Origin: Lytechinus variegatus
Taxonomy: Eukaryota; Echinodermata; Echinoidea; Temnopleuroida; Toxopneustidae
Assembly: GCF_018143015.1 (NCBI RefSeq)
Contig: NC_054741.1
Location: 8,318,683 to 8,382,682 of the forward strand
Direction of reading: 5' to 3'
DNA length: 64,000 bases
Part shown: piece by piece, positions 1 through 64,000 of the stretch
Layout: every line of letters starts with the position of its first letter
Numbering within the stretch: the stretch's first letter is position 1
Translations under genes and position numbers: made by a program
The notes under the pieces: generated by a model
Told to the model about the DNA's origin: nothing
What the model saw: only the letters and a program-made list of their open reading frames with translations
Database searches by the model: none

Positions 1-207
1 AACAAAGGAGATGGTGAGTGAGTGACGTCATGGACTCTCTCATTTGGATGTGGCTGGCTCGTTCGTGTAGCTGTTTTGTTGAAGGTGGGCGAAACTTTCA
101 AATGTCATGTGGCTTTCTTGTTTTGCGTCCGATTTTGATGGGGTTTTCAGCGTTGTGCTTGTCTGATTTTTCTCTATTGGTTCAAATCAACATTTTTCTG
201 AGGTGGA
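1..207. mobile_element. Right half of a palindromic foldback MITE (family A)
   Basis: This stretch matches, with many changes, the right arm of the more complete element at about 3830-4374. Shared landmarks are the GTGAGTGACGTCA-type start, a CGAAACTTT block, a TTTTGATG block and the end GGTGGACTTGACCTTTAA. The left arm lies outside the window. It carries no coding sequence and sits in an intron or 3' region of the astacin gene. Confidence 0.65.
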
Positions 208-1144
208 CTTGACCTTTAATTTGTCGCTAGAAAAAATATTTTGAAAAGAGAACAAAAAATATTAACCAACCGTTACCATTCTTTTTCTCCCTAACCCTCT
301 GCACAGCAGAATCGCCACCGATGGCTAAAAATAAATGCTGTATTTCATATTGCTCTTTACTGTCTTAGTGATTATTATCATTAATGTTACCGTCATTATC
401 GTGAATAGATTATCATAATTATGATCATATCATTGTTACCATTATTATGATTATCATGAACCCACAATTACATGCACCCATGATAATAGCAGGGCCTACT
501 GGGAGAACAGTTTTCAGAACGGAAGTGGCTTCCCTGGGTAAAGATACCTGTTATTATTGCACTGTTTGTCTGATTTTCTTTCCCTTTTCCTCTTGAGGCC
601 TTCATCAATTTCAAGCTCTAAGCTTAAGATGAAGGTCTCCCACATTTCAAATGTATTATGTTGGTATATGTATATATATATATCATTTTTTTCTGCTATT
701 TTATTTTTTTTACAATTATAAAAAAAGAGAAAATTATCAGGTAAAGATATATTCAAATCAGATTGTATAGGCCTATATGTATATATTAATTATATCATTT
801 GCTTGTTATGCTAAGAAAAAATGATTACTCTTGTATATGCTTATTGGAATGTGGAAATAAATAAATCAAATCAAATTATTCTAATTACCCATCATAAAAA
901 AAAAAAAAAAAAAAAAATATCGCCATTTCTTAAATATAGCATTAAAAGTATGAATATTGGGTGTATGCTAAAAAAGAAGAAAATGAAACAAAAAGAGACC
1001 AGCTGAGAAGACAGGCTTGTTATAATTTTGATTTATATAATGCGTGAATTCATTAAATTAAAGGCACACATATAAAAACGAGAGAATATACGGAGAGTAT
1101 AGTAGAGCAAACACGGAAACTGTATTTCAAGAAAGATAAATGAT
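208..1144. other. No gene seen
   Basis: AT-rich DNA with a short TA microsatellite near 669-682 and a poly(A) run near 895-917. No exon of the astacin C-terminus and no RNA gene could be recognised on either strand. Confidence 0.5.
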
Positions 1145-2257
1145 ACAAGTGGAATGCCTCTGGCCGTCTCACCTGCATCACGCGGTTCAATATAGCAGCA
1201 GTGCTGACTTTGAATACTACTCTAACTCGCACAAGATGTTCAGTGATACATGGTTACTCTTATGTCCACTTTTTATGAACGAGACCAATAAACTTACAGA
1301 GGTATGATGGTTATTCAACAAAAAACCCCAACATGGCCAAAGTTCATTGACCATACATGACCTTTGACCTTGATCATGTGACCTGAAACTCGCACAGGAT
1401 GTTCAGTGATACTTGATTACTCTTATGTACAAGTTTCATGAATAAAATCCATTAACTTTCATAGTTTTGATGGTAATTCAACAGATAAACCCAATTCGGC
1501 CAAAGTTCATTGACCTTTGACCTTGGTCATGTGACCTGAAACGCGCACAGGATGTTCAGTGATATTTGATTACTCATATGTCTAAGTTTAATGAACTAGA
1601 CTAATAAACTTTCAAAGTTATGATGGTAATTCAACAGATACCCCCGATTCGGCCAAAGTTCATTGACCCTAAATGACCTTTGACCTTAATCATGAGACCT
1701 GAAACTTGCACAAAATATTCAGTGATGCTTGATTACTATTATGTCCAAGTTTCATGAATCATATCCATAAACTTTCAAAGTTATGATGGGAATTCAACAG
1801 ATATCCCCAATTCGGCCAAAGTTCATTGACCCTAAATGACCTTTGACCTTGGTCATGTGACGTGAAACTCATGCAGGATATTCAGTGATACTTGATTAAC
1901 CTTATGTCCAAGTTTCATGAACTAGGTCCATATATTTTCCAAGTTATGATGACATTTCAAAAACTTAACCTCAGGTTAAGATTTCGATGTTGATTCCTCC
2001 AACATGGTCTAAGTTCATTGACCCTAAATGACCTTTGACCTTGGTCATGTGACATGAAACTTTAATAGGATGTTCAGTAATACTTGATTAACCTTATGGC
2101 CAAGTTTCATGAACTAGGTCCATATACTTTCTAAGTTATGATGTCATTTCAAAAACTTAACCTCAGGTTAAGATTTGATGTTGACGCCGCCGCCGCCGCC
2201 GCCGTCGGAAAAGCGGCGCCTATAGTCTCACTCTGCTTCGCAGGTGAGACAAAAACT
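1145..2257. repeat. Dispersed repeat R1, copy 1 (five internal subunits)
   Basis: A 1.1-kb repeat that recurs at 10618-11549. Both copies begin ACAAGTGGAATGCCTCTGGC and end at GAGACAAAAACT. Just inside the ends is an 11-bp inverted repeat, GTCTCACCTGC (1166-1176) and GCAGGTGAGAC (2240-2250). The body is a row of roughly 160-bp subunits, each with AAGTTCATTGACC, TGACCTTTGACCTTGGTCAT and a TTCAGTGATACTTGATTA block; five are present here. A GCC-triplet run and a GGCGCC hairpin lie just before the right end. It has no coding capacity; its transposon class is unknown. Confidence 0.7.
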
Positions 2258-2466
2258 AAGGAATAATGAAGCAAGGGGGCTCCAGCACAAAGAAAGAAAA
2301 ATAGATAGATTTCAGTAACTTTTACAATCACAGACCAACGATTGTCATTGCATATAAAGGGTGGAATAAAGTGCCCTCACCTCGCAAGGCACATGGTTAT
2401 TATCATTATTATTTGTTACCTCTTGATTTCTTTTTGCCAATAAGTAAAACAAATATAAATACTTAC

Positions 2467-5400
2467 ATGAGTGCCGTAGTGCATGAGCGAGCCGGGGTCG
2501 TAGGGGATCTCACGTGTCGTCACCTGATTAGTGGTGTACTTAACAAAGTTCACTTCGGTCCCTGATTGGATGTTGTTCCAGTGGATGGTCACGTGGTCAT
2601 CGCGATCAGGTCGAGACTGCTCGTGGTGGAACCCGATAGCGTGGCCGATCTCGTGCGCGACGACGCCAGGCTGTGTCAAGAGAATATTGGATTGCAATAA
2701 AAAATATGATCACCAATTTCGTGTATAATTATACTGTTGTGCGTATAGTGACCATCTTTTTTTTTTATAAAGATCTTGTAGTAAGAGGTTTCACAATTTA
2801 CTCATTATGTTTTAGGGTTTAAAAAGCAACATAATATTTATTCTTTAGGATTTTCAGAGGCATTATTATCATTAAATGATCTCTATGAACTATTGGAAAT
2901 ATCACACTTATAGAATGCAGAGTTTAATATTTGTCAAAATTTGACAAGGGTTATAGAATTCGTTTTCACTTTGTTAAAAACACTGGGTAAAATTTGAGAT
3001 GGGCCTGTCTCAACTGTCACAAGAATTTATGAAACAGCCCCAAATGTCCTATAATAGATTCGATTATATTGACTTCGTATTTTGTGGAAACTTTCTAGAT
3101 GGTTCATATTCCGTTTTCAAATTAAATGATTTTAAATGAAATAAACAATGGCGGCTCAATGCAATGGCATTTTCACGGAAGAAGGGAGGGGGGGGGGCAA
3201 GAATAAGACCCTAAACGTGACGTCATAGGGTTACACAACCAAGGCCCCCTTTTTAGACTCATATTTATTACTCTTCCCTCTTCTTCCTCTTCATTTTTTT
3301 TTACCTGTCTTTCTCTTTTAGGCCCCCCCCCTCCATTTGGCCCTTGTTGTGAGAGAGTTCAGACCAACATAGAAAGAGGCTCACAAAAGTAACACCCCCT
3401 CCCCAGTAGTACCGCCCCTTTATACAAGCCAACAATACGGGAATCCCTTCTTACCGATTCGCATCCCACCCCGATTGAGATTTGCTGGGCACCGGAGAAC
3501 ACCCGACCGAGATACGACCAACAGCCTCGGGAATCCTTCACAAATGAGAGTCTAGAATTGTGCCCGAGTTCACTGTAGATCTGATCTGGACTGTAAGGTT
3601 GGAACTTGATACAGGTATGATCGGTCCATTGCTTCATACCTGTCATGATCACCCCGATATCACCGGCTGGAAACAAGCCAATGTCATCATACTCTTTGTA
3701 ATTAATTATTCTCATTATCTCGTTGAAGAAAATATGCTGATTATACGGACAATTACAATAAAGTTTGAAAAGACTATATTTCACACAAAATATGAATCTA
3801 TAAATGGGTAACTGTGCAGTAGTGGATGAGAATGAGAAAAGTCAAACAAACATAACACTGAAGATTTCATCAAAATTGGATGTAAAATAAGACAGTTGTA
3901 ATATTTTGAAGTTTCGCTTAATCCTGGTCCGTATGCAAATGAGGGGAACGATGACAAATCATCACCCACTCACTATTTCTTTTGTATTTTATTATATGAA
4001 ATATGAAATATTTTGATTTTCTCGTCATTGTCATGTTAAACATGAACACGTTAATTTTCATTATTTTAACATTTTGTGGTTCAAGCAAGGAGGTCCCAAT
4101 TGTCAAATGCGCAAAAATGAAAAAGTGTAGGAATTCCAAGAATAAAAAAAACCAAAAGACATAGTGAGTGACATCAAAAGACATGAGAGTGACATCATCG
4201 ACTCTCTCATTTGCATATCACTGAGTTGAGCATATAACCATTTTGTTGAAAATAAGCGAAACTTTAAAACGTCATAACTTTCTTATTTTGATGAAGCTTT
4301 CAACGTTATTCATGTTTGATTTTTCTCTATTTGTTTAGATCAACCTTTTTTCTTGGGTGGACTTGACCTTTAAAGAGGATGGAAACGGGGTAGGACGCAG
4401 TACGTGGCATGCAGTTTATCCTTATTTTGGTCAAACGAATTCATTTGGTCAAATCATCACTTAGTAAGAAGCTAGTTCACATTTATGGAAATTGCAAGGA
4501 AAAAAAAAACATTATAGCAGGCTCAAAAGGTTTCCCGATTGAGGGGGGGGGGGGGGGCTCTATAATGACCACAGATTCTAAACTTTTTTTATCGTCATTG
4601 CTAAACAAAAATAAAAATAAAACTATGTCTGTAAACCACTCGATAAAAATTGTTTATCACATTGATAACTTACCAGAATCACTGGATAACTCAAAGGGTA
4701 CTGTCTTCAGAGGCCATCTCCTCTGCTGAAAGATCACTGCTTTTCTCTTCTTTCTTCTCCGGTCGCCATGAACACGCTCATCATCAAGCATCTCCCAGAG
4801 ATTCGCCCATTGTTCGTCTGTCAGCATGATGTCGGACTGAAAGGCGCCGTCGCTCTCTTCTTCCATTGGGGATGCTGGAATATCGTTCTTATCATACGAC
4901 ATAAAAAATGATAATCAATAAAATTTGATAATAAAATTATATTTTTGCTAGAAAAAGACAGAGAAAAATGATTTGGAGGCCTAGTATCACGAATATGCCA
5001 AGAGTTTTTCTTGTGTGTTTCAAAGAAACGAAAATCAAAATAACCATCTATCAAAATATTAGTTACCAATTGTGGGCGTCTCGATAGGCAAATAGATCAA
5101 TTACAATTCGCTAAGAATTTTTTTTTTTGCTTATTAATATAGGTCTAAACAAAGATCACATGGACTATGTTGACTAACATAGGTAACATGTGCGGCAGAG
5201 CAGGGTGTTATCCATGGAGGGGAGGGGGACATCATCCTCTGCTCCGCCGCCCATGATTGATAGGTAAACATCGAGGGTGCATCCCTCCCCAATATTGTAC
5301 ATGGTGATTCCCTTTGAATTTCAGGAGTTAAGAATTATTTTTACTCTTTAATGCGTGATTGCGCTCCCTTATCGAGTCAGAATCATCCTTCTTTGGTCAA

Positions 5401-7671
5401 ATAGTTCATGACACAAATTGAGTCCTTTGCTGAATAAGAGCCAGAGGTGGAACAAAATGTCAAGGAACGGTAGTAGTAAGGACCCATCTTTTTGCATGGC
5501 TTTTAATTATATACAGGTGCGGATCCAAAGTCATTGCGGTGAGCCAATTGCTAATTGTTTGTGCCCCCCCCCCCCCATTCAAAATGCCTAGGTCTGGAAC
5601 CGATTCCAGGTCGATCAATGCTCTAACGTTGTTTCGAATGAAATATCACGTCAGTTTGGGTAACCAAGAATTGTTAGGAAGACTGTATCATGAGACATGA
5701 CACCCACTCTATTTCACACCTTTCACCACACAGCCACCTTGGCCACCTTGGATAGATATACCCTCTTCAAACCAAATATTTCTGAATGACATTTTTTTTT
5801 CATTTACATTGTATGAAAACCTCAACTAGGATATTGTCTAACCTTGACAAAAAATGTGTCGCGAAAAATAAGTTTCTTTTCATTTTGTCTTTGATATTTT
5901 TTTCAGACTATAGAACAATCTAAGATTCCAAATTCAAAATAATATCATCATGGATTTCTTAAATATATTTTTGATGTTAGCAGTCCACGGGCATACACGA
6001 ATCTCGTTTCCATTGTATACAAATATCGCCATTTTCTTCGAAAAAGAAAAGGCATAAAATATACAAAGTCAACCAGTGGCGTACCTAGGATTTTCCAAAA
6101 GGGGGCAATTTTTTGGAGGACATTTCGTCTGCGAAAAAATTGACAAGCAAAAAAAAAAAAGGTCTTCAACTTCAAAAGAGGGGGGACACAATTGCATTTT
6201 ACACGTCCCTGGATCAGTACTGTTGTGACTCGTCATGGGGGGAGGGAGCAGGGATACGTCCCCTGCATTAGTTGTGCTGCCCCCCCCCCCTAAGGTACGC
6301 TAGTGAGGTCAACATTTTTGTCAGCACCACAACACAAGTTGTACTTATTTTTATAAGGGTCATCTTTACCGGTCTTCCCAATCTCATAATTTCCCCATCA
6401 TTTTACGAAATGAAAATTTTTAGCACATTAATCGATCGAGATAATTTTTATTTCTACGAACTTCCACAAGGACCGTTTTCGACAACATGCTTCCATAGAT
6501 CACAATGAATTCCTTGCGAAAGTAATCTATGTGATTAATCAGAAAAAAAGGGAAAAGAAAGAAATCAATTGAAACTCATCACTTTCAAGCAGTTTACTGC
6601 TTTCAAGATGAAGTTTTTCATCCAATTTGATTGTTTGATGATTATGAAAAGCGGGTGTTTTTTTTATATCCTGCTTGTACAAAGTCATATACATGTAGCA
6701 CATTCCAGATGGAGATAAGCCACCATGACGGAATCATTATAGGCTATTGACATTACGAGTTCAAATCCATTTAAAATTCGAAGAGAGGATGAGAATATAC
6801 CCTTTCAAAGCATTTTGCACACTTTATAGGGGAAATTTAAAAGCGTTGCGCAATAACAATGAAAATAACTTGTGTAACCAATAGTTTTGTAATAACAAAA
6901 ATATTATTATAAACAGAAATGGTGTCGCTACCTTAAAAATTTTTGAAGTGCAGTTTCTGCAATAACCTACTTCAACGGCTGAGTGAACATCAATTAGAAA
7001 GAGTTGCGCTTTTTTTGGGGGGGTTGGAGAAATGGTAGAAATTCTCCTCAAATCTATACCATTAACATTTATGTGTAGGCCTATATAAAATTATCACAGA
7101 ACACATGGTATAACTACGAAAATCGAAAATATATCGATAGCCATGTCGATTTTGAAAAAAAAGATAGAATCAGTTAACGCACACACAGCAAAAACTCTGG
7201 TGTTAACCGCTGTACACCGAGGACCACACCAGATATTTTACACGGTGTTAAATTGGTGGTGTTAGTTTTACACCTACAGGTGTTATGACAACTCCTTTGG
7301 TTGTTACATTTACTCTTTGGTGTTATGTTCAATCTTTAGGGTGTAGTTTTAACACCTCAGGGTGTGGTCCTCTATTAACACCAATTGGTGTCAGTTTTAC
7401 AGCACTTTCTTCAGAAAATGGTCAGTTACGTAATTTATTATTTTGGAGTAAATCCTAATTTAGGAGGGGATCCAGCACATTGCGTAATATTGTTTAACAA
7501 ACTAAAAAAAAGACTCCATAGAGAAAATGACGTTGAACTCACCTCATCATCAGCGCCACGGCGTTCTCTTTGTAGATCTTTTTCCACAGCAGGTGCGCCA
7601 TAGCAGTCTGGTACAATAGTCGAACAGATGATTAACAGCAGAATAATTCTACTCATTTCACTTACTGTCAT
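2467..7671 (-). CDS. Astacin-family zinc metalloprotease, 5' part (4 exons, 3' end outside window)
   Basis: Secreted endopeptidase of the astacin (M12A) family. Exons on the minus strand: 7671-7543, 4887-4674, 3666-3455 and 2670-2467, all bounded by GT/AG, phases 0, 1 and 0, giving 253 residues in one frame. Residues 1-25 form a signal peptide (a second Met, residue 6, is a possible start). Pro-region residues 59-62, FQSD, correspond to the FxGD aspartate-switch motif with Ser in place of Gly. RRRKKR at 86-91 is a furin-like cleavage site before the mature start (AVIFQQRRWP). The zinc site HEIGHAIGFHHEQSR covers 191-205 (His191, His195, His201), and the Met-turn SLMHYG covers 246-251, with Met248 and the ligand Tyr250. 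The sequence breaks off right after the Met-turn, so the end of the catalytic domain and any EGF, CUB or ShK domains lie beyond position 1. Hatching-enzyme, BMP1/tolloid-like and other astacins cannot be separated on this part alone. Confidence 0.88.
3830..4374. mobile_element. Palindromic foldback MITE (family A), nearly complete
   Basis: The left arm from about 3830 (GAGAAAAGTCAAACAAACAT, then ACTGAAGATTTCATCAAAA) is the inverted complement, with mismatches, of the right arm that ends near 4374 (TTTTGATGAAG, GTTTGATTTTTCTCTATTTG, GGTGGACTTGACCTTTAA). The outer 40 bp or so of the left arm are missing. It lies in the intron between the pro-peptide exon and the next exon of the astacin gene. 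Confidence 0.65.
4888..6073. other. Part of astacin intron 1, no feature seen
   Basis: Non-coding, AT-rich with several G or C homopolymer runs. No exon, RNA gene or bounded repeat was recognised before the MITE at 6074. Confidence 0.5.
6074..6305. mobile_element. hAT-type MITE with 8-bp near-perfect target duplication
   Basis: Left terminus CAGTGGCGTACCTAGG, right terminus CCTAAGGTACGCTAGTG, an imperfect inverted repeat. Flanks are AAGTCAAC (6066-6073) and AGGTCAAC (6306-6313), an 8-bp target duplication with one mismatch, as expected for the hAT superfamily. The 232-bp interior is non-coding and G-rich. A longer relative lies at about 31977-32286. Confidence 0.75.
7186..7406. mobile_element. 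Small inverted-repeat element (MITE-like)
   Basis: The left end (ACAGCAAAAACTCTGGTGTT, then GAGGACCACACC) and right end (GGTGTGGTCCTC, then AACACCAATTGGTGTCAG and TTTTACAGC) form an imperfect inverted repeat of roughly 45 bp. The interior is full of GGTGTTA words. It lies in intron 1 of the astacin gene about 140 bp from exon 1. No clean target duplication was seen. Confidence 0.6.
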
Positions 7672-10026
7672 TATCACTAAAATAGTCTGATTAATACACG
7701 CATTCGTGTGATAAAAAATAATTTGAGGGTAGCTTCGTAAAGATGCCTCTCCTTGTGTGAATGACAAAATCTACAGTTGCACTTCTCACGTGACAAAGTG
7801 TAATAAATTTTCAGAATTTTTTTTCTTGGTCTTGTAGAATAACTATTATAAAAAAATTTATAATTTTTTTTATGTAACTTCGAAAGACCGGCATGGTATT
7901 TGGCCGAAACACCTATACTCTCGCAGGTTTAGAAGGGTTGAATGGGATGACTCAGGTCTCCGATTCAGTGAACCAAAACCGTTTCTTCCTTCAAGAAGTA
8001 ATCATGCATATTCATGAGTAAAAGGCAAACCTGTTCAGCCTATCCTCTGGCGAGAAGAATGGGAAAGAAGGGTTTACGTCACACTCTTAATTTGAATAAT
8101 AATGCAATCTTTACGGACAGCGGGAAAATAACAAGAACCGGACCACTCACTCGCTAGGCTATCGGGGTTCTCCTTTTATTGAATGACGTTATCGGTCTGT
8201 GAGTATTGAATGCCCATATTTGAACATTATAACTTTCGACTATACCATTTCAATTGGTCTTCTTTTGTAGAGAAGTGGACACGCCTATAAACAAAAGAGT
8301 ATTCATTCTTTGCTATTTTGGAATAATTTATCTCGATTTTCTGCGGTTGATATAGAAGTTTTCATTATTTTGTTTGCCCCGATTCCTCCTCATAGCTTTA
8401 AAGAATGAGCCGAATATATGAACCAAACTGTAGACCCAAGATTAATGTTCCATTTTCTTCCATTTTGGGAAACTGATTAAAGTTATTACGTTTCTTTCCG
8501 AGAATGAAAAGCAAGAAAACATTTAGAGTTTATTAAAAAAATTATATTGCCAAACTATTTTTTATAAGAAAATAGATGGTGAGATAGTTGGACGAAGTTA
8601 CACTAGTATAATAATAAAAGACAAGACTGACAAATGGCAAACCGTTTACTAACTTAAATAATTTCTTAAAATTTATCAAGATCCAAATCGCCATCTAAAA
8701 CAACTCACTTTATCAAGATATGATAATTTCCCATTCTTAGTTAGTACCACATCTTATTGTTTTATATCATTAAATTATACTTAGCAAAACTACGCTGACA
8801 CCTTACTTATTATTACTGTAGCATATAGAGATACCCCTATTTATTTCCAAATTGAAATAAAGATATTGCTGATCATTATAGGCCGCACTATATCCACTGT
8901 GGTACATCCATACCCTTAAAATTATTTTTCATACCATCCTGTCACCATCGGGTACTTTTTTATCTCTAATATATACCGATATCCATCACTTTCGTAGCTA
9001 CACAGCACAAGTTAACACGTCAAAATCTATTTCTAAAATGAGAGAAAACTAATCAGTAGATGCATTTTTAAATTATAATTATAATTCCGGTGTATCATCA
9101 TTGCCTGTTCCATGATCGCTGGGAATAGTCGTGGATTATTCCTCTTCGATCAAGATCCATCTTCTTTGACATTCTCTGCAAAGTAAAGTAGTAATAGAAA
9201 TAGTAGTAGAAATGTTTGAAATGTATCACAAAATGAAAAAAATGTAAGAGCTAATCTGGTTCCTAATCACACTCCTCTCAGAGTGAGACGAGGTACCAGT
9301 CATTTTGGAGTGGGATTTGAATCTTATGAGAGTGTTTGTTTGCTCCTTCTTGAGTGTAGTGTTTAGACGTTGGTGTCTGCGCTTGTTAATCGAGCAGGAT
9401 AAACATGGTGAAGAAGTTTTAAAAATCACTCAAGAGAATTCGAATGATATTGCAAACTTGCCCGAAAAAAACTGGCACTTCGTCCTTTTTTCATAACAGA
9501 AAAAATTCTAAAGCAGAATAAATGCAAAATTATATTTCTTCAATTCTTTTTGTATTGGAAGTCACAAAGTTTGTTTCAAATCATATAGAGGACCAGCTAC
9601 AAAGATGCAGTTTGTGCTCCTGAGCTTTTTGACACACATTTCAGCAAAAACGGTAAAAAGATATATAGATAGATAGATAGAAAGATAATTTTTTGCAGCA
9701 CTGCCTGACCAATAGTAATTAAGATGAATGTTGATTAAGTTGAGAATGGAGTATTGGTGTCAGAAGAGACACTTGTCGAAAGAGATGAGATTAGTCGAGA
9801 CTGGAGAGAAACTTATTTAGCCAAGTTTCCTTGATGCAGATGACCCTTTAACCACCGATTCTTGCTCGGTAGGGGAGAAATGCGAGACTTTCCAGTGATG
9901 GGATAAAATGTGTGCATTGAGAGGCCTTTGAGAACGGCTGTTTATACATTGCCAGCCTATTGCACATGCGAGAAAATGTCAAAGTATGGAGTATGTGGTT
10001 AACGTGCATAGATTAATACATGTGTG
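7672..10026. other. 5' flank of the astacin gene, no gene recognised
   Basis: The first part should hold the astacin promoter and 5' UTR. A CACGTG E-box occurs near 7787-7792, but no TATA box or start site could be assigned. The rest is AT-rich with a short GATA run near 9668-9683. The short open frames at 9226-9496 have no recognisable domain. Confidence 0.4.
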
Positions 10027-11934
10027 CAAGGGCGGCGGAACCAGGGGGGATTGCCCCCCCCCCCCAAAAAAAAAAAAATAATAAATAAATAAATAAAAAA
10101 TAAAAAAAATATAAAAATGCCCTTTTTTCAAAATGGAAAGTGCCTTTTTTAATGAAAACAATGTGCCCTTTTTCAAAGTGAAATATCCTTTTGAACTAAG
10201 ACATGATACATTTTAGGTTAGAAAATCACATTTTTTGGGGCTCGCGCTCGCATTGATGTTTTTTATTTTATTTTAGTATGGTACTTATTCTGTCCTTGGT
10301 TATACAATACTTAGAATGTCCAGTTTTAATATCCCAAATTTCTGGTTCGCGTTTTGCGCTCGCATTAATTATTTATTAAGTTACTCATTCTATTCTTGGT
10401 TACAAAAAGTGCTTAGAATGTCCAGTTTTCAGGTTGGAAAATCACAAATTTTCAACTCGCGCTTCGCGCTCGCATTATTAGAGTGGTGAGATATGTATCC
10501 CATTCATCAATCACTAAACGCAGTCTTTATCAGTCTCTTTTCTGGTCAGTATATTAAATTCCAGCTCGCGCTTCGTGCTCGCATTAGTTCTATACGATAC
10601 ACAACCTTTTCATGATAACAAGTGGAATGCCTCTGGCCGTCTCACCTGCATCACGCGGTTCAATATAGCAGCAGTGCTGACTTTGAAAACTACTCTAACT
10701 CGCACAAGATGTTCAGTGATACATGGTTACTCTTATGTCCACTTTTATGAACTAGACCAATAAACTTACAGAGATATGATGGTTATTGAACAAAAAAACC
10801 AACATGGCCAAAGTTCATTGACCCTAAATGACCTTTGACCTTAATCGTGAGACCTGAAACTTGCACAACATGTTCAGTGATGCTTGATTACTATTATGTC
10901 TAAGTTTCATGAATCAGATCCATAAACTTTCAAAGTTATGATGGAAATTCAACAGATACACCCAATTCGGCCAAAGTTCATTGACCTTTGACCTTGGTCA
11001 TGTGACCTGAAATGCGCACAGGATGTTCAGTGATACTTGATTACTCTAATGTCCAAGTTTAACGAACTAGACCAATAAACTTTCAAAGTTATGATGGTAA
11101 TTCAACAGATACCCCCTATTCGGCCAAAGTTCATTGACCTTTGACCTTGGTAATGTGACGTGAAACTCATGAAGGATGTTCATTGATACTTGATTAACCT
11201 TATGTCCAAGTTTCATGAACTAGGTACATATATTTTCTAAGTTATGATGACATTTCAAAAACTTAACCTCAGGTTAAGATTTCGATGTTGATTCCTCCAA
11301 CATGGTCTAAGTTCATTGACCCTAAATGACCTTTGACCTTGGTCATGTGACATGAAACTCTAATAGGATGTTCAGTAATACTTGATTAACCTTTTGGCCA
11401 AGTTTCATGAACTAGGTCCATATACTTTCTAAGTTATGATGTCATTTCAAAAACTTAACCTCAGGTAAAGATTTGATGTTGACGCCGCCGCCGCCGTCGG
11501 AAAAGCGGCGCCTATATTCTCACTCTGCTATGCAGGTGAGACAAAAACTGATCGGAGTGTTCAATTTCATGTCTTAGAAATGTCCTAAAGTTTGAGCTCG
11601 CTATTCGCGCGCGCAACATCTAGCGAGGATGCCCTTTTTACAGTAATAAGCGACATATTTGACAAAAAGAGAATTTCACAACTTCAGATTTGATTTTTTT
11701 TTCCAAGCCGCTTGCTCGCTCGCGGAAAAATAAAGTTAAAGCCTTAATATATATATCAATGAGAAACCACCTCAAAAAAGGTTTTGCTCAACTTAATAAC
11801 TACAAAACACACAGCTACTTAATGCAGATGATCTCATATTATTATGGTGAAATATCCGTTTGCATAAAAATGCAAATTTTGCATTTTTTGGGCTTTGCTC
11901 CCTCCCCCAACGAAAATACGTTCCGCCGCCCCTG
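10027..11934. mobile_element. hAT-like non-autonomous element with GCGAG-motif array, interrupted by R1
   Basis: Left terminus CAAGGGCGGCGGAAC and right terminus GTTCCGCCGCCCCTG form an inverted repeat. Flanks CATGTGTG (10019-10026) and CATGTGGT (11935-11942) agree at 6 of 8 positions, an aged 8-bp duplication. The left part has four spaced copies of the motif GCTCGCGCTTCGCGCTCGC-like (near 10240, 10341, 10456 and 10563), about 110 bp apart. Repeat R1 is inserted at 10618-11549. No transposase is encoded. Confidence 0.6.
10618..11549. repeat. Dispersed repeat R1, copy 2 (four internal subunits)
   Basis: Same start, same end and same GTCTCACCTGC/GCAGGTGAGAC inverted repeat as the copy at 1145-2257, but about 180 bp shorter, close to the loss of one internal subunit. 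It is nested inside the GCGAG-array element at 10027-11934. The GCC run is also shorter (GACGCCGCCGCCGCCGTCGG). Confidence 0.7.
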
Positions 11935-11942
11935 CATGTGGT

Positions 11943-12866
11943 TGTCTATATAAGAGAGCAAGTCGCAGAGATGTGTAAAGACTGAGAGGTTGATTCATGA
12001 CAATTATTACAAATTATACTAATTATTTAGTACAGAATATTTACCAAGAAGTCTTAAATCGTTCCTTGTTAAAGGTGATGAAGCTTGCTGCACTAGGAGG
12101 AACATCTTGGTGAATTTTCTTTTCAGTCTTGTAGAGCACAGCGGATGAGCGATTCAGCTTGTAGTTTGAAAGCATGATTAAAGGCACAGGCACGCAAAAC
12201 TCTTAGCCAATGAGCGGTATGCATTCCTGTCTCGTGTGCATAGAAAATTGACTAATTGGAAATGCCCGCCCAGAAAGGTTGTATGCTGTATATTGTGGAC
12301 ACCATATCCCTCATAATCGGTCAGTGGCATTACACAAAAAGAACATGGAAAAGTAACTGAATACTTGTTAATTGTTCGTTCAAAGCAAAACTTTTTTACC
12401 GATTTCAATACCTGCAAAATATTGCTTACATAAAGAAGCCTCAAATAAGACATTTGAATTTGGGCAGCAACTTCGTGTTCTCTTGTGGCTAGAAAAACTC
12501 TGGTCAGTCGTATTGCACTTGTCCGGCACCACATTTTCAACCTTTCCGCAACTTTAATTTGAGAATATTCTTTTAATATGGTTTAATATGATGACCTTCA
12601 TATTATCCAACTGAAAAAAATGTTTTCTGTTAAATTGAAATTAGAGTAAAATAAATATATATGCAGTCCCATGTATACATTTTTTTTGTATGATTCGGAT
12701 TCCCCTATAAGATGCATAAGAAAAAAAAATCAAGGCTAATTATGACCCCTCCCCCTTTGTATTTATGATCTTCCATATGGGTTTTAATTGAAGAAAAGTA
12801 TCCAGATCTCAAATAGAGCCAATATATTTTTGTATAGAAAATTTCCGCTTTTGTTTGCAATCGCCC
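11943..12866. other. No gene recognised
   Basis: An open frame of 120 codons on the minus strand (12178-12540) has no recognisable domain and is not supported by splice context. No bounded repeat was identified. Confidence 0.35.
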
Positions 12867-13003
12867 TTATGCTCAAGTGTCATGAAATAAATCCATTTCA
12901 GAGTTATGAATGACATTTTAAAAACTGAATGTTGTCGAAAACGCTGTCGGAAAAGCGACGGCATCGAATCAACTATTGATATACAGGCGAGCAAAAAACA
13001 AAC
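12867..13003. repeat. Decayed 3' fragment of repeat R1
   Basis: Matches the last ~140 bp of R1 with many differences: CTTATG then AAGTGTCATGAA, AGAGTTATGA, GACATTTTAAAAACT, GTCGGAAAAGCG and a final CAGGCGAGCAAAAAAC. The GCC run and hairpin are degraded. Confidence 0.55.
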
Positions 13004-14147
13004 AATAAAACAAAACAAGCATAGCTTCAGGTTAGCCCTTGATTTTTGTTTATGAATATGATATATGGGCTGGCATCTTTAGGGGATACGTGGATAAAAG
13101 GGATGGTCCAGGCTGGAGATATTCATATCTCAATAAACAGAGTAAAATTTACAAAGCATTAAAATGATGAAAGTTTGATCAAAATCGGGTAACAAATAAC
13201 GAAGTTATTGAATTTTAAAGATTTGCATTATTCCGGTGAAACAGTTCTAGGCATGTCTTTATAAATATTCCTGAGGTGGGCTGATGATGCTATATCCTCA
13301 CTTCTACTTTATTATATGAAATGAGGTTTATTCAAAATTTTTCTACCAAGAACTAAAACAATTGGATTGACAACTGATTAAGTGCATTGGTTATTTATTG
13401 CCGCAACTTATTTCATCATAATGGAGACACATCATTTACACATGTATGAAATAATTAAACATTTATTATTTCATGTAATAACATAAGAAAGGGGAAAGTG
13501 GGGATGTGACACCGGTTACACTTCGTATTTCCGAAGCTTCGTAATTCCGAAGGTTCTTTATTCCGAAGGTTCGTAATTCCGAAACACGTAAATTGCCTAT
13601 ACCTCGATGTTCGTTAATCCGAAAACGAAAAAGGGTTCGTTAATCCGAACATTTGTGGCGTAATTCCGACGATTCGTTATTCCGAAGGTTCGATAATCCG
13701 AAAACGAAATAAGGTTCGTTGTTCCGAAGGTTCGTTAATCCGAAAACGAAATAAGGTTCGTTGTTCCGAAGGTTCGTTAATCCGAAAACGAAATAAGGTT
13801 CGTTGTTCCGAAGGTTCGTTAATCCGAAAACGAAAAAAGGTTCGTTATTCCGAAGGTTCGTTGATCCGAAAACGAAATAAGGTTCGTTTTTCCGAAGGTT
13901 CGTTAATCCGAAAACGAAATAAGGTTCGTTAATCCGAAAACAAAATAAGGTTCGTTTTTCCGAAGGTTCGTTAATCCGAAAACGAAATAAGGTTCGTTTA
14001 TCCGAAAACAAAATAAGGTTCGTTAATCCGAAAACAAAATAAGGTTCGTTAATCCGAAAAATGAAAACCGGGAAAGCAGAGGCAGAGGCAAGGGGAGGGG
14101 CGGGGGACACTGTTGCCGTTCAATTATCATATGAGGATGGGAAGGCA

Positions 14148-16290
14148 AGGGCGGCCGAACGAATTTTCGTTGGGGGTAAAGCCAAAAAATGAAACTCATA
14201 CGTCAAAATTGGGACTGTGGTGATATTTTCACCTTAAGATTATCATCTGCTTGAAGTCATTGTCTGTTTGATAGTGATTAAGTAGGAAATAACTTTTTTG
14301 AAGTGACTTCTTATTATGGCAAAATGTATATTTAGGCTTTATTTTTCGGGAGAGAGTATAATGAGCGAGCGGCTTGGTAAAACAAATTCAAAGGTGAAGT
14401 TGTATAACGTTTTTTGTGGTCAGTTATTATTAAAATGGCATTATTGCGAGGTGTTGCGAGCGTGAATCACAAGCTAAACTTTAGGTTATTTCAATAAAAA
14501 ATGAAAATTAGTTTTTAAAAATCCGAGCAGATTTCTGCTGTCATTAAAAAGATGTGCATCTAACTAAAGAATTAACACGAGCGCAAAACGCGAGCTTAAA
14601 CATACTGACCAGAAAAGGAACCTGTTAAAGAAAGCATTTAGTGACCTCTTTAGGATGCATATTTCACCAATCGAATGAGAGTGCGAAGCGCAAGCTGAAA
14701 TTTTTCAATATTCCAGCCTGAAAACTTAACTTAACTTGTATACTTTAAAAAGAGTATTTTATTTCGAAAAAACATGAAAAACGGCATATTTATTTTTGAA
14801 AAAGGAACTTTCCCATTTTGGAAAATATTAATTCCCCTGTTTTTTATTCCATTTTTGATGCCCCCTGCCTCCCTCCCGGCGGATCCAACTTTCGTCAAAT
14901 AGAGGGGGGGGGGGATTTTTTTTAGCCATATTTTCCTTGATCGGCAGTTTAAAGTTGATTTTTGTTTGTTTCTTTGAAAGGGTAGTCCTAACAGTCAATA
15001 ATTATCTTTATCCTTATAAAATAAAGTAAATATGTAATAACATGATAAACCCTTTTTAAATAATGCGAGCGCGAGCTATATTTTTGTTAATATGATGGGC
15101 AATATGTTTGTGATCTTCAAAGCGAGATGCCTATGTAACTAAATTTAGATAATAACTGCTAGCAAGAAGCGCGAACAGAATTTTTAAATATATAAGCTCT
15201 GATCTGATCTAAAGGAGACATTTTAAGAACTTTTTGCAGTTAGCCATGAAGACGATGCGTGTTTTAGCCAATGGCGGTGGAACGTATTTTTTTTTTTTGG
15301 GGGGGGCAAAGTAAAAAAAAGGGGCCAATAGGGGCAATTTGGTGCAAACGGATATTTTCACCATTAGATTATCATCTGTGTAAAGAGGTTGTGTGTTTTT
15401 GTAGTAACTAAATTGAGCACAATTTTTTAAGTGATCACTAAACATGCTAAAGTTATATATTTACGTTTCATTTCTGCGAGCGTAGAGAGCAAGCGGTTTG
15501 GGGGAAAAAGTCAAATCTGAAGATGTAAAATTCACCTTTTTGGTCAATACTGTGAAAAGGGCATCCTTGTGAGATGTTGCGAGCGAATCACGTGCTCAAA
15601 CTTTTGGAAATTTCATGTGGGCCTAGAATGATGATATTGATATAGATATCATTTACCCAGGGAAGCCACTTCAGTTCTGAAAACTATTCTCCCAGCTATT
15701 ATTATTTTTTTTTACAAGAATGCTATAGAATGTCCAGTTTTCAGGTTGGAAAATCGGAAAAATTTGGCTCACGTTTCTCGCTCGCATTGTTTATTGAGGA
15801 ACTCATTCTATTCCTGGTTACAAAAAAGAAGTATGAAATGTCCAGTTTTCAGGTTGGAATATCACAAATTTTAAGCTTGCTGTTCGCGCTCTCATTATAT
15901 AGTTCGTGAGATATATATTCATGAGTCACTAAATGCAGTCCTTAAAAGATTACTTTCTGAAGCCTGTTGCATAAAACTTTTTACCTGAGAAAACTCTGGT
16001 AAAAACTGAAAACTAAGGTTAGTCTGATTTCCGCCAATTACTTTAGCACAGGGCAAAAACTCCTGTAAAAACAACCTGAGTTTTCTCAGGTAAAAAGTTT
16101 CATGCAACGGGCCCCAGGTCAGTATATAAACAAATTACAACTCGCCCTCGCATTAATTCTTTAGAAAGATACACATCTTTCTCACGATTACAAAAAATGC
16201 TCCGAATGCTCACTTCACGTCTTGTTACATGAAATGTCTACTAGTTTCAGCTTGCGATTCGCGCTTTCAACATCTCACAAGGATCATTAT
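14148..16290. repeat. GCGAG-motif element fragments inside the foldback interior
   Basis: Two copies of the terminus seen at 10027-11934 occur, near 14148 (AGGGCGGCCGAACGAATTTT) and 15268 (AATGGCGGTGGAACGTATTT), each followed by the same internal sequence in the same orientation. Motifs of the GCGAGCGCGAAGCGCGAGC class, some inverted, recur through the segment at about 100-bp spacing. It carries no coding sequence. Confidence 0.55.
15957..16119. mobile_element. Small MITE with long inverted repeats
   Basis: The left end CCTGTTGCATAAAACTTTTT then ACCTGAGAAAACTC is mirrored by the right end CTCAGGTAAAAAGTTTCATG then CAACGGGCC. The arms are about 35 bp around a short core. It is nested inside the foldback interior. 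Confidence 0.65.
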
Positions 16291-17341
16291 TAGTATTATT
16301 TTTATTTTTATTACCAGCAGAAGCTGTTATTAAAAATGACATCCCCTCCAATACAAATCCTATTATCTAGAGGTTGCTCGCACGCTTCCAACACACTTGA
16401 TCCCCTGCATCTTTAATTAAATTATTTGCTTATAGGCAGCAATTGCTCAGATAAAATCGAAATTAGCCTATGCTTGATCAGGGCGCCATTCTTAATGAAA
16501 TACATGCTTTGGCCCCAACACACATCATCGATCGTTATTACTATCATTGCATAATATCGTGTAATCTTGTAATGACAACATCGTTTTTGTTACCAAAATG
16601 AATTATTTTCATTTTCGGAAATACGAACCTTATTTAATTTTCGGATTAACGAACCTTATTTCGTTTTCGGATTAACGAACCTTATTTCGTTTTCGGATTA
16701 ACGAACCTTATTTCGTTTTCGGATTAACGAACCTTATTTCGTTTTCGGATTAACGAACCTTCGGAATTACGAACCTTATTTCTTTTTCGGATTAACGAAC
16801 CTTCGGAATTACGAACCTTATTTTGTTTTCGGATTAACGAACCTTCGGAATTACGAACCTTATTTCGTTTTCGGATTAACGAACCTTCGGAATTACGAAC
16901 CTTATTTCTTTTTCGGATTAACGAACCTTCGGAATTACGAACCTTATTTTGTTTTCGGATTAACGAACCTTCGGAATTACGAACCTTATTTCGTTTTCGG
17001 ATTAACGAACCTTCGGAATTACGAACCTTATTTCGTTTTCGGATTGACGAACCTTCGGAATTACGAACCTTCGGAATTACGAACCTTCGGAAATACGAAC
17101 CTTCGGAATAACCGAACCTTCGGAATTACGAAGCTTCGGAATTACGAATGTATGCGTGTGACACCATCAGCCCACCTAATGAATATTCATGACGATGTGT
17201 AAATAACTGTTTTCACAAAATATCGATACATTTAAATGTCAATAACTTCTTTATTTGTTATCCGATTTTGATGAAAATTTAAGCATTTTTCTCTGTTAAT
17301 TTTATTATATTTATTTAGATATAAATATTTTCAGCCCATTC

Positions 17342-18167
17342 ACGACACTCAGAACGCATAATCGTATTGCTCAAATCGGAAATGAGGGAAACAAGAAAGG
17401 GAAATGAATAATGTTTCTAAGTCAAACCCAGTTCATATTTTACTAGTGCAGATTAAAATAAATAATTACAAAAATACTCGGGTTAAGACGTGATTTCGTC
17501 TTGATCTTTTAATGACTTTTTCGTTGCAAGATAAATAAAAATCATAGATATATAACATTTCAATGGAAAATAAAATGAAATTGCGTCATAAATTTTTAAA
17601 GAAATTCATCAGCTTCAACATTAAATTGAAAACAATGTTGAAAATAACCACTCAATTTCTATCTAATCAATATCAATTTGGCCTCTCAGTATGATTGGTA
17701 TTCTGGGAATAAATATCTTAACACATTGTAAAGCCCTCATTAAACGAACTGTCACTCCATACCCAAACATTTTACCCTCGAATACGAGTGTCATGTTTAT
17801 CACTCATGCATGTGTTATATGAATAACTGTCATTCAAAAACAATAAAGAATATTAACTTGGTATCTAAAACCGAAAGACAAAGTCACATTAGGCAATAGA
17901 CCTGCCCGAATCGTCGAACGAAATAGTATCATGTTCTGATGGAACAATTGAATAGAACAATTCCATCCTAAGTTGCCCCAAATACTAGTGTTGCTTTAGT
18001 TTAATAAGTACATTACCTTTACAGGAAATTAGGTAGGCCAATTGAGTATGATTTGGTTAGTGTATAACGTCAGTGAATACATGTCCACCGCTTTATAATT
18101 AACTACTTAATTCATTAGCGTAGGTGAGAGCACAAAAAATAAATATGGACATCAAGAGATTCCTTAT
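17342..18167. other. 3' flank of the four-SRCR gene, nothing recognised
   Basis: AT-rich DNA downstream of the stop codon of the minus-strand SRCR gene. It should hold the 3' UTR; no poly(A) signal was assigned with confidence. Confidence 0.4.
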
Positions 18168-18295
18168 TTATGCTGCAGATTTGACAAACTTTATGTAGTA
18201 GATAGCAACTGCAATCACAGCTGCTCCAGCAACCCCACCTCCCACCGCTCCTCCGATCACTGCCATTGATATACCGCCAGACGGCGCTGACGAAC
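18168..18295 (-). CDS. Transmembrane anchor exon of the four-SRCR gene
   Basis: Starts after tatgtag, phase 1. Encodes [10 protein letters not shown], then a hydrophobic helix with several GxxxG spacings, then [10 protein letters not shown] and TAA. A longer open frame at 18115-18306 reads this exon in another frame and should be ignored. Confidence 0.85.
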
Positions 18296-21200
18296 CTACA
18301 TAGCAAAATAAATAAAATAGAAAAATATAAGAATATTCTCCTAATTTTTAGAACCAGGCCAATAATACAATGGGGCTAATAATATGTTCATAAAGTCATA
18401 TGTCAGGCCCTCATGGACCGATTCCCACCAAATTTTGGTAGTGGAGTTTTTTTAGTGGAGTTTTTTTTGGTAGTGGAGTTTTCTTGTGGAGTTTTCTTGT
18501 GGAGTGGAGTTATCTTGCTTTATACCAAAATATGATATCAAAAATGCTGAAAAAAAACAACAACACAAAACAGGTTTTTTTTGGGGTGATGTCATCACTT
18601 CGGTACTCTATATTTGTTAGCTCACAAACATAAGAATAATAATGAATTACGTTCAAATTTAAGAAAAGAATAAAGTAATAAACGAATTAAGGACAACGCA
18701 CATCTTCCGACTGTTATACATCCGATTTTTTGGGGGGAGATCACACTTTGCTCATTTTACAAAAAAAATATAGACGAATATTATCTCCCCCCCCCTTTTT
18801 TTTTGGGGGGGGGGTAAGTTTAACTTAACTGTAAGAACATTAATATCGATTTTTTAAACTAATTCAAACAGGTCTTCTTTTAAAATTATAGTATAATTGC
18901 TATGATCTCATTATGAAATAAACCTGATAATGATTAACAATGAATTTGAAATTATGCATCCATGATCTAGAACTTTGCACAGGAAGATGTTCCCTGTCTC
19001 AATGTTGCATCAACAGATACAAATCTGATCGCAGACAAATTCTAAATTGCGTGTTGGCCCGCCCTTTATACTCACCTCCACAAACGACTCCGACGTCACC
19101 AGTTTCGCAAGTCAAATCTGCCGAAACTTTGATCTGACATTCGCTCAGGGTTTCATTCTCGGCACCGGTGCAGGTTATACCATCGATAATAAATGGCGCA
19201 GTAAGATCAGCGGGTGCTGAAAACTCTTTGGATGATGCCATGCGTGAGCCATCCCACTAACAACAGGAAACAGAACGAACAAGTATATAGCTATAACGTT
19301 CAATGCATAACATGTATAAAGTAATGGATATACATGTAGTTAGTAAATGAAAAAAAATCACCTCAGCCAACATACAGGATTACCACTGAAAGTAAACCAA
19401 AATTCCTATGCCTTTTGCATGATGGAAAAAAAAGTCATTTGGCAAATCAGAATGTAGAAGTTATTAGTGAGAAATTCAATCGAAAAATATATGGCAACTG
19501 TAATTATTAAGTCTCGGATATTATGAAAAGAGAAACGCACTGACTCGATAACAATGGATGTTAAACTATATTTTGATATAATTGTTTTTACAAACCTTTA
19601 ATGAACAATTATAGGATATTAACATGAACTATTATTCCTCAACGGCATAGAGTTTTCAAGGTCAATGTTGATGTTGGTATGGAATCGGTGATGTGAACAG
19701 CGAATTATCCAGAAAAGTATTGCGGCCTATGAAGAACTAGTGCTTAATTGCGTCCCTTCTATAATCAGAAACCAGGGCTGAGCTTAAATCGCATCTTTCA
19801 GTAGATGCAGTTGAAATCGCGCCCCATTATGACTTCTAAAGCCGGTAGTTTTTGGTCGTTCAAGGTTTTTTTTCAACCCGTGTTCATATTTTCTTCTTAC
19901 CCTTCCCATTTCTCCCTCCGGCCCTTTCACACCCCTGAATGCAGAGTCCAAGGCATGTTTCGTAAAAACTTGAACGCCGAATGTTGCCGAAAGCAAATAA
20001 TGCCAATCATATTACTGATCACTAGACACCTATCCAAACATCAGATCTGCTTTTTATGTTATTGGTTTGTTCTGATTTCAAAGGTTTTGACGCCAGTGTT
20101 CAAACTACCTATTTATATGCTATTGGTACCGTCACTCCGGCAAAACCGACTGTGGACCGACCAATGATAGGCCCATTTCCAATGACATACGATTCAGTTT
20201 GGAGTCGGTTCATTGACGTGACTGTAGCACAACAATAAGTGGGTGACAGGCAATAGAAAGAATCGAGTTTGTTATTGCAGTATTATTTGGAAGGGCGGTA
20301 AAAGTTAAAAGTTACCAAGTATCCAGCATGATAGCAAACAGTCTTGGCTTCATCGTCACTCCAGTCTTCGTCACAAACTCGTCCCCATCCATTGCCAAAA
20401 CTCACTTCAACTCTTCCTTGTCCTTGTCCCATTCCGACGATGCGTACTGTAAAATACCGTATTGATTTCTTTAAATACAAAATTCATTATCACCATACTT
20501 AAAGCTGCAATGGATTCTGACTGAGCAACTCACTTTTGAACGCAATTTCAAATTATGTGGGAGTGATGTTTGGGGGAGTTTCCGTCGTTTATTCTTGCTC
20601 GTATATATCCATCTCACGAAGTTCCTTGGGCATCGATGTTGTTGATGTGATGGTGCGTCTACTGTATAAGGGATGTTAGGCCAAGATTCCTATATTCTAT
20701 ACCGGTCAAAATTTTCACCAGACAAACTGTCGAATCTGGCAACTTTCTTTGATTTTGACTGACCGCGAAGCACTGTTACTATGTTCCCTGATTGACAAAA
20801 CATAACTGTCATGAAAGGAGGGCCAATTTGGATTCTTCGGTGGACCATCAGAGATGTTGAAAAATTTCGGAGCCCATTCATAATGTGCTGAATTTCTTTC
20901 ATCAAATTTTCTAAGGGCTGGATTCCCCATAAGTTATGAGTGAGAGTTCAGGAAAGTATCATTAGATTAACATATGTACGAACCTCTTGTATTCTCTGCT
21001 TCAACCTCAATGGTGGCTTCATCATCGGTTGCACATACTACTCCGGCATCTTCAACATGATAACAAGCGTGAGACCAGCCATCTCGGAAGAGACAATCAA
21101 GGATGCGTTCCTCTGTACCCGTACACGTGATGAAAGATGTATGTATAGGTGCCCACGTAAAACCAAAGTCTTCCTATTAACAGAAAATTATTGGCACGAG

Positions 21201-23793
21201 ATAAATTATATGATGTTCACAATTGCACAAAATTTAATGTATGTATACTGTATGTGTCGGAGTGCGCGTTCTTTTATTTACGATAAAAAACTGGGAGATC
21301 ACATAATGACAAAATTATATTTTTAATCACAAAGAAAAACAAAGAATATGATACATGTCGATGTCAATAATAATAAATAACAATAAAGCTGAATTCGGAT
21401 AGTCGCAATTTTGTTCATCTTTTTACAACGTGATCAAACACATATCCTTCTTTATCACCAATAAATAATGAATTTGGTGCCTTTGCTCTTTGTTCATACC
21501 CTTTCAATTACTACCCTTAATAAATTGGGGGGGGGGCAAAATTGAATTCATTTCAAACTATAAATTTGACGTGTCCAAAGGACACAGATGCCCCCGCTTA
21601 ACGCGATCAGAAATTCATTCAATATGATCGAACTTGATATCGTGCAGAAACCAATATGCATATATAATGAACAAATTTAAACCTTTGAACCAACTCGCAT
21701 GTACAATAATGAGCTGTGAACCTGCATACTCCAAATTCGAATTTGGGTGTAATCTACCTACACATCCCAACTTCTTTTAATCTGTTGAAACTTGAATATT
21801 TCATAAGTTATCATGCGGAAACCAAACCGCATATTTTTAATGAGCTGTGACCTTTGACCTGCGGACTAAGCTTATATTTTGGTGTTATCTACCTACACAC
21901 CATTTTTTTTTAATCCATTAAATATTTTTCGAGTTATTGCGCGGAAACCAATCGAGGGCAACACTTCATGCCCCCTCCGGACCTCGTCTGCGGAGGCGTA
22001 AAACAGTATATCGAAACAAAAATCTATGTAAAAAGCTGTCACATTAAAATTAAATATGAAAATGAATTAGATTTGATTTTCTTACCCCTTGGAATCCGGA
22101 AGCTTTAATGGCTCCTCTGTAACCGAGTTGACGGCATACTACATTAGCATCTTGCCAATCCCAACCATCATCACATATTGTACCCCAAGCATCGTTATGC
22201 CATATCTCTACTCGACCTTCATGAGGCCCGCTACCATCCATAAGACGAATGTCCCCTTCTGTGTTAGCTGAAGATTTTGAAATAAAGGATTATAGAAATG
22301 GATGAGTTACTTGTAAAAAGAAAGATTTACTTAAAAAGAAAAGATAAAAACAAGTCAATTTGATGGGATTTTACTATTTCATGTATGATTTATTTATTAC
22401 ATTTATGTGACGATAAAAGAGCTCGGCAACCTAAGGTAATGAAAGTAAAGTTTAATAGAAAGGGGAAATGTAGACAAGAGAAGGCAACAACCATAAAAAC
22501 CTGCACTGCTGAATTAAACGTATTGAAGGTCTGCACGCAAACAGCGAGTTGGTTTAAATGGATAGAGAGGAACCAGACCAGCATATCTGAAAATTTTCTT
22601 ACAGTTATTAACCTTAAGTCGGGCCGGGACATGGGGCGGGGGCTTAGACCCCCTCCCGAATTTTTTTTTTTTTAATATAAATACGTACACAAACGGAAAT
22701 AGGAAAACTTAGTGTTTTATGTTTTTTTTCTCCTTTTTTGCAGTCAGATCAACTCTCCACCCATTTAAACACCATTCCACGGCACATGTTTAGTATGGTA
22801 AAACATGTAAAACATACATTATTTAGGCAAAGATGGAATTATATGCACTTACGTTTGCATATAACGCCAACGTCCCAATTGTGAGTGTAGGGGCAGGCAT
22901 GTTGAAAGGGTTCTACAGGCATGTTGCATTGCGTGATGTGTGTCTCACTGCCATCACAATCCACCGCATCTAGAATGATCGGCCCAGTACTGAATCCAAA
23001 ATGACCCTGATAAGAACAATTTTAGAGAGAAAAAAGAAAAATCATATCAGAGTTCTTCATATCATTTTAAAGCGTTTTATCATCATCATTCTACTTTTTT
23101 TAATAGAAATTTTACTGCAAGGGTGTGGTTAACGGATACCTTGCAGACTGATTCCGTGAATGAGTCAAATGCTGGAAAAGCAGCGATGGTAAAAGCTGGA
23201 GTAATATCATATAATGCTGACGCGCAACGTTAGATACACAAATAAACAAACAACGCTTTATATCATAACCGATGTATATAATCGTTATTACAGGTTGACA
23301 AATGATAGAAATAATGTCTTACATCTGTCTTGATTGTTTTAACTCCTTTGGGGTAACCCATCTGTCTACATGCAACGTTTCCATCTGGTGTCCCGAAGTC
23401 TGTATGACACACACTGCCCCAGGATCCATCCCAGAATGTTTCCAGTGTACCTTCATTTGGGACTCCACCAAGAATCAGTCGCAGTGATCCCTGAGGCGGA
23501 TCTGTAGAGATGGAAACAAGGGATGTTTTCTTCAGACGTATGCTGTCAAAGCTATTCTTCACCAAGACAATAATTATATTTCATACCAGTTTCAGGTAGC
23601 TATTGGGGGACTTCTCCTTCAAGAATATTCAATGAAATGATTGTACCACCATTTTTTGCATTTATCACTCTCATCGAATGGCACATCAAAGCTATTTGTG
23701 CGTGCTTTCTCTGTTGGTTTTATCATTCCTCATTTTCGTTAGGACATGATCATCACTGCATTTTTTTTTTCATTTGAAATGCTCTTATATAGA

Positions 23794-23832
<39 letters not shown>

Positions 23833-26800
23833 CTTTGTTTTACATTCATGAATTTGTGAGCATTACAAAACTTTCTGAATGAATTATTCAATTTTGGAAA
23901 CCAAGAATCCTCTTTTTTTTGCTAGTTAAGAAGCATCGGAATGATATTTTCATGATTTTGTGTGATTACCTTTTCAAACTACTTTCCCGATCCACCCCCC
24001 CCCCAAAAAAAGAACAAAAACGACACAAACCTTTAGGTATACATTCTACCCCAGCAGCCCATTGCGAATTACAGAGCCAGGGACGTCCGTAGGGTCGATG
24101 GTAGCAGTTCTCTAATCTTGTTTCATTCCCCATACAGTTCATCTTATACACCCAAAAAGTTGTTACATGAGCACCAAAATATGCCTGTTGTACAGAGATA
24201 ACAATATACAGTAGATTTGAACAAAATATGGTGCATGTATCTGAATATTTTTAAACCTCCGCTGCCACCCCACCCCTAAAATGTATCTTCTCATTATTTC
24301 GAGTTCATATTCAAATTGAATTTATTCACATTCATCAGAAACGAATAAGAATATATGAGATATATGAATATTAAAAAGAAAATAACAATACCTGAAAAAT
24401 AAATAAAACAAAATGTTATGGATACATGGAGTAGCAGAGGTCAAGGACCTTAACCACCCCCCCCCCCCCGTTTTACACTTTGGTTAGAACAAGCAAACAA
24501 ACCAAAAATACTCCCCCCCCCCCCGCCTCTTCCACTCAAAAAAATAAAAATAAAAATAACTATATAAAAAGATAAATAAATAAAAAAAATGAATAATAAA
24601 ATATAAACAATTAAACAGCAGCAACAGCGATTCAACCATAACAAAAAGAAAAAACACATAGGCTCCTATTTATTTGGAGGTTAAAGGAGAGTTGGCGATT
24701 TTTTTTATTTAAGACGATAGTGATGGACAACATTTACAAGTTGGCAAATCGCTCCAGAAATAGCATGATAACGAAAGTAAACATATACACTTCCCGGGGA
24801 GGGACTTCTTCCTATTCCAACCAAACCGGCAGCCAAATTAGATTTAGATAGCAAATCAATACTCAAAAGCAGAAGGCAAAGCGTAGAACTACGGTCTTCC
24901 ACTTTCAACAGTTCAATATGACGTGAACGTAAACTCTGCTTGTAATTTATAATTTCGATATTTTCTTCTTTGACTTTGCTTAACTCGCTTCTTATTCGAT
25001 GCATTTGTTACAAAAAAAAAATACTTGCAAATGACTTGTACAAAGCGGTGATTTATATACATGTAAATATTAAGAGGAGGCAAAGAGGAAAAGGAGGGAG
25101 AAGGTCAACATAAAAACCCACCCTCCGATAGAAATTTCTAGCCCCTGGGAAGCCAAGTTGTCTGCACGTAACATTGGCGTTCCTCATATGCCACCACCAG
25201 TCACAGACACCGCCCCATCGTGTTCCATGGTAGATCTCAACTGATCCTTCGTTCTCTGTTCTACCATGAATCAGTCGGATACTTCCCTCTTCAGCTGAAA
25301 ATAACAGAGAAAAACCTTGAACATTATCTATTAGTTTTCGGTTAGCAAAATGTATGACTCATCGCGTTCCCAAGCAATCAAGTGCCCTCTTAATGCATGA
25401 CCCTCCCCCCCCAAAAAAAAAGCTTAGGTCTAGGCTAAATAGATAAATAGATTTAAGATCTAGGCCTAGATCTACTAGGCCTGTAGAACTAGTATCTATA
25501 GATTTACTGTAGATCTAGATATATTATGTAATGACAATGTATGACGAAGCATGAATGAATAGATATAGATTAGGCTTTACGAATCAAGAAAAGTATATAT
25601 CTAGACCCTAAGTAGTCTAACATTAAAAAAAATAGACATTTAGTCTGAAAATTTTGAAATAGATTCTAGATTAAAATCTTAAGTTCTAGATCTAAGTTAG
25701 ATCTATATTCTTTAGGGTCCAGATCTATCTAGACTCACTACGATAGTCTCTAGAATAGATCTAAATCTATAATAGATCTAGATAGAGTCTAGATCTAGAA
25801 TCTAGATCTTGGCCTAGCCTAGCCTAGTAGCCAAGACTACATTTAGATCTACACTGTAGAATAGATCTAGATCTTACATTAGATCTAGGGTTTTGAACTT
25901 AGGAGTCTAGATCTAGAGTAACCTTGGCCAAGGCTGGCTTCATCGACGTGAGACTGAGCGAGAGCCAGCCTCTGTTTTCCGTTTGTCAGTCAGAGTAGAA
26001 CCTAAAGTTTAGTTTTCTAGACCTAGATTCTAGACTGAAGTAAATCTTGATCTAGATCTAGGGTTACCGTAAGACTGACAGATATGAAAAAAATCAAAGA
26101 AATGGCTGCAAAAAATATGAATGAAATCTGGGCCCTGTTGTACAAAGAGTAACGATTGATCCGATCAATCGTAACTCTATGGAAAGCCATTAGTGTCATA
26201 ATTTTTTCTACGAAAAATTTGCACAATGTCCTTTTTATGCAAAGAGAAGTATTTTATGTGTCCCATCTGTTATCTACACAGTCTATGGCAGGGAAATGCT
26301 GAAAATTTACCTAGGCCCTGTCTTACAAAGATTTAAGATTGATATAATCAACCGTAACTCTATTGAAATCCAAGGCATCAGTGTCATATTTTTTTTTCTA
26401 CAGGAAATTTGCGCAATATACAGAGAATTTTCAGGAAAACAATGAATGCATAAATATGCATTAGATCTACAGCTAGAAAATATTTTGAACAAACATGCAT
26501 AATAGATGTTGACGTTGCTGGCTGTCCATAGTTGCGATTGATCGGATCAATCGTAACTCTCTTTACAACAGGGCCCTGTCTTAGACTTAGTCTTACGTCA
26601 CGAGTTGTGATTGATCCGGTCAGTCAAAACTATGGACTATGGCTTTCGTGGTCATATTTTAGTGGCTCATTTTTCCAGCATCTATCCAGGGCAGCTTCAA
26701 AACTGTGCACACTTTGGGCAGTGACAACTTCATTATTTAGACTATTCCATGTAGGCCTATTCTAACATAAAAATAATTCGGGACTTTGACTTTGTCCCGC

Positions 26801-28986
26801 TGTATTTTAACAATTTCTGTCTGAGACTAAGTAAAGTCTAAAGACAGATCTAGTTTAGAATCCTGTCTGAAGTCTAGTTATTGTCTAATGTTAGACTGAC
26901 CGACGTAGACCTAGATTCTACTTCTAGTAGGCTTAGAATAGAGCTAGATTCTAGACTGACGTTAGAGGTCTATATCTAGGGCCTAGGCAGGGTGACCAGA
27001 CGTCCCGTATTTCCCGGGATTGTCCCGTATTTTGCTCCTGTGTCCCGGCGTCCCGACAAACCCTTCCCGGGACGCCTATTTGTCCCGTATTTCAGAATAT
27101 TGAACAAAATGTAGTTAATACATTTAAAAGTGGCGAATTTTCATTAAATAACCAACAGCTGACGAAGCAGGACAACAATTAAATCGATAACTGTAAACTT
27201 TTGCAAGTTCTGCGGTGATTTCTTGCTAACCTAATACATTGCAAACGAACTGGCCTCCTGCCTGTGTGTGGCAGGCTACTAGCTAGGCATGGAGGATCGA
27301 AGCAAATTCTCAATGGTGCAAACATCTCACATGACAGTTTTTCCACCAAAATAATCACAAAATCGGCGGGAAATTCTTATAATTATACTATGGATTCTCA
27401 GATTAATGATTTGGAGATGTAATCGGAGGAACATGTTATTGACTTTTCATAGATCTAGTTGTTTCAGCTTTCGTTTTGAGTCTTGGTGTGCACGATGCCG
27501 CGATGTTTCATCTAATTTTTAAGTTTGACAATATTTTTCACTTTGAAATTTTATTCATTTCTAAAACATTTTATGTTTAAAATTTTGAAAATACATTAAA
27601 AAAACACCAAATAAAATTATGATTTTTATTAGATGATTGGATTTTTTTTTGTTTACTTGAAGTTTGAACTTTCCCTTTTTCTTTATTTTATATATACCCT
27701 ATCCTTTCTGCTTGCCTTTTTTGTTCCATCTATCTTTATTTCCTATCTTTCTTTTCTCTCTCTGTTCATTTTTCTTTCTTTCCTTCTTTATCAAATATAC
27801 TTTTTTATTTCCTTCATTCTTTCTTTCCTTATAATTACCTTGGCATCCTTCTCTCTTCGTCTCCTGTTTCTTTTCGTTCTTTCTCTCCTTCCATTATTTT
27901 CTCTTTTTTCGTTCTCTCCTCCTAGCTTCATTCTTCCCTTCCACTCTTTATTCCTTTCTTTATTTTTCCCTTCTTATTCTTTTCCCTTATTTTTACTTTC
28001 TTTCTTTTGTTTATTTCTTTCTTTCAAATGAAGGAAACATGTTTATTTCCTTCATTCTTTCTTTCCTCCTTCTTTTTCTCACCTTTCCCCCTTTAATTTC
28101 CTCCTTTATTTTGTCTTTCAGACATTTATTAATCTTCCCTTCCTTTCTTTCTACATTCATTTCAAAGAATGACGGAAACCTTTTTCATCTCTTTTATTAT
28201 TTCTTTCACCCTTCTTTTATTCTAACTTTCTGTTATTTTTTCTGTTTTCCTTTATTTTCTTTCCTTCCAAATCATCTCTTTTCTTTCTCTCCTTCATTCT
28301 TTCGAAAGTTCAAGTTTCGTTCACCTTCCCTTCTAATTCTTTATATTTTTTCAAAAGTCTTATAATTATACTATGGATTCTCAGAAGCCCACACTGTGGG
28401 CTTCTTTGTTGATCTTCGTTTGTCAATTGTCCCGTATTTCATTATAGGCCTAGGAGTCTAGGTTAACTCTTCATTGCGACAGGACGTCGCTGAGGTTCTG
28501 TTTCTGCGCAGAACACCTGCGCATGGCCACGGCCACACGTACACATATGTACCGCGGGCCGGGCCGGCCGCGCCGCGGGATCGGATCACTCTATTTTTAT
28601 CTAAAAATCACATGCTGAGCCTGTGGCTTTTCGCGAAAAAATCATATATTTTCCTCATTTTAATTTCACTATTTGCACATTTACTCTTGAGAATGTAAAG
28701 AACAATATGTATCATACTTTTGTGGAATTTCATACATATTCATGTTTGATCTCCAGTCCAATTTTTGGCGTAGAATCTAACTTCTTAATTCTAATGTTAG
28801 ATACCGGTATCTCGAGTTAGAGAGTTACCATAGATGACCATCCATACCGGTAGTTTACATTCGTTACTCACCTGGCTGACCATAGTTTTGTTCCGCGCCA
28901 ATAATGTCAAGATAACCAACTGTTAATGTCAAAATGGCAAGGACAGTAAACCAATAATGCTTTAGAAACATTATTGGAAAACCCAT
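18168..28986 (-). CDS. Type I membrane protein with four group-A SRCR domains (complete, 10 exons)
   Basis: Exons (minus strand): 28986-28872, 25294-25122, 24184-24031, 23501-23323, 23006-22853, 22267-22086, 21173-20984, 20446-20316, 19256-19076, 18295-18168. Joined they total 1587 nt in one frame, 528 residues plus stop. Order: signal peptide ([20 protein letters not shown]...), four SRCR domains, then a Gly/Ala-rich transmembrane helix ([20 protein letters not shown]) and the seven-residue tail KFVKSAA. Each domain has six cysteines and is split over two exons, the group-A pattern. SRCR proteins bind extracellular ligands such as microbial surfaces or host proteins; this one is probably a cell-surface receptor or adhesion protein, not a signalling receptor by itself since the tail has no motif. 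A consensus CRE lies about 160 bp upstream of the ATG. The ligand and gene name are unknown. Confidence 0.88.
19076..20446 (-). CDS. SRCR domain 4 of the four-SRCR protein
   Basis: Exons 20446-20316 and 19256-19076. First half is short (131 nt against 173-182 for its sisters): [35 protein letters not shown]. Second half begins [12 protein letters not shown] and contains [25 protein letters not shown]. The intron has shifted about ten residues towards the N-terminus relative to the other domains, but the phases are unchanged. Confidence 0.82.
20984..22267 (-). CDS. SRCR domain 3 of the four-SRCR protein
   Basis: Exons 22267-22086 and 21173-20984. Close to consensus: [43 protein letters not shown]; second half [30 protein letters not shown]. 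The exon adds a linker rich in acidic residues ([16 protein letters not shown]) after the last cysteine. Confidence 0.9.
21573..22005. repeat. Dispersed repeat R3 in an SRCR intron
   Basis: Bounded on the left by GGACACAGATGCCCCCGC and on the right by CATGCCCCCTCCGGA, with an internal duplicated block (TGAGCTGTGA..CCTG, ATCTACCTACACA, GCGGAAACCAA) about 130-150 bp apart. It carries no coding sequence. Confidence 0.45.
22853..23501 (-). CDS. SRCR domain 2 of the four-SRCR protein
   Basis: Exons 23501-23323 and 23006-22853. First half: [35 protein letters not shown]. Second half: [35 protein letters not shown]. Six cysteines. The usual DD-W pair after the first cysteine is replaced by HTDF. 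Confidence 0.88.
23792..23832. repeat. CT/TA microsatellite
   Basis: A run of CT dinucleotides followed directly by TA dinucleotides, in the intron between SRCR domains 1 and 2 of the minus-strand gene. Confidence 0.85.
24031..25294 (-). CDS. SRCR domain 1 of the four-SRCR protein
   Basis: Exons 25294-25122 and 24184-24031. First half contains [28 protein letters not shown] and RQLGFPGA; second half begins AYFGAH and contains [12 protein letters not shown], a tryptophan-cysteine pair (WLC) and GVEC. Six cysteines. N-glycosylation sequons occur at NVT and NET. Confidence 0.88.
25425..26070. repeat. Low-complexity tract rich in AGATCT/TCTAGA/CCTAGG words
   Basis: A 650-bp stretch in which overlapping palindromic hexamers AGATCT, TCTAGA, CTAGAT and GGCCTA recur in irregular order. 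It is not a simple tandem repeat. Similar wording is found at 26820-26990 and about 35270-36130. It carries no coding sequence. Confidence 0.7.
26129..26575. mobile_element. MITE with GGGCCCTGTTGTA ends
   Basis: Left end GGGCCCTGTTGTACAAAGAG then GATTGATCCGATCAATCG; right end CGATTGATCGGATCAATCGT then CTTTACAACAGGGCCC, an inverted repeat of about 50 bp. A second left-end-like block begins at 26314 (GGCCCTGTCTTACAAAGATT), so one copy may be nested or duplicated. Fragments of the family lie at 34170-34560. Confidence 0.65.
26988..28446. mobile_element. Possible hAT-type element with CAGGGTGACCAGACGTCCCG end
   Basis: The left end CAGGGTGACCAGACGTCCCG is followed by several CCCGTATTTC words; a single GTCCCGTATTTC remains near 28429, close to the right side. 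GGCCTAGG flanks both sides (26980-26987 and 28447-28454), which would be an 8-bp target duplication. Caution: the right tip does not mirror the left tip, and GGCCTAGG-like words are common in this neighbourhood. No transposase remains. Confidence 0.4.
27640..28356. repeat. Long pyrimidine-rich tract (plus strand)
   Basis: About 700 bp in which the plus strand is overwhelmingly C and T, in irregular TTTC/TTCC/CTTT words. The open frames that cross it (27633-28031 and 28039-28365) encode only Phe/Ser/Leu-rich low-complexity strings and are not genes. It lies in intron 1 of the four-SRCR gene. Confidence 0.85.
28872..28986 (-). CDS. Signal-peptide exon of the four-SRCR gene
   Basis: Encodes [20 protein letters not shown] and then [18 protein letters not shown], ending in phase 1 at CCAG|gtgagt. 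The hydrophobic core and the Gly-Ala before EQNYG fit a cleavable signal peptide. It was found by looking upstream for a phase-1 exon that fits the first SRCR exon. Confidence 0.82.
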
Positions 28987-29147
28987 CTTGATAAGTTTCC
29001 TTTTTTGGTTTCCTTAGACTCTGTTTTAGTCCCCTTTTCTCGAGTCTGTTCACGTCACTTTCTTTCCTGTTTATTCCGCCATCACTTTTTTGTACATGAT
29101 GTTGTTGCCAGGAAACAAAGCGCGTACAAATTGCTATCGCGTGAACC

Positions 29148-29155
29148 TGACGTCA
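29148..29155. promoter_or_regulatory. Consensus CRE (TGACGTCA) upstream of the four-SRCR gene
   Basis: A full palindromic TGACGTCA about 160 bp upstream of the ATG at 28986. A near-match TGACGTAA follows at 29183-29190, and an RFX-like GTTGCCAGGAAAC lies at about 29104-29116. The position fits a proximal promoter of the minus-strand gene; CREB/ATF binding is inference. Confidence 0.45.
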
Positions 29156-29276
29156 CAATAATGTGAAGATTGACGATGATTGTGACGTAAAACACTTAAA
29201 GCAAGTCGTCATCATCAGGCCCATATTATAAGGTCTTTGATCAGGCCCCAGCGGCCACGCGGCCCTATAGCACAGC

Positions 29277-31393
29277 CACAGGGACGTATCCAGCCTTCGG
29301 CAATGGGGGGGGGGGGCGGAATATTTTTTCAGCCATATTTTCCCCGATCGGCTGCTCGAAGATGATTTTTGCCGGGATTTGGGGGTTTCATTGAAGGGGT
29401 ATAGTCACTTCTTAGCTTTATTCTTATGAATAAACATAAATACATAATACCATAATCCTTATTTATATAATGCTAGCGCAAGAGCGCGAGCTATTTTTTC
29501 CTAAAATTTTTAACATTCTGGGCATTGTTTTTTATCCTGAAAAAGATGTGTATGCAAATGAATAATTACTACGAACGTGAAGCGCGAGAAGAACTGAACT
29601 GATGGAAAAGTTACTGTTAAAGACTGTTTGCCATGAAGACGTAACAATTTTACAAATGAAATAATCCTAGCGCGAAGCGCGAGCTGAAATTTTTTGACAT
29701 TTTTACCTAAGCAATGTAAATTCTAAGCACTTTTTGTTACTAGAATAGGTATATAACGTAACAAATGATGCGAGCGCAAAGCGCGAACGGAAATTTTCGG
29801 AGATTTAGACCTTCTTAACCGGAGGCACTCTATTCAAGTTTTGTAAATCATGCATAAGGGTGAGTAAGTGGGGATCTTGCTTACATAAATAATGCGAGAG
29901 CAGAGCGCGAGCGGAAAATTTTATGTACGCTTGAACTTATCGAAAAGGTACCAGTTAAGGACTGCTTGCACTTAGCCATGATGACGTTACATATTTCAAC
30001 AATCAAATAATGCGAGCGCGAGGCGCGAGCTGAGAAAGTTGACATCCCGGGGTTGACATTTCTACATAAAGAATGTAAAGTTTTAATAATTTTTTTTGTA
30101 ATCATGAACAGGATAGGTATATAACTAAATAATTAATAAGAGCGCGAAGCGCGAGATGAGAAAAAAAATCATGATTTAGACCTAAACACGGGACACTCTA
30201 TTAATATTTTGTAAATCATGAAAAGAATTAGTAATATAGAGGATCTTCCTGCATTAAGAATGCGAGCACAAAGCGCGAGCAGAAAATTTTTGATATTGTG
30301 ATCTGAAACTGTAATGATTAAAAAAGATAACAATTTGACTATCTGAATAAACATGCGCGCGCTTGTTTCATATTTAGACCTAGAATCTAGACATTATAAA
30401 TACGCCTTTTTTCATGAAAATCAAAGCGATCTGAAAAAATGAATCAATTTCAGCTCTATATATTTCAAGCATGCATTTTGTAGGAAATTGTGAGATGGAT
30501 GGATCGCACTTGATAAAGAGCTGATATTTTTAATTATTATTACTTTGAGTTTTAACATAGGACCGGGACATCCTTAGGACATAATGATGACTATATATCT
30601 TCCTATTCATCTTGCTAAGTGAGAGATGAAACAAAAGGGACAGTTTAATTATTGAATTAATATCTTATTTATTATTGTCTAATGAGGGCGCGAAATCTGA
30701 TGATATTTTGGCCTGAAAACTGGATATTTCAAGCACTTTTGTAATTATAAAAAGGATGATTATAATAATAATAATAATATATGTGATTTGTAATGCGCCA
30801 AATCCACTCGGCAGAATGCTCAAGGCGCAGGATGAATGAAGTTAATAGTATTTTAATGTTTGATAAACTGTCATGAAAGGGGGTGTTAAGTAGTTTGTTG
30901 TAATCAATATTGAGACATAAACTCAATCAATATTCGAGCGTGCAGCGCTAGCTAATACGTTTTGACAATCAGAACTGAAAAGGGATATTTCGAAAACTTT
31001 ATGGAACACACGAAAATAATAGGTACCTGAAAAATCAAAATTTGCACGCTCGCAGCACGATCAGAAAATGTTAATATTCAGACCATATAACTGACATATT
31101 TACAGAGCACTTTTTGAAAACAATTTGTAAATCACACAAAATAATGAAAGTTCGATTTCCGAGGTGAAATATGTTTTGTTATATTGACTTCCAAACTTGA
31201 TATTCAAACCCCATATTGAACAAGATATATGAAAAATCACCTATATAGGCAATGCGAGCGCGAAGCGCGAGCGAAAATTTTTATAGTGACATGAAAGGCT
31301 TTTTTTATTTTCAAAGTCTTCTTTCTCCTCTCTTTTCCCGCCTTTTCCCTTTTTTCTTTCTTTCCTTTTCTATTGCCCCCCCCTGGATCCGCC
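29277..31393. repeat. GCGAG-motif array element
   Basis: Left side CAGGGACGTATCCAG then a G-run; right side CCCCCCCCTGGATCCGCC, weakly inverted to each other. In between, about a dozen copies of a motif near GCGAGCGCGAAGCGCGAGC, usually followed by TGAAAATTTT, occur (for example near 29462, 29571, 29667, 29769, 29893, 30010, 30130, 30262 and 31253), mostly 100-130 bp apart. It has no coding capacity, and no target duplication was found. Confidence 0.6.
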
Positions 31394-31683
31394 TATATGA
31401 TATAGGGTTGTTTTGCACGTCCCACCCCAAACTTCCAGACCATTATATAATAAATTAAATGAGTTGTATAACATAACTAAGTTTCTCTTTGTTACATAAT
31501 TCCTCAATCTATAAAGTATTCCAATTTTTTGCTCATCACATTGCAGACAATGTCAACCTGTTTCTTCCATGTAAGGTTTTAGTCGATACACATACCAAGA
31601 AATAATGTTTATTCCACACACTCTAGTTAAGTTCCTTTCAGTGACAATAATTGTCCTAATATTAAAATATTTTTCGTCTATTT

Positions 31684-31890
31684 TTAAAAAAAATATTTAG
31701 TTTTCGTATGATTGATTGTCAATTTGTTGGCTTTGCACCATGCTATTATGTTGAAACTAATTTCTGATAAATCAATATGATATTCATCATAATTGAAAGT
31801 GTGAAATAGATTTGAGTCATCCACAAAAATTGCCAGATCGTTTATATACAACAAGAACAAAGTTGGACCCAAAACTGTTCCTTTTGTAAA
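31684..31890 (-). mobile_element. LINE reverse-transcriptase fragment
   Basis: The minus-strand frame reads GTVLGPTLFLLYINDL, FVDDSNLF and later KANKLTINHTKTKYFF. These are the GP-FLLYIND, F-DD and ANKL-N-KT blocks of a non-LTR reverse transcriptase (CR1/L2/Jockey-like). The stretch between INDL and FVDD is shorter than usual, pointing to a small internal deletion, and both ends are truncated. It is a dead fragment. Confidence 0.8.
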
Positions 31891-31976
31891 TAATCATTAA
31901 ACCATTCTACTGCCTTACCACGACTGCAATAGTATTCTAGTTCTTAACTAGAATAGAATGTATGTTGATGATTTAT

Positions 31977-32286
31977 CAGTGGCTTACCTAGGATTTTCCA
32001 AAGGGGGGGGCAAATTCGTCCGCCAAAAAATTGACAAGAAAAAAATGTCTTCAAGCACAAATAAAGGATTTCGCACCAGAAAAAAAATTGACGAGCAAAA
32101 AAAAAAGTTCTTCAACCACAAAATTATAAAGGATCTCGTTACAGAAAAAAAAATTGACAACCCCCTCCCAAAAGGTCTTCCAGTTCAAAGGAGCAGGCCA
32201 CTTGTGGCTCGTCGGGGGGGGGACGTCCCTTGCATAGGTTGACTCGTCAGGGGTGGCAGTCTGCCCCCCCCGTAGGTAGGCTAAAT
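31977..32286. mobile_element. hAT-type MITE, relative of the 6074-6305 element
   Basis: Starts CAGTGGCTTACCTAGGATTT and shares with 6074-6305 a G-run, AAAAAATTGACAAG and GTCTTCAA blocks. It is longer because the GACAAGAAAAAA-type segment is repeated three times. The right end CCGTAGGTAGGCTAAA is degenerate and the target duplication is not clear. Confidence 0.6.
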
Positions 32287-32515
32287 TTATTAATGAAAAA
32301 TGAATAAATAAGTAAATGAATAAATAAATAAAAGATAAACATGCACGAGATGATTATGAACATCTGGGTGGCACTTTTAAGCTTCCATGGCCATCATCAG
32401 AGGAGGTGGTTGGAACCTTTGCTTGGAACCAAATATGGTTTTCGAAGTGACGCCGGAATGCGACTGCTATTACGTCAATAGTTTCACCAACTTTCGATCG
32501 AAGGGTTAGGCCGTA

Positions 32516-34066
32516 CACTGGCGTAAATCCGTGTTGATGGGTGGGGGGGATGACTGAAATATTTTGGCATTTTTGTTGCAATCATGATTTTAGATATGCA
32601 AGGAATTGTCATTGATATGTCCACAGTGGCGTACCGTGGGTCACGGCATTGTGGGGGCACCAGCAAAATTTTTGAATCACTGAGCTAAGTGCGAGCTGAA
32701 TTTTTCTTATAATCACACCTAAAAAGGGACATTATAATCAAATTTTTGTAATCATGATAGGTACCTGTCTTGCTAAACAATGCGAGCGCGAAGCGCGAGC
32801 TGAAATTTTCGTATATTTTGACCCCAAACAGCGAGATTTTAAGGAATATATTTCAGGAATCCATTAAGAGTATGCATATCTCACCATAGTCATCTAATGC
32901 GAGTGCCAAGCGCTTGCTGATTTTATTAGAATTACATCTGAAAACATGAAACACTTTTTGTAGTCATTGCAATCATAATTATTTCACTAATCAAAATATT
33001 GCGAGCGCGAAGTGCGAGCTGAAAATTTAGATAATTCAGACCTGAAATGGGGCATTTTAAGGATTCTTTGTAGGAATTAACTAGGACCATATACGTATTT
33101 CATTAACGAAATGATGCGAGCGCGAAGCGCGAGCTGAACATTTTTTATATTCAGATCAGAAGAAGGGACATTAAGGACTGATTTTAGGAATACATGAAGA
33201 GCAGACATATCTCACCAATCCACTAATGCGAACGTAATCACGTTCAGGAAATGTTTATATACGAAGACCTTAACATGGGGCAATCACTTTTTTAGTCATG
33301 TAATAGAAGCATATGTCAATACATAAAAAAATGATAACTCAAGTGCTAGGAAATATACATTTGGTTTAGAATGACTTGAAAAAGGGATGTTTTAGTACAA
33401 CAGAATTATATATCTCATATATGCAGACAATGCGAGCACCAGGAACAATGAAGACGTAGGCCCTGGGCAAATTATGTTTCATAAGGTTATGATAAAAATG
33501 TTCCTTATGTAATGGATTATAATATAACATTATAATGAATAATATTTTCTTCTTTCCCACTATACGTTTCTCTTCCTTTCTCCCTCATTTCTCCTTTCCC
33601 CCTTTCCCCTTTTCCCCGTTTATTTTTTGTCAGCCGATGGGGGGGAGGCATGTGCCCCCATGCCCCCCTGTAGTTACGCCACTGTATGTCCATATGGAAA
33701 ATACCCCTCCGATATTATTATCTTTTTTACCCCATGATGGTTTAATGGTTTTATTAGAGATTATATTAAAAATTTGTTGACATTCCATCTTTATCCCTTC
33801 CCCCAAAACCCCAGCATTGATGAATTGAAAGAAACGGGGGTTTCTCTTTAATGTTATAATAAGGACATAAGTATTTCGTTTGGAATTGGTGAACTGGCTC
33901 TTTATTTGCATTTTATGATTAAATAATATTGTTTTATTTGTTAAGCGGTATTTTAGGAAGAATTTTTTTCATTTCTTACGTAAAAAGTGGGGGATGTTTG
34001 TACAGGCCATCCCCCCTCCTCGAAAAGTGTGGGGGATATATCCCCCCCCCCGGATTTACGCCAGTG
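32516..34066. mobile_element. Outer hAT-type element with 8-bp target duplication AGGCCGTA
   Basis: The left terminus CACTGGCGTAAATCCG and right terminus CGGATTTACGCCAGTG are perfect inverted repeats of 16 bp. AGGCCGTA lies directly outside on both sides (32508-32515 and 34067-34074). Without the inner insertion it is about 490 bp. It is non-autonomous, with no transposase. Confidence 0.9.
32624..33684. mobile_element. Inner hAT-type GCGAG-array element with 8-bp target duplication TATGTCCA
   Basis: The left terminus CAGTGGCGTA and right terminus TACGCCACTG are a perfect 10-bp inverted repeat. TATGTCCA flanks both sides (32616-32623 and 33685-33692). The 1061-bp interior has GCGAGCGCGAAGCGCGAGC-class motifs near 32780, 32898, 33000, 33115, 33227 and 33430, about 110 bp apart. 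It is inserted into the element at 32516-34066. No transposase is encoded. Confidence 0.9.
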
Positions 34067-34169
34067 AGGCCGTATACTTGGTTTATTCGTATATCCGTCG
34101 TCGGAATAAATAGGCCTACATCAGATAGGAATGTAGGTTTAAATTAATAAATAACATTCTCTCGAGAAA

Positions 34170-34560
34170 GAGAATTCATTAATTTGCTTTGATGATATCA
34201 TTGATCCCTGTGTAATAGATCTTATATCGAAAATATTTTGAACAAATTGGCATTTTAGATAATGAAATTACGGGCCATCCATAGTTGTGGTTGACCGGGT
34301 CAGTGCTCCGTCTTGAGTTTTTTGAGATATTTTTATTAATTCGATAAACCCTCAACCACAACTATGGATGGCAAGCAACTAAAATAAAAATTTATTCAAA
34401 ATATTTTCCTGATTCATATATTCGTCGTTCTCTTGTTCAAAGATTCAGGGTGATTCTTGTTTGTTTACTAAGGAGAATGTGCAAATTCCTGTAGAAGAAA
34501 TCATGTTATGGTATTTCCATACACTTGAGATTGATTGGATCAATTATAACTCTTTGTAAT
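34170..34560. repeat. Fragments of GGGCCCTGTT-class MITEs
   Basis: CCATCCATAGTTGTGGTTGA (34272) and CAACCACAACTATGGATGG (34353) form a local inverted repeat; TTGAACAAATTGGCAT and GATTGATTGGATCAAT recall the element at 26129-26575. Boundaries are unclear. Confidence 0.45.
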
Positions 34561-34562
34561 TT

Positions 34563-34715
34563 CATGAAAAGACTTGTCGGACGTTTTATCCGACAAGTCC
34601 CATTTTATCCGACAGTTACTATAGTAACAGTGCCTCTCAGCCAATCAGAATCAAGGAAAGATGTCAGATCTGACAACTTGTCAGACAAAAATGTTGATGA
34701 AACGGCCCCCAGGGC
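34563..34715. repeat. Small dispersed repeat with an internal hairpin
   Basis: Begins with an inverted pair ACTTGTCGGACG/ATCCGACAAGT and contains GTTACTATAGTAACAG, TCTCAGCCAATCAGAATCA, CTGACAACTTGTCAGACAAA and AATGTTGATGAAACGGCCCC. A decayed relative is at about 52610-52765. Confidence 0.55.
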
Positions 34716-34939
34716 GCGCCCAGCGCAGGCTTGATCGAATACCGATATAGGGTACGATCGATCTCGATATAAACGACAATCGATTGACGACTCAGATTAA
34801 CTGGAAGTGGAACTGGAAGTGGGAAAGAGACAAAATGATAAGGCGTCGAGTAGTATATCATATTTACTCATTAGTTCACATCCTTATTTATTTAGTTATC
34901 AATGTTGATGTTAGAGCGACTCCATTGTGTAAGTAAGCA

Positions 34940-35060
34940 ACTTTGGCAGGACCTGCGTCAGGAACTGCCATAATGGCAGGGATTGGCAGCCGACTTGCCC
35001 GCGCCGCTGCCGCTGGCGCCCACGCCCAGCCCGATGATTGAATGGTCCGATTGAAGACAG
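34940..35060. other. GC- and CpG-rich patch upstream of the large SRCR gene
   Basis: CGCGCCGCTGCCGCTGGCGC and its surroundings stand out from the AT-rich background about 1.8 kb upstream of the first recognised SRCR exon. It could be part of a promoter or a non-coding first exon. A minus-strand open frame across it (34888-35121) has no recognisable domain. Confidence 0.3.
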
Positions 35061-36810
35061 ATTTGGGCCTATGCTGTACCTGTAGACTGTAGTGTGGGGA
35101 TCGGATTGAAGGGGGCGGCATACCCGTGACTAACGTTACTTAGATAGACCAAAACTTTAAAAGCTTCAGTATTTGGTTGTTCTGCTGAACTGCATTGGTG
35201 AATGGGGACGAATGTCAGAAATTGTGAAATAAATCCCCAGAAACGACAAATATTCCGAACTAGTGACTAGCCTAGATCTATTTCTAATTCTAGACAGCTG
35301 GCAGCTGTGTTTAGTAGGCCTATGGGCATGGCTATGTCAATTGTCATGTCTGCTTTCAAATGTAGCCAACAGAGTTCAGCAGAACAACCAATCCCCAATA
35401 TTAATAATATTAATGGCAATGAAACACAGACTGAAGCTTTTTTTTAAGTTTTAGTCCAGCCCATAACATGTTTACGCACCTAAGACTGTTGAAGTTAGCT
35501 AAAGACAATAAAGTAACCTGAAAAAGTGAACAGAACTTCAGAAGATCCTGCGTCCAGAACTGAACCTTATGTATGTAACCTTATGTATGAACTTCAATCT
35601 AGGAGTAGGATAAAGATCAAGCCTTTATGTCTTCATATTAATTTTTAATAATATCTAACATTAGTCTAGGCCCTACTATTTTAGTCTAACTCTAACATTA
35701 AATTTAAGGGATAGGCCTAACGTTAGCCCTAAAATTAGGGTATCTGGAGAAAAAAAATGAAATTTTAGTTTTGCTTTTCAATTTCATTCTAGATTCGAAC
35801 AAAAAGGTATCAAGTTAATTCTGACTTAGGTTAATGTTAGGCCTAAGATGGGTCTAACTTAGATCTTTATTTTAGATCTAGGTCTTGAGATCTATATATA
35901 ATGGACTGCATCTATAAAAAGAAAAGAAAATTAGAAAACAAAGTGTAAACAGACTAGTTGGTGTAGATCTACCTGAATCTATTGCAAGAATTGATCATGG
36001 TCTACATCCTGTTTCTTATATAAGCTCAAATCTTAACTTTCTAGATTAAGAATAGGCCTTTAAAAAGTAGAATTAGGTCTAGATAAAAGTAAAACTAAAC
36101 TTATCTAGATCTGTCTTCTTAAGATTATCTACAGTAGATATTAAAACATAAGGAACAGAACTTGGATACGCTAGCCGATATTTGTAGAATAAAAATGAGG
36201 AAAACACATGGAAATAATCTTGATAATTCTTAAGGAAAACGGGAAACACTTAGTACTGCAGGAAATGCTAGAATACAACCCTTCATGATAGTAACCATTT
36301 TCAGATATAATTATGGGAGATTTATCTTGTGGATATGGTCCATGCTACAGAGAAACATGCATTTTTGTGCTCAATTTCCATTCTAGATCTTAATTGTCTT
36401 TCCTTTGACTTCAATTTCTCATTTAGTCATATAGAGCCTCAGATTTCACTTGGAAGTTATATAAGTTTATTTGGGAGTTGTAAATTTAATGTTTAATCAC
36501 AATGTAAATAGAAGACCTATGCACACCCCAATACGATTATGAAACCTACCTTGGCCCAAAACAATCACCCCTTTAATATCAAACTGCAGAAAAAAATGTT
36601 TCTGATGAGATCTTTTTTAAAGTGCAAAATTGGGCCTTGATAAGTAAGATTCATTTTTTAATATATCTATATTCTACTTAGAAAACTAATGGAACTCTGG
36701 GGATTTATGAAGTCAACACAATTAATGACTTGAAAAGAGTGAGCAGTTTATCAAAGATCACATATAGACAAGTCATGAATTCTGAATTCACTGTATTTCT
36801 CATCTATTAG
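35061..36810. other. Upstream region of the large SRCR gene; first exon not found
   Basis: This should contain the promoter, and perhaps a signal-peptide exon ending in phase 1, of the gene that starts at 36811. Reading ATG codons on the plus strand gave no hydrophobic leader followed by a splice donor. Much of 35270-36130 is AGATCT/TCTAGA low-complexity DNA. Confidence 0.4.
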
Positions 36811-37634
36811 ACAATGATGGTGATGTTCAACTGGTTGGTGGGACAACTTCTTTAGAAGGCCGGGTAGAGGTGTACTATCAAGGGTCATGGGGAACAGTGT
36901 GTGATGACTACTGGGATGAGCAAGATGCCATGGTAGTATGCAACCAAGTCATGCCAGGTTACGTTGGTATCAATTTTGGCCATGTAAGTTAGCTTTATCA
37001 TTGGGAAGGAATTCTGGGGCCATAGCCTTGGACACCCTAGTGATTGGACTGAATGCTCTCTTATAAGCATTTGTTGTACCTTAAAAAAAATCTACACATA
37101 TTTCTCATGCGATGTAATAGAGAAATGTGCTCTAAAGTGGCCTTGCCCTACAACCATAATTTTTTCTTCAATCATATTTTTTCCTTATATTGTAATTCAA
37201 TGATTTAATTGATAGACTAAATTTATTATAGATTATTGATTACTGAGTGGTTTGTCAGTTCATTGAATTGTATATGTGGGAAGAAAATTATGTTGGTTGT
37301 ATTCTCATTATGTATTTATTCAATACAATTGTTTGATAATTAATTCAAACAAGAAGCTTTGTTAGTAAAACTGAAAATGTTACTTGCTTATCCAATATGT
37401 AGATTTTATGCAGTATGTTGTGAAAAGTTCCCCTTAAAATTAAAATATATATTTTTCTGCCTACTTGAAATCAATAGGCTTACTTTGGTGAGGGAGTTGG
37501 TGACATCATTCTTGATGATGTGTACTGCACTGGAACAGAGTCCAGCTTACTAGACTGCGCCCATAGTGGGCTTTACAATCATGACTGCATGCATGTGGAA
37601 GATGCCAGTGTTAGGTGTTATATGCCAGCAAATG
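36811..37634 (+). CDS. SRCR domain 1 of the large protein
   Basis: Starts [10 protein letters not shown], then [18 protein letters not shown]. The usual RQLGY-GA is replaced by [10 protein letters not shown], an altered loop. Second half [17 protein letters not shown], then LLDC, HDC and EDASVRC. Entered in phase 1, so a preceding exon must exist. Confidence 0.88.
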
Positions 37635-40600
37635 GTATGTAAAATCTATTCTATCATTGTACAGTCATTCATTTAAATCCATCCATTCATTCATTCTTCC
37701 ATTCATCATGGCAGTTGATAGTGATGCCACACTATGGAAATAAGGGCATGACACAATTAGTCATCCCATTGAGCAAAAGTATCGTTGATCAAATCTGCAT
37801 CAGTGCCATTCTACAGTTTAGTCATTTATTGATTCATTTATCAACATACCTATCACTGTCTTTTCACCAGAATATTAATTTTTTTATGGATTATTATATT
37901 CTGGGTGAAACTGGTGTATTACTTTTCATACAACCATTTTCTGTATTGAAGATATAATTGAAGAAAGGTGCACATCTTTAAATATGATTTCTGCTTAAGA
38001 AATAAATGTTTTTACCACCCATGGGTCACTCAATTGCATTGCTGTATAAACATGAGACAGGAGGTGTTTAAACCAACTCCTAAGTACAATTTATTGTTTG
38101 ATTTGTAGATTTATTGATATATGCCTTATGTCATCAGACATTTAAAATAAAGCCAAAGGTGGCTATTAAAGTAAAATCAGACCACTGATTGGTCAAAACA
38201 TAATTCCCTAAATGCACATGGATAAACCCTGAAAAAGTTGTTCCATTCTTGAAGTGTCACAAATGATCCCTATTTGGGGGTAACTAATGTAAACAGAAAG
38301 ATAAACTCCTAGCTCTACAGGTGTATTAGCAGTAATATGATTTAGTCTGTATAAATCTTTACAGATGGCGATATACAGCTGATAGGTGGTGGAGCAGCAT
38401 ACCAGGGACGGGTAGAAATCTTTTATAACTTGCAGTGGGGAACAGTTTGTGATGATTCATGGGACTTACAGGATGCTACAGTAGTGTGCCGACAACTTGG
38501 TTTTACCGGAGCTACAGATGCACCACAAAGGGTGAGTTTGCTGGGTTCAGTGCATAAATCCAAGCCAGGAACCTATCGTTCAGGAGGGGAGGGGGTTGAC
38601 CTATTGTCTCACCCTCTGCTTGAATAAAATTACATCATGTATTTGAGCCGATGGTTCAGTGTATGTCCTTTGCATGGTGCCAATGATCCAGAATTGAAGC
38701 ATTGGTACTACAATATTCAATCTTAGAGAGGAACTCTTCACAATCTTAGGTGCAAACATTTTATTTGGTCCTTCAGTTATTTGTATTGCAGGTGAAATAT
38801 ACTGTACTTGATTTTCTGAAAATATGGAATTTGTAACTCACTTCTACCAATACTACTTATCATTTGACTTCAGGTTGGTCATTGGTGAGACATAATCTGT
38901 CTTTTGCTATTGTGATGAGTTCTGGCACAGATAGGACTGTTTATTCCTTAGCTTTACTAAGTTTTCTTTGACTTGATCATTGTAGAAATTATGAAATACC
39001 TAGGTTGAGTTACACAATTTACTTTCTATTTCTTTTCCAAAGATGGGTCAATGGTTTTTGTCAGAACAAATTAGTAACCTCTCCTTCAAGGTCCCCAGTA
39101 GTAGTATAACGATAATGCACTTCTTTCATTGCAAATTGTGAAATCTAAACATACATTGCTTGTAGCTTTTCCAAGGAAGTACAGCTTTGGAGAGCTACAA
39201 AACATAGTATTATATGAACTGGTCAAATGAATTGCTTTGACTGCAGGTTAACTTAAACATTTTTTTTTTACTAATTTGACTAATTTTATTACTAATTTTG
39301 CCAAGATATCTTAACTGATATCATTTCCACCAAATTTTACTCATATCTAGGCCCATTTTGGTGCAGGTAGTGGTGCTATCCTTTTAGATGACCTGCGTTG
39401 TACGGGGAGTGAATCTATGTTAGTCGACTGTCCAGGAGCTGATTTCTACCAACATAATTGTGTTCATAACGAAGATGCTAGTGTCATTTGTATCCCTCCA
39501 TCTGGTATGTTCCCAGACTTGTAATCACTACATCTTGAATTACTTGATTTCCATGATTCATCTCTGTCTAAAAAATTAAAACTAGTCAGGTTGTTCATGC
39601 ACTTTTCAGAAAATGTCATGTGATTGTAAGGTGTCTCAATATAGTCCCGACAAATTATCTAATCATATCACTTATTTGATAGCTACAACCAGCTTGCCTC
39701 AAAATTGATGATTTGCCCATCACCAATGGTTACATTCTCAATTCATAACATTTAGATGGAGATATAAAAGTGGTAAATGGGACCTCGAGAGAGGGTGAAC
39801 TACAAATCTATCTTGATGGAGTATGGATGTCTATATGTGCCACTGATTGGTCATCTGAGGATGCGACCGTTGCGTGTAGGCAACTAGGTTTCACTCATTC
39901 TGTGGGATTTGGTGCAGTAAGTATCACTCTCATACAGGGTATTTGAGACTGAGGGGTCCTCCAGCCAACTTCACTTTTAAAATCAACTCTCCCTGATTCA
40001 TGGGACACTGAATTTTTTATAGTTTTGAGGAAGAGGGGAAGATTAGTTTACCTCATGACCTGAATAAAAGATTAATTTGTTTCAAATCATTATCTGAACA
40101 CAACTACTTAACCGTCATAAAGACTCAGAAAAAGTTGTGGCTTTCTCAACGAAGAGGTGTATTCCACCAAATGATTTTCTGTACATGACTATTAGAACCC
40201 AAATAATAGTATTATGTTTGGGGTCATATTCTGATAATTTTATATTTATTGGAATTCATTTCTAAAAACCAATGGATTTTATATCATTCACAAGGCAATA
40301 GTGATTGTATCTATCAATAGTTCACATGAAATGTTTGGTTTCTCAGTATCATTACAGTATTTTTTTTATCATAGCAATATACATGAGATGGAATAAAGTT
40401 GTACAGCTTTGTTAATCTGTTTGAATGATTACAGAATATGATGTAACTAGAATACTAGTAGTGGAACGTGTAATGTGCATCAATAAATGATTTATTAGAG
40501 TATACCGGTAGTTAAGGAAAAGCCTCACACTGAATAGTTATGTAGTACAAAATTATTTTTGAAGAGCCCAAAACTGTAACTTTTGTCAAGCCACGCAAGC

Positions 40601-43600
40601 AAGACTAATGCTGTCTGTATTCTCCCCTGGAAATGATTTGATAATATATGGTAGAACAAATCTTAAATGTTAATAATGTGCATCAGATAGACACAATTTT
40701 CTACAGTATTGTTCATCTTTTTTATGGCAAAGGTTACAAATTTTGACAATAAAGTTTGACATTGATAGCATATAAGTACTCTGGCTCTTTAGAATTATAC
40801 TATACATTTGATTAAAAAAAAAGGTCTTTGAAAAATGCATTTTATATTCCTACAACTGCACGTCTTTGTTTTTCTCTGTTTCAATATATTTCAGAGTGAT
40901 TATAGAAGTGATGGAGATAACTATGCCAGCTTTCGCTTCTACTGTGAAGGTGATGAGACCTCATTGACTCATTGTGACACACATGAATACTACACATGTC
41001 ATAGTACGCAGGCAACGGTTTCATGCCACGTACCAGATGGTAAGCAAAGAGGACTTTCAAGTGTTGGGTGCTGGTGTTGGTGTTGAAAGCATGAAACAAG
41101 CTAAGTGAAATGGGATCCAAACCTTTGGGTGTAGAAAGTGATTCCCTCTGTGAAAAGCTTAGTACCAACTGTTGCTACATTGCCAGCCCTGCCTAAAGTT
41201 TTTTGTTGAACGATTATATAAGATTTAAGAGGAAATATCAGGCTGCTGAACTGAGATGCAAACAAGTTTGAGGTGTTAAGTTATGATTATAAATCCAATA
41301 ATAATAATAATAATAGCAGGTGATGGTATTTTATATCATTACAATGACAGCTTCTCAACACCAACAGCATATATCTTCAACAATCGCCCGATGTAAAAGG
41401 CCTGCGTGCACCAACTTCAACATTTTGGCTTCTAATTTATTGGCCATGTAAACGAAACAGTGCTTGTATTTTTGTTCAATATTTTTTTAATCATTATTTG
41501 CTACAGAAACTTGTATTTTCAAAGTAGCAATGAATTCAACATTGCTATTGCTCTATTTTTTATTTAAAGATGGTGACTTAAGACTACAGGGTGGAGACAT
41601 TCATGAAGGGCGAGTAGAAGTCTATTATCAAGGTCAATGGGGAACAGTATGTGATGATAGTTGGGATCAACAAGATGCTCAAGTAGTTTGCACACAACTA
41701 GGATTCCCTGGTGCAGTAGAAGCACTAAGCATGGTGAGGGCGATAGACCGAAAGCTCAATCTCTGTTCCGTTGTTTGTTGATGCCTTGCTTCATTACAGC
41801 TCCTCTACATACTGAAGTCATTCTCCCACTGAATTAACTTATAACTTGAAATGTGACCTTGATTTTTACTGTTATTACATTTTTCATCAAAATATAGATC
41901 AGCATCATCTCTGCAATTTTACAGTGAAATAATCACAACCCAACTTTTTAAGGGGAATAATACATTGAGCCATTGGAAATAAGTCCCTTGCAGTGTGCAA
42001 GATGACTAGCCATATGTGTAGGAGGGAAAACTAAAGAAGTTTTTAAAAATGTGTGAAAACTCCTCCAAAGAAATTTCAGCTGTCCAAGTGAAGATGTTCT
42101 CTTTTTTGTTCCATTTTTATTTAAGCTCTTAGCTGTACAATTACAAATAGAATTCAATCCTGGCCTTACAGTAATTATCTTGAGCTTGTAAACTGCTAAT
42201 TGTTTGCTTTCACAAAGAATAAAATGCGTATTTTTTAAATTCAAGTTTGCATTTGCAATCATTTGAATGAGTGATGTATTTACCAGACCTGCTAGCCATC
42301 ATAAATTTGGAGAAAAGAATCTTATTCTGCCCTTTCCAAGCTCTACTTTCAATATGAATTTCTTTTTTAAAATAAAAGGTTCATCATGTGGCACTTTATG
42401 TAAAAGTACAGCAAGGAGGTTTTTCCTCCTGAAGAAACTATTTTTCATTTTGAAAAAAAAATTGAATGGTCATCTATATTTCCCATATCTTAATTTCTCT
42501 GTTTTCTCAGACAATGTGTGATTTTGATTGAATACCTCAGGCTTACTTTGGCCAGGGAGGAGGTCCTATTCATTTAGATGAGATGGACTGCACTGGATCA
42601 GAGACCCGATTAGCTGATTGTCTACATCAACCATGGACTCGGCATGATTGCTCACACTATGAAGATGCTAGTGTCATCTGTCAGTATAATGAAGGTAGCT
42701 TTCATTCATTTAATTTTATCATGTAGTGTTGTATAAAAGTATCAACTATCAATGTCAATCCTCATACTTTATCATAATAATAAAATTCACAAACATTTGC
42801 AATGGGTGGTTTAAAGGCATTTAGTAACATTGTTTAGAATTTTCAATTAAAATCACTGATTCATTTCTGATTTCGTAATGGATTTCAATCAAACGGTAGA
42901 GTCAGCCAATTACATGTACTTCTCTCTTTTGTCTTGAAATAGACCTCTAACTTCAAGGCCTCTTTTGTGCAAGACCTTGGTCCTGTTGCATAAACTATAC
43001 CTGTTGTAATATGGTACCTAAAACCATTATATCCTGATGATGCCATATAAAGCAATGTTGCAACAAGAATCATGAATTGGATTGGTCGTAGATCCCTTAC
43101 CATAAGAATTAGTTTTTATGCAACTGGGCAATGGGTAAATAAGTTTGAGGTACTTTCTCAATATGACACAGATGGGGACATACGATTGGTAGATGGAAGC
43201 ACTGCTAATGAAGGACGTGTCGAGATATGGATGGACGATAGAGGGTGGATGACAATCTGTGACTCAGGATGGGACGAGGATGATGGTGAAGTGGTATGCA
43301 GACAGATGGGATATGAAGGAGTCGTCGAAGTTACACAGGATGTATGTTTATATCAGTGGTTTATCAGGGCAGGGAGTGGGCACACCATTTTACATGATGC
43401 AAACAAGAAGAAGTTCAAAACAAAGAAATTATTTCCTTCTTGCTAACTATTTGATATCATAGTGCCCTCTATTTTCTTGTATGTCAGCCTTGGGTACATG
43501 TATACACTGTGGCAATTTGAAATGTTTGTTGATTGGAGTTGTTGAGATTTTTCTAGACATAAAGATAATTTGTCTATTTAGATCATTGAATATGGTTATG

Positions 43601-46600
43601 CTATATTCAAGTATTATTGGTATTCTTCTAAATATGTTCTCATTACTTTTTTAACGGATATGTATATACTTGCTTGATCTGATTTGGTTAAACTAGGAAA
43701 TGTCAGGATGACTGAATTGATCATTAGATCAAGAAGTTATAAAATTGGTATTACTTTCAATAGTCTAAGTGAAATCTTGCCTAAGTGAGAGTTACACCAA
43801 AGACCAAATAACAGGGGTGTGAGAGATCAGATTTTTAGCTGATTTCAGATTTTTAAAATTTTGATTTTCAGCTCATTTTTTGCTTTCCTCTGTACAAATA
43901 GTATCAGAGCTCTTTCTATTTCACGCTTTTTCAACACTTCAGCTTTTTTCAGATCTTTTTATTTCTGAGCTTTCACACCCCTGAAGTGGCTACACTCAAC
44001 TCATTTGAGGTTCAAGGCCTATGCATAGTGTCATATGAACAGAGTTATAGCCTGACATTCAATAATTTCCACATTTCCCATATCAGAGCTCTTTTGGTGG
44101 AGGTACAGGGGATGTGTTTGCAACTATGGTGGAGTGTACAGGCAATGAGGATTCATTTCTTAGCTGTGCTTATGATGACCATACATACTGCACTCATTCC
44201 AATGATGCAGGGGTTGTATGTGCCCTCCCAGGTTAGTATAGGGGGATGATGCAACATAAAGACACACTTGATACTAAAAATTGATTTTTTTTTTTTTGGT
44301 GCAAAACCATGTGCAAAACTTTTTGCACATGGTTTGCCAGACTTAAGGTTATCTTCGATTGAACTAGCAATTTTATGTAACAATGTAACAATTATGTTGT
44401 ATTTTATCTAACAGGGACCTAATCTTATTTCAAGAAATGTATACAATGCAGAAAGAAATTGAATAAATGAGAAAGGGTAAAAGAAAGTAAAAGATAAAGT
44501 TGAAGCTGATTAATTAAATTCCCCATTAGGGTAGGTATTAATTCAAGCTACAATGTGTGGCTCTTACAGTCCATTCTATTTGTTCATGTCTATGTCATGT
44601 CATTCTATTTTTTCACAGAACTATTTTTCTTTGTATGTGGAAATGAATGTATTCAAGGAATAATATTACATATAATGGAATAATATGATGGAAAAAGACT
44701 TTTAACAATTGAATGTATTTGTTTTGGTTACATGGGCCCTAAAGCGACTGTTAATACATAAACTTTTTTGAGAAAAAAATACTTCTAGATGCTTTGAAGA
44801 AGTTAAGAGTTAAAGAAAGTAAGAGATAAATATGAAGAAAGAAAGGATAGAAAATATTAATTAAAAAAAATTCCTTTAGCAAGAAATTGATCCACAATGT
44901 GCTGCACTCAACCCTGGTGAGGTAAATGGGTACCTGGCAGGAATTTATTCCTTGAAACGCAGTGCGCTTCAAAGCTGCACTGCTAAAGCCAGTGTAATTA
45001 TGCTGCATATACTGTAGAGTGCTTAGAGACTTCTGACAAAGTAAGTATTAAGCGCTATATAAGCAAGTATAATTATTATTATCCATTTATGTATTAATAG
45101 TCAGGTTTCTTTTATTTCAAAATTATGCCATTATTTTTCTTCTTATTAACCTTTTACCATTTTTCCCCATTCATTTTGATAACGTTGTGACATTTTGCAG
45201 ATGGGGAATCAAGATTAGTAGATGGTGATGATGAGTACAGTGGCCGTGTGGAGATATTCCATGATAACAGATGGTGGACTGTATGTGGATACTGGGGTGA
45301 TTATGAAGCCAAGGTCTTGTGTAATGAGCTGGGATATAAGAACGTGGCACTATCCAGGGTAAATATACAGTCTAACTTTGCTTATTAAAACTATAATTAC
45401 TTGGCCTTGATTTAAAAAATTGTGTTGCCTTGGCATCAAAGTATCGTGTGGCTAAAATTGGGTAAAAATCCTGTGGTTCAAAATGCATCATCAGTTTTCA
45501 ACCCATTCTCACAAAATTTTGCTTACACATTGGTCTCGAGGTAAAGATGTAAGAGCCTTTTTTTTGCAAGAGTATTATGTTGCCATGGTAACTGCATATT
45601 ATGGCCCAAAATCTAGGAAAACCAATTGCAGATCAAAATACTGGTTTATGACTAGTGCTCATGAAAGTTGGCACCTACAGACTGCACATAAATGTTTAAT
45701 AACTAACTCGTTTGCTATCCCACATTCCAGTTATCAAATTATTTCTTAACATTTATTTTTGAATCACCTCTGGCCCCTTAACATTTACAGTAGATTTTCC
45801 TCTAGTTTATAACTGCCATTTATGCTTGGTTCTTTCATTTAAATTCAGTATTGTGGAAGAGCCATGGTGTAGTGGTTCTGACTCTAGCCTTGTAATCAGA
45901 GAGTCCTGTGTTCGAATCCCACTACCATGGCATAGCATCCTTTCACAATGTTTCAATCCATACTTTGCCACTCTCTACCCAGGTGCTAAATGGGAAGCCA
46001 GTAGGATTTGGAAGTCATTGTAGCTTGTCAGTATTATGTGTGCCTCAATTGTGACTGGCTGGAATGCTTCCCAGGGAGTGGAGGATGTGCATACATTGTG
46101 TGTGAGAATGGCTGATTGAATCTCATTACCGGGGTAATAGCAAAACCATAAGCGCTTTATAGATACGTACAATGCATACCTTGACCGCAATATATCAACT
46201 GATTATCATGTCATTTCTATAGTGATTTCATGAGACCATATATGTTGATGTTTCAGCATTCATTTGGTCCTGGTTCGGGTGATCTAGCAGGGGACTTATA
46301 TTGTTATCAACACTCAGCAACTTTGAGAGACTGCACATACAGTTCAACCTTTGATAACACTGGTGGCTGCACACACGATGATGATGTGGGTGTCGTATGT
46401 GATGAAACTAAATTTGGTATGCTCTTTTGTACTTTTTCAATCTTCTGATCTTTTTACTGTTTATAATGTTTGTCTTGCCTAATTTTCAATTTTATATAAA
46501 ATTTTGTTTCTCGACTGAGCTATTTTGCAGCCTAATTAGATCTCAACCACTTTCACAAAGTTACTTTTACATTTTTTCAAAGAGTCTTTGTGAACTTTAT

Positions 46601-49600
46601 ACATAAAAGTCCAAGATTGAATTTTGAAATTAATGATATCTTGTTTAATTTTCAATGTAGGCAGATTTGATTATTTAAATATGCATATTCTTCACGAATG
46701 TCTTAGCAAATTTTGTGAATATCAATCAAATTTGTTATATCTCTTAATACAATATTCAAATATTAAAACAAACGGTGAATATCTTACTCGTTTCAATGTT
46801 TATATTTTTATGTGCATTTCTCTAAGTAGTTATGATTAGTATGTAAGATTTTGAAAGTAAACCCACTCTACAATCTCCCCATTTCTTTATCATATCTATT
46901 CAGAACAGTGTTATCAGTGCTTAATCTTGTCTCTCCCAACCTGGTTGTTATGCAGTCTCCCAAAGGCTGGGAGAAGCATAAATTTTGTAGCTGCTTGTCT
47001 ATCCATCCATACCAGTGCTCCGTCTTAACTCATGAACACGATTTCTTCAGCACCAAATGACTGATTTCTGGTGTCTCAATTGTTAATGCGTTTTATGCGA
47101 CTTTGTTTTTGGTAGAAATCAGCTTAAGTACTTGCCTTTTTTTACAACATTTTAAACAAGTTAGGGGAGCACTTGATCAAACCTTTGTCCGTGATATGAT
47201 TTTCACTGACATGTAAGCTACTGTAGATCCTTCCAAATGATAGGCTTAGAGCAAATTAGTCGTTGAAAATCATTGACAAAACTTCTCATGAAACACTTCC
47301 CTAATCTCCATTTTTCTTTGTGTATGATCAGTTAGTGGTGCTGTACGCCTTGTCAGTGGAAACGTACCCTATGCAGGTAGAGTAGAGATGTTTACAGGAG
47401 AACGCTGGGGGTCTATATGCGATGTATCCTGGGACATTGAAGATGCACATGTAGTTTGCAGACAAGTAGGATACAAACGAGCCACCTTTGCAAAGAAAGG
47501 GGTAAGTTAGTGGCTGACCATCTATATATATTTAACAATCTTTTTCATAAAAAATTAATATTTGATAACATGTTTATATATTTATTTGTTTTTTTATTTA
47601 TAATTGTTTGTTTATTTACATCTTTTATCAGGTTATAGCCCATTCAAAATATATTAGTAGTCTTCCATTAGGCCCTGATACTCCCATAGGCATTTCATTT
47701 ATTATGAATATAAACCACAGTTAAAAATAAAGATTCAATGTGATTGATATTAATATCATGTTGGTTTATTTTCTCAGGGAATAGGATATTAATCAAAATT
47801 TCCAATCAGTACTTTCATGTCACAGTGACTACTTTCTCCTGGGGCCTGTTTCATAAAACTTGTTATAATAATAAATCTGCAATAACAGTTAAAAACTTCT
47901 AAAATCCTTTAATCTGATTGGCTGATTTGTTATAGAAATTGAGGTTTGTTACTAGAAAAAGTTTTTATGAAACTAGACCCTGGTGGGTGTTTCATAAAGC
48001 TGTTTGTAAGTTATGAACGATTGATGACCCTTTAGTAGGAACTATATCACATGAAAAATATATCTATGAAAATCTGGTGTGTGTCATTAACCGCAAGAAA
48101 GAGTCACCAGTGGGCCTGAGACGAATACCATTTTGCTATTCCATATTATTGGATTAGCAGAAATTACAAAAAGACCTAATTTCATGACCTATCAGTGGTC
48201 ACACATAATAAGAAAGATGATTCGGTCATCATGTGCTTATTGACATGCAGTCAACGCTGCTGAATGATGCTCTGTCACCAACACGGCTGTCATTGTCATG
48301 ACTAGAAATGGTTACAATGTTTGGAATTCATTAAATTTAACCTCAGATTTCATTTGTTATCTTGCATTTTTACTTTAGATAGTCATATGTCTCAAATCAG
48401 TACTCAAGATCTGGCAAACATTAGGGTAAAAAGTAGTATTTGGTTGCTGAATGTTGGTAAACTGATCAAATGCATTGATTGTCCAAGATTTACTCCCAGG
48501 CCTAACCACAAGTTGTTTCTTAAGTCATTCATAACTTAACTAACCTGCTATGATCTCCACAGGCTTTCTTTGGCATGAATACATACCGTGTGGTGGCTGT
48601 TGGATACAACTGCCTTGGTACAGAACTAACGCTTGATGAGTGCCCTATAGCCCATGGAACCATCCTATCTGACTGCACTCATCAAAATGATAGTGGTGTC
48701 ATCTGTGAACAGGATTATTACGATGGTGAGTGTTTTCTTGTAAAATAGGTCAACATCTTACCCTGATAGCAATGTACTATGACTGGGTCAACATCTTACC
48801 CTGATAGCAATGTACTATGACTGGGTCAACATCTTACCCTGATAGCAATATACTATGACTGGGTCAACATATTACCCTGATAGCAATGTACTATGACTGG
48901 GTCAACATCTTACCCTGATAGCAATGTACTATGACTGGGTCAACATATTACCCTGATAGCAATGTACTATGACTGGGTCAACATCTTACCCTGATAGCAA
49001 TGTACTATGACTGGGTCAACATCTTACCCTGATATCAATATACTATGACTGGGTCAACATATTACCCTGATAGCAATGTACTATGACTGGGTCAACATCT
49101 TACCCTGATAGCAATATACCAGTACATAGCAATGAACTAATACTAGTTTAACATCTAACCTTGATAGCAATGTACTATTACTTGGTTAACATCTAACTCT
49201 GATAGCAATGTGTTAGTACTAAGTTATCATCTAACTCTGATAGCTATGTACTAGTACTAGGTTATCATCTAACTTTGTTAGTAATATACCAGTACTAGGT
49301 TAACATCTAACCCGAATAGTAATATACTAGTAATATGTTATCGTCTAACTCTGATAGCAATGTACTATTACTGGGTTAACATCTAACTCTGATAGCAATA
49401 TACCAATACTAGGTCAATATCTAACTCTGATTGCAATGTACGAGTACTAAGTTATCATCTAACTCTAATGGCAACATACCAGTACTAGGTTAACATATAA
49501 CCCTGATAGCAATATACCAGTACATCTAACCTTGATAGCAAAGAACTATTAGTATGTTAACATCTTACTCTGATAACAATATACTAGTACTAGGTTAACA

Positions 49601-52600
49601 TCTAAGTTTGAAACACCATGAACTTGTATTATGTAATAAGATAACATCTCACTCTGATGTCAATGCAGTCATCATTTGAATTTGTTAGCAGCAAACTACC
49701 TAATTAATAACTAACTCTAATAGTGATAAACGATTACACGGTCAGCATCAGATTTTTAATTTGTAAATAGTTATAAAGCAACTAATAAATGCATTTCTTC
49801 GCCATATATTTGTTATACTTTTCTTTCCCTTGCTCTCTCTTTCTCTGTTTTTCCTCTATTCATTATCAATCTTCCACTTGAATTGACTTACCGGTACCTA
49901 ATTTACTTGTTAAAAGTTCTCACATTTTCATTGTAAGTAATTCTTAAATGTAAATTACTGCTCATACATTTTATTATAGCTTTTGACTTCAGTCCAACTT
50001 GTTTTTTTTTCTTTAAGGTATATTTCTTTGTTTATTTTATGATGTATATTCTTGTTTCCTTTATTGTAAAGTGCATAGAGATACTTTCTGTTTATTATAT
50101 GCTATATAAGTGATATATTATTATTATTATTATTTTTATATGCAAATTCATTGTGGTATTCAATCCTATCAGATCAAATAAATGATAATGATGATTTTCC
50201 TTTCAGAATTCAGTGTGGAGTTGATTGGCAATGCCACCTATCAAAGCAGTCGAGTGTCTGTATTCCATGACGGCCAATGGAAATCAGTATGCAGCGATAA
50301 CTGGGATTGGAGAACTGCACAGGTGGCATGCAGGCAAGCGGGCTACTTTGGAACATCGTATCACCTAGATCAAGTAAGTTGGAATTCCCAAGCATCCGGG
50401 ATGCCCCTTTTACACAGAGGTAGAAATTTTCTACTTTTGCTACATGTTTACATTCATGAAAAATAAAACACCTGCTTAGATACATGCTTCTCAGATGGGA
50501 TAGAATCCATGAAAGGGAAAGTGTTTTGGCACCTTACTGATTCATTAAATAGAAAATTTTATAAAACACATTCATAGATCCTTGACAGCTGATTGTCACA
50601 TGACATCCAGAGAAATCACATGACAGCCCTGCAATCAGACAGTGACATGACATTTGAAGTGCGACAGTTACTCCAGGCTTAATTTGTACGGTTAGGTTTA
50701 GGGTTTCAACAGAGTTTTCTGTTAGGTTTAGGGTTATCATTCATTGCTTCCATGTTTGATCCACAGGATGCATTCAGTGATTTTCATCCAATGGTTTTCA
50801 CTGGGCATGACATTGCATGTGATGGGTCAGAATATCACTTGTATTACTGTTCAGCTGACTGGGATAGTCCTACATGCACATCAAACAAGGTAGCATCTGT
50901 TACATGTGCAGACTCCTATGAAGACCTCTTACAAGGTTTGATATGCATTTAATTCATCTTCTATTGATTGAATCTTCCATTAGACATGGTGTATAATGTC
51001 TTATTATGAAGTTTGAATTGTGCTGTAAAAATTTATATACCAAGAAAAGAGTTATGTCATTGTGAACTCTCTTGGCTTAAAGTCATTTTGTTTAAAGTTC
51101 ATAGCTCTATTTTTATCCATACATTTAAAAGAAACGAATCCGAATTAAATTTTCAAGGAAATACAGAAACTTGTGAGAATTTCTATTTGAAGAAAAGAAT
51201 TTTGCACAAATTTAGTTTTGTTGCATACATGCAATTTATTTTGAAATTAAACTGTGAGATTAACTTTGTAATGGGAAACCACTGCTATATAAGTTTCACT
51301 TTAGATGCTATAAATGTTGAGAAACTGAATAAGTGGCAATTTGATAGAGGTTAATGGGAAGCTTAATGTCTCACAGAAAGTAAGAGTTATAAGTTTGAAT
51401 TGCTAACAATAAAACACATTACATTAGATTTAACCAGGAAAAGGTGGATGAGTTGCTATTTTAGGTAATGAAACAACAGTTAGCAAGACATTTACAACTT
51501 GAATTCAACGAGGAATAGGAGGACACACTTGAAGGATTATAAAACATCATCATAAGAGCGTAATCATTGAGCAAAATTGTTTTAACAGAGCATTTATCAC
51601 AATTGAGACAACATTGAGATGACAATAAAGGACAATTGTAAACTGATTAATTGATTAAGTGTAACAGAGTATTGTTGAAAATGATGATAGATGCTAGTTG
51701 TTAATCCTTGACCAAAAAAGGTTTAACAACACTTCTAGTTTACAAAATGTTTATTTGCAATACGCAATGATATTTGGTGAATGCCATTTGATTTATTACA
51801 TTTATATTGGGTCCATTCTCTTTATATTGGTTTAATTGCTTGCTGGTTTAGTTAGCCCCAGGTTGATGCTTTCATTGAAAGCATGTTAATTAAGTGCAAA
51901 TTACTTTAAATACGATGTGAAAAGAAAAAGAACAATTTATTTTGCAATAGAATGAAATTGAAAAAACGGATGTGTGTAAAATATGTTTATGTTTTGATGA
52001 ATTCATTATGTCTCAATTTTTTGTTTTGTATACACTAAGTGGACAAAGTTATTGAATCATGAATAAATTCAAATTATTTATTCATTTCATTATATTTTTA
52101 TAGTAACAAATTTAGATTATAAACATCAATCCATATTTGTTTTGCATACTTATAATTCTCTTTCAGATGGGGACTTAAGGATGACCAATGGTACCTCATC
52201 TAAAGACGGTCAAATTGAGATGTTTAATGAAGGTTTTTGGAGACCTGTTTGTGGGGATGAATGGGGCTGGGAAGAAGCTACAGTGGCCTGTCGTCAATTG
52301 GGGTATCTAGGAGCTATTTCTGCATATACAGCGGTGAGAATACTTCGGTTTTTCTATCATATATAGTCATCCTAAGTTTCTTTGTTCAGAGTTCAGACTT
52401 CAATACTAGTATTTTGCTACATTGATATCCTATTCAATTAAGAAATTAAGTAATAAAACCTCAAACTACTGTAAAATATATAGTAACTTATTGATCTTTT
52501 CATCTGTTCTACCTCTCTATGTCTCTGTATGCTTCTCTGTCTCTCTCTCTCTCCCTGTCTCCTTCTGCCACTCTATTTAGCTTCCCTCCCTCCCTCCTCC

Positions 52601-55600
52601 AAGCCTCTGAAAATTTTTAATGAAAGCACTGGCAAGTAATTATCCACCAGTTACCATGATAACATACATGTTTGCTTCTCAGCCAATCAAATCATAGATA
52701 CCAGTACTTAAGAGATCTGACTACTTGTCAAATGAAAAATGTTGATGAAAGGAACCAAGCAAAATTATTGATCTTATCTGATTTTTTACTTGCCTTAATT
52801 TCTCAAATAAATAAAAAAAAAATTAACTGGACTTAAAGAATCTACAAAGGGTATAACCTCGGTTGTTCAAATCTTTTCTCTGATTTTTAACCCTAAAATT
52901 TCATATGCAACAGGTAGACCAAAGCAGATCAAGACACGTTTGCTACCTATATTAATTATTATAAAACACAGATTTCATTAAAAACCAAAGTATAAGCTTT
53001 AAAAAAACACACCTGAATTTCCAGACTTCCATGCAGTGCCTAAGTTGAGCTTTATTGTCGTTAGTGTTTATAAGTACTATTTTGCCCTTCTACATGCAGG
53101 TATCATTAAAGTTGTTTTTTTCAAAAAGCAATTGTATTAATATACATATACATACCTGAACAAGATACAATAATTTCACTTGTACACCTCTTACAATATT
53201 TTGTCATTTTTGGTTACATAGACAAGGGACTTAACCTTTCTGATAAAGTAATAAATGTTATGTACAACACAGTCCATGCTTTTAAAGAGGGTATTATTTT
53301 TTTATTCATATCCTGTTATACTCCATGTGGAATGATTGTTTTTTAATTCAATTCGATTCAAATTCAATTTATTCTTGATGATGATTAGAACGTCATCAAA
53401 TTGTACAGTCGTTTATAGAAATATCATTACAAGAAAAGGAGGGCAACAAGTAGATTACACATGAAAATAAGCATCCTTAAAATACAGTAATTGATATATG
53501 TACACTTCAGATGAAGAGGGTGAAAAGCAAAATATGCACATTTACACACAGACACATCCTCCCAGAAACATTGTCATCATCACACACAAAAGCACATCCA
53601 AACATCAATCATCATGGTTCACTCATTAACAAAAATAATACATGTATATGAAGTGAGTTTGAATTGGGCATAGGTACTAATAATGATCTTTTTGAGTTTG
53701 CATTTAAACGAAGAAAAAGATTAAATTAAAATAAAGGTATACATTGAGATTATTCCAGATTCTTGGTCCAGTAAATTCAAAACAATTCAGAATTAGGGTT
53801 GAAGCTGCTTTAGGGTAACAAAAGTTATTAGCAGAGTGAGTATTGTATCGGTGTAATTCATAGTTATATTGAAAAAAGATTGATAATATCAATAGGAGCA
53901 TATCTATATTTAACTGCATGCATAAGTGTAGCCATCTTGAATTCATGAATATTGTAGACTGTCTATTTTATTCTAAAAAATAATGGACGTGATGGTGTCA
54001 GGTATAGATAATTGGTGAAATGCGGAGTGCTTTTTTTCTGGAGTTTATGGATAGAATCAAGTTTAGTTATTCCAACACTGATCCATGTTAGGTATCATTT
54101 TTATGCCTTTTCTTACTTTAACACTGTATTCTATGGAAAAGTTCTTCTTTATACATGATCCTGTGATTTAAGGTTTCAGCACAGAGATTGGAGATTTGTT
54201 TGGGATGTCACTAGATTAATATCTATTCAGAAAAACAACACATTTCAGATAAATGCATGGTCTTGTCAACCCATTAACATATTTAAAGTCCACACAATGC
54301 CTTATATCGTTTACTACTCAGCATATCAATCAACTTAAAATGGCTTTTCTATATCACACAGCTTATGATTTAGTTAATAATTCTTAGTACAAAAAACTTA
54401 CATACTGTGTAATAATTTGACTTTCGATAATACATGTTTTTAGAAATGTGAGCAACTCAATATTTGCACATCATGCCATTGTTATCATTATTGTTATTAT
54501 TATTACTTCTTTTTCCTCCACCTCTTTCATTAATTCCTTGTTAGGTATCCTTTCTGATGACTTGATAAGTTCCATATGCTATCATTACTGCATGCAGACT
54601 GAACAGTGAATGCAAAGGTTCTATTGATCCCCCAATTACTGTCCCTATCAAACCATAGTATGTTTTAAATTCAAACCATGAGCTTTCATGAAATAAATCT
54701 ACTAGCCAGTTTGTGCCATTTATACTCATGGTAAACATGAGGCATATTGACACCCATTTCACTTGAGCATCGCTTGTGAGACGTCTGCGTTGAACTGTTA
54801 GAAGGAAAGATGTCATTGTCCAAATGCAGTAAACTTGGTATGCAGAGTAGAGAATTGAGTATGATGCAAGTGCAGTCTCGTCAGGATATATGGTGAATGG
54901 GCGCATTAATATCCCTATAGCTGCCACCAAACGGAAAACATTGCGCATAAATATCCCTCCAGCACTTAACATCAAAACAATATCATGATTCTGTATGAGG
55001 TTACCTAAAATTTGATCTCGGAGAAGAAGCGTTTTAGAATTGCCAGCAAGAAAAATCTGAAAGTGATAAAGACCTATGAATGGGAGGTAAAAAGACATCC
55101 TGAGTGCCAATTCTATGTAACTCTTAGTGCTTTTGTACTCTATTGTGTTACTTTTAAATGTATACAAATATAAGGAAACATACATGGTGCTTAAAACAAT
55201 TGTCAAGATATAGAAAAGACGAAGAGAAGGAGAATTACGGCCTCTCCTGGAGGGTTCTTGTAACAAGTATTGATCATTGTCCATTGTTCTCCAAAAGCTC
55301 AGTTTTATTTTCAAGTAACCATTCTTTAAGGTCTGTAGCAGTCTTTGGCTGAGTGGTCTTTTGTTGATTGCCTCAAAGTAATCAAATTCTGGAATAACAT
55401 TTGGTGTTTCCAAGAAACACTGTGGAATCATAGATCTCCAAATATGCGATAATATACCCACAGCAATTATAGATACCTCTGTGCGCATTGTTAGTGTCGC
55501 TTCTTCTTGATCAATGACAAGTTGTTGTATTGTTGTGTTCAGGTCGCAAGAATCTTTTAAGGGGTCATAAACCGGTAGTATTCTTTCAGTAATTGGATGT

Positions 55601-58600
55601 CCTATTCTCAGGGCTGCGTTGGTAATACTAAGAGCAAAGAATATGCTCATACCTATTGAAAATTTCGCCTTGGCAATTATGACAGCATCGTAGTAGGTAT
55701 TAAAGAAAAGCATGCTAAACAGAAATGCAGTTCCTTGGGCTACAATGTTAATAGTTTTAGCTACCAAGGCAACATTTGATAATACTGATCTTCCAGAATC
55801 TGTAAAACATAAAGAATTGCCAACTAATTCTAGAGGTGCTTCAATGAGTGCTAAACTTCCAAAAATATAAAAAAGAAGTAAGAGAGACTTATGAGGTTTT
55901 TTGTAGATAAATTGGATCCTCTGGTTTGAAGGAGAATTGCTCTGCTTCATAAACAGTTCAGATGACATTATGGTTGAGTTATCCATATGGTACTTGGTCA
56001 TAGATCCTTTAAAGCTATTAAGATTGTCAGGGAGTGACCATCGTCTTGGTATAGATTTCTGCTGGAACTGCTCTCTTTTATTGTGTTTTAGTGCAGGAGA
56101 TGAACTACCAGCATGTTGTAGGCCGATGACATGAGCACAGTGTCGACATTGTGTTGGCCAAAATACTTCTTGGTTGCGATGAAATTTAGCTTTGTTCTTA
56201 ATCAGCCATCCAACATAGACAGAGAATATGAGAATAACGCTGCTAAGAACCAAATTGATGACCACGAATGTGATATATCCTGGTTCATTGCTCTTGCCAT
56301 CCTGAAAAATTGGAGGGAGAGCATAGAAAACAACACAACTCACTCCAGCACAAGAAAGAAAACAAAGTAAAATCATGCCATTATAATATGTCTTTGGAAT
56401 AAAACGAGCTTGTAATTCCTCCATGTTTTTTGGTGATGAAAATTAATGGCTTTAAGAACAAGTTGGTGAAGTGATGCACACTTTCCTGCTACTAATTGCA
56501 GTATGATGTTCAAATTATGATATGTTGCCCCCACATCAATCAGAAAACAAGTATATGTACTTTCATCTATTTAGACTCTGCAGATATCAGTTTCATATAA
56601 ACAAACTACTTTCAATTCCTTGTTCACTGCCCAGGTATACATTAATTAAAAGAATGGCATTCTAATTGGTTGATTCCCTTATGTGGTAACTTAAATAATT
56701 CTTCCCTTTAGGCCAAATGTCATTTTTTGGTCGAATGTGAAAGTTTGTCTGCAATACTTCATAAACTTTACCCACCAAGATGTAGTTGGAACTGATTATG
56801 AAAATAATTCTGGATGTATATTTTGCAAATACTTATCAGGGGCAAGTTTCATGTTGTATTTAGTAATAGAAAATGCAAAATTGATAAGGCAATTTGATCT
56901 AATTAAACCAATCAGGCCTTATGCTTATAAAGCTTATAGTTAAAAACTTACAATTTACTGTTTTTTTTTTCATTAAATGTTACAGGAACCCTGTATCACA
57001 CAATTACTTTATCTGTTAATGCAAATTTCTTTTTCAGTTGCCAATGAGTCAGGCATATGAAAAGTATTTGTGATTGATCAGTAATATATTCCCACCATTC
57101 AGATACAGTGGCGTAATGAGGGAAAATGTTATTGGTAGCATTTTGGATACAATTCATTATTAACAAACAAAATGATCTATTATTGAAAACCTGTCTATTG
57201 ATAAAACAAGCTGTCTTTCACCCAGACATTAATTTTCTTTGTAAGACATACACGCAAACTGCAGTGACCCTAAAGTTTCTGTTTGAGCATTCCCACTCAA
57301 TAGGGTGTCCAACTTATGGAATACTCAATTCTCTATGAGTATCACATCCCTTCCTGGATTCACGAATATCTTTTTCAGTCTCATATGCCAGTATAGTTAC
57401 ATGCAGGAAATAGAGCCATATTACAGGTTGTAAGAATCGTCCAATCTTTAACCCCATTACAGGACCATAGTATAATGTCAATTCTTTCCAGTCACTAATG
57501 TCAATTACCGATGCCAACCAATCTGTTGCATTCAAACATACAGTGTACATCAAGCAGATTCGTACAAATTTCATCTCGGCTTTGCTGATTATTTGTTTGC
57601 GTTGGAAGATGAGCAGGAATGAAGTTATTGACGTGACTATGTACATCTGCGAAATGTAATAGATAAGGCCAAAGCACGCAAGGGCTAGTACGTCCGTGGA
57701 AAGAGAATCGTGGTTGTATAAGATTCCAGCAGCAGAAACAATTCGAAATATATTGATCAGGAACATTCCTCCAGTCCCAATCAGGAGTATGACATCTTGG
57801 CTTCCAGTAAGACCATATTGAAATGAAACATTATCCTTAAGCTTGAAAGTTTTTGAATCACCACTAAGAAATAGTTGATGACGGTACAGAGCGATGAATG
57901 GAAGGAAACATATCATGTTACAACACCATAGTATGTAGGTCCTTGTTATTTTAGACAAGTTAAAGCTCTTTCTGGAGACGACAAAGTGATCAAATGAGAA
58001 GAAAATCGAGACTGCAAGGAGTGATGCAAGAATTACGTGACAGACACCGAAGCGCTTCCGCCACATAGTTACGACTTTCCTTACGATTTTTCTAGGATTC
58101 TTGATGTGTGTGATGACGATGGATACTGTGCATGGTTTTTTGAAATGTTCAAAGGCTGCTTCTTCATTGCCAATGTCCTTCAGGGCTGATTGTGGTAGTA
58201 TAGACGCCCATATGTTCCAGAGGATACCTACACTTATTAGACCAATCTCCGTGTAAAGGGGTGTAGCCCTTATTTCATGGATTCTTAATACTGACACTAA
58301 TTTTATTGGTAGTTCACTGCAGGAAACTAAAAGAGGATCATGAGAAGGCTGAGCAACAACTCCCAAAGGGAACACTAATTTTAAAGCCAGCAGACCTAGA
58401 CCTGAAGCAAAGTATACCCCAATGAATGTTGGAAAGATACTGGTTTGAAGGAAGACTGCATCATAGAACATATTAAAGAAGGCAAGATTGCATGCTAAAC
58501 CGATAGTCACCATGAGATAAAACACTCCTTCGCAGACTAGATTGAAGTTTACTGTTAGCTGTGTCGCTGATCCATTATTATCTACAAGGCAAATGAAGAT

Positions 58601-61600
58601 GCCAATTGTTTCTAATGGAACATTAAGTAGTGCGATAGTTCCAAAGAAGTTATAGAGTATCACAAGTGATTTGTGAGGTCTCCTATAAAATGCAGATGAC
58701 TTCAGCAAATGAGTATTTTGAACCTGTTTAGTCTCTGAATTTATAGGACAAAATTCCTGTTTCAATGTTTCAGAATTGTCATTTGAGAGGCATATATTAT
58801 CAGAAGTTTGTCTAATGTGTTCAATTCTAGGCGCCACTGGCTCAATTGAATCTAAAGATTTATTATTAATTGAAGGAAGCAAAGGGAGTGACCGTCTACG
58901 GGTCATGTCCCTTCTTGTTGTTTTTGTACCATCAGCTCGACTTTGACTACACTTGGACACCAAACCACCAATCCTAGCACAGTGCCGACATCTCAAAGGC
59001 CAGAAAATCTGTTGATGGCGATGTAACGTTTCTCTTTTTTTTATTGTCCACACCAAACAAACAATGAGATAAAAGTAGATGCAACTGAGAAACAATCGCA
59101 TTACTGCATTGGTGACGTTTCGGTCTTCATCATCCCATCCTGTTTCAGGATGAAGTGGTAATACTTTCAAAATAGCACAACAAAATCCAATACTTATTAG
59201 AATTGTGATGATCAGCATGCTGCTGTAGTATCCTTTGGGAAGCCTTTCTGCTTTATTTGAAGATTGCTCCATTTTTTAATCAGATACAAGTGCTTACAAT
59301 GCCTCAAAAATTTGATTTGCCAGAAAGGAAACTCCACATGTATCCCTGTTCAAACTTGTTATGGGAGTAATGAAACCACCGTTGGTGTATATTACAGGAT
59401 ATGCTCACTACAGAGCTTACAGCTAAGTGAAAGTACAATTTAGCTTAATGTAATTTCTTCTCTTACTATGCACTTTTATTTCCTGAGTGATTACTTTCAC
59501 AAGTCAATTTAATGATGAATTAACAGTATGATTATACACTGAACTTATCTATTTGTCTTTGAGCTATAGCATTTTCTAAGTTTTGGGGGAGGGGCAGGTA
59601 AGTAAATTTTTGAACAAAAAACATATATATATGTTGCGCATTGAAATACTTCCTCAGTTTTGGACCGATTTTCATTAAAGTTGGAACACATTGGTGTTGG
59701 GGTGGAAATGTGGAAGACACACTTTTTGCTTGTTGGAAATTGTTTTGCCATGGTAATGGTATATTTTGGCAAAAATAAGTCACAAATCTTACAGTTCAAA
59801 CTTCTTCCTCAGTTTCAAACCAATTTCATGAAAATTGGAACACACGTTGGTATTGATAAACAAGATACATTTGAATTAATTGAAGAGAAAAGTTCAGACA
59901 GTGAACATGAGTTTGATAATTTTTCTAGTAAACAAAGAGGACTTAATATAGCGCACCTAAATATTTGTAGGTTACTTTTGAAGATTGAATCTCTAAAAGA
60001 TTATCTTAAGCATGACACGATTGATCTTTTCACATTATCTTAAACTTACTTAGATGAAATCGTACTTGATTTTGAAGTTAATATTGATGGTTATAAATTT
60101 GAAAGAAATGCTCGAAACAGAAGAGGAGGAGGAGTATGTGTCTTTATCTCAGATAACATCATGTATAATCGTAGAAATGATTTAGAAGATAATCAATTGG
60201 AATCCCTTTGGATTGAAGTTAAGCTAAACAACACTAAACCAATAATGGTAGGAACATTTTACCGACCACCCAGTTCAAATGTCCATTATCAAAATAAAAT
60301 AGAAGAATCCGTAATGAAAGTTTGTGAATTGAATCGTGAAGAAATCATACTGGGAGATTTTAATTTTAATATGAAATTCAACAAGTGAATCAAGGTTCAT
60401 AAATGGAATTTGTAGACAAAATTGTATGAAACAAATGATAAAATCTTGTACTAGGATTACTGAAACTACAAGCACGTTGATTGATATAATTTCAACAAAT
60501 TTCCCTCAAGATGTAAAACAAAGTGATGTTGTTTCTCTTGGTCTGAGTGATCACAATCTTGCATGCATACATTGTTCGTAAATTGTATAAACCCACTGTA
60601 CAACCCAAGATGGTTACATATAGGTCGTTTAAGAATTTTGATGAGGTATTCCTGCGAGAATTAGGTGAGACTGATTGGTCGAGCTGTCTCATCGAAGATG
60701 ATATTTCGGAGGCGTGGTCTATTTGGAGATCAAAAATTCAGTGAAGTTTGTGACAAACACGCTCCACTCGTAACACACAGAGTCCGGGGCTATAAACCAA
60801 AGTGGGTGACAAGAGAGTATGTCGCCCTCACTCAATTAAGAGATAGACTGAAACGCAAAGCTGACAAAAGTAGACAGTTACAAGATTGGAAATATTATAG
60901 AGGGATACGAAATCACTTCAATAACTTTCAAACTATGCTGAAAAAGAAATATTTTGTAACTGGTGTAAAAGAAAACAAGAGAAACCCTCGCAAACTTTTG
61001 AAATCAGTTAAAACAAATGAAAAAAAAAAGTAAACGATATTCACGGTTTGAAGATAAATGGAATTATTCAAAATGAGAAATCTGTTATTGTGAAAGAACT
61101 TAACAAACATTTCATTTCCATTGGAGTAAGTAAGCATGACTCACATAGTAGTCATGGTGATGTTGGTAGATATTTTCAATCACTGCCTACTAAATTCATT
61201 TTTGATGAAATAAGTGATGATTTTGTGTTAAGTGAGTTGAGAAGATTACATACACATAATTTTCAACCAATTCTCATGAAATTTGACTCACACATTGGGT
61301 TCGAGGTAAAGGTGTGTGAGACACATATTACCATGGTAACAACATATTATGAGCCCCAAATTAGGTAAAAAAAATCTATCGGTTTAAACTACTTGATTAG
61401 TTTTTAAACAATTCTCATAATATTTTGCTCACACATAGGTCTTGGGGTAAAGATGGGCAAGACATGTTTTTCCAAGTGTTGGAAACTGTTGTCATGGTTA
61501 CGGCATAGGGCAGGGGTATCACCTTTAATGATAGTTCTAGTAGTACTCATTTTATCCCTCTTCCATTTGCACCTGGCACCAGAATTAAATGAATTTATTT

Positions 61601-64000
61601 AAATGCATGAATATAATATGGTTTAGATATATAATATGATTTGAATGAATTCAAGCAGATGATGGATTTCTATTTAATATGTTTCTCTCCCCCCCTTCTC
61701 ATTTCTAGATAAGCTATGACGATGAGACTGAATTCATTTGGTCAGGGTTAGATTGTGAAGGAGGAGAATACAGACTACAAGAATGTTATATACCAAGTAT
61801 TGGACGGGAATTAACCTCACATTGTCAATACATCGGTGGTGCTCACTGTGCTCTTTCACAATCTCTTATCCATGAGAGTAAGATAGATTTTTATTACATT
61901 AAAAAATTCTCTTAAGTGTATAATTATATTTCTAGATTTATAATTTGGAAATTTTTTCATATATCATTGATCATTTAAAGCTATAATCATTTTGCAATGT
62001 TTCTGTGGCAGTATCTATTAAAAATCAAAAGTATGCACCTTGAATAGTTATCATGATTGAAATAGTTTGCTATCATCTAAATGTATTCAACTTGACTCAT
62101 AAATAATAAACATGGTTTGTAATAAAAGCATATTTCCATTTGATAAATGTCACCCTCCCACTGCCTTTCCATTACTATTCTTACCTTCTATTTGGTAAAC
62201 ATGAGTTTAATTTCAATCTTACTCATTTACATAGTCCTTTTCTCTGTGCACATTTTTATTCTTTTTCCTTATATACCCCTATCATCACTCCTATCTTTTT
62301 CTATTTATTTCACTATTTTTGTCTTGCCCACCAGAGGTGAAGGCGAGACTTAGGGATTCAAATGTCGTCCGTCCGTCACAAATCTAATGACACATAACTC
62401 CACAACCGTAAGTCACTTTTCAACCAAACTTGGATGGTAGATGGACTTGGGGGACCTGCATGTTATGCTGCAGTCGGAGGTTACATGGTAAGGTCAAAGG
62501 TCATTTTTAGGTCAACGTTAAAGTTTACATGCAAGACTCTCTTATGACACCTAACTCTGCAACCGTTAGTCACTTTTCAACCAAGCTTGGATGATATATG
62601 GACTTGAGGCACTTGCATGTCATGCTGCAGAGGACAGTACATGACAAGTTCAAAGGGTCATTTTCAGGTCAACGTTAAAGTTTACGTGCAAGGCTCTTTA
62701 AACAAGTGTTATTCCATCCCAGTCCTTTCACAATGAAGTTTCGATACAATTCTGTTGCGTGCCCTCGCAAATCACGATATTTCTGGGTTTTTTCATAAGT
62801 GGGTGAGACACAAAATTGCTTTTGCCTTGTTCAATTCTACTTTTATACCTCATTTGTTCCTTCTATAGCTTGGAAGTCTTTTAGATCACCTTTGAAGGGG
62901 TATTCCATGCTAACATTATATACAATTGAATACGTGTAGATGAATTAAGATCAGACAAAGCACTACAAATTTCGTCAAAATCAAACATGATGTAAAAAAA
63001 AGTTTTGCATTATTTCAGTGAAACAGCTCAATGCGCATCTTTATAAATATGCAATGAGTAAGCTTATTCTTTGATTACTTTCTATTTCATTTTGTAATGT
63101 GTAAGGTAATTATTGCTGCAAATTATTTTGTTATAAGGGGGACTGACCATACTCATATGTATGAAAACATGAAATTATTATGATTTCATATAACATAAAA
63201 AAGGCAAAGTGGTGACATTTCATCATCAGCCCACCTAATGAATATTAATGACGGCATGCGTATAATTATTTTCACATATATTGCTTAACTTTTGTTATCA
63301 GATTTGATGAAATTTTTAGCGTTTTGCTCAGTGAATTTAACTATATTTTTTTATATATAAATATTTCAGCTTAGAGTACTTAATATCTGTTTCCGAAATC
63401 TCTGTTAGATGGCGCTGTTCAATTCATTTCTGATGGAGGTGCCAACAGTGGTGCCATAGCCGTCTTTTACCGTGGAGTGTGGGGTAAAATCTGTCCGGAT
63501 GACTGGATATGGTCCCTGGCAAATATGGCATGTTTTCAGCTGGGATATTATGGTGCCATTGAGTCTACTAGTGCTGTAAGCTGAGATTGAGTTATGAATT
63601 ATTTTCATATATTCTATTGTTTTTTTCCATTTTCAACTTTGATATAATATGATTTATAATGATAGATAATTCACTTACAATAAAAAATAATTGAACAGGT
63701 TTAGAATATAAAACATAAATACTGAAAAGCTGGCTTATATTTTGCATAGCCCTGCAGTAGAGGGCGACATAACACAATCATGTAAATATAAACAAAGTGG
63801 AATATTAAAGAACGATAAGTGTACATGCTCTTGTATACCATTGATTAATAAAATGGACTTATGAATAGGCATTAGCACTTTGTTATATACAAAGAGATAT
63901 TATTCATTTACAGGTGCCTGATACAGATGATGGAATCGCCTTTCATATGCATTCCCTACAATGTGATGAATTTGAAGGGTACATCACATCCTGTGATTTA
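36811..64000 (+). CDS. Large multi-SRCR (group A) protein, at least ten domains; both ends open
   Basis: Twenty exons: 36811-36983, 37478-37634, 38365-38531, 39351-39504, 39756-39916, 40895-41039, 41570-41733, 42541-42694, 43172-43341, 44087-44231, 45201-45358, 46257-46416, 47332-47501, 48563-48725, 50207-50373, 50767-50935, 52167-52333, 61709-61877, 63409-63575, 63914-64000. All have GT/AG borders where visible and join into one frame of 1055 codons, in ten SRCR domains of six cysteines each (the last cut by the window). SRCR domains are extracellular, disulphide-bonded ligand-binding modules, used in echinoderms in a very large family suspected of immune recognition. No signal peptide exon was found upstream, and whether the protein ends in a membrane anchor is unknown. 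The intron inside domain 9 is 9.4 kb and hosts two antisense genes, so a predictor might wrongly split the gene there; phase and domain continuity argue for one gene. Confidence 0.85.
37635..38364. other. Intron of the large SRCR gene, no feature beyond an ATTC run
   Basis: Contains a short CATC/CATT microsatellite near 37677-37705. Nothing else was recognised. Confidence 0.5.
38365..39504 (+). CDS. SRCR domain 2 of the large protein
   Basis: Near-consensus group-A domain: [37 protein letters not shown]; second half [30 protein letters not shown]. Confidence 0.9.
38532..39350. other. Intron of the large SRCR gene, nothing seen
   Basis: AT-rich intron inside SRCR domain 2; no repeat or RNA gene recognised. 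Confidence 0.5.
39756..41039 (+). CDS. SRCR domain 3 of the large protein
   Basis: [11 protein letters not shown], then [18 protein letters not shown]. The second half has lost the AYFG and GxG-ILLDD signature ([17 protein letters not shown]) but keeps LTHC, YTC and VSC. Carries an N-G-T sequon. Confidence 0.85.
39917..40894. other. Intron of the large SRCR gene, nothing seen
   Basis: Intron inside SRCR domain 3; no bounded repeat recognised. Confidence 0.5.
41570..42694 (+). CDS. SRCR domain 4 of the large protein
   Basis: [42 protein letters not shown]; second half [31 protein letters not shown]. Closest in wording to domains 1 and 2, suggesting recent duplication. Confidence 0.9.
41734..42540. 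other. Intron of the large SRCR gene, nothing seen
   Basis: Intron inside SRCR domain 4. The 104-codon open frame on the minus strand (41948-42262) has no recognisable domain. Confidence 0.5.
43172..44231 (+). CDS. SRCR domain 5 of the large protein
   Basis: [42 protein letters not shown]; second half [22 protein letters not shown] and NDAGVVC. Confidence 0.88.
44870..45085 (+). mobile_element. SINE 3' fragment with ATT tail
   Basis: Contains GGTAAATGGGTACCTGGCAG and CTTAGAGACTTCTGACAAAG, then AAGCGCTATATAAGCAAGTA and a short ATT tail. This 3' layout (GCGCTATATAAG plus ATT repeats) is common in echinoderm tRNA-derived SINEs. No tRNA-like head is present, so it is 5'-truncated. Confidence 0.6.
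45201..46416 (+). CDS. SRCR domain 6 of the large protein
   Basis: [39 protein letters not shown]; second half [29 protein letters not shown]. The acidic pair after the first cysteine is lost (GYWGD). Its internal intron holds a tRNA-derived SINE and an R4 repeat. Confidence 0.85.
45490..45640. repeat. Dispersed repeat R4, single unit
   Basis: TTTTCAACCCATTCTCACAA, CACATTGGTCTCGAGGTAAA, TTGCCATGGTAAC and CATATTATGGCCCAAAATCT. The same words flank the LINE at 59600-61510. Confidence 0.6.
45861..46172 (+). mobile_element. tRNA-derived SINE (Thr-like head)
   Basis: Head 45861-45931 begins GCCATGG and ends CCATGGC, a perfect 7-bp acceptor-type pairing, with box A-like TGGTGTAGTGGTT and box B-like GTTCGAATCCC; CTTGTAA in the anticodon position resembles tRNA-Thr(UGU). 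The body continues through GGAATGCTTCCCAGGGAGTG and TTACCGGGGTAATA to AAGCGCTTTATAGATAC. It lies in the sense direction in the intron of SRCR domain 6. It is a retroposon, not a working tRNA gene: the D-arm is not well formed and the transcript body is fused. Confidence 0.8.
47332..48725 (+). CDS. SRCR domain 7 of the large protein
   Basis: [39 protein letters not shown]; second half [30 protein letters not shown]. The exon ends EQDYYD and is followed 23 bp later by a 38-bp minisatellite. Confidence 0.88.
47840..47981. mobile_element. Small MITE with GGGCCTGTTTCATAAAACTT ends
   Basis: Left GGGCCTGTTTCATAAAACTT, right AAGTTTTTATGAAACTAGACCC, inverted with few mismatches. A different repeat starting GGGTGTTTCATAAAGCTG follows immediately at about 47986. 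Confidence 0.65.
48749..49620. repeat. 38-bp minisatellite in an SRCR intron
   Basis: The unit starts GTCAACATCTTACCCTGATA and is exactly 38 bp (48749 to 48787 and so on). About ten near-identical units run to about 49128, then about a dozen degenerate ones (AACATCTAACTCTGATAGCA class) to about 49620. The identical block is the youngest part and lies next to the splice donor of the exon ending at 48725. Confidence 0.9.
50055..50140 (+). repeat. SINE tail fragment
   Basis: AAAGTGCATAGAGATACTTT, then GCTATATAAGTGATA and ATT repeats, resembling the 3' end of the SINE fragment at 44870-45085. Confidence 0.45.
50207..50935 (+). CDS. SRCR domain 8 of the large protein
   Basis: [20 protein letters not shown] (an N-A-T sequon), [20 protein letters not shown]; second half [29 protein letters not shown]. 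The most divergent N-terminal half in the gene, with the shortest internal intron (393 bp). Confidence 0.85.
50936..52166. other. Intron between SRCR domains 8 and 9, no feature recognised
   Basis: AT-rich. A 113-codon open frame at 51013-51354 shows no domain and no splice support. Confidence 0.45.
52167..61877 (+). CDS. SRCR domain 9 of the large protein, split by a 9.4-kb intron
   Basis: First exon 52167-52333: [37 protein letters not shown]. Second exon 61709-61877: [28 protein letters not shown]. The exons match in phase (0) and together supply six cysteines. The intron contains two opposite-strand otopetrin-like genes and two LINE fragments. Confidence 0.82.
52610..52765. repeat. Decayed copy of the 34563-34715 repeat
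   Basis: Shares GTTACCATGATAACA, CTCAGCCAATCA, GATCTGACTACTTGTCA and AATGTTGATGAAAGG in the same order as the copy upstream of the large SRCR gene. Confidence 0.5.
53340..53950 (-). mobile_element. LINE 3' end (reverse-transcriptase C-terminal part)
   Basis: The minus-strand frame reads [20 protein letters not shown], then [16 protein letters not shown], the H-YNTR-A-N/PK/F-GP-IWN-L block near the end of CR1/L2-type ORF2. The 3' UTR ends in an AATTGAATT-type tail (about 53345-53372 on the plus strand). It is 5'-truncated. Confidence 0.75.
54541..56424 (-). CDS. Otopetrin-like proton channel, intronless (copy 1)
   Basis: A 627-residue protein in a single open frame with about 12 hydrophobic segments, the otopetrin topology: about residues 14-36 and 49-75, then a long hydrophilic loop, then ten more. 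Family-like blocks are [40 protein letters not shown] (compare the IEYSLI..LY..W stretch of otopetrins), [20 protein letters not shown], and the C-terminal [19 protein letters not shown] pattern. Otopetrins conduct protons across the plasma membrane and serve in acid sensing and otoconia formation; this sequence is divergent, so that role is inference. The first loop has a CRHC pair and an RRWSLP basophilic-kinase-like site, both present in copy 2. The gene sits antisense in the intron of SRCR domain 9, 889 bp downstream of copy 2. An alternative is an otopetrin-related orphan family. Confidence 0.75.
   Translation of the reverse strand: MEELQARFIPKTYYNGMILLCFLSCAGVSCVVFYALPPIFQDGKSNEPGYITFVVINLVLSSVILIFSVYVGWLIKNKAKFHRNQEVFWPTQCRHCAHVIGLQHAGSSSPALKHNKREQFQQKSIPRRWSLPDNLNSFKGSMTKYHMDNSTIMSSELFMKQSNSPSNQRIQFIYKKPHKSLLLLFYIFGSLALIEAPLELVGNSLCFTDSGRSVLSNVALVAKTINIVAQGTAFLFSMLFFNTYYDAVIIAKAKFSIGMSIFFALSITNAALRIGHPITERILPVYDPLKDSCDLNTTIQQLVIDQEEATLTMRTEVSIIAVGILSHIWRSMIPQCFLETPNVIPEFDYFEAINKRPLSQRLLQTLKNGYLKIKLSFWRTMDNDQYLLQEPSRRGRNSPSLRLFYILTIVLSTMYVSLYLYTFKSNTIEYKSTKSYIELALRMSFYLPFIGLYHFQIFLAGNSKTLLLRDQILGNLIQNHDIVLMLSAGGIFMRNVFRLVAAIGILMRPFTIYPDETALASYSILYSAYQVYCIWTMTSFLLTVQRRRLTSDAQVKWVSICLMFTMSINGTNWLVDLFHESSWFEFKTYYGLIGTVIGGSIEPLHSLFSLHAVMIAYGTYQVIRKDT
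56425..57313. other. Spacer between the two otopetrin-like genes
   Basis: It should hold the 3' UTR of copy 2 and the promoter of copy 1. AT-rich, no repeat or conserved motif recognised. Confidence 0.45.
57314..59272 (-). CDS. Otopetrin-like proton channel, intronless (copy 2)
   Basis: A 652-residue paralogue of the gene at 54541-56424, same strand, head to tail. It shares [14 protein letters not shown], a basophilic RRRSLP site, the [20 protein letters not shown] helix, [40 protein letters not shown] and [17 protein letters not shown]...P. About 12 membrane segments can be counted. Identity to copy 1 is clearly partial (roughly a third by eye), so the duplication is old even though both lack introns. 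The C-terminus extends about a dozen residues further ([15 protein letters not shown]). No promoter element could be assigned in the 889-bp spacer or upstream of 59272. Confidence 0.75.
   Translation of the reverse strand: MEQSSNKAERLPKGYYSSMLIITILISIGFCCAILKVLPLHPETGWDDEDRNVTNAVMRLFLSCIYFYLIVCLVWTIKKRETLHRHQQIFWPLRCRHCARIGGLVSKCSQSRADGTKTTRRDMTRRRSLPLLPSINNKSLDSIEPVAPRIEHIRQTSDNICLSNDNSETLKQEFCPINSETKQVQNTHLLKSSAFYRRPHKSLVILYNFFGTIALLNVPLETIGIFICLVDNNGSATQLTVNFNLVCEGVFYLMVTIGLACNLAFFNMFYDAVFLQTSIFPTFIGVYFASGLGLLALKLVFPLGVVAQPSHDPLLVSCSELPIKLVSVLRIHEIRATPLYTEIGLISVGILWNIWASILPQSALKDIGNEEAAFEHFKKPCTVSIVITHIKNPRKIVRKVVTMWRKRFGVCHVILASLLAVSIFFSFDHFVVSRKSFNLSKITRTYILWCCNMICFLPFIALYRHQLFLSGDSKTFKLKDNVSFQYGLTGSQDVILLIGTGGMFLINIFRIVSAAGILYNHDSLSTDVLALACFGLIYYISQMYIVTSITSFLLIFQRKQIISKAEMKFVRICLMYTVCLNATDWLASVIDISDWKELTLYYGPVMGLKIGRFLQPVIWLYFLHVTILAYETEKDIRESRKGCDTHRELSIP
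59600..59861. repeat. Dispersed repeat R4, two units, left of the LINE
   Basis: Units with CCTCAGTTT, CCGATTTTCATTAAAGTTGG, CACATTGGTGTTGG, TTGCCATGGTAATGG and TATTTTGGC. They belong to the family at 45490 and 61255-61510. Confidence 0.6.
59862..61254 (+). mobile_element. Degenerate LINE: endonuclease and linker part of ORF2
   Basis: The plus-strand frames read [42 protein letters not shown] and LSDHN, the order of blocks in the APE-type endonuclease of CR1/L2/Jockey-like LINEs. A linker with [19 protein letters not shown] and [18 protein letters not shown] follows. The reading is broken by a stop near 60042 and by frame changes near 60390, 60580 and 60745, so it is dead. The reverse transcriptase is absent. 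Both flanks are R4 repeat units. Confidence 0.78.
61255..61510. repeat. Dispersed repeat R4, two units, right of the LINE
   Basis: TTTTCAACCAATTCTCATGA, CACATTGGGTTCGAGGTAAA, TTACCATGGTAACAACATAT, then a second unit with TAGGTCTTGGGGTAAAGATG and GTTGTCATGGTTACGGCAT. Confidence 0.6.
62385..62700. repeat. Dispersed repeat with a tandem ~150-bp duplication
   Basis: Two units in tandem, each with TAACTC..CAACCGT.AGTCACTTTT, CAACCAA.CTTGGATG, ATGGACTTG, TGCATGT.ATGCTGCAG and GGTCAACGTTAAAGTTTAC. GGCGAGAC precedes the first unit near 62342, recalling the ends of R1. Confidence 0.6.
62895..63372. mobile_element. Palindromic MITE (family F), uninterrupted copy
   Basis: Matches the split element at 13097-17341: CAGACAAAGCACTACAAATT, TCAGTGAAACAGCTCAATG, TTTATAAATATGC, then AGTGGTGACATTTCATCATC and AGCCCACCTAATGAATATTA, then the inverted right arm. 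It lies in the intron between SRCR domains 9 and 10 and ends 36 bp before the splice acceptor of the exon at 63409. Confidence 0.75.
63409..64000 (+). CDS. SRCR domain 10 of the large protein (cut by window end)
   Basis: First exon 63409-63575: [40 protein letters not shown]. Second exon from 63914: [17 protein letters not shown] and ITSC, running off the window. The acceptor of the first exon lies only 36 bp after a MITE. Confidence 0.85.

Follow-up and report, generated by a model that had tools for sequence, protein, structure and literature searches.

Foldback element and insertion site

The 3,643-bp element at positions 13514-17156 (plus strand) of the window, the 64,000-nucleotide stretch of Lytechinus variegatus DNA analysed here, is a discrete foldback transposon nested in a MITE. 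It is best explained as a non-autonomous, high-copy cut-and-paste element that most likely depends on a Mutator-superfamily (MULE) transposase acting in trans. The element runs from GGTTACAC to GTATGCG, with tips that recur genome-wide, and is bordered on the left (13505-13513) and on the right (17157-17165) by 9-bp copies of the target-site duplication TGTGACACC, to which no strand is assigned. The host MITE, also given without strand, is split into a left part at 13111-13513, itself an inverted-repeat element, and a right part at 17166-17336, both with approximate outer limits. When the flanks of the element were joined by script, the resulting MITE aligned to 63107-63366 with no break at the junction. 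This segment belongs to an uninterrupted copy at 62999-63366 (plus strand), which serves as a paralogous empty site: it is a different copy of the host MITE and not the same locus. The preliminary description had deduced the exact ends, the 9-bp duplication, the nesting and the readable empty-site copy from the window, and the duplicated TGTGACACC and the joined flanks bear it out on all these points.

Architecture of the arms

The left arm (13514-14060, plus strand) and the inverted right arm (16607-17156, minus strand) each consist of 16-, 26- and 42-bp units in tandem, and the two arrays face in opposite directions. The earlier proposal of a foldback with inverted minisatellite arms therefore stands, while its 26-bp unit proves real but incomplete, the 42-bp (16+26) units being present as well. 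The longest ungapped inverted match between the arms spans 292 nt at 93%, and the computed DNA duplex of the two arms reaches -505 kcal/mol with 482 pairs, as compared with -22 to -50 kcal/mol for five shuffles of one arm. The window element thus displays the structural hallmark of foldback elements, long inverted arms made of short tandem repeats. The units carry TTCG-N6-CGAA dyads, 23 in the left arm and 25 in the right one (48 in all) and none in the interior; shuffled arms contain a mean of less than 0.01 (300 shuffles per arm).

In 444 units of 26 bp, drawn from 23 loci, variation amounts to 0.2-1.1% in the TTCG and CGAA half-sites, as against 5-10% for core positions 5-8 and 5-31% for positions 17-19 and 22-26 of the spacer; it is equally low (0.2-1.4%) at positions 9-10 of the core and at positions 15, 16, 20 and 21 of the spacer. 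In 1,299 windows of 16 bp, a count that took both strands and may include near-palindromic sites twice, the half-sites vary by 0.5-3.8% and the core positions by 3.8-49%. The half-sites thus tend to be among the most constant positions of the unit, together with others; since units become alike through tandem copying and the scan admits a limited number of mismatches, this tendency falls short of a proof of selection.

The arms of 18 complete copies (20 loci retrieved with the interior, less L048 and L057, in which one end was unrecognised) were coded by the succession of their exact core types. The order is nearly fixed at the tips, the first three sites of the left arm being identical in 18/18 copies and the first four of the right arm in 17/18. 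Inner repeat number varies, with 12-24 sites per left arm and 14-25 per right arm. Arm length ranges from 0.29 to 0.58 kb, with a standard deviation of about 60 bp versus 9 bp for the interior. The left and right arms use different 16-bp cores, which suggests that the arms are homogenised within themselves and not with each other.

Family size and target-site duplications

The family is represented by thousands of ends in the 869.6-Mb assembly (33 contigs). With up to two mismatches in 23 bases, 3,932 left and 3,743 right ends were found, and none with the reversed-pattern controls. The left tip (41 bases including the preceding C) has 81 exact matches genome-wide and the right tip (40 bases) 660, and there are 6,634 occurrences of a 30-base arm unit; all the corresponding controls gave 0. 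A second family, considered because of the excess of exact right ends (660 versus 81 and 171 left), was rejected in view of the 3,932 and 3,743 ends at two mismatches, most of the excess being due to a commoner left-tip variant.

Pairing was assessed on C1 below 28.3 Mb, for 100 listed of the 3,932 left ends and 86 listed right ends, at distances of up to 12 kb. A listed right end lies within this distance of 59 of the 100 left ends; 36 of these pairs span 3-4 kb, nine 0.39-0.68 kb (miniatures), six 1-3 kb and eight more than 4 kb. The remaining 41 left ends, unpaired among the ends listed, reflect tip variants, truncation or an unlisted partner. The arms hence occur as inverted pairs of tips and not merely as single minisatellites.

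A target duplication flanks 21/21 copies in which both tips were recognised within three edits, a set that may include the window copy: ten are exact 9-bp, eight exact 8-bp and three 9-bp duplications with one mismatch. When flanks were swapped between copies, duplications were seen in 0/420 combinations. These are the 8-9-bp repeats that the preliminary description had predicted for other copies; they agree with the short target-site duplication typical of foldback elements and show that insertion proceeds by a staggered 8-9-bp cut. Immediately before the left tip, 16 copies have C and five have T, and none has a purine. Two copies fetched separately fall outside this set. L066, an older copy with 93% similarity to the window element, has both ends and no matching flanking duplication, and L067 (89%) has lost its left tip. 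Chimaeric copies of Galileo, too, are reported to have unmatched flanks (PMC3573991).

Two other arrangements were observed. At C1:390832-399036 the ends fit two consecutive copies in the same orientation, of 4,029 and 4,093 bp, each lying 30 bases from the preceding left end; this head-to-tail array could be a young satellite seed. An arms-only miniature of 352 bp, flanked by the duplication CTTTCATCT, is found at L005:402-753, and nine C1 end pairs of 393-676 bp, known by their size only, resemble it in that respect.

The interior is shared by the family

The interior (14061-16606, plus strand) is non-coding, common to the family and built with diverged direct and inverted inner repeats. It was present in each of the loci L001-L060, which came from arm, tip and interior searches, several of them overlapping, and are best matches. 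In the interior search, the best 40 of 4,479 candidates were scored, and most span the interior nearly whole at 95-99%. In the 18 complete copies the interior is between 2,528 and 2,569 bp long, with a mean difference of 1.3% and with 185 singleton and 43 shared variants. Such an excess of singletons is as expected of a recent burst, in a set biased to the young end of the family since its members were selected as closest to the window copy.

These data contradict the earlier view that the window copy had picked up other elements: its interior is that of the family. The different interiors predicted for other copies were likewise not encountered among the copies read, mostly best matches, which share one interior apart from deletions, insertions and a single miniature reduced to the arms. 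The inner direct and inverted repeats, together with matches to the window at 10.37-10.55 and 11.57-11.94 kb, suggest that the interior is of old composite origin; as it is composite in look and common to the family, any capture would predate the family's amplification. The matching window segments (10368-10552 and 11565-11935) resemble the interior at 72-91% over 32-297 bp, flank a block of tandem repeats and may represent the repeat from which the interior derives. Within the interior itself, 15962-16000 and 16074-16112 form a 39-bp inverted repeat (92%) that resembles an old MITE taken up before the family amplified.

The window copy contains three ORFs of at least 60 aa, the longest of which (156 aa) lies mostly on the left-arm repeats. 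None of them reaches the Pfam cut-off: the 156-aa repeat ORF has three matches below it (E 0.003, 0.004 and 0.52) and the other two have none. Rfam gave no match in the window element, and in the 20 interior loci the stop-to-stop frames of the interior stretch reach 120 aa at most. The absence of an encoded transposase, already noted from the window, is thereby upheld.

Search for a partner transposase

The genome has 31 PF10551 and 35 PF20700 matches, and at least one FLYWCH+MULE open frame, that of L069. Six of the 31 PF10551 loci (L061-L065 and L069) and one of the 35 PF20700 loci (L068) were read as full stretches. The arm array was absent from all seven, scanned with exact unit patterns for L061 and with one mismatch allowed for the other six, and they were rejected as autonomous copies. 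One or two isolated arm-unit matches, none forming an array, occur in each of L062, L063, L064, L065 and L068 and look like chance. The arms were likewise absent from 20 windows of 45 bases, a sparse sampling, around three further PF10551 loci (8, 8 and 4 windows). Two long loci retrieved by the family searches were also rejected as autonomous partners: L059 (8.3 kb) is a family copy with insertions, and so is L060 (10.2 kb), whose insertions include a reverse-transcriptase ORF. The latter, at L060:4686-7817, encodes 1,044 aa with reverse transcriptase and endonuclease domains (Pfam RVT_1 and Exo_endo_phos).

The left end of one family copy is 279 bp away from a FLYWCH-MULE transposase remnant at C1:2421983-2422375; arms were absent from four 40-base samples beyond the remnant and from one at the junction. 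At L068 (C19:1878000-1883600), a 692-aa PF20700 Mutator-like transposase frame stands beside a 489-bp direct repeat (99.6%), which is probably a tandem duplication. Some flank samples (L070-L085) of the MULE loci C4:30424304 and C3:50375322 are, by eye, mutual reverse complements, which suggests that both belong to a young MULE family.

Discussion

The design of the element is already known, and we liken it to named systems by design and not by sequence. The closest appear to be Muta1 of the mosquito Aedes aegypti and Tm1 of root-knot nematodes. Muta1 is active in yeast and is described as a type 2 foldback (PMC5225508). Like the present family, Muta1 and Muta5 make 8- or 9-bp duplications, have long TIRs with tandem subterminal repeats and include many non-autonomous derivatives with a variable number of repeats (PMC5225508). 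Their repeats of 12 and 15 bp, in TIRs of 145 and 151 bp, differ from the 14-bp dyads set here in 16- and 26-bp steps within 0.29-0.58-kb arms (18 copies), and most of their derivatives have variable interiors (PMC5225508), whereas the copies read here have one. Tm1 shares with our family composite, repeat-built TIRs of variable length, duplications that are mostly of 9 bp (8-10), and non-autonomous and MITE-like classes (PMC3169594). It differs in having a member with a FLYWCH+MULE transposase, when none was found here at the loci read, and in its 39 copies identified in M. incognita (PMC3169594), as against thousands of ends.

The TU elements of sea urchins, credited to Liebermann et al. 1983, are said to have long inverted repeats made of short tandem repeats, with a 15-bp unit and 8-bp duplications; we compare them by description only. 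The same work is cited as a sea-urchin foldback in PMC4079207. Tetris of Drosophila virilis and Galileo of D. mojavensis are also foldbacks with tandem TIR repeats variable in number, unlike ours in their units of about 210-220 bp (PMC4079207, PMC3573991). Tetris has duplications of similar size, 8-10 bp, and a middle of variable composition (PMC4079207), a trait that we take as belonging to the Tetris family and not as defining foldbacks generally; it does not apply to the copies read here, which have one interior. Described with no known transposase, Tetris was assigned to Mutator by its 8-10-bp duplications and earlier suggestions about foldbacks (PMC4079207).

The arms by themselves resemble minisatellites, yet an immobile locus, either an ordinary inverted minisatellite pair or a segmental duplication, is contradicted by the finding of thousands of ends, by the pairing of many of these, by the target duplications and by the empty-site copy, and deserves hardly any credence. 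More weight, though still that of a minority reading, goes to the same foldback design mobilised by another superfamily, be it of P type (the case of Galileo), hAT, Merlin or one not yet described. Duplications of 8-9 bp are not unique to MULEs, and those of Merlin and Novosib overlap in length with the ones observed. The hAT and P superfamilies make a fixed 8-bp target duplication, a misfit with the 13/21 copies at 9 bp, three of which have one mismatch. That the foldback form arose in different superfamilies is illustrated by Galileo, a P element, whose 7-bp duplications (PMC3573991) nevertheless differ from those found here and speak against that type; the PF10551 and PF20700 loci read, for their part, yielded no partner, as another superfamily would allow. 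An improbable origin is a relative of the Rehavkus-type MULEs, characterised by a 9-bp duplication, a minisatellite beside the 3' TIR and a PHD finger. The 9-bp duplications and the minisatellite DNA adjoining the TIR (PMC6446971) recall our element, but here both arms are minisatellites and 8/21 duplications are of 8 bp, and Rehavkus is given solely from arthropods and annelids (PMC6446971).

We favour mobilisation in trans by a MULE, an assignment based on the duplications, which at 8 or 9 bp fall within the 8-11 bp of the Mutator superfamily (PMC6446971), and on the arm design. Because no arms were found in the seven MULE loci read, we hold this assignment as probable and no more. Since the element carries no enzyme of its own, it probably borrows one, which might be supplied by a MULE at another genomic site or have come from one that has since been lost. 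The dyads would be putative sites recognised by a DNA-binding portion of the transposase, possibly as a dimer, and their arrays may raise its binding at both element ends; a role as secondary transposase-binding sites has been suggested for tandem TIR repeats (PMC3573991). Inner arm units could be gained and lost through slippage or unequal exchange. As a tentative extension, on which we would not insist, echinoderm foldbacks such as the long-orphaned TU type might be parasites of the Mutator superfamily, with arms that are evolving arrays of palindromic transposase-binding dyads, varying more in number than in sequence.

The family is fairly ordinary among its known kind, except that its copies are numerous and its arms regular. 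To the known foldbacks it contributes a very large family, in which the most similar copies point to a recent burst. The inverted repeats and tandem arrays that it supplies could rearrange chromosomes or seed satellites. Its arms, in which the tips are nearly fixed, inner units come and go and palindromic half-sites are retained, offer a clean test case for the evolution of repeat-built transposon ends. Finding the partner enzyme would give these elements their superfamily, a gap that they share with transposase-less foldbacks such as Tetris (PMC4079207).
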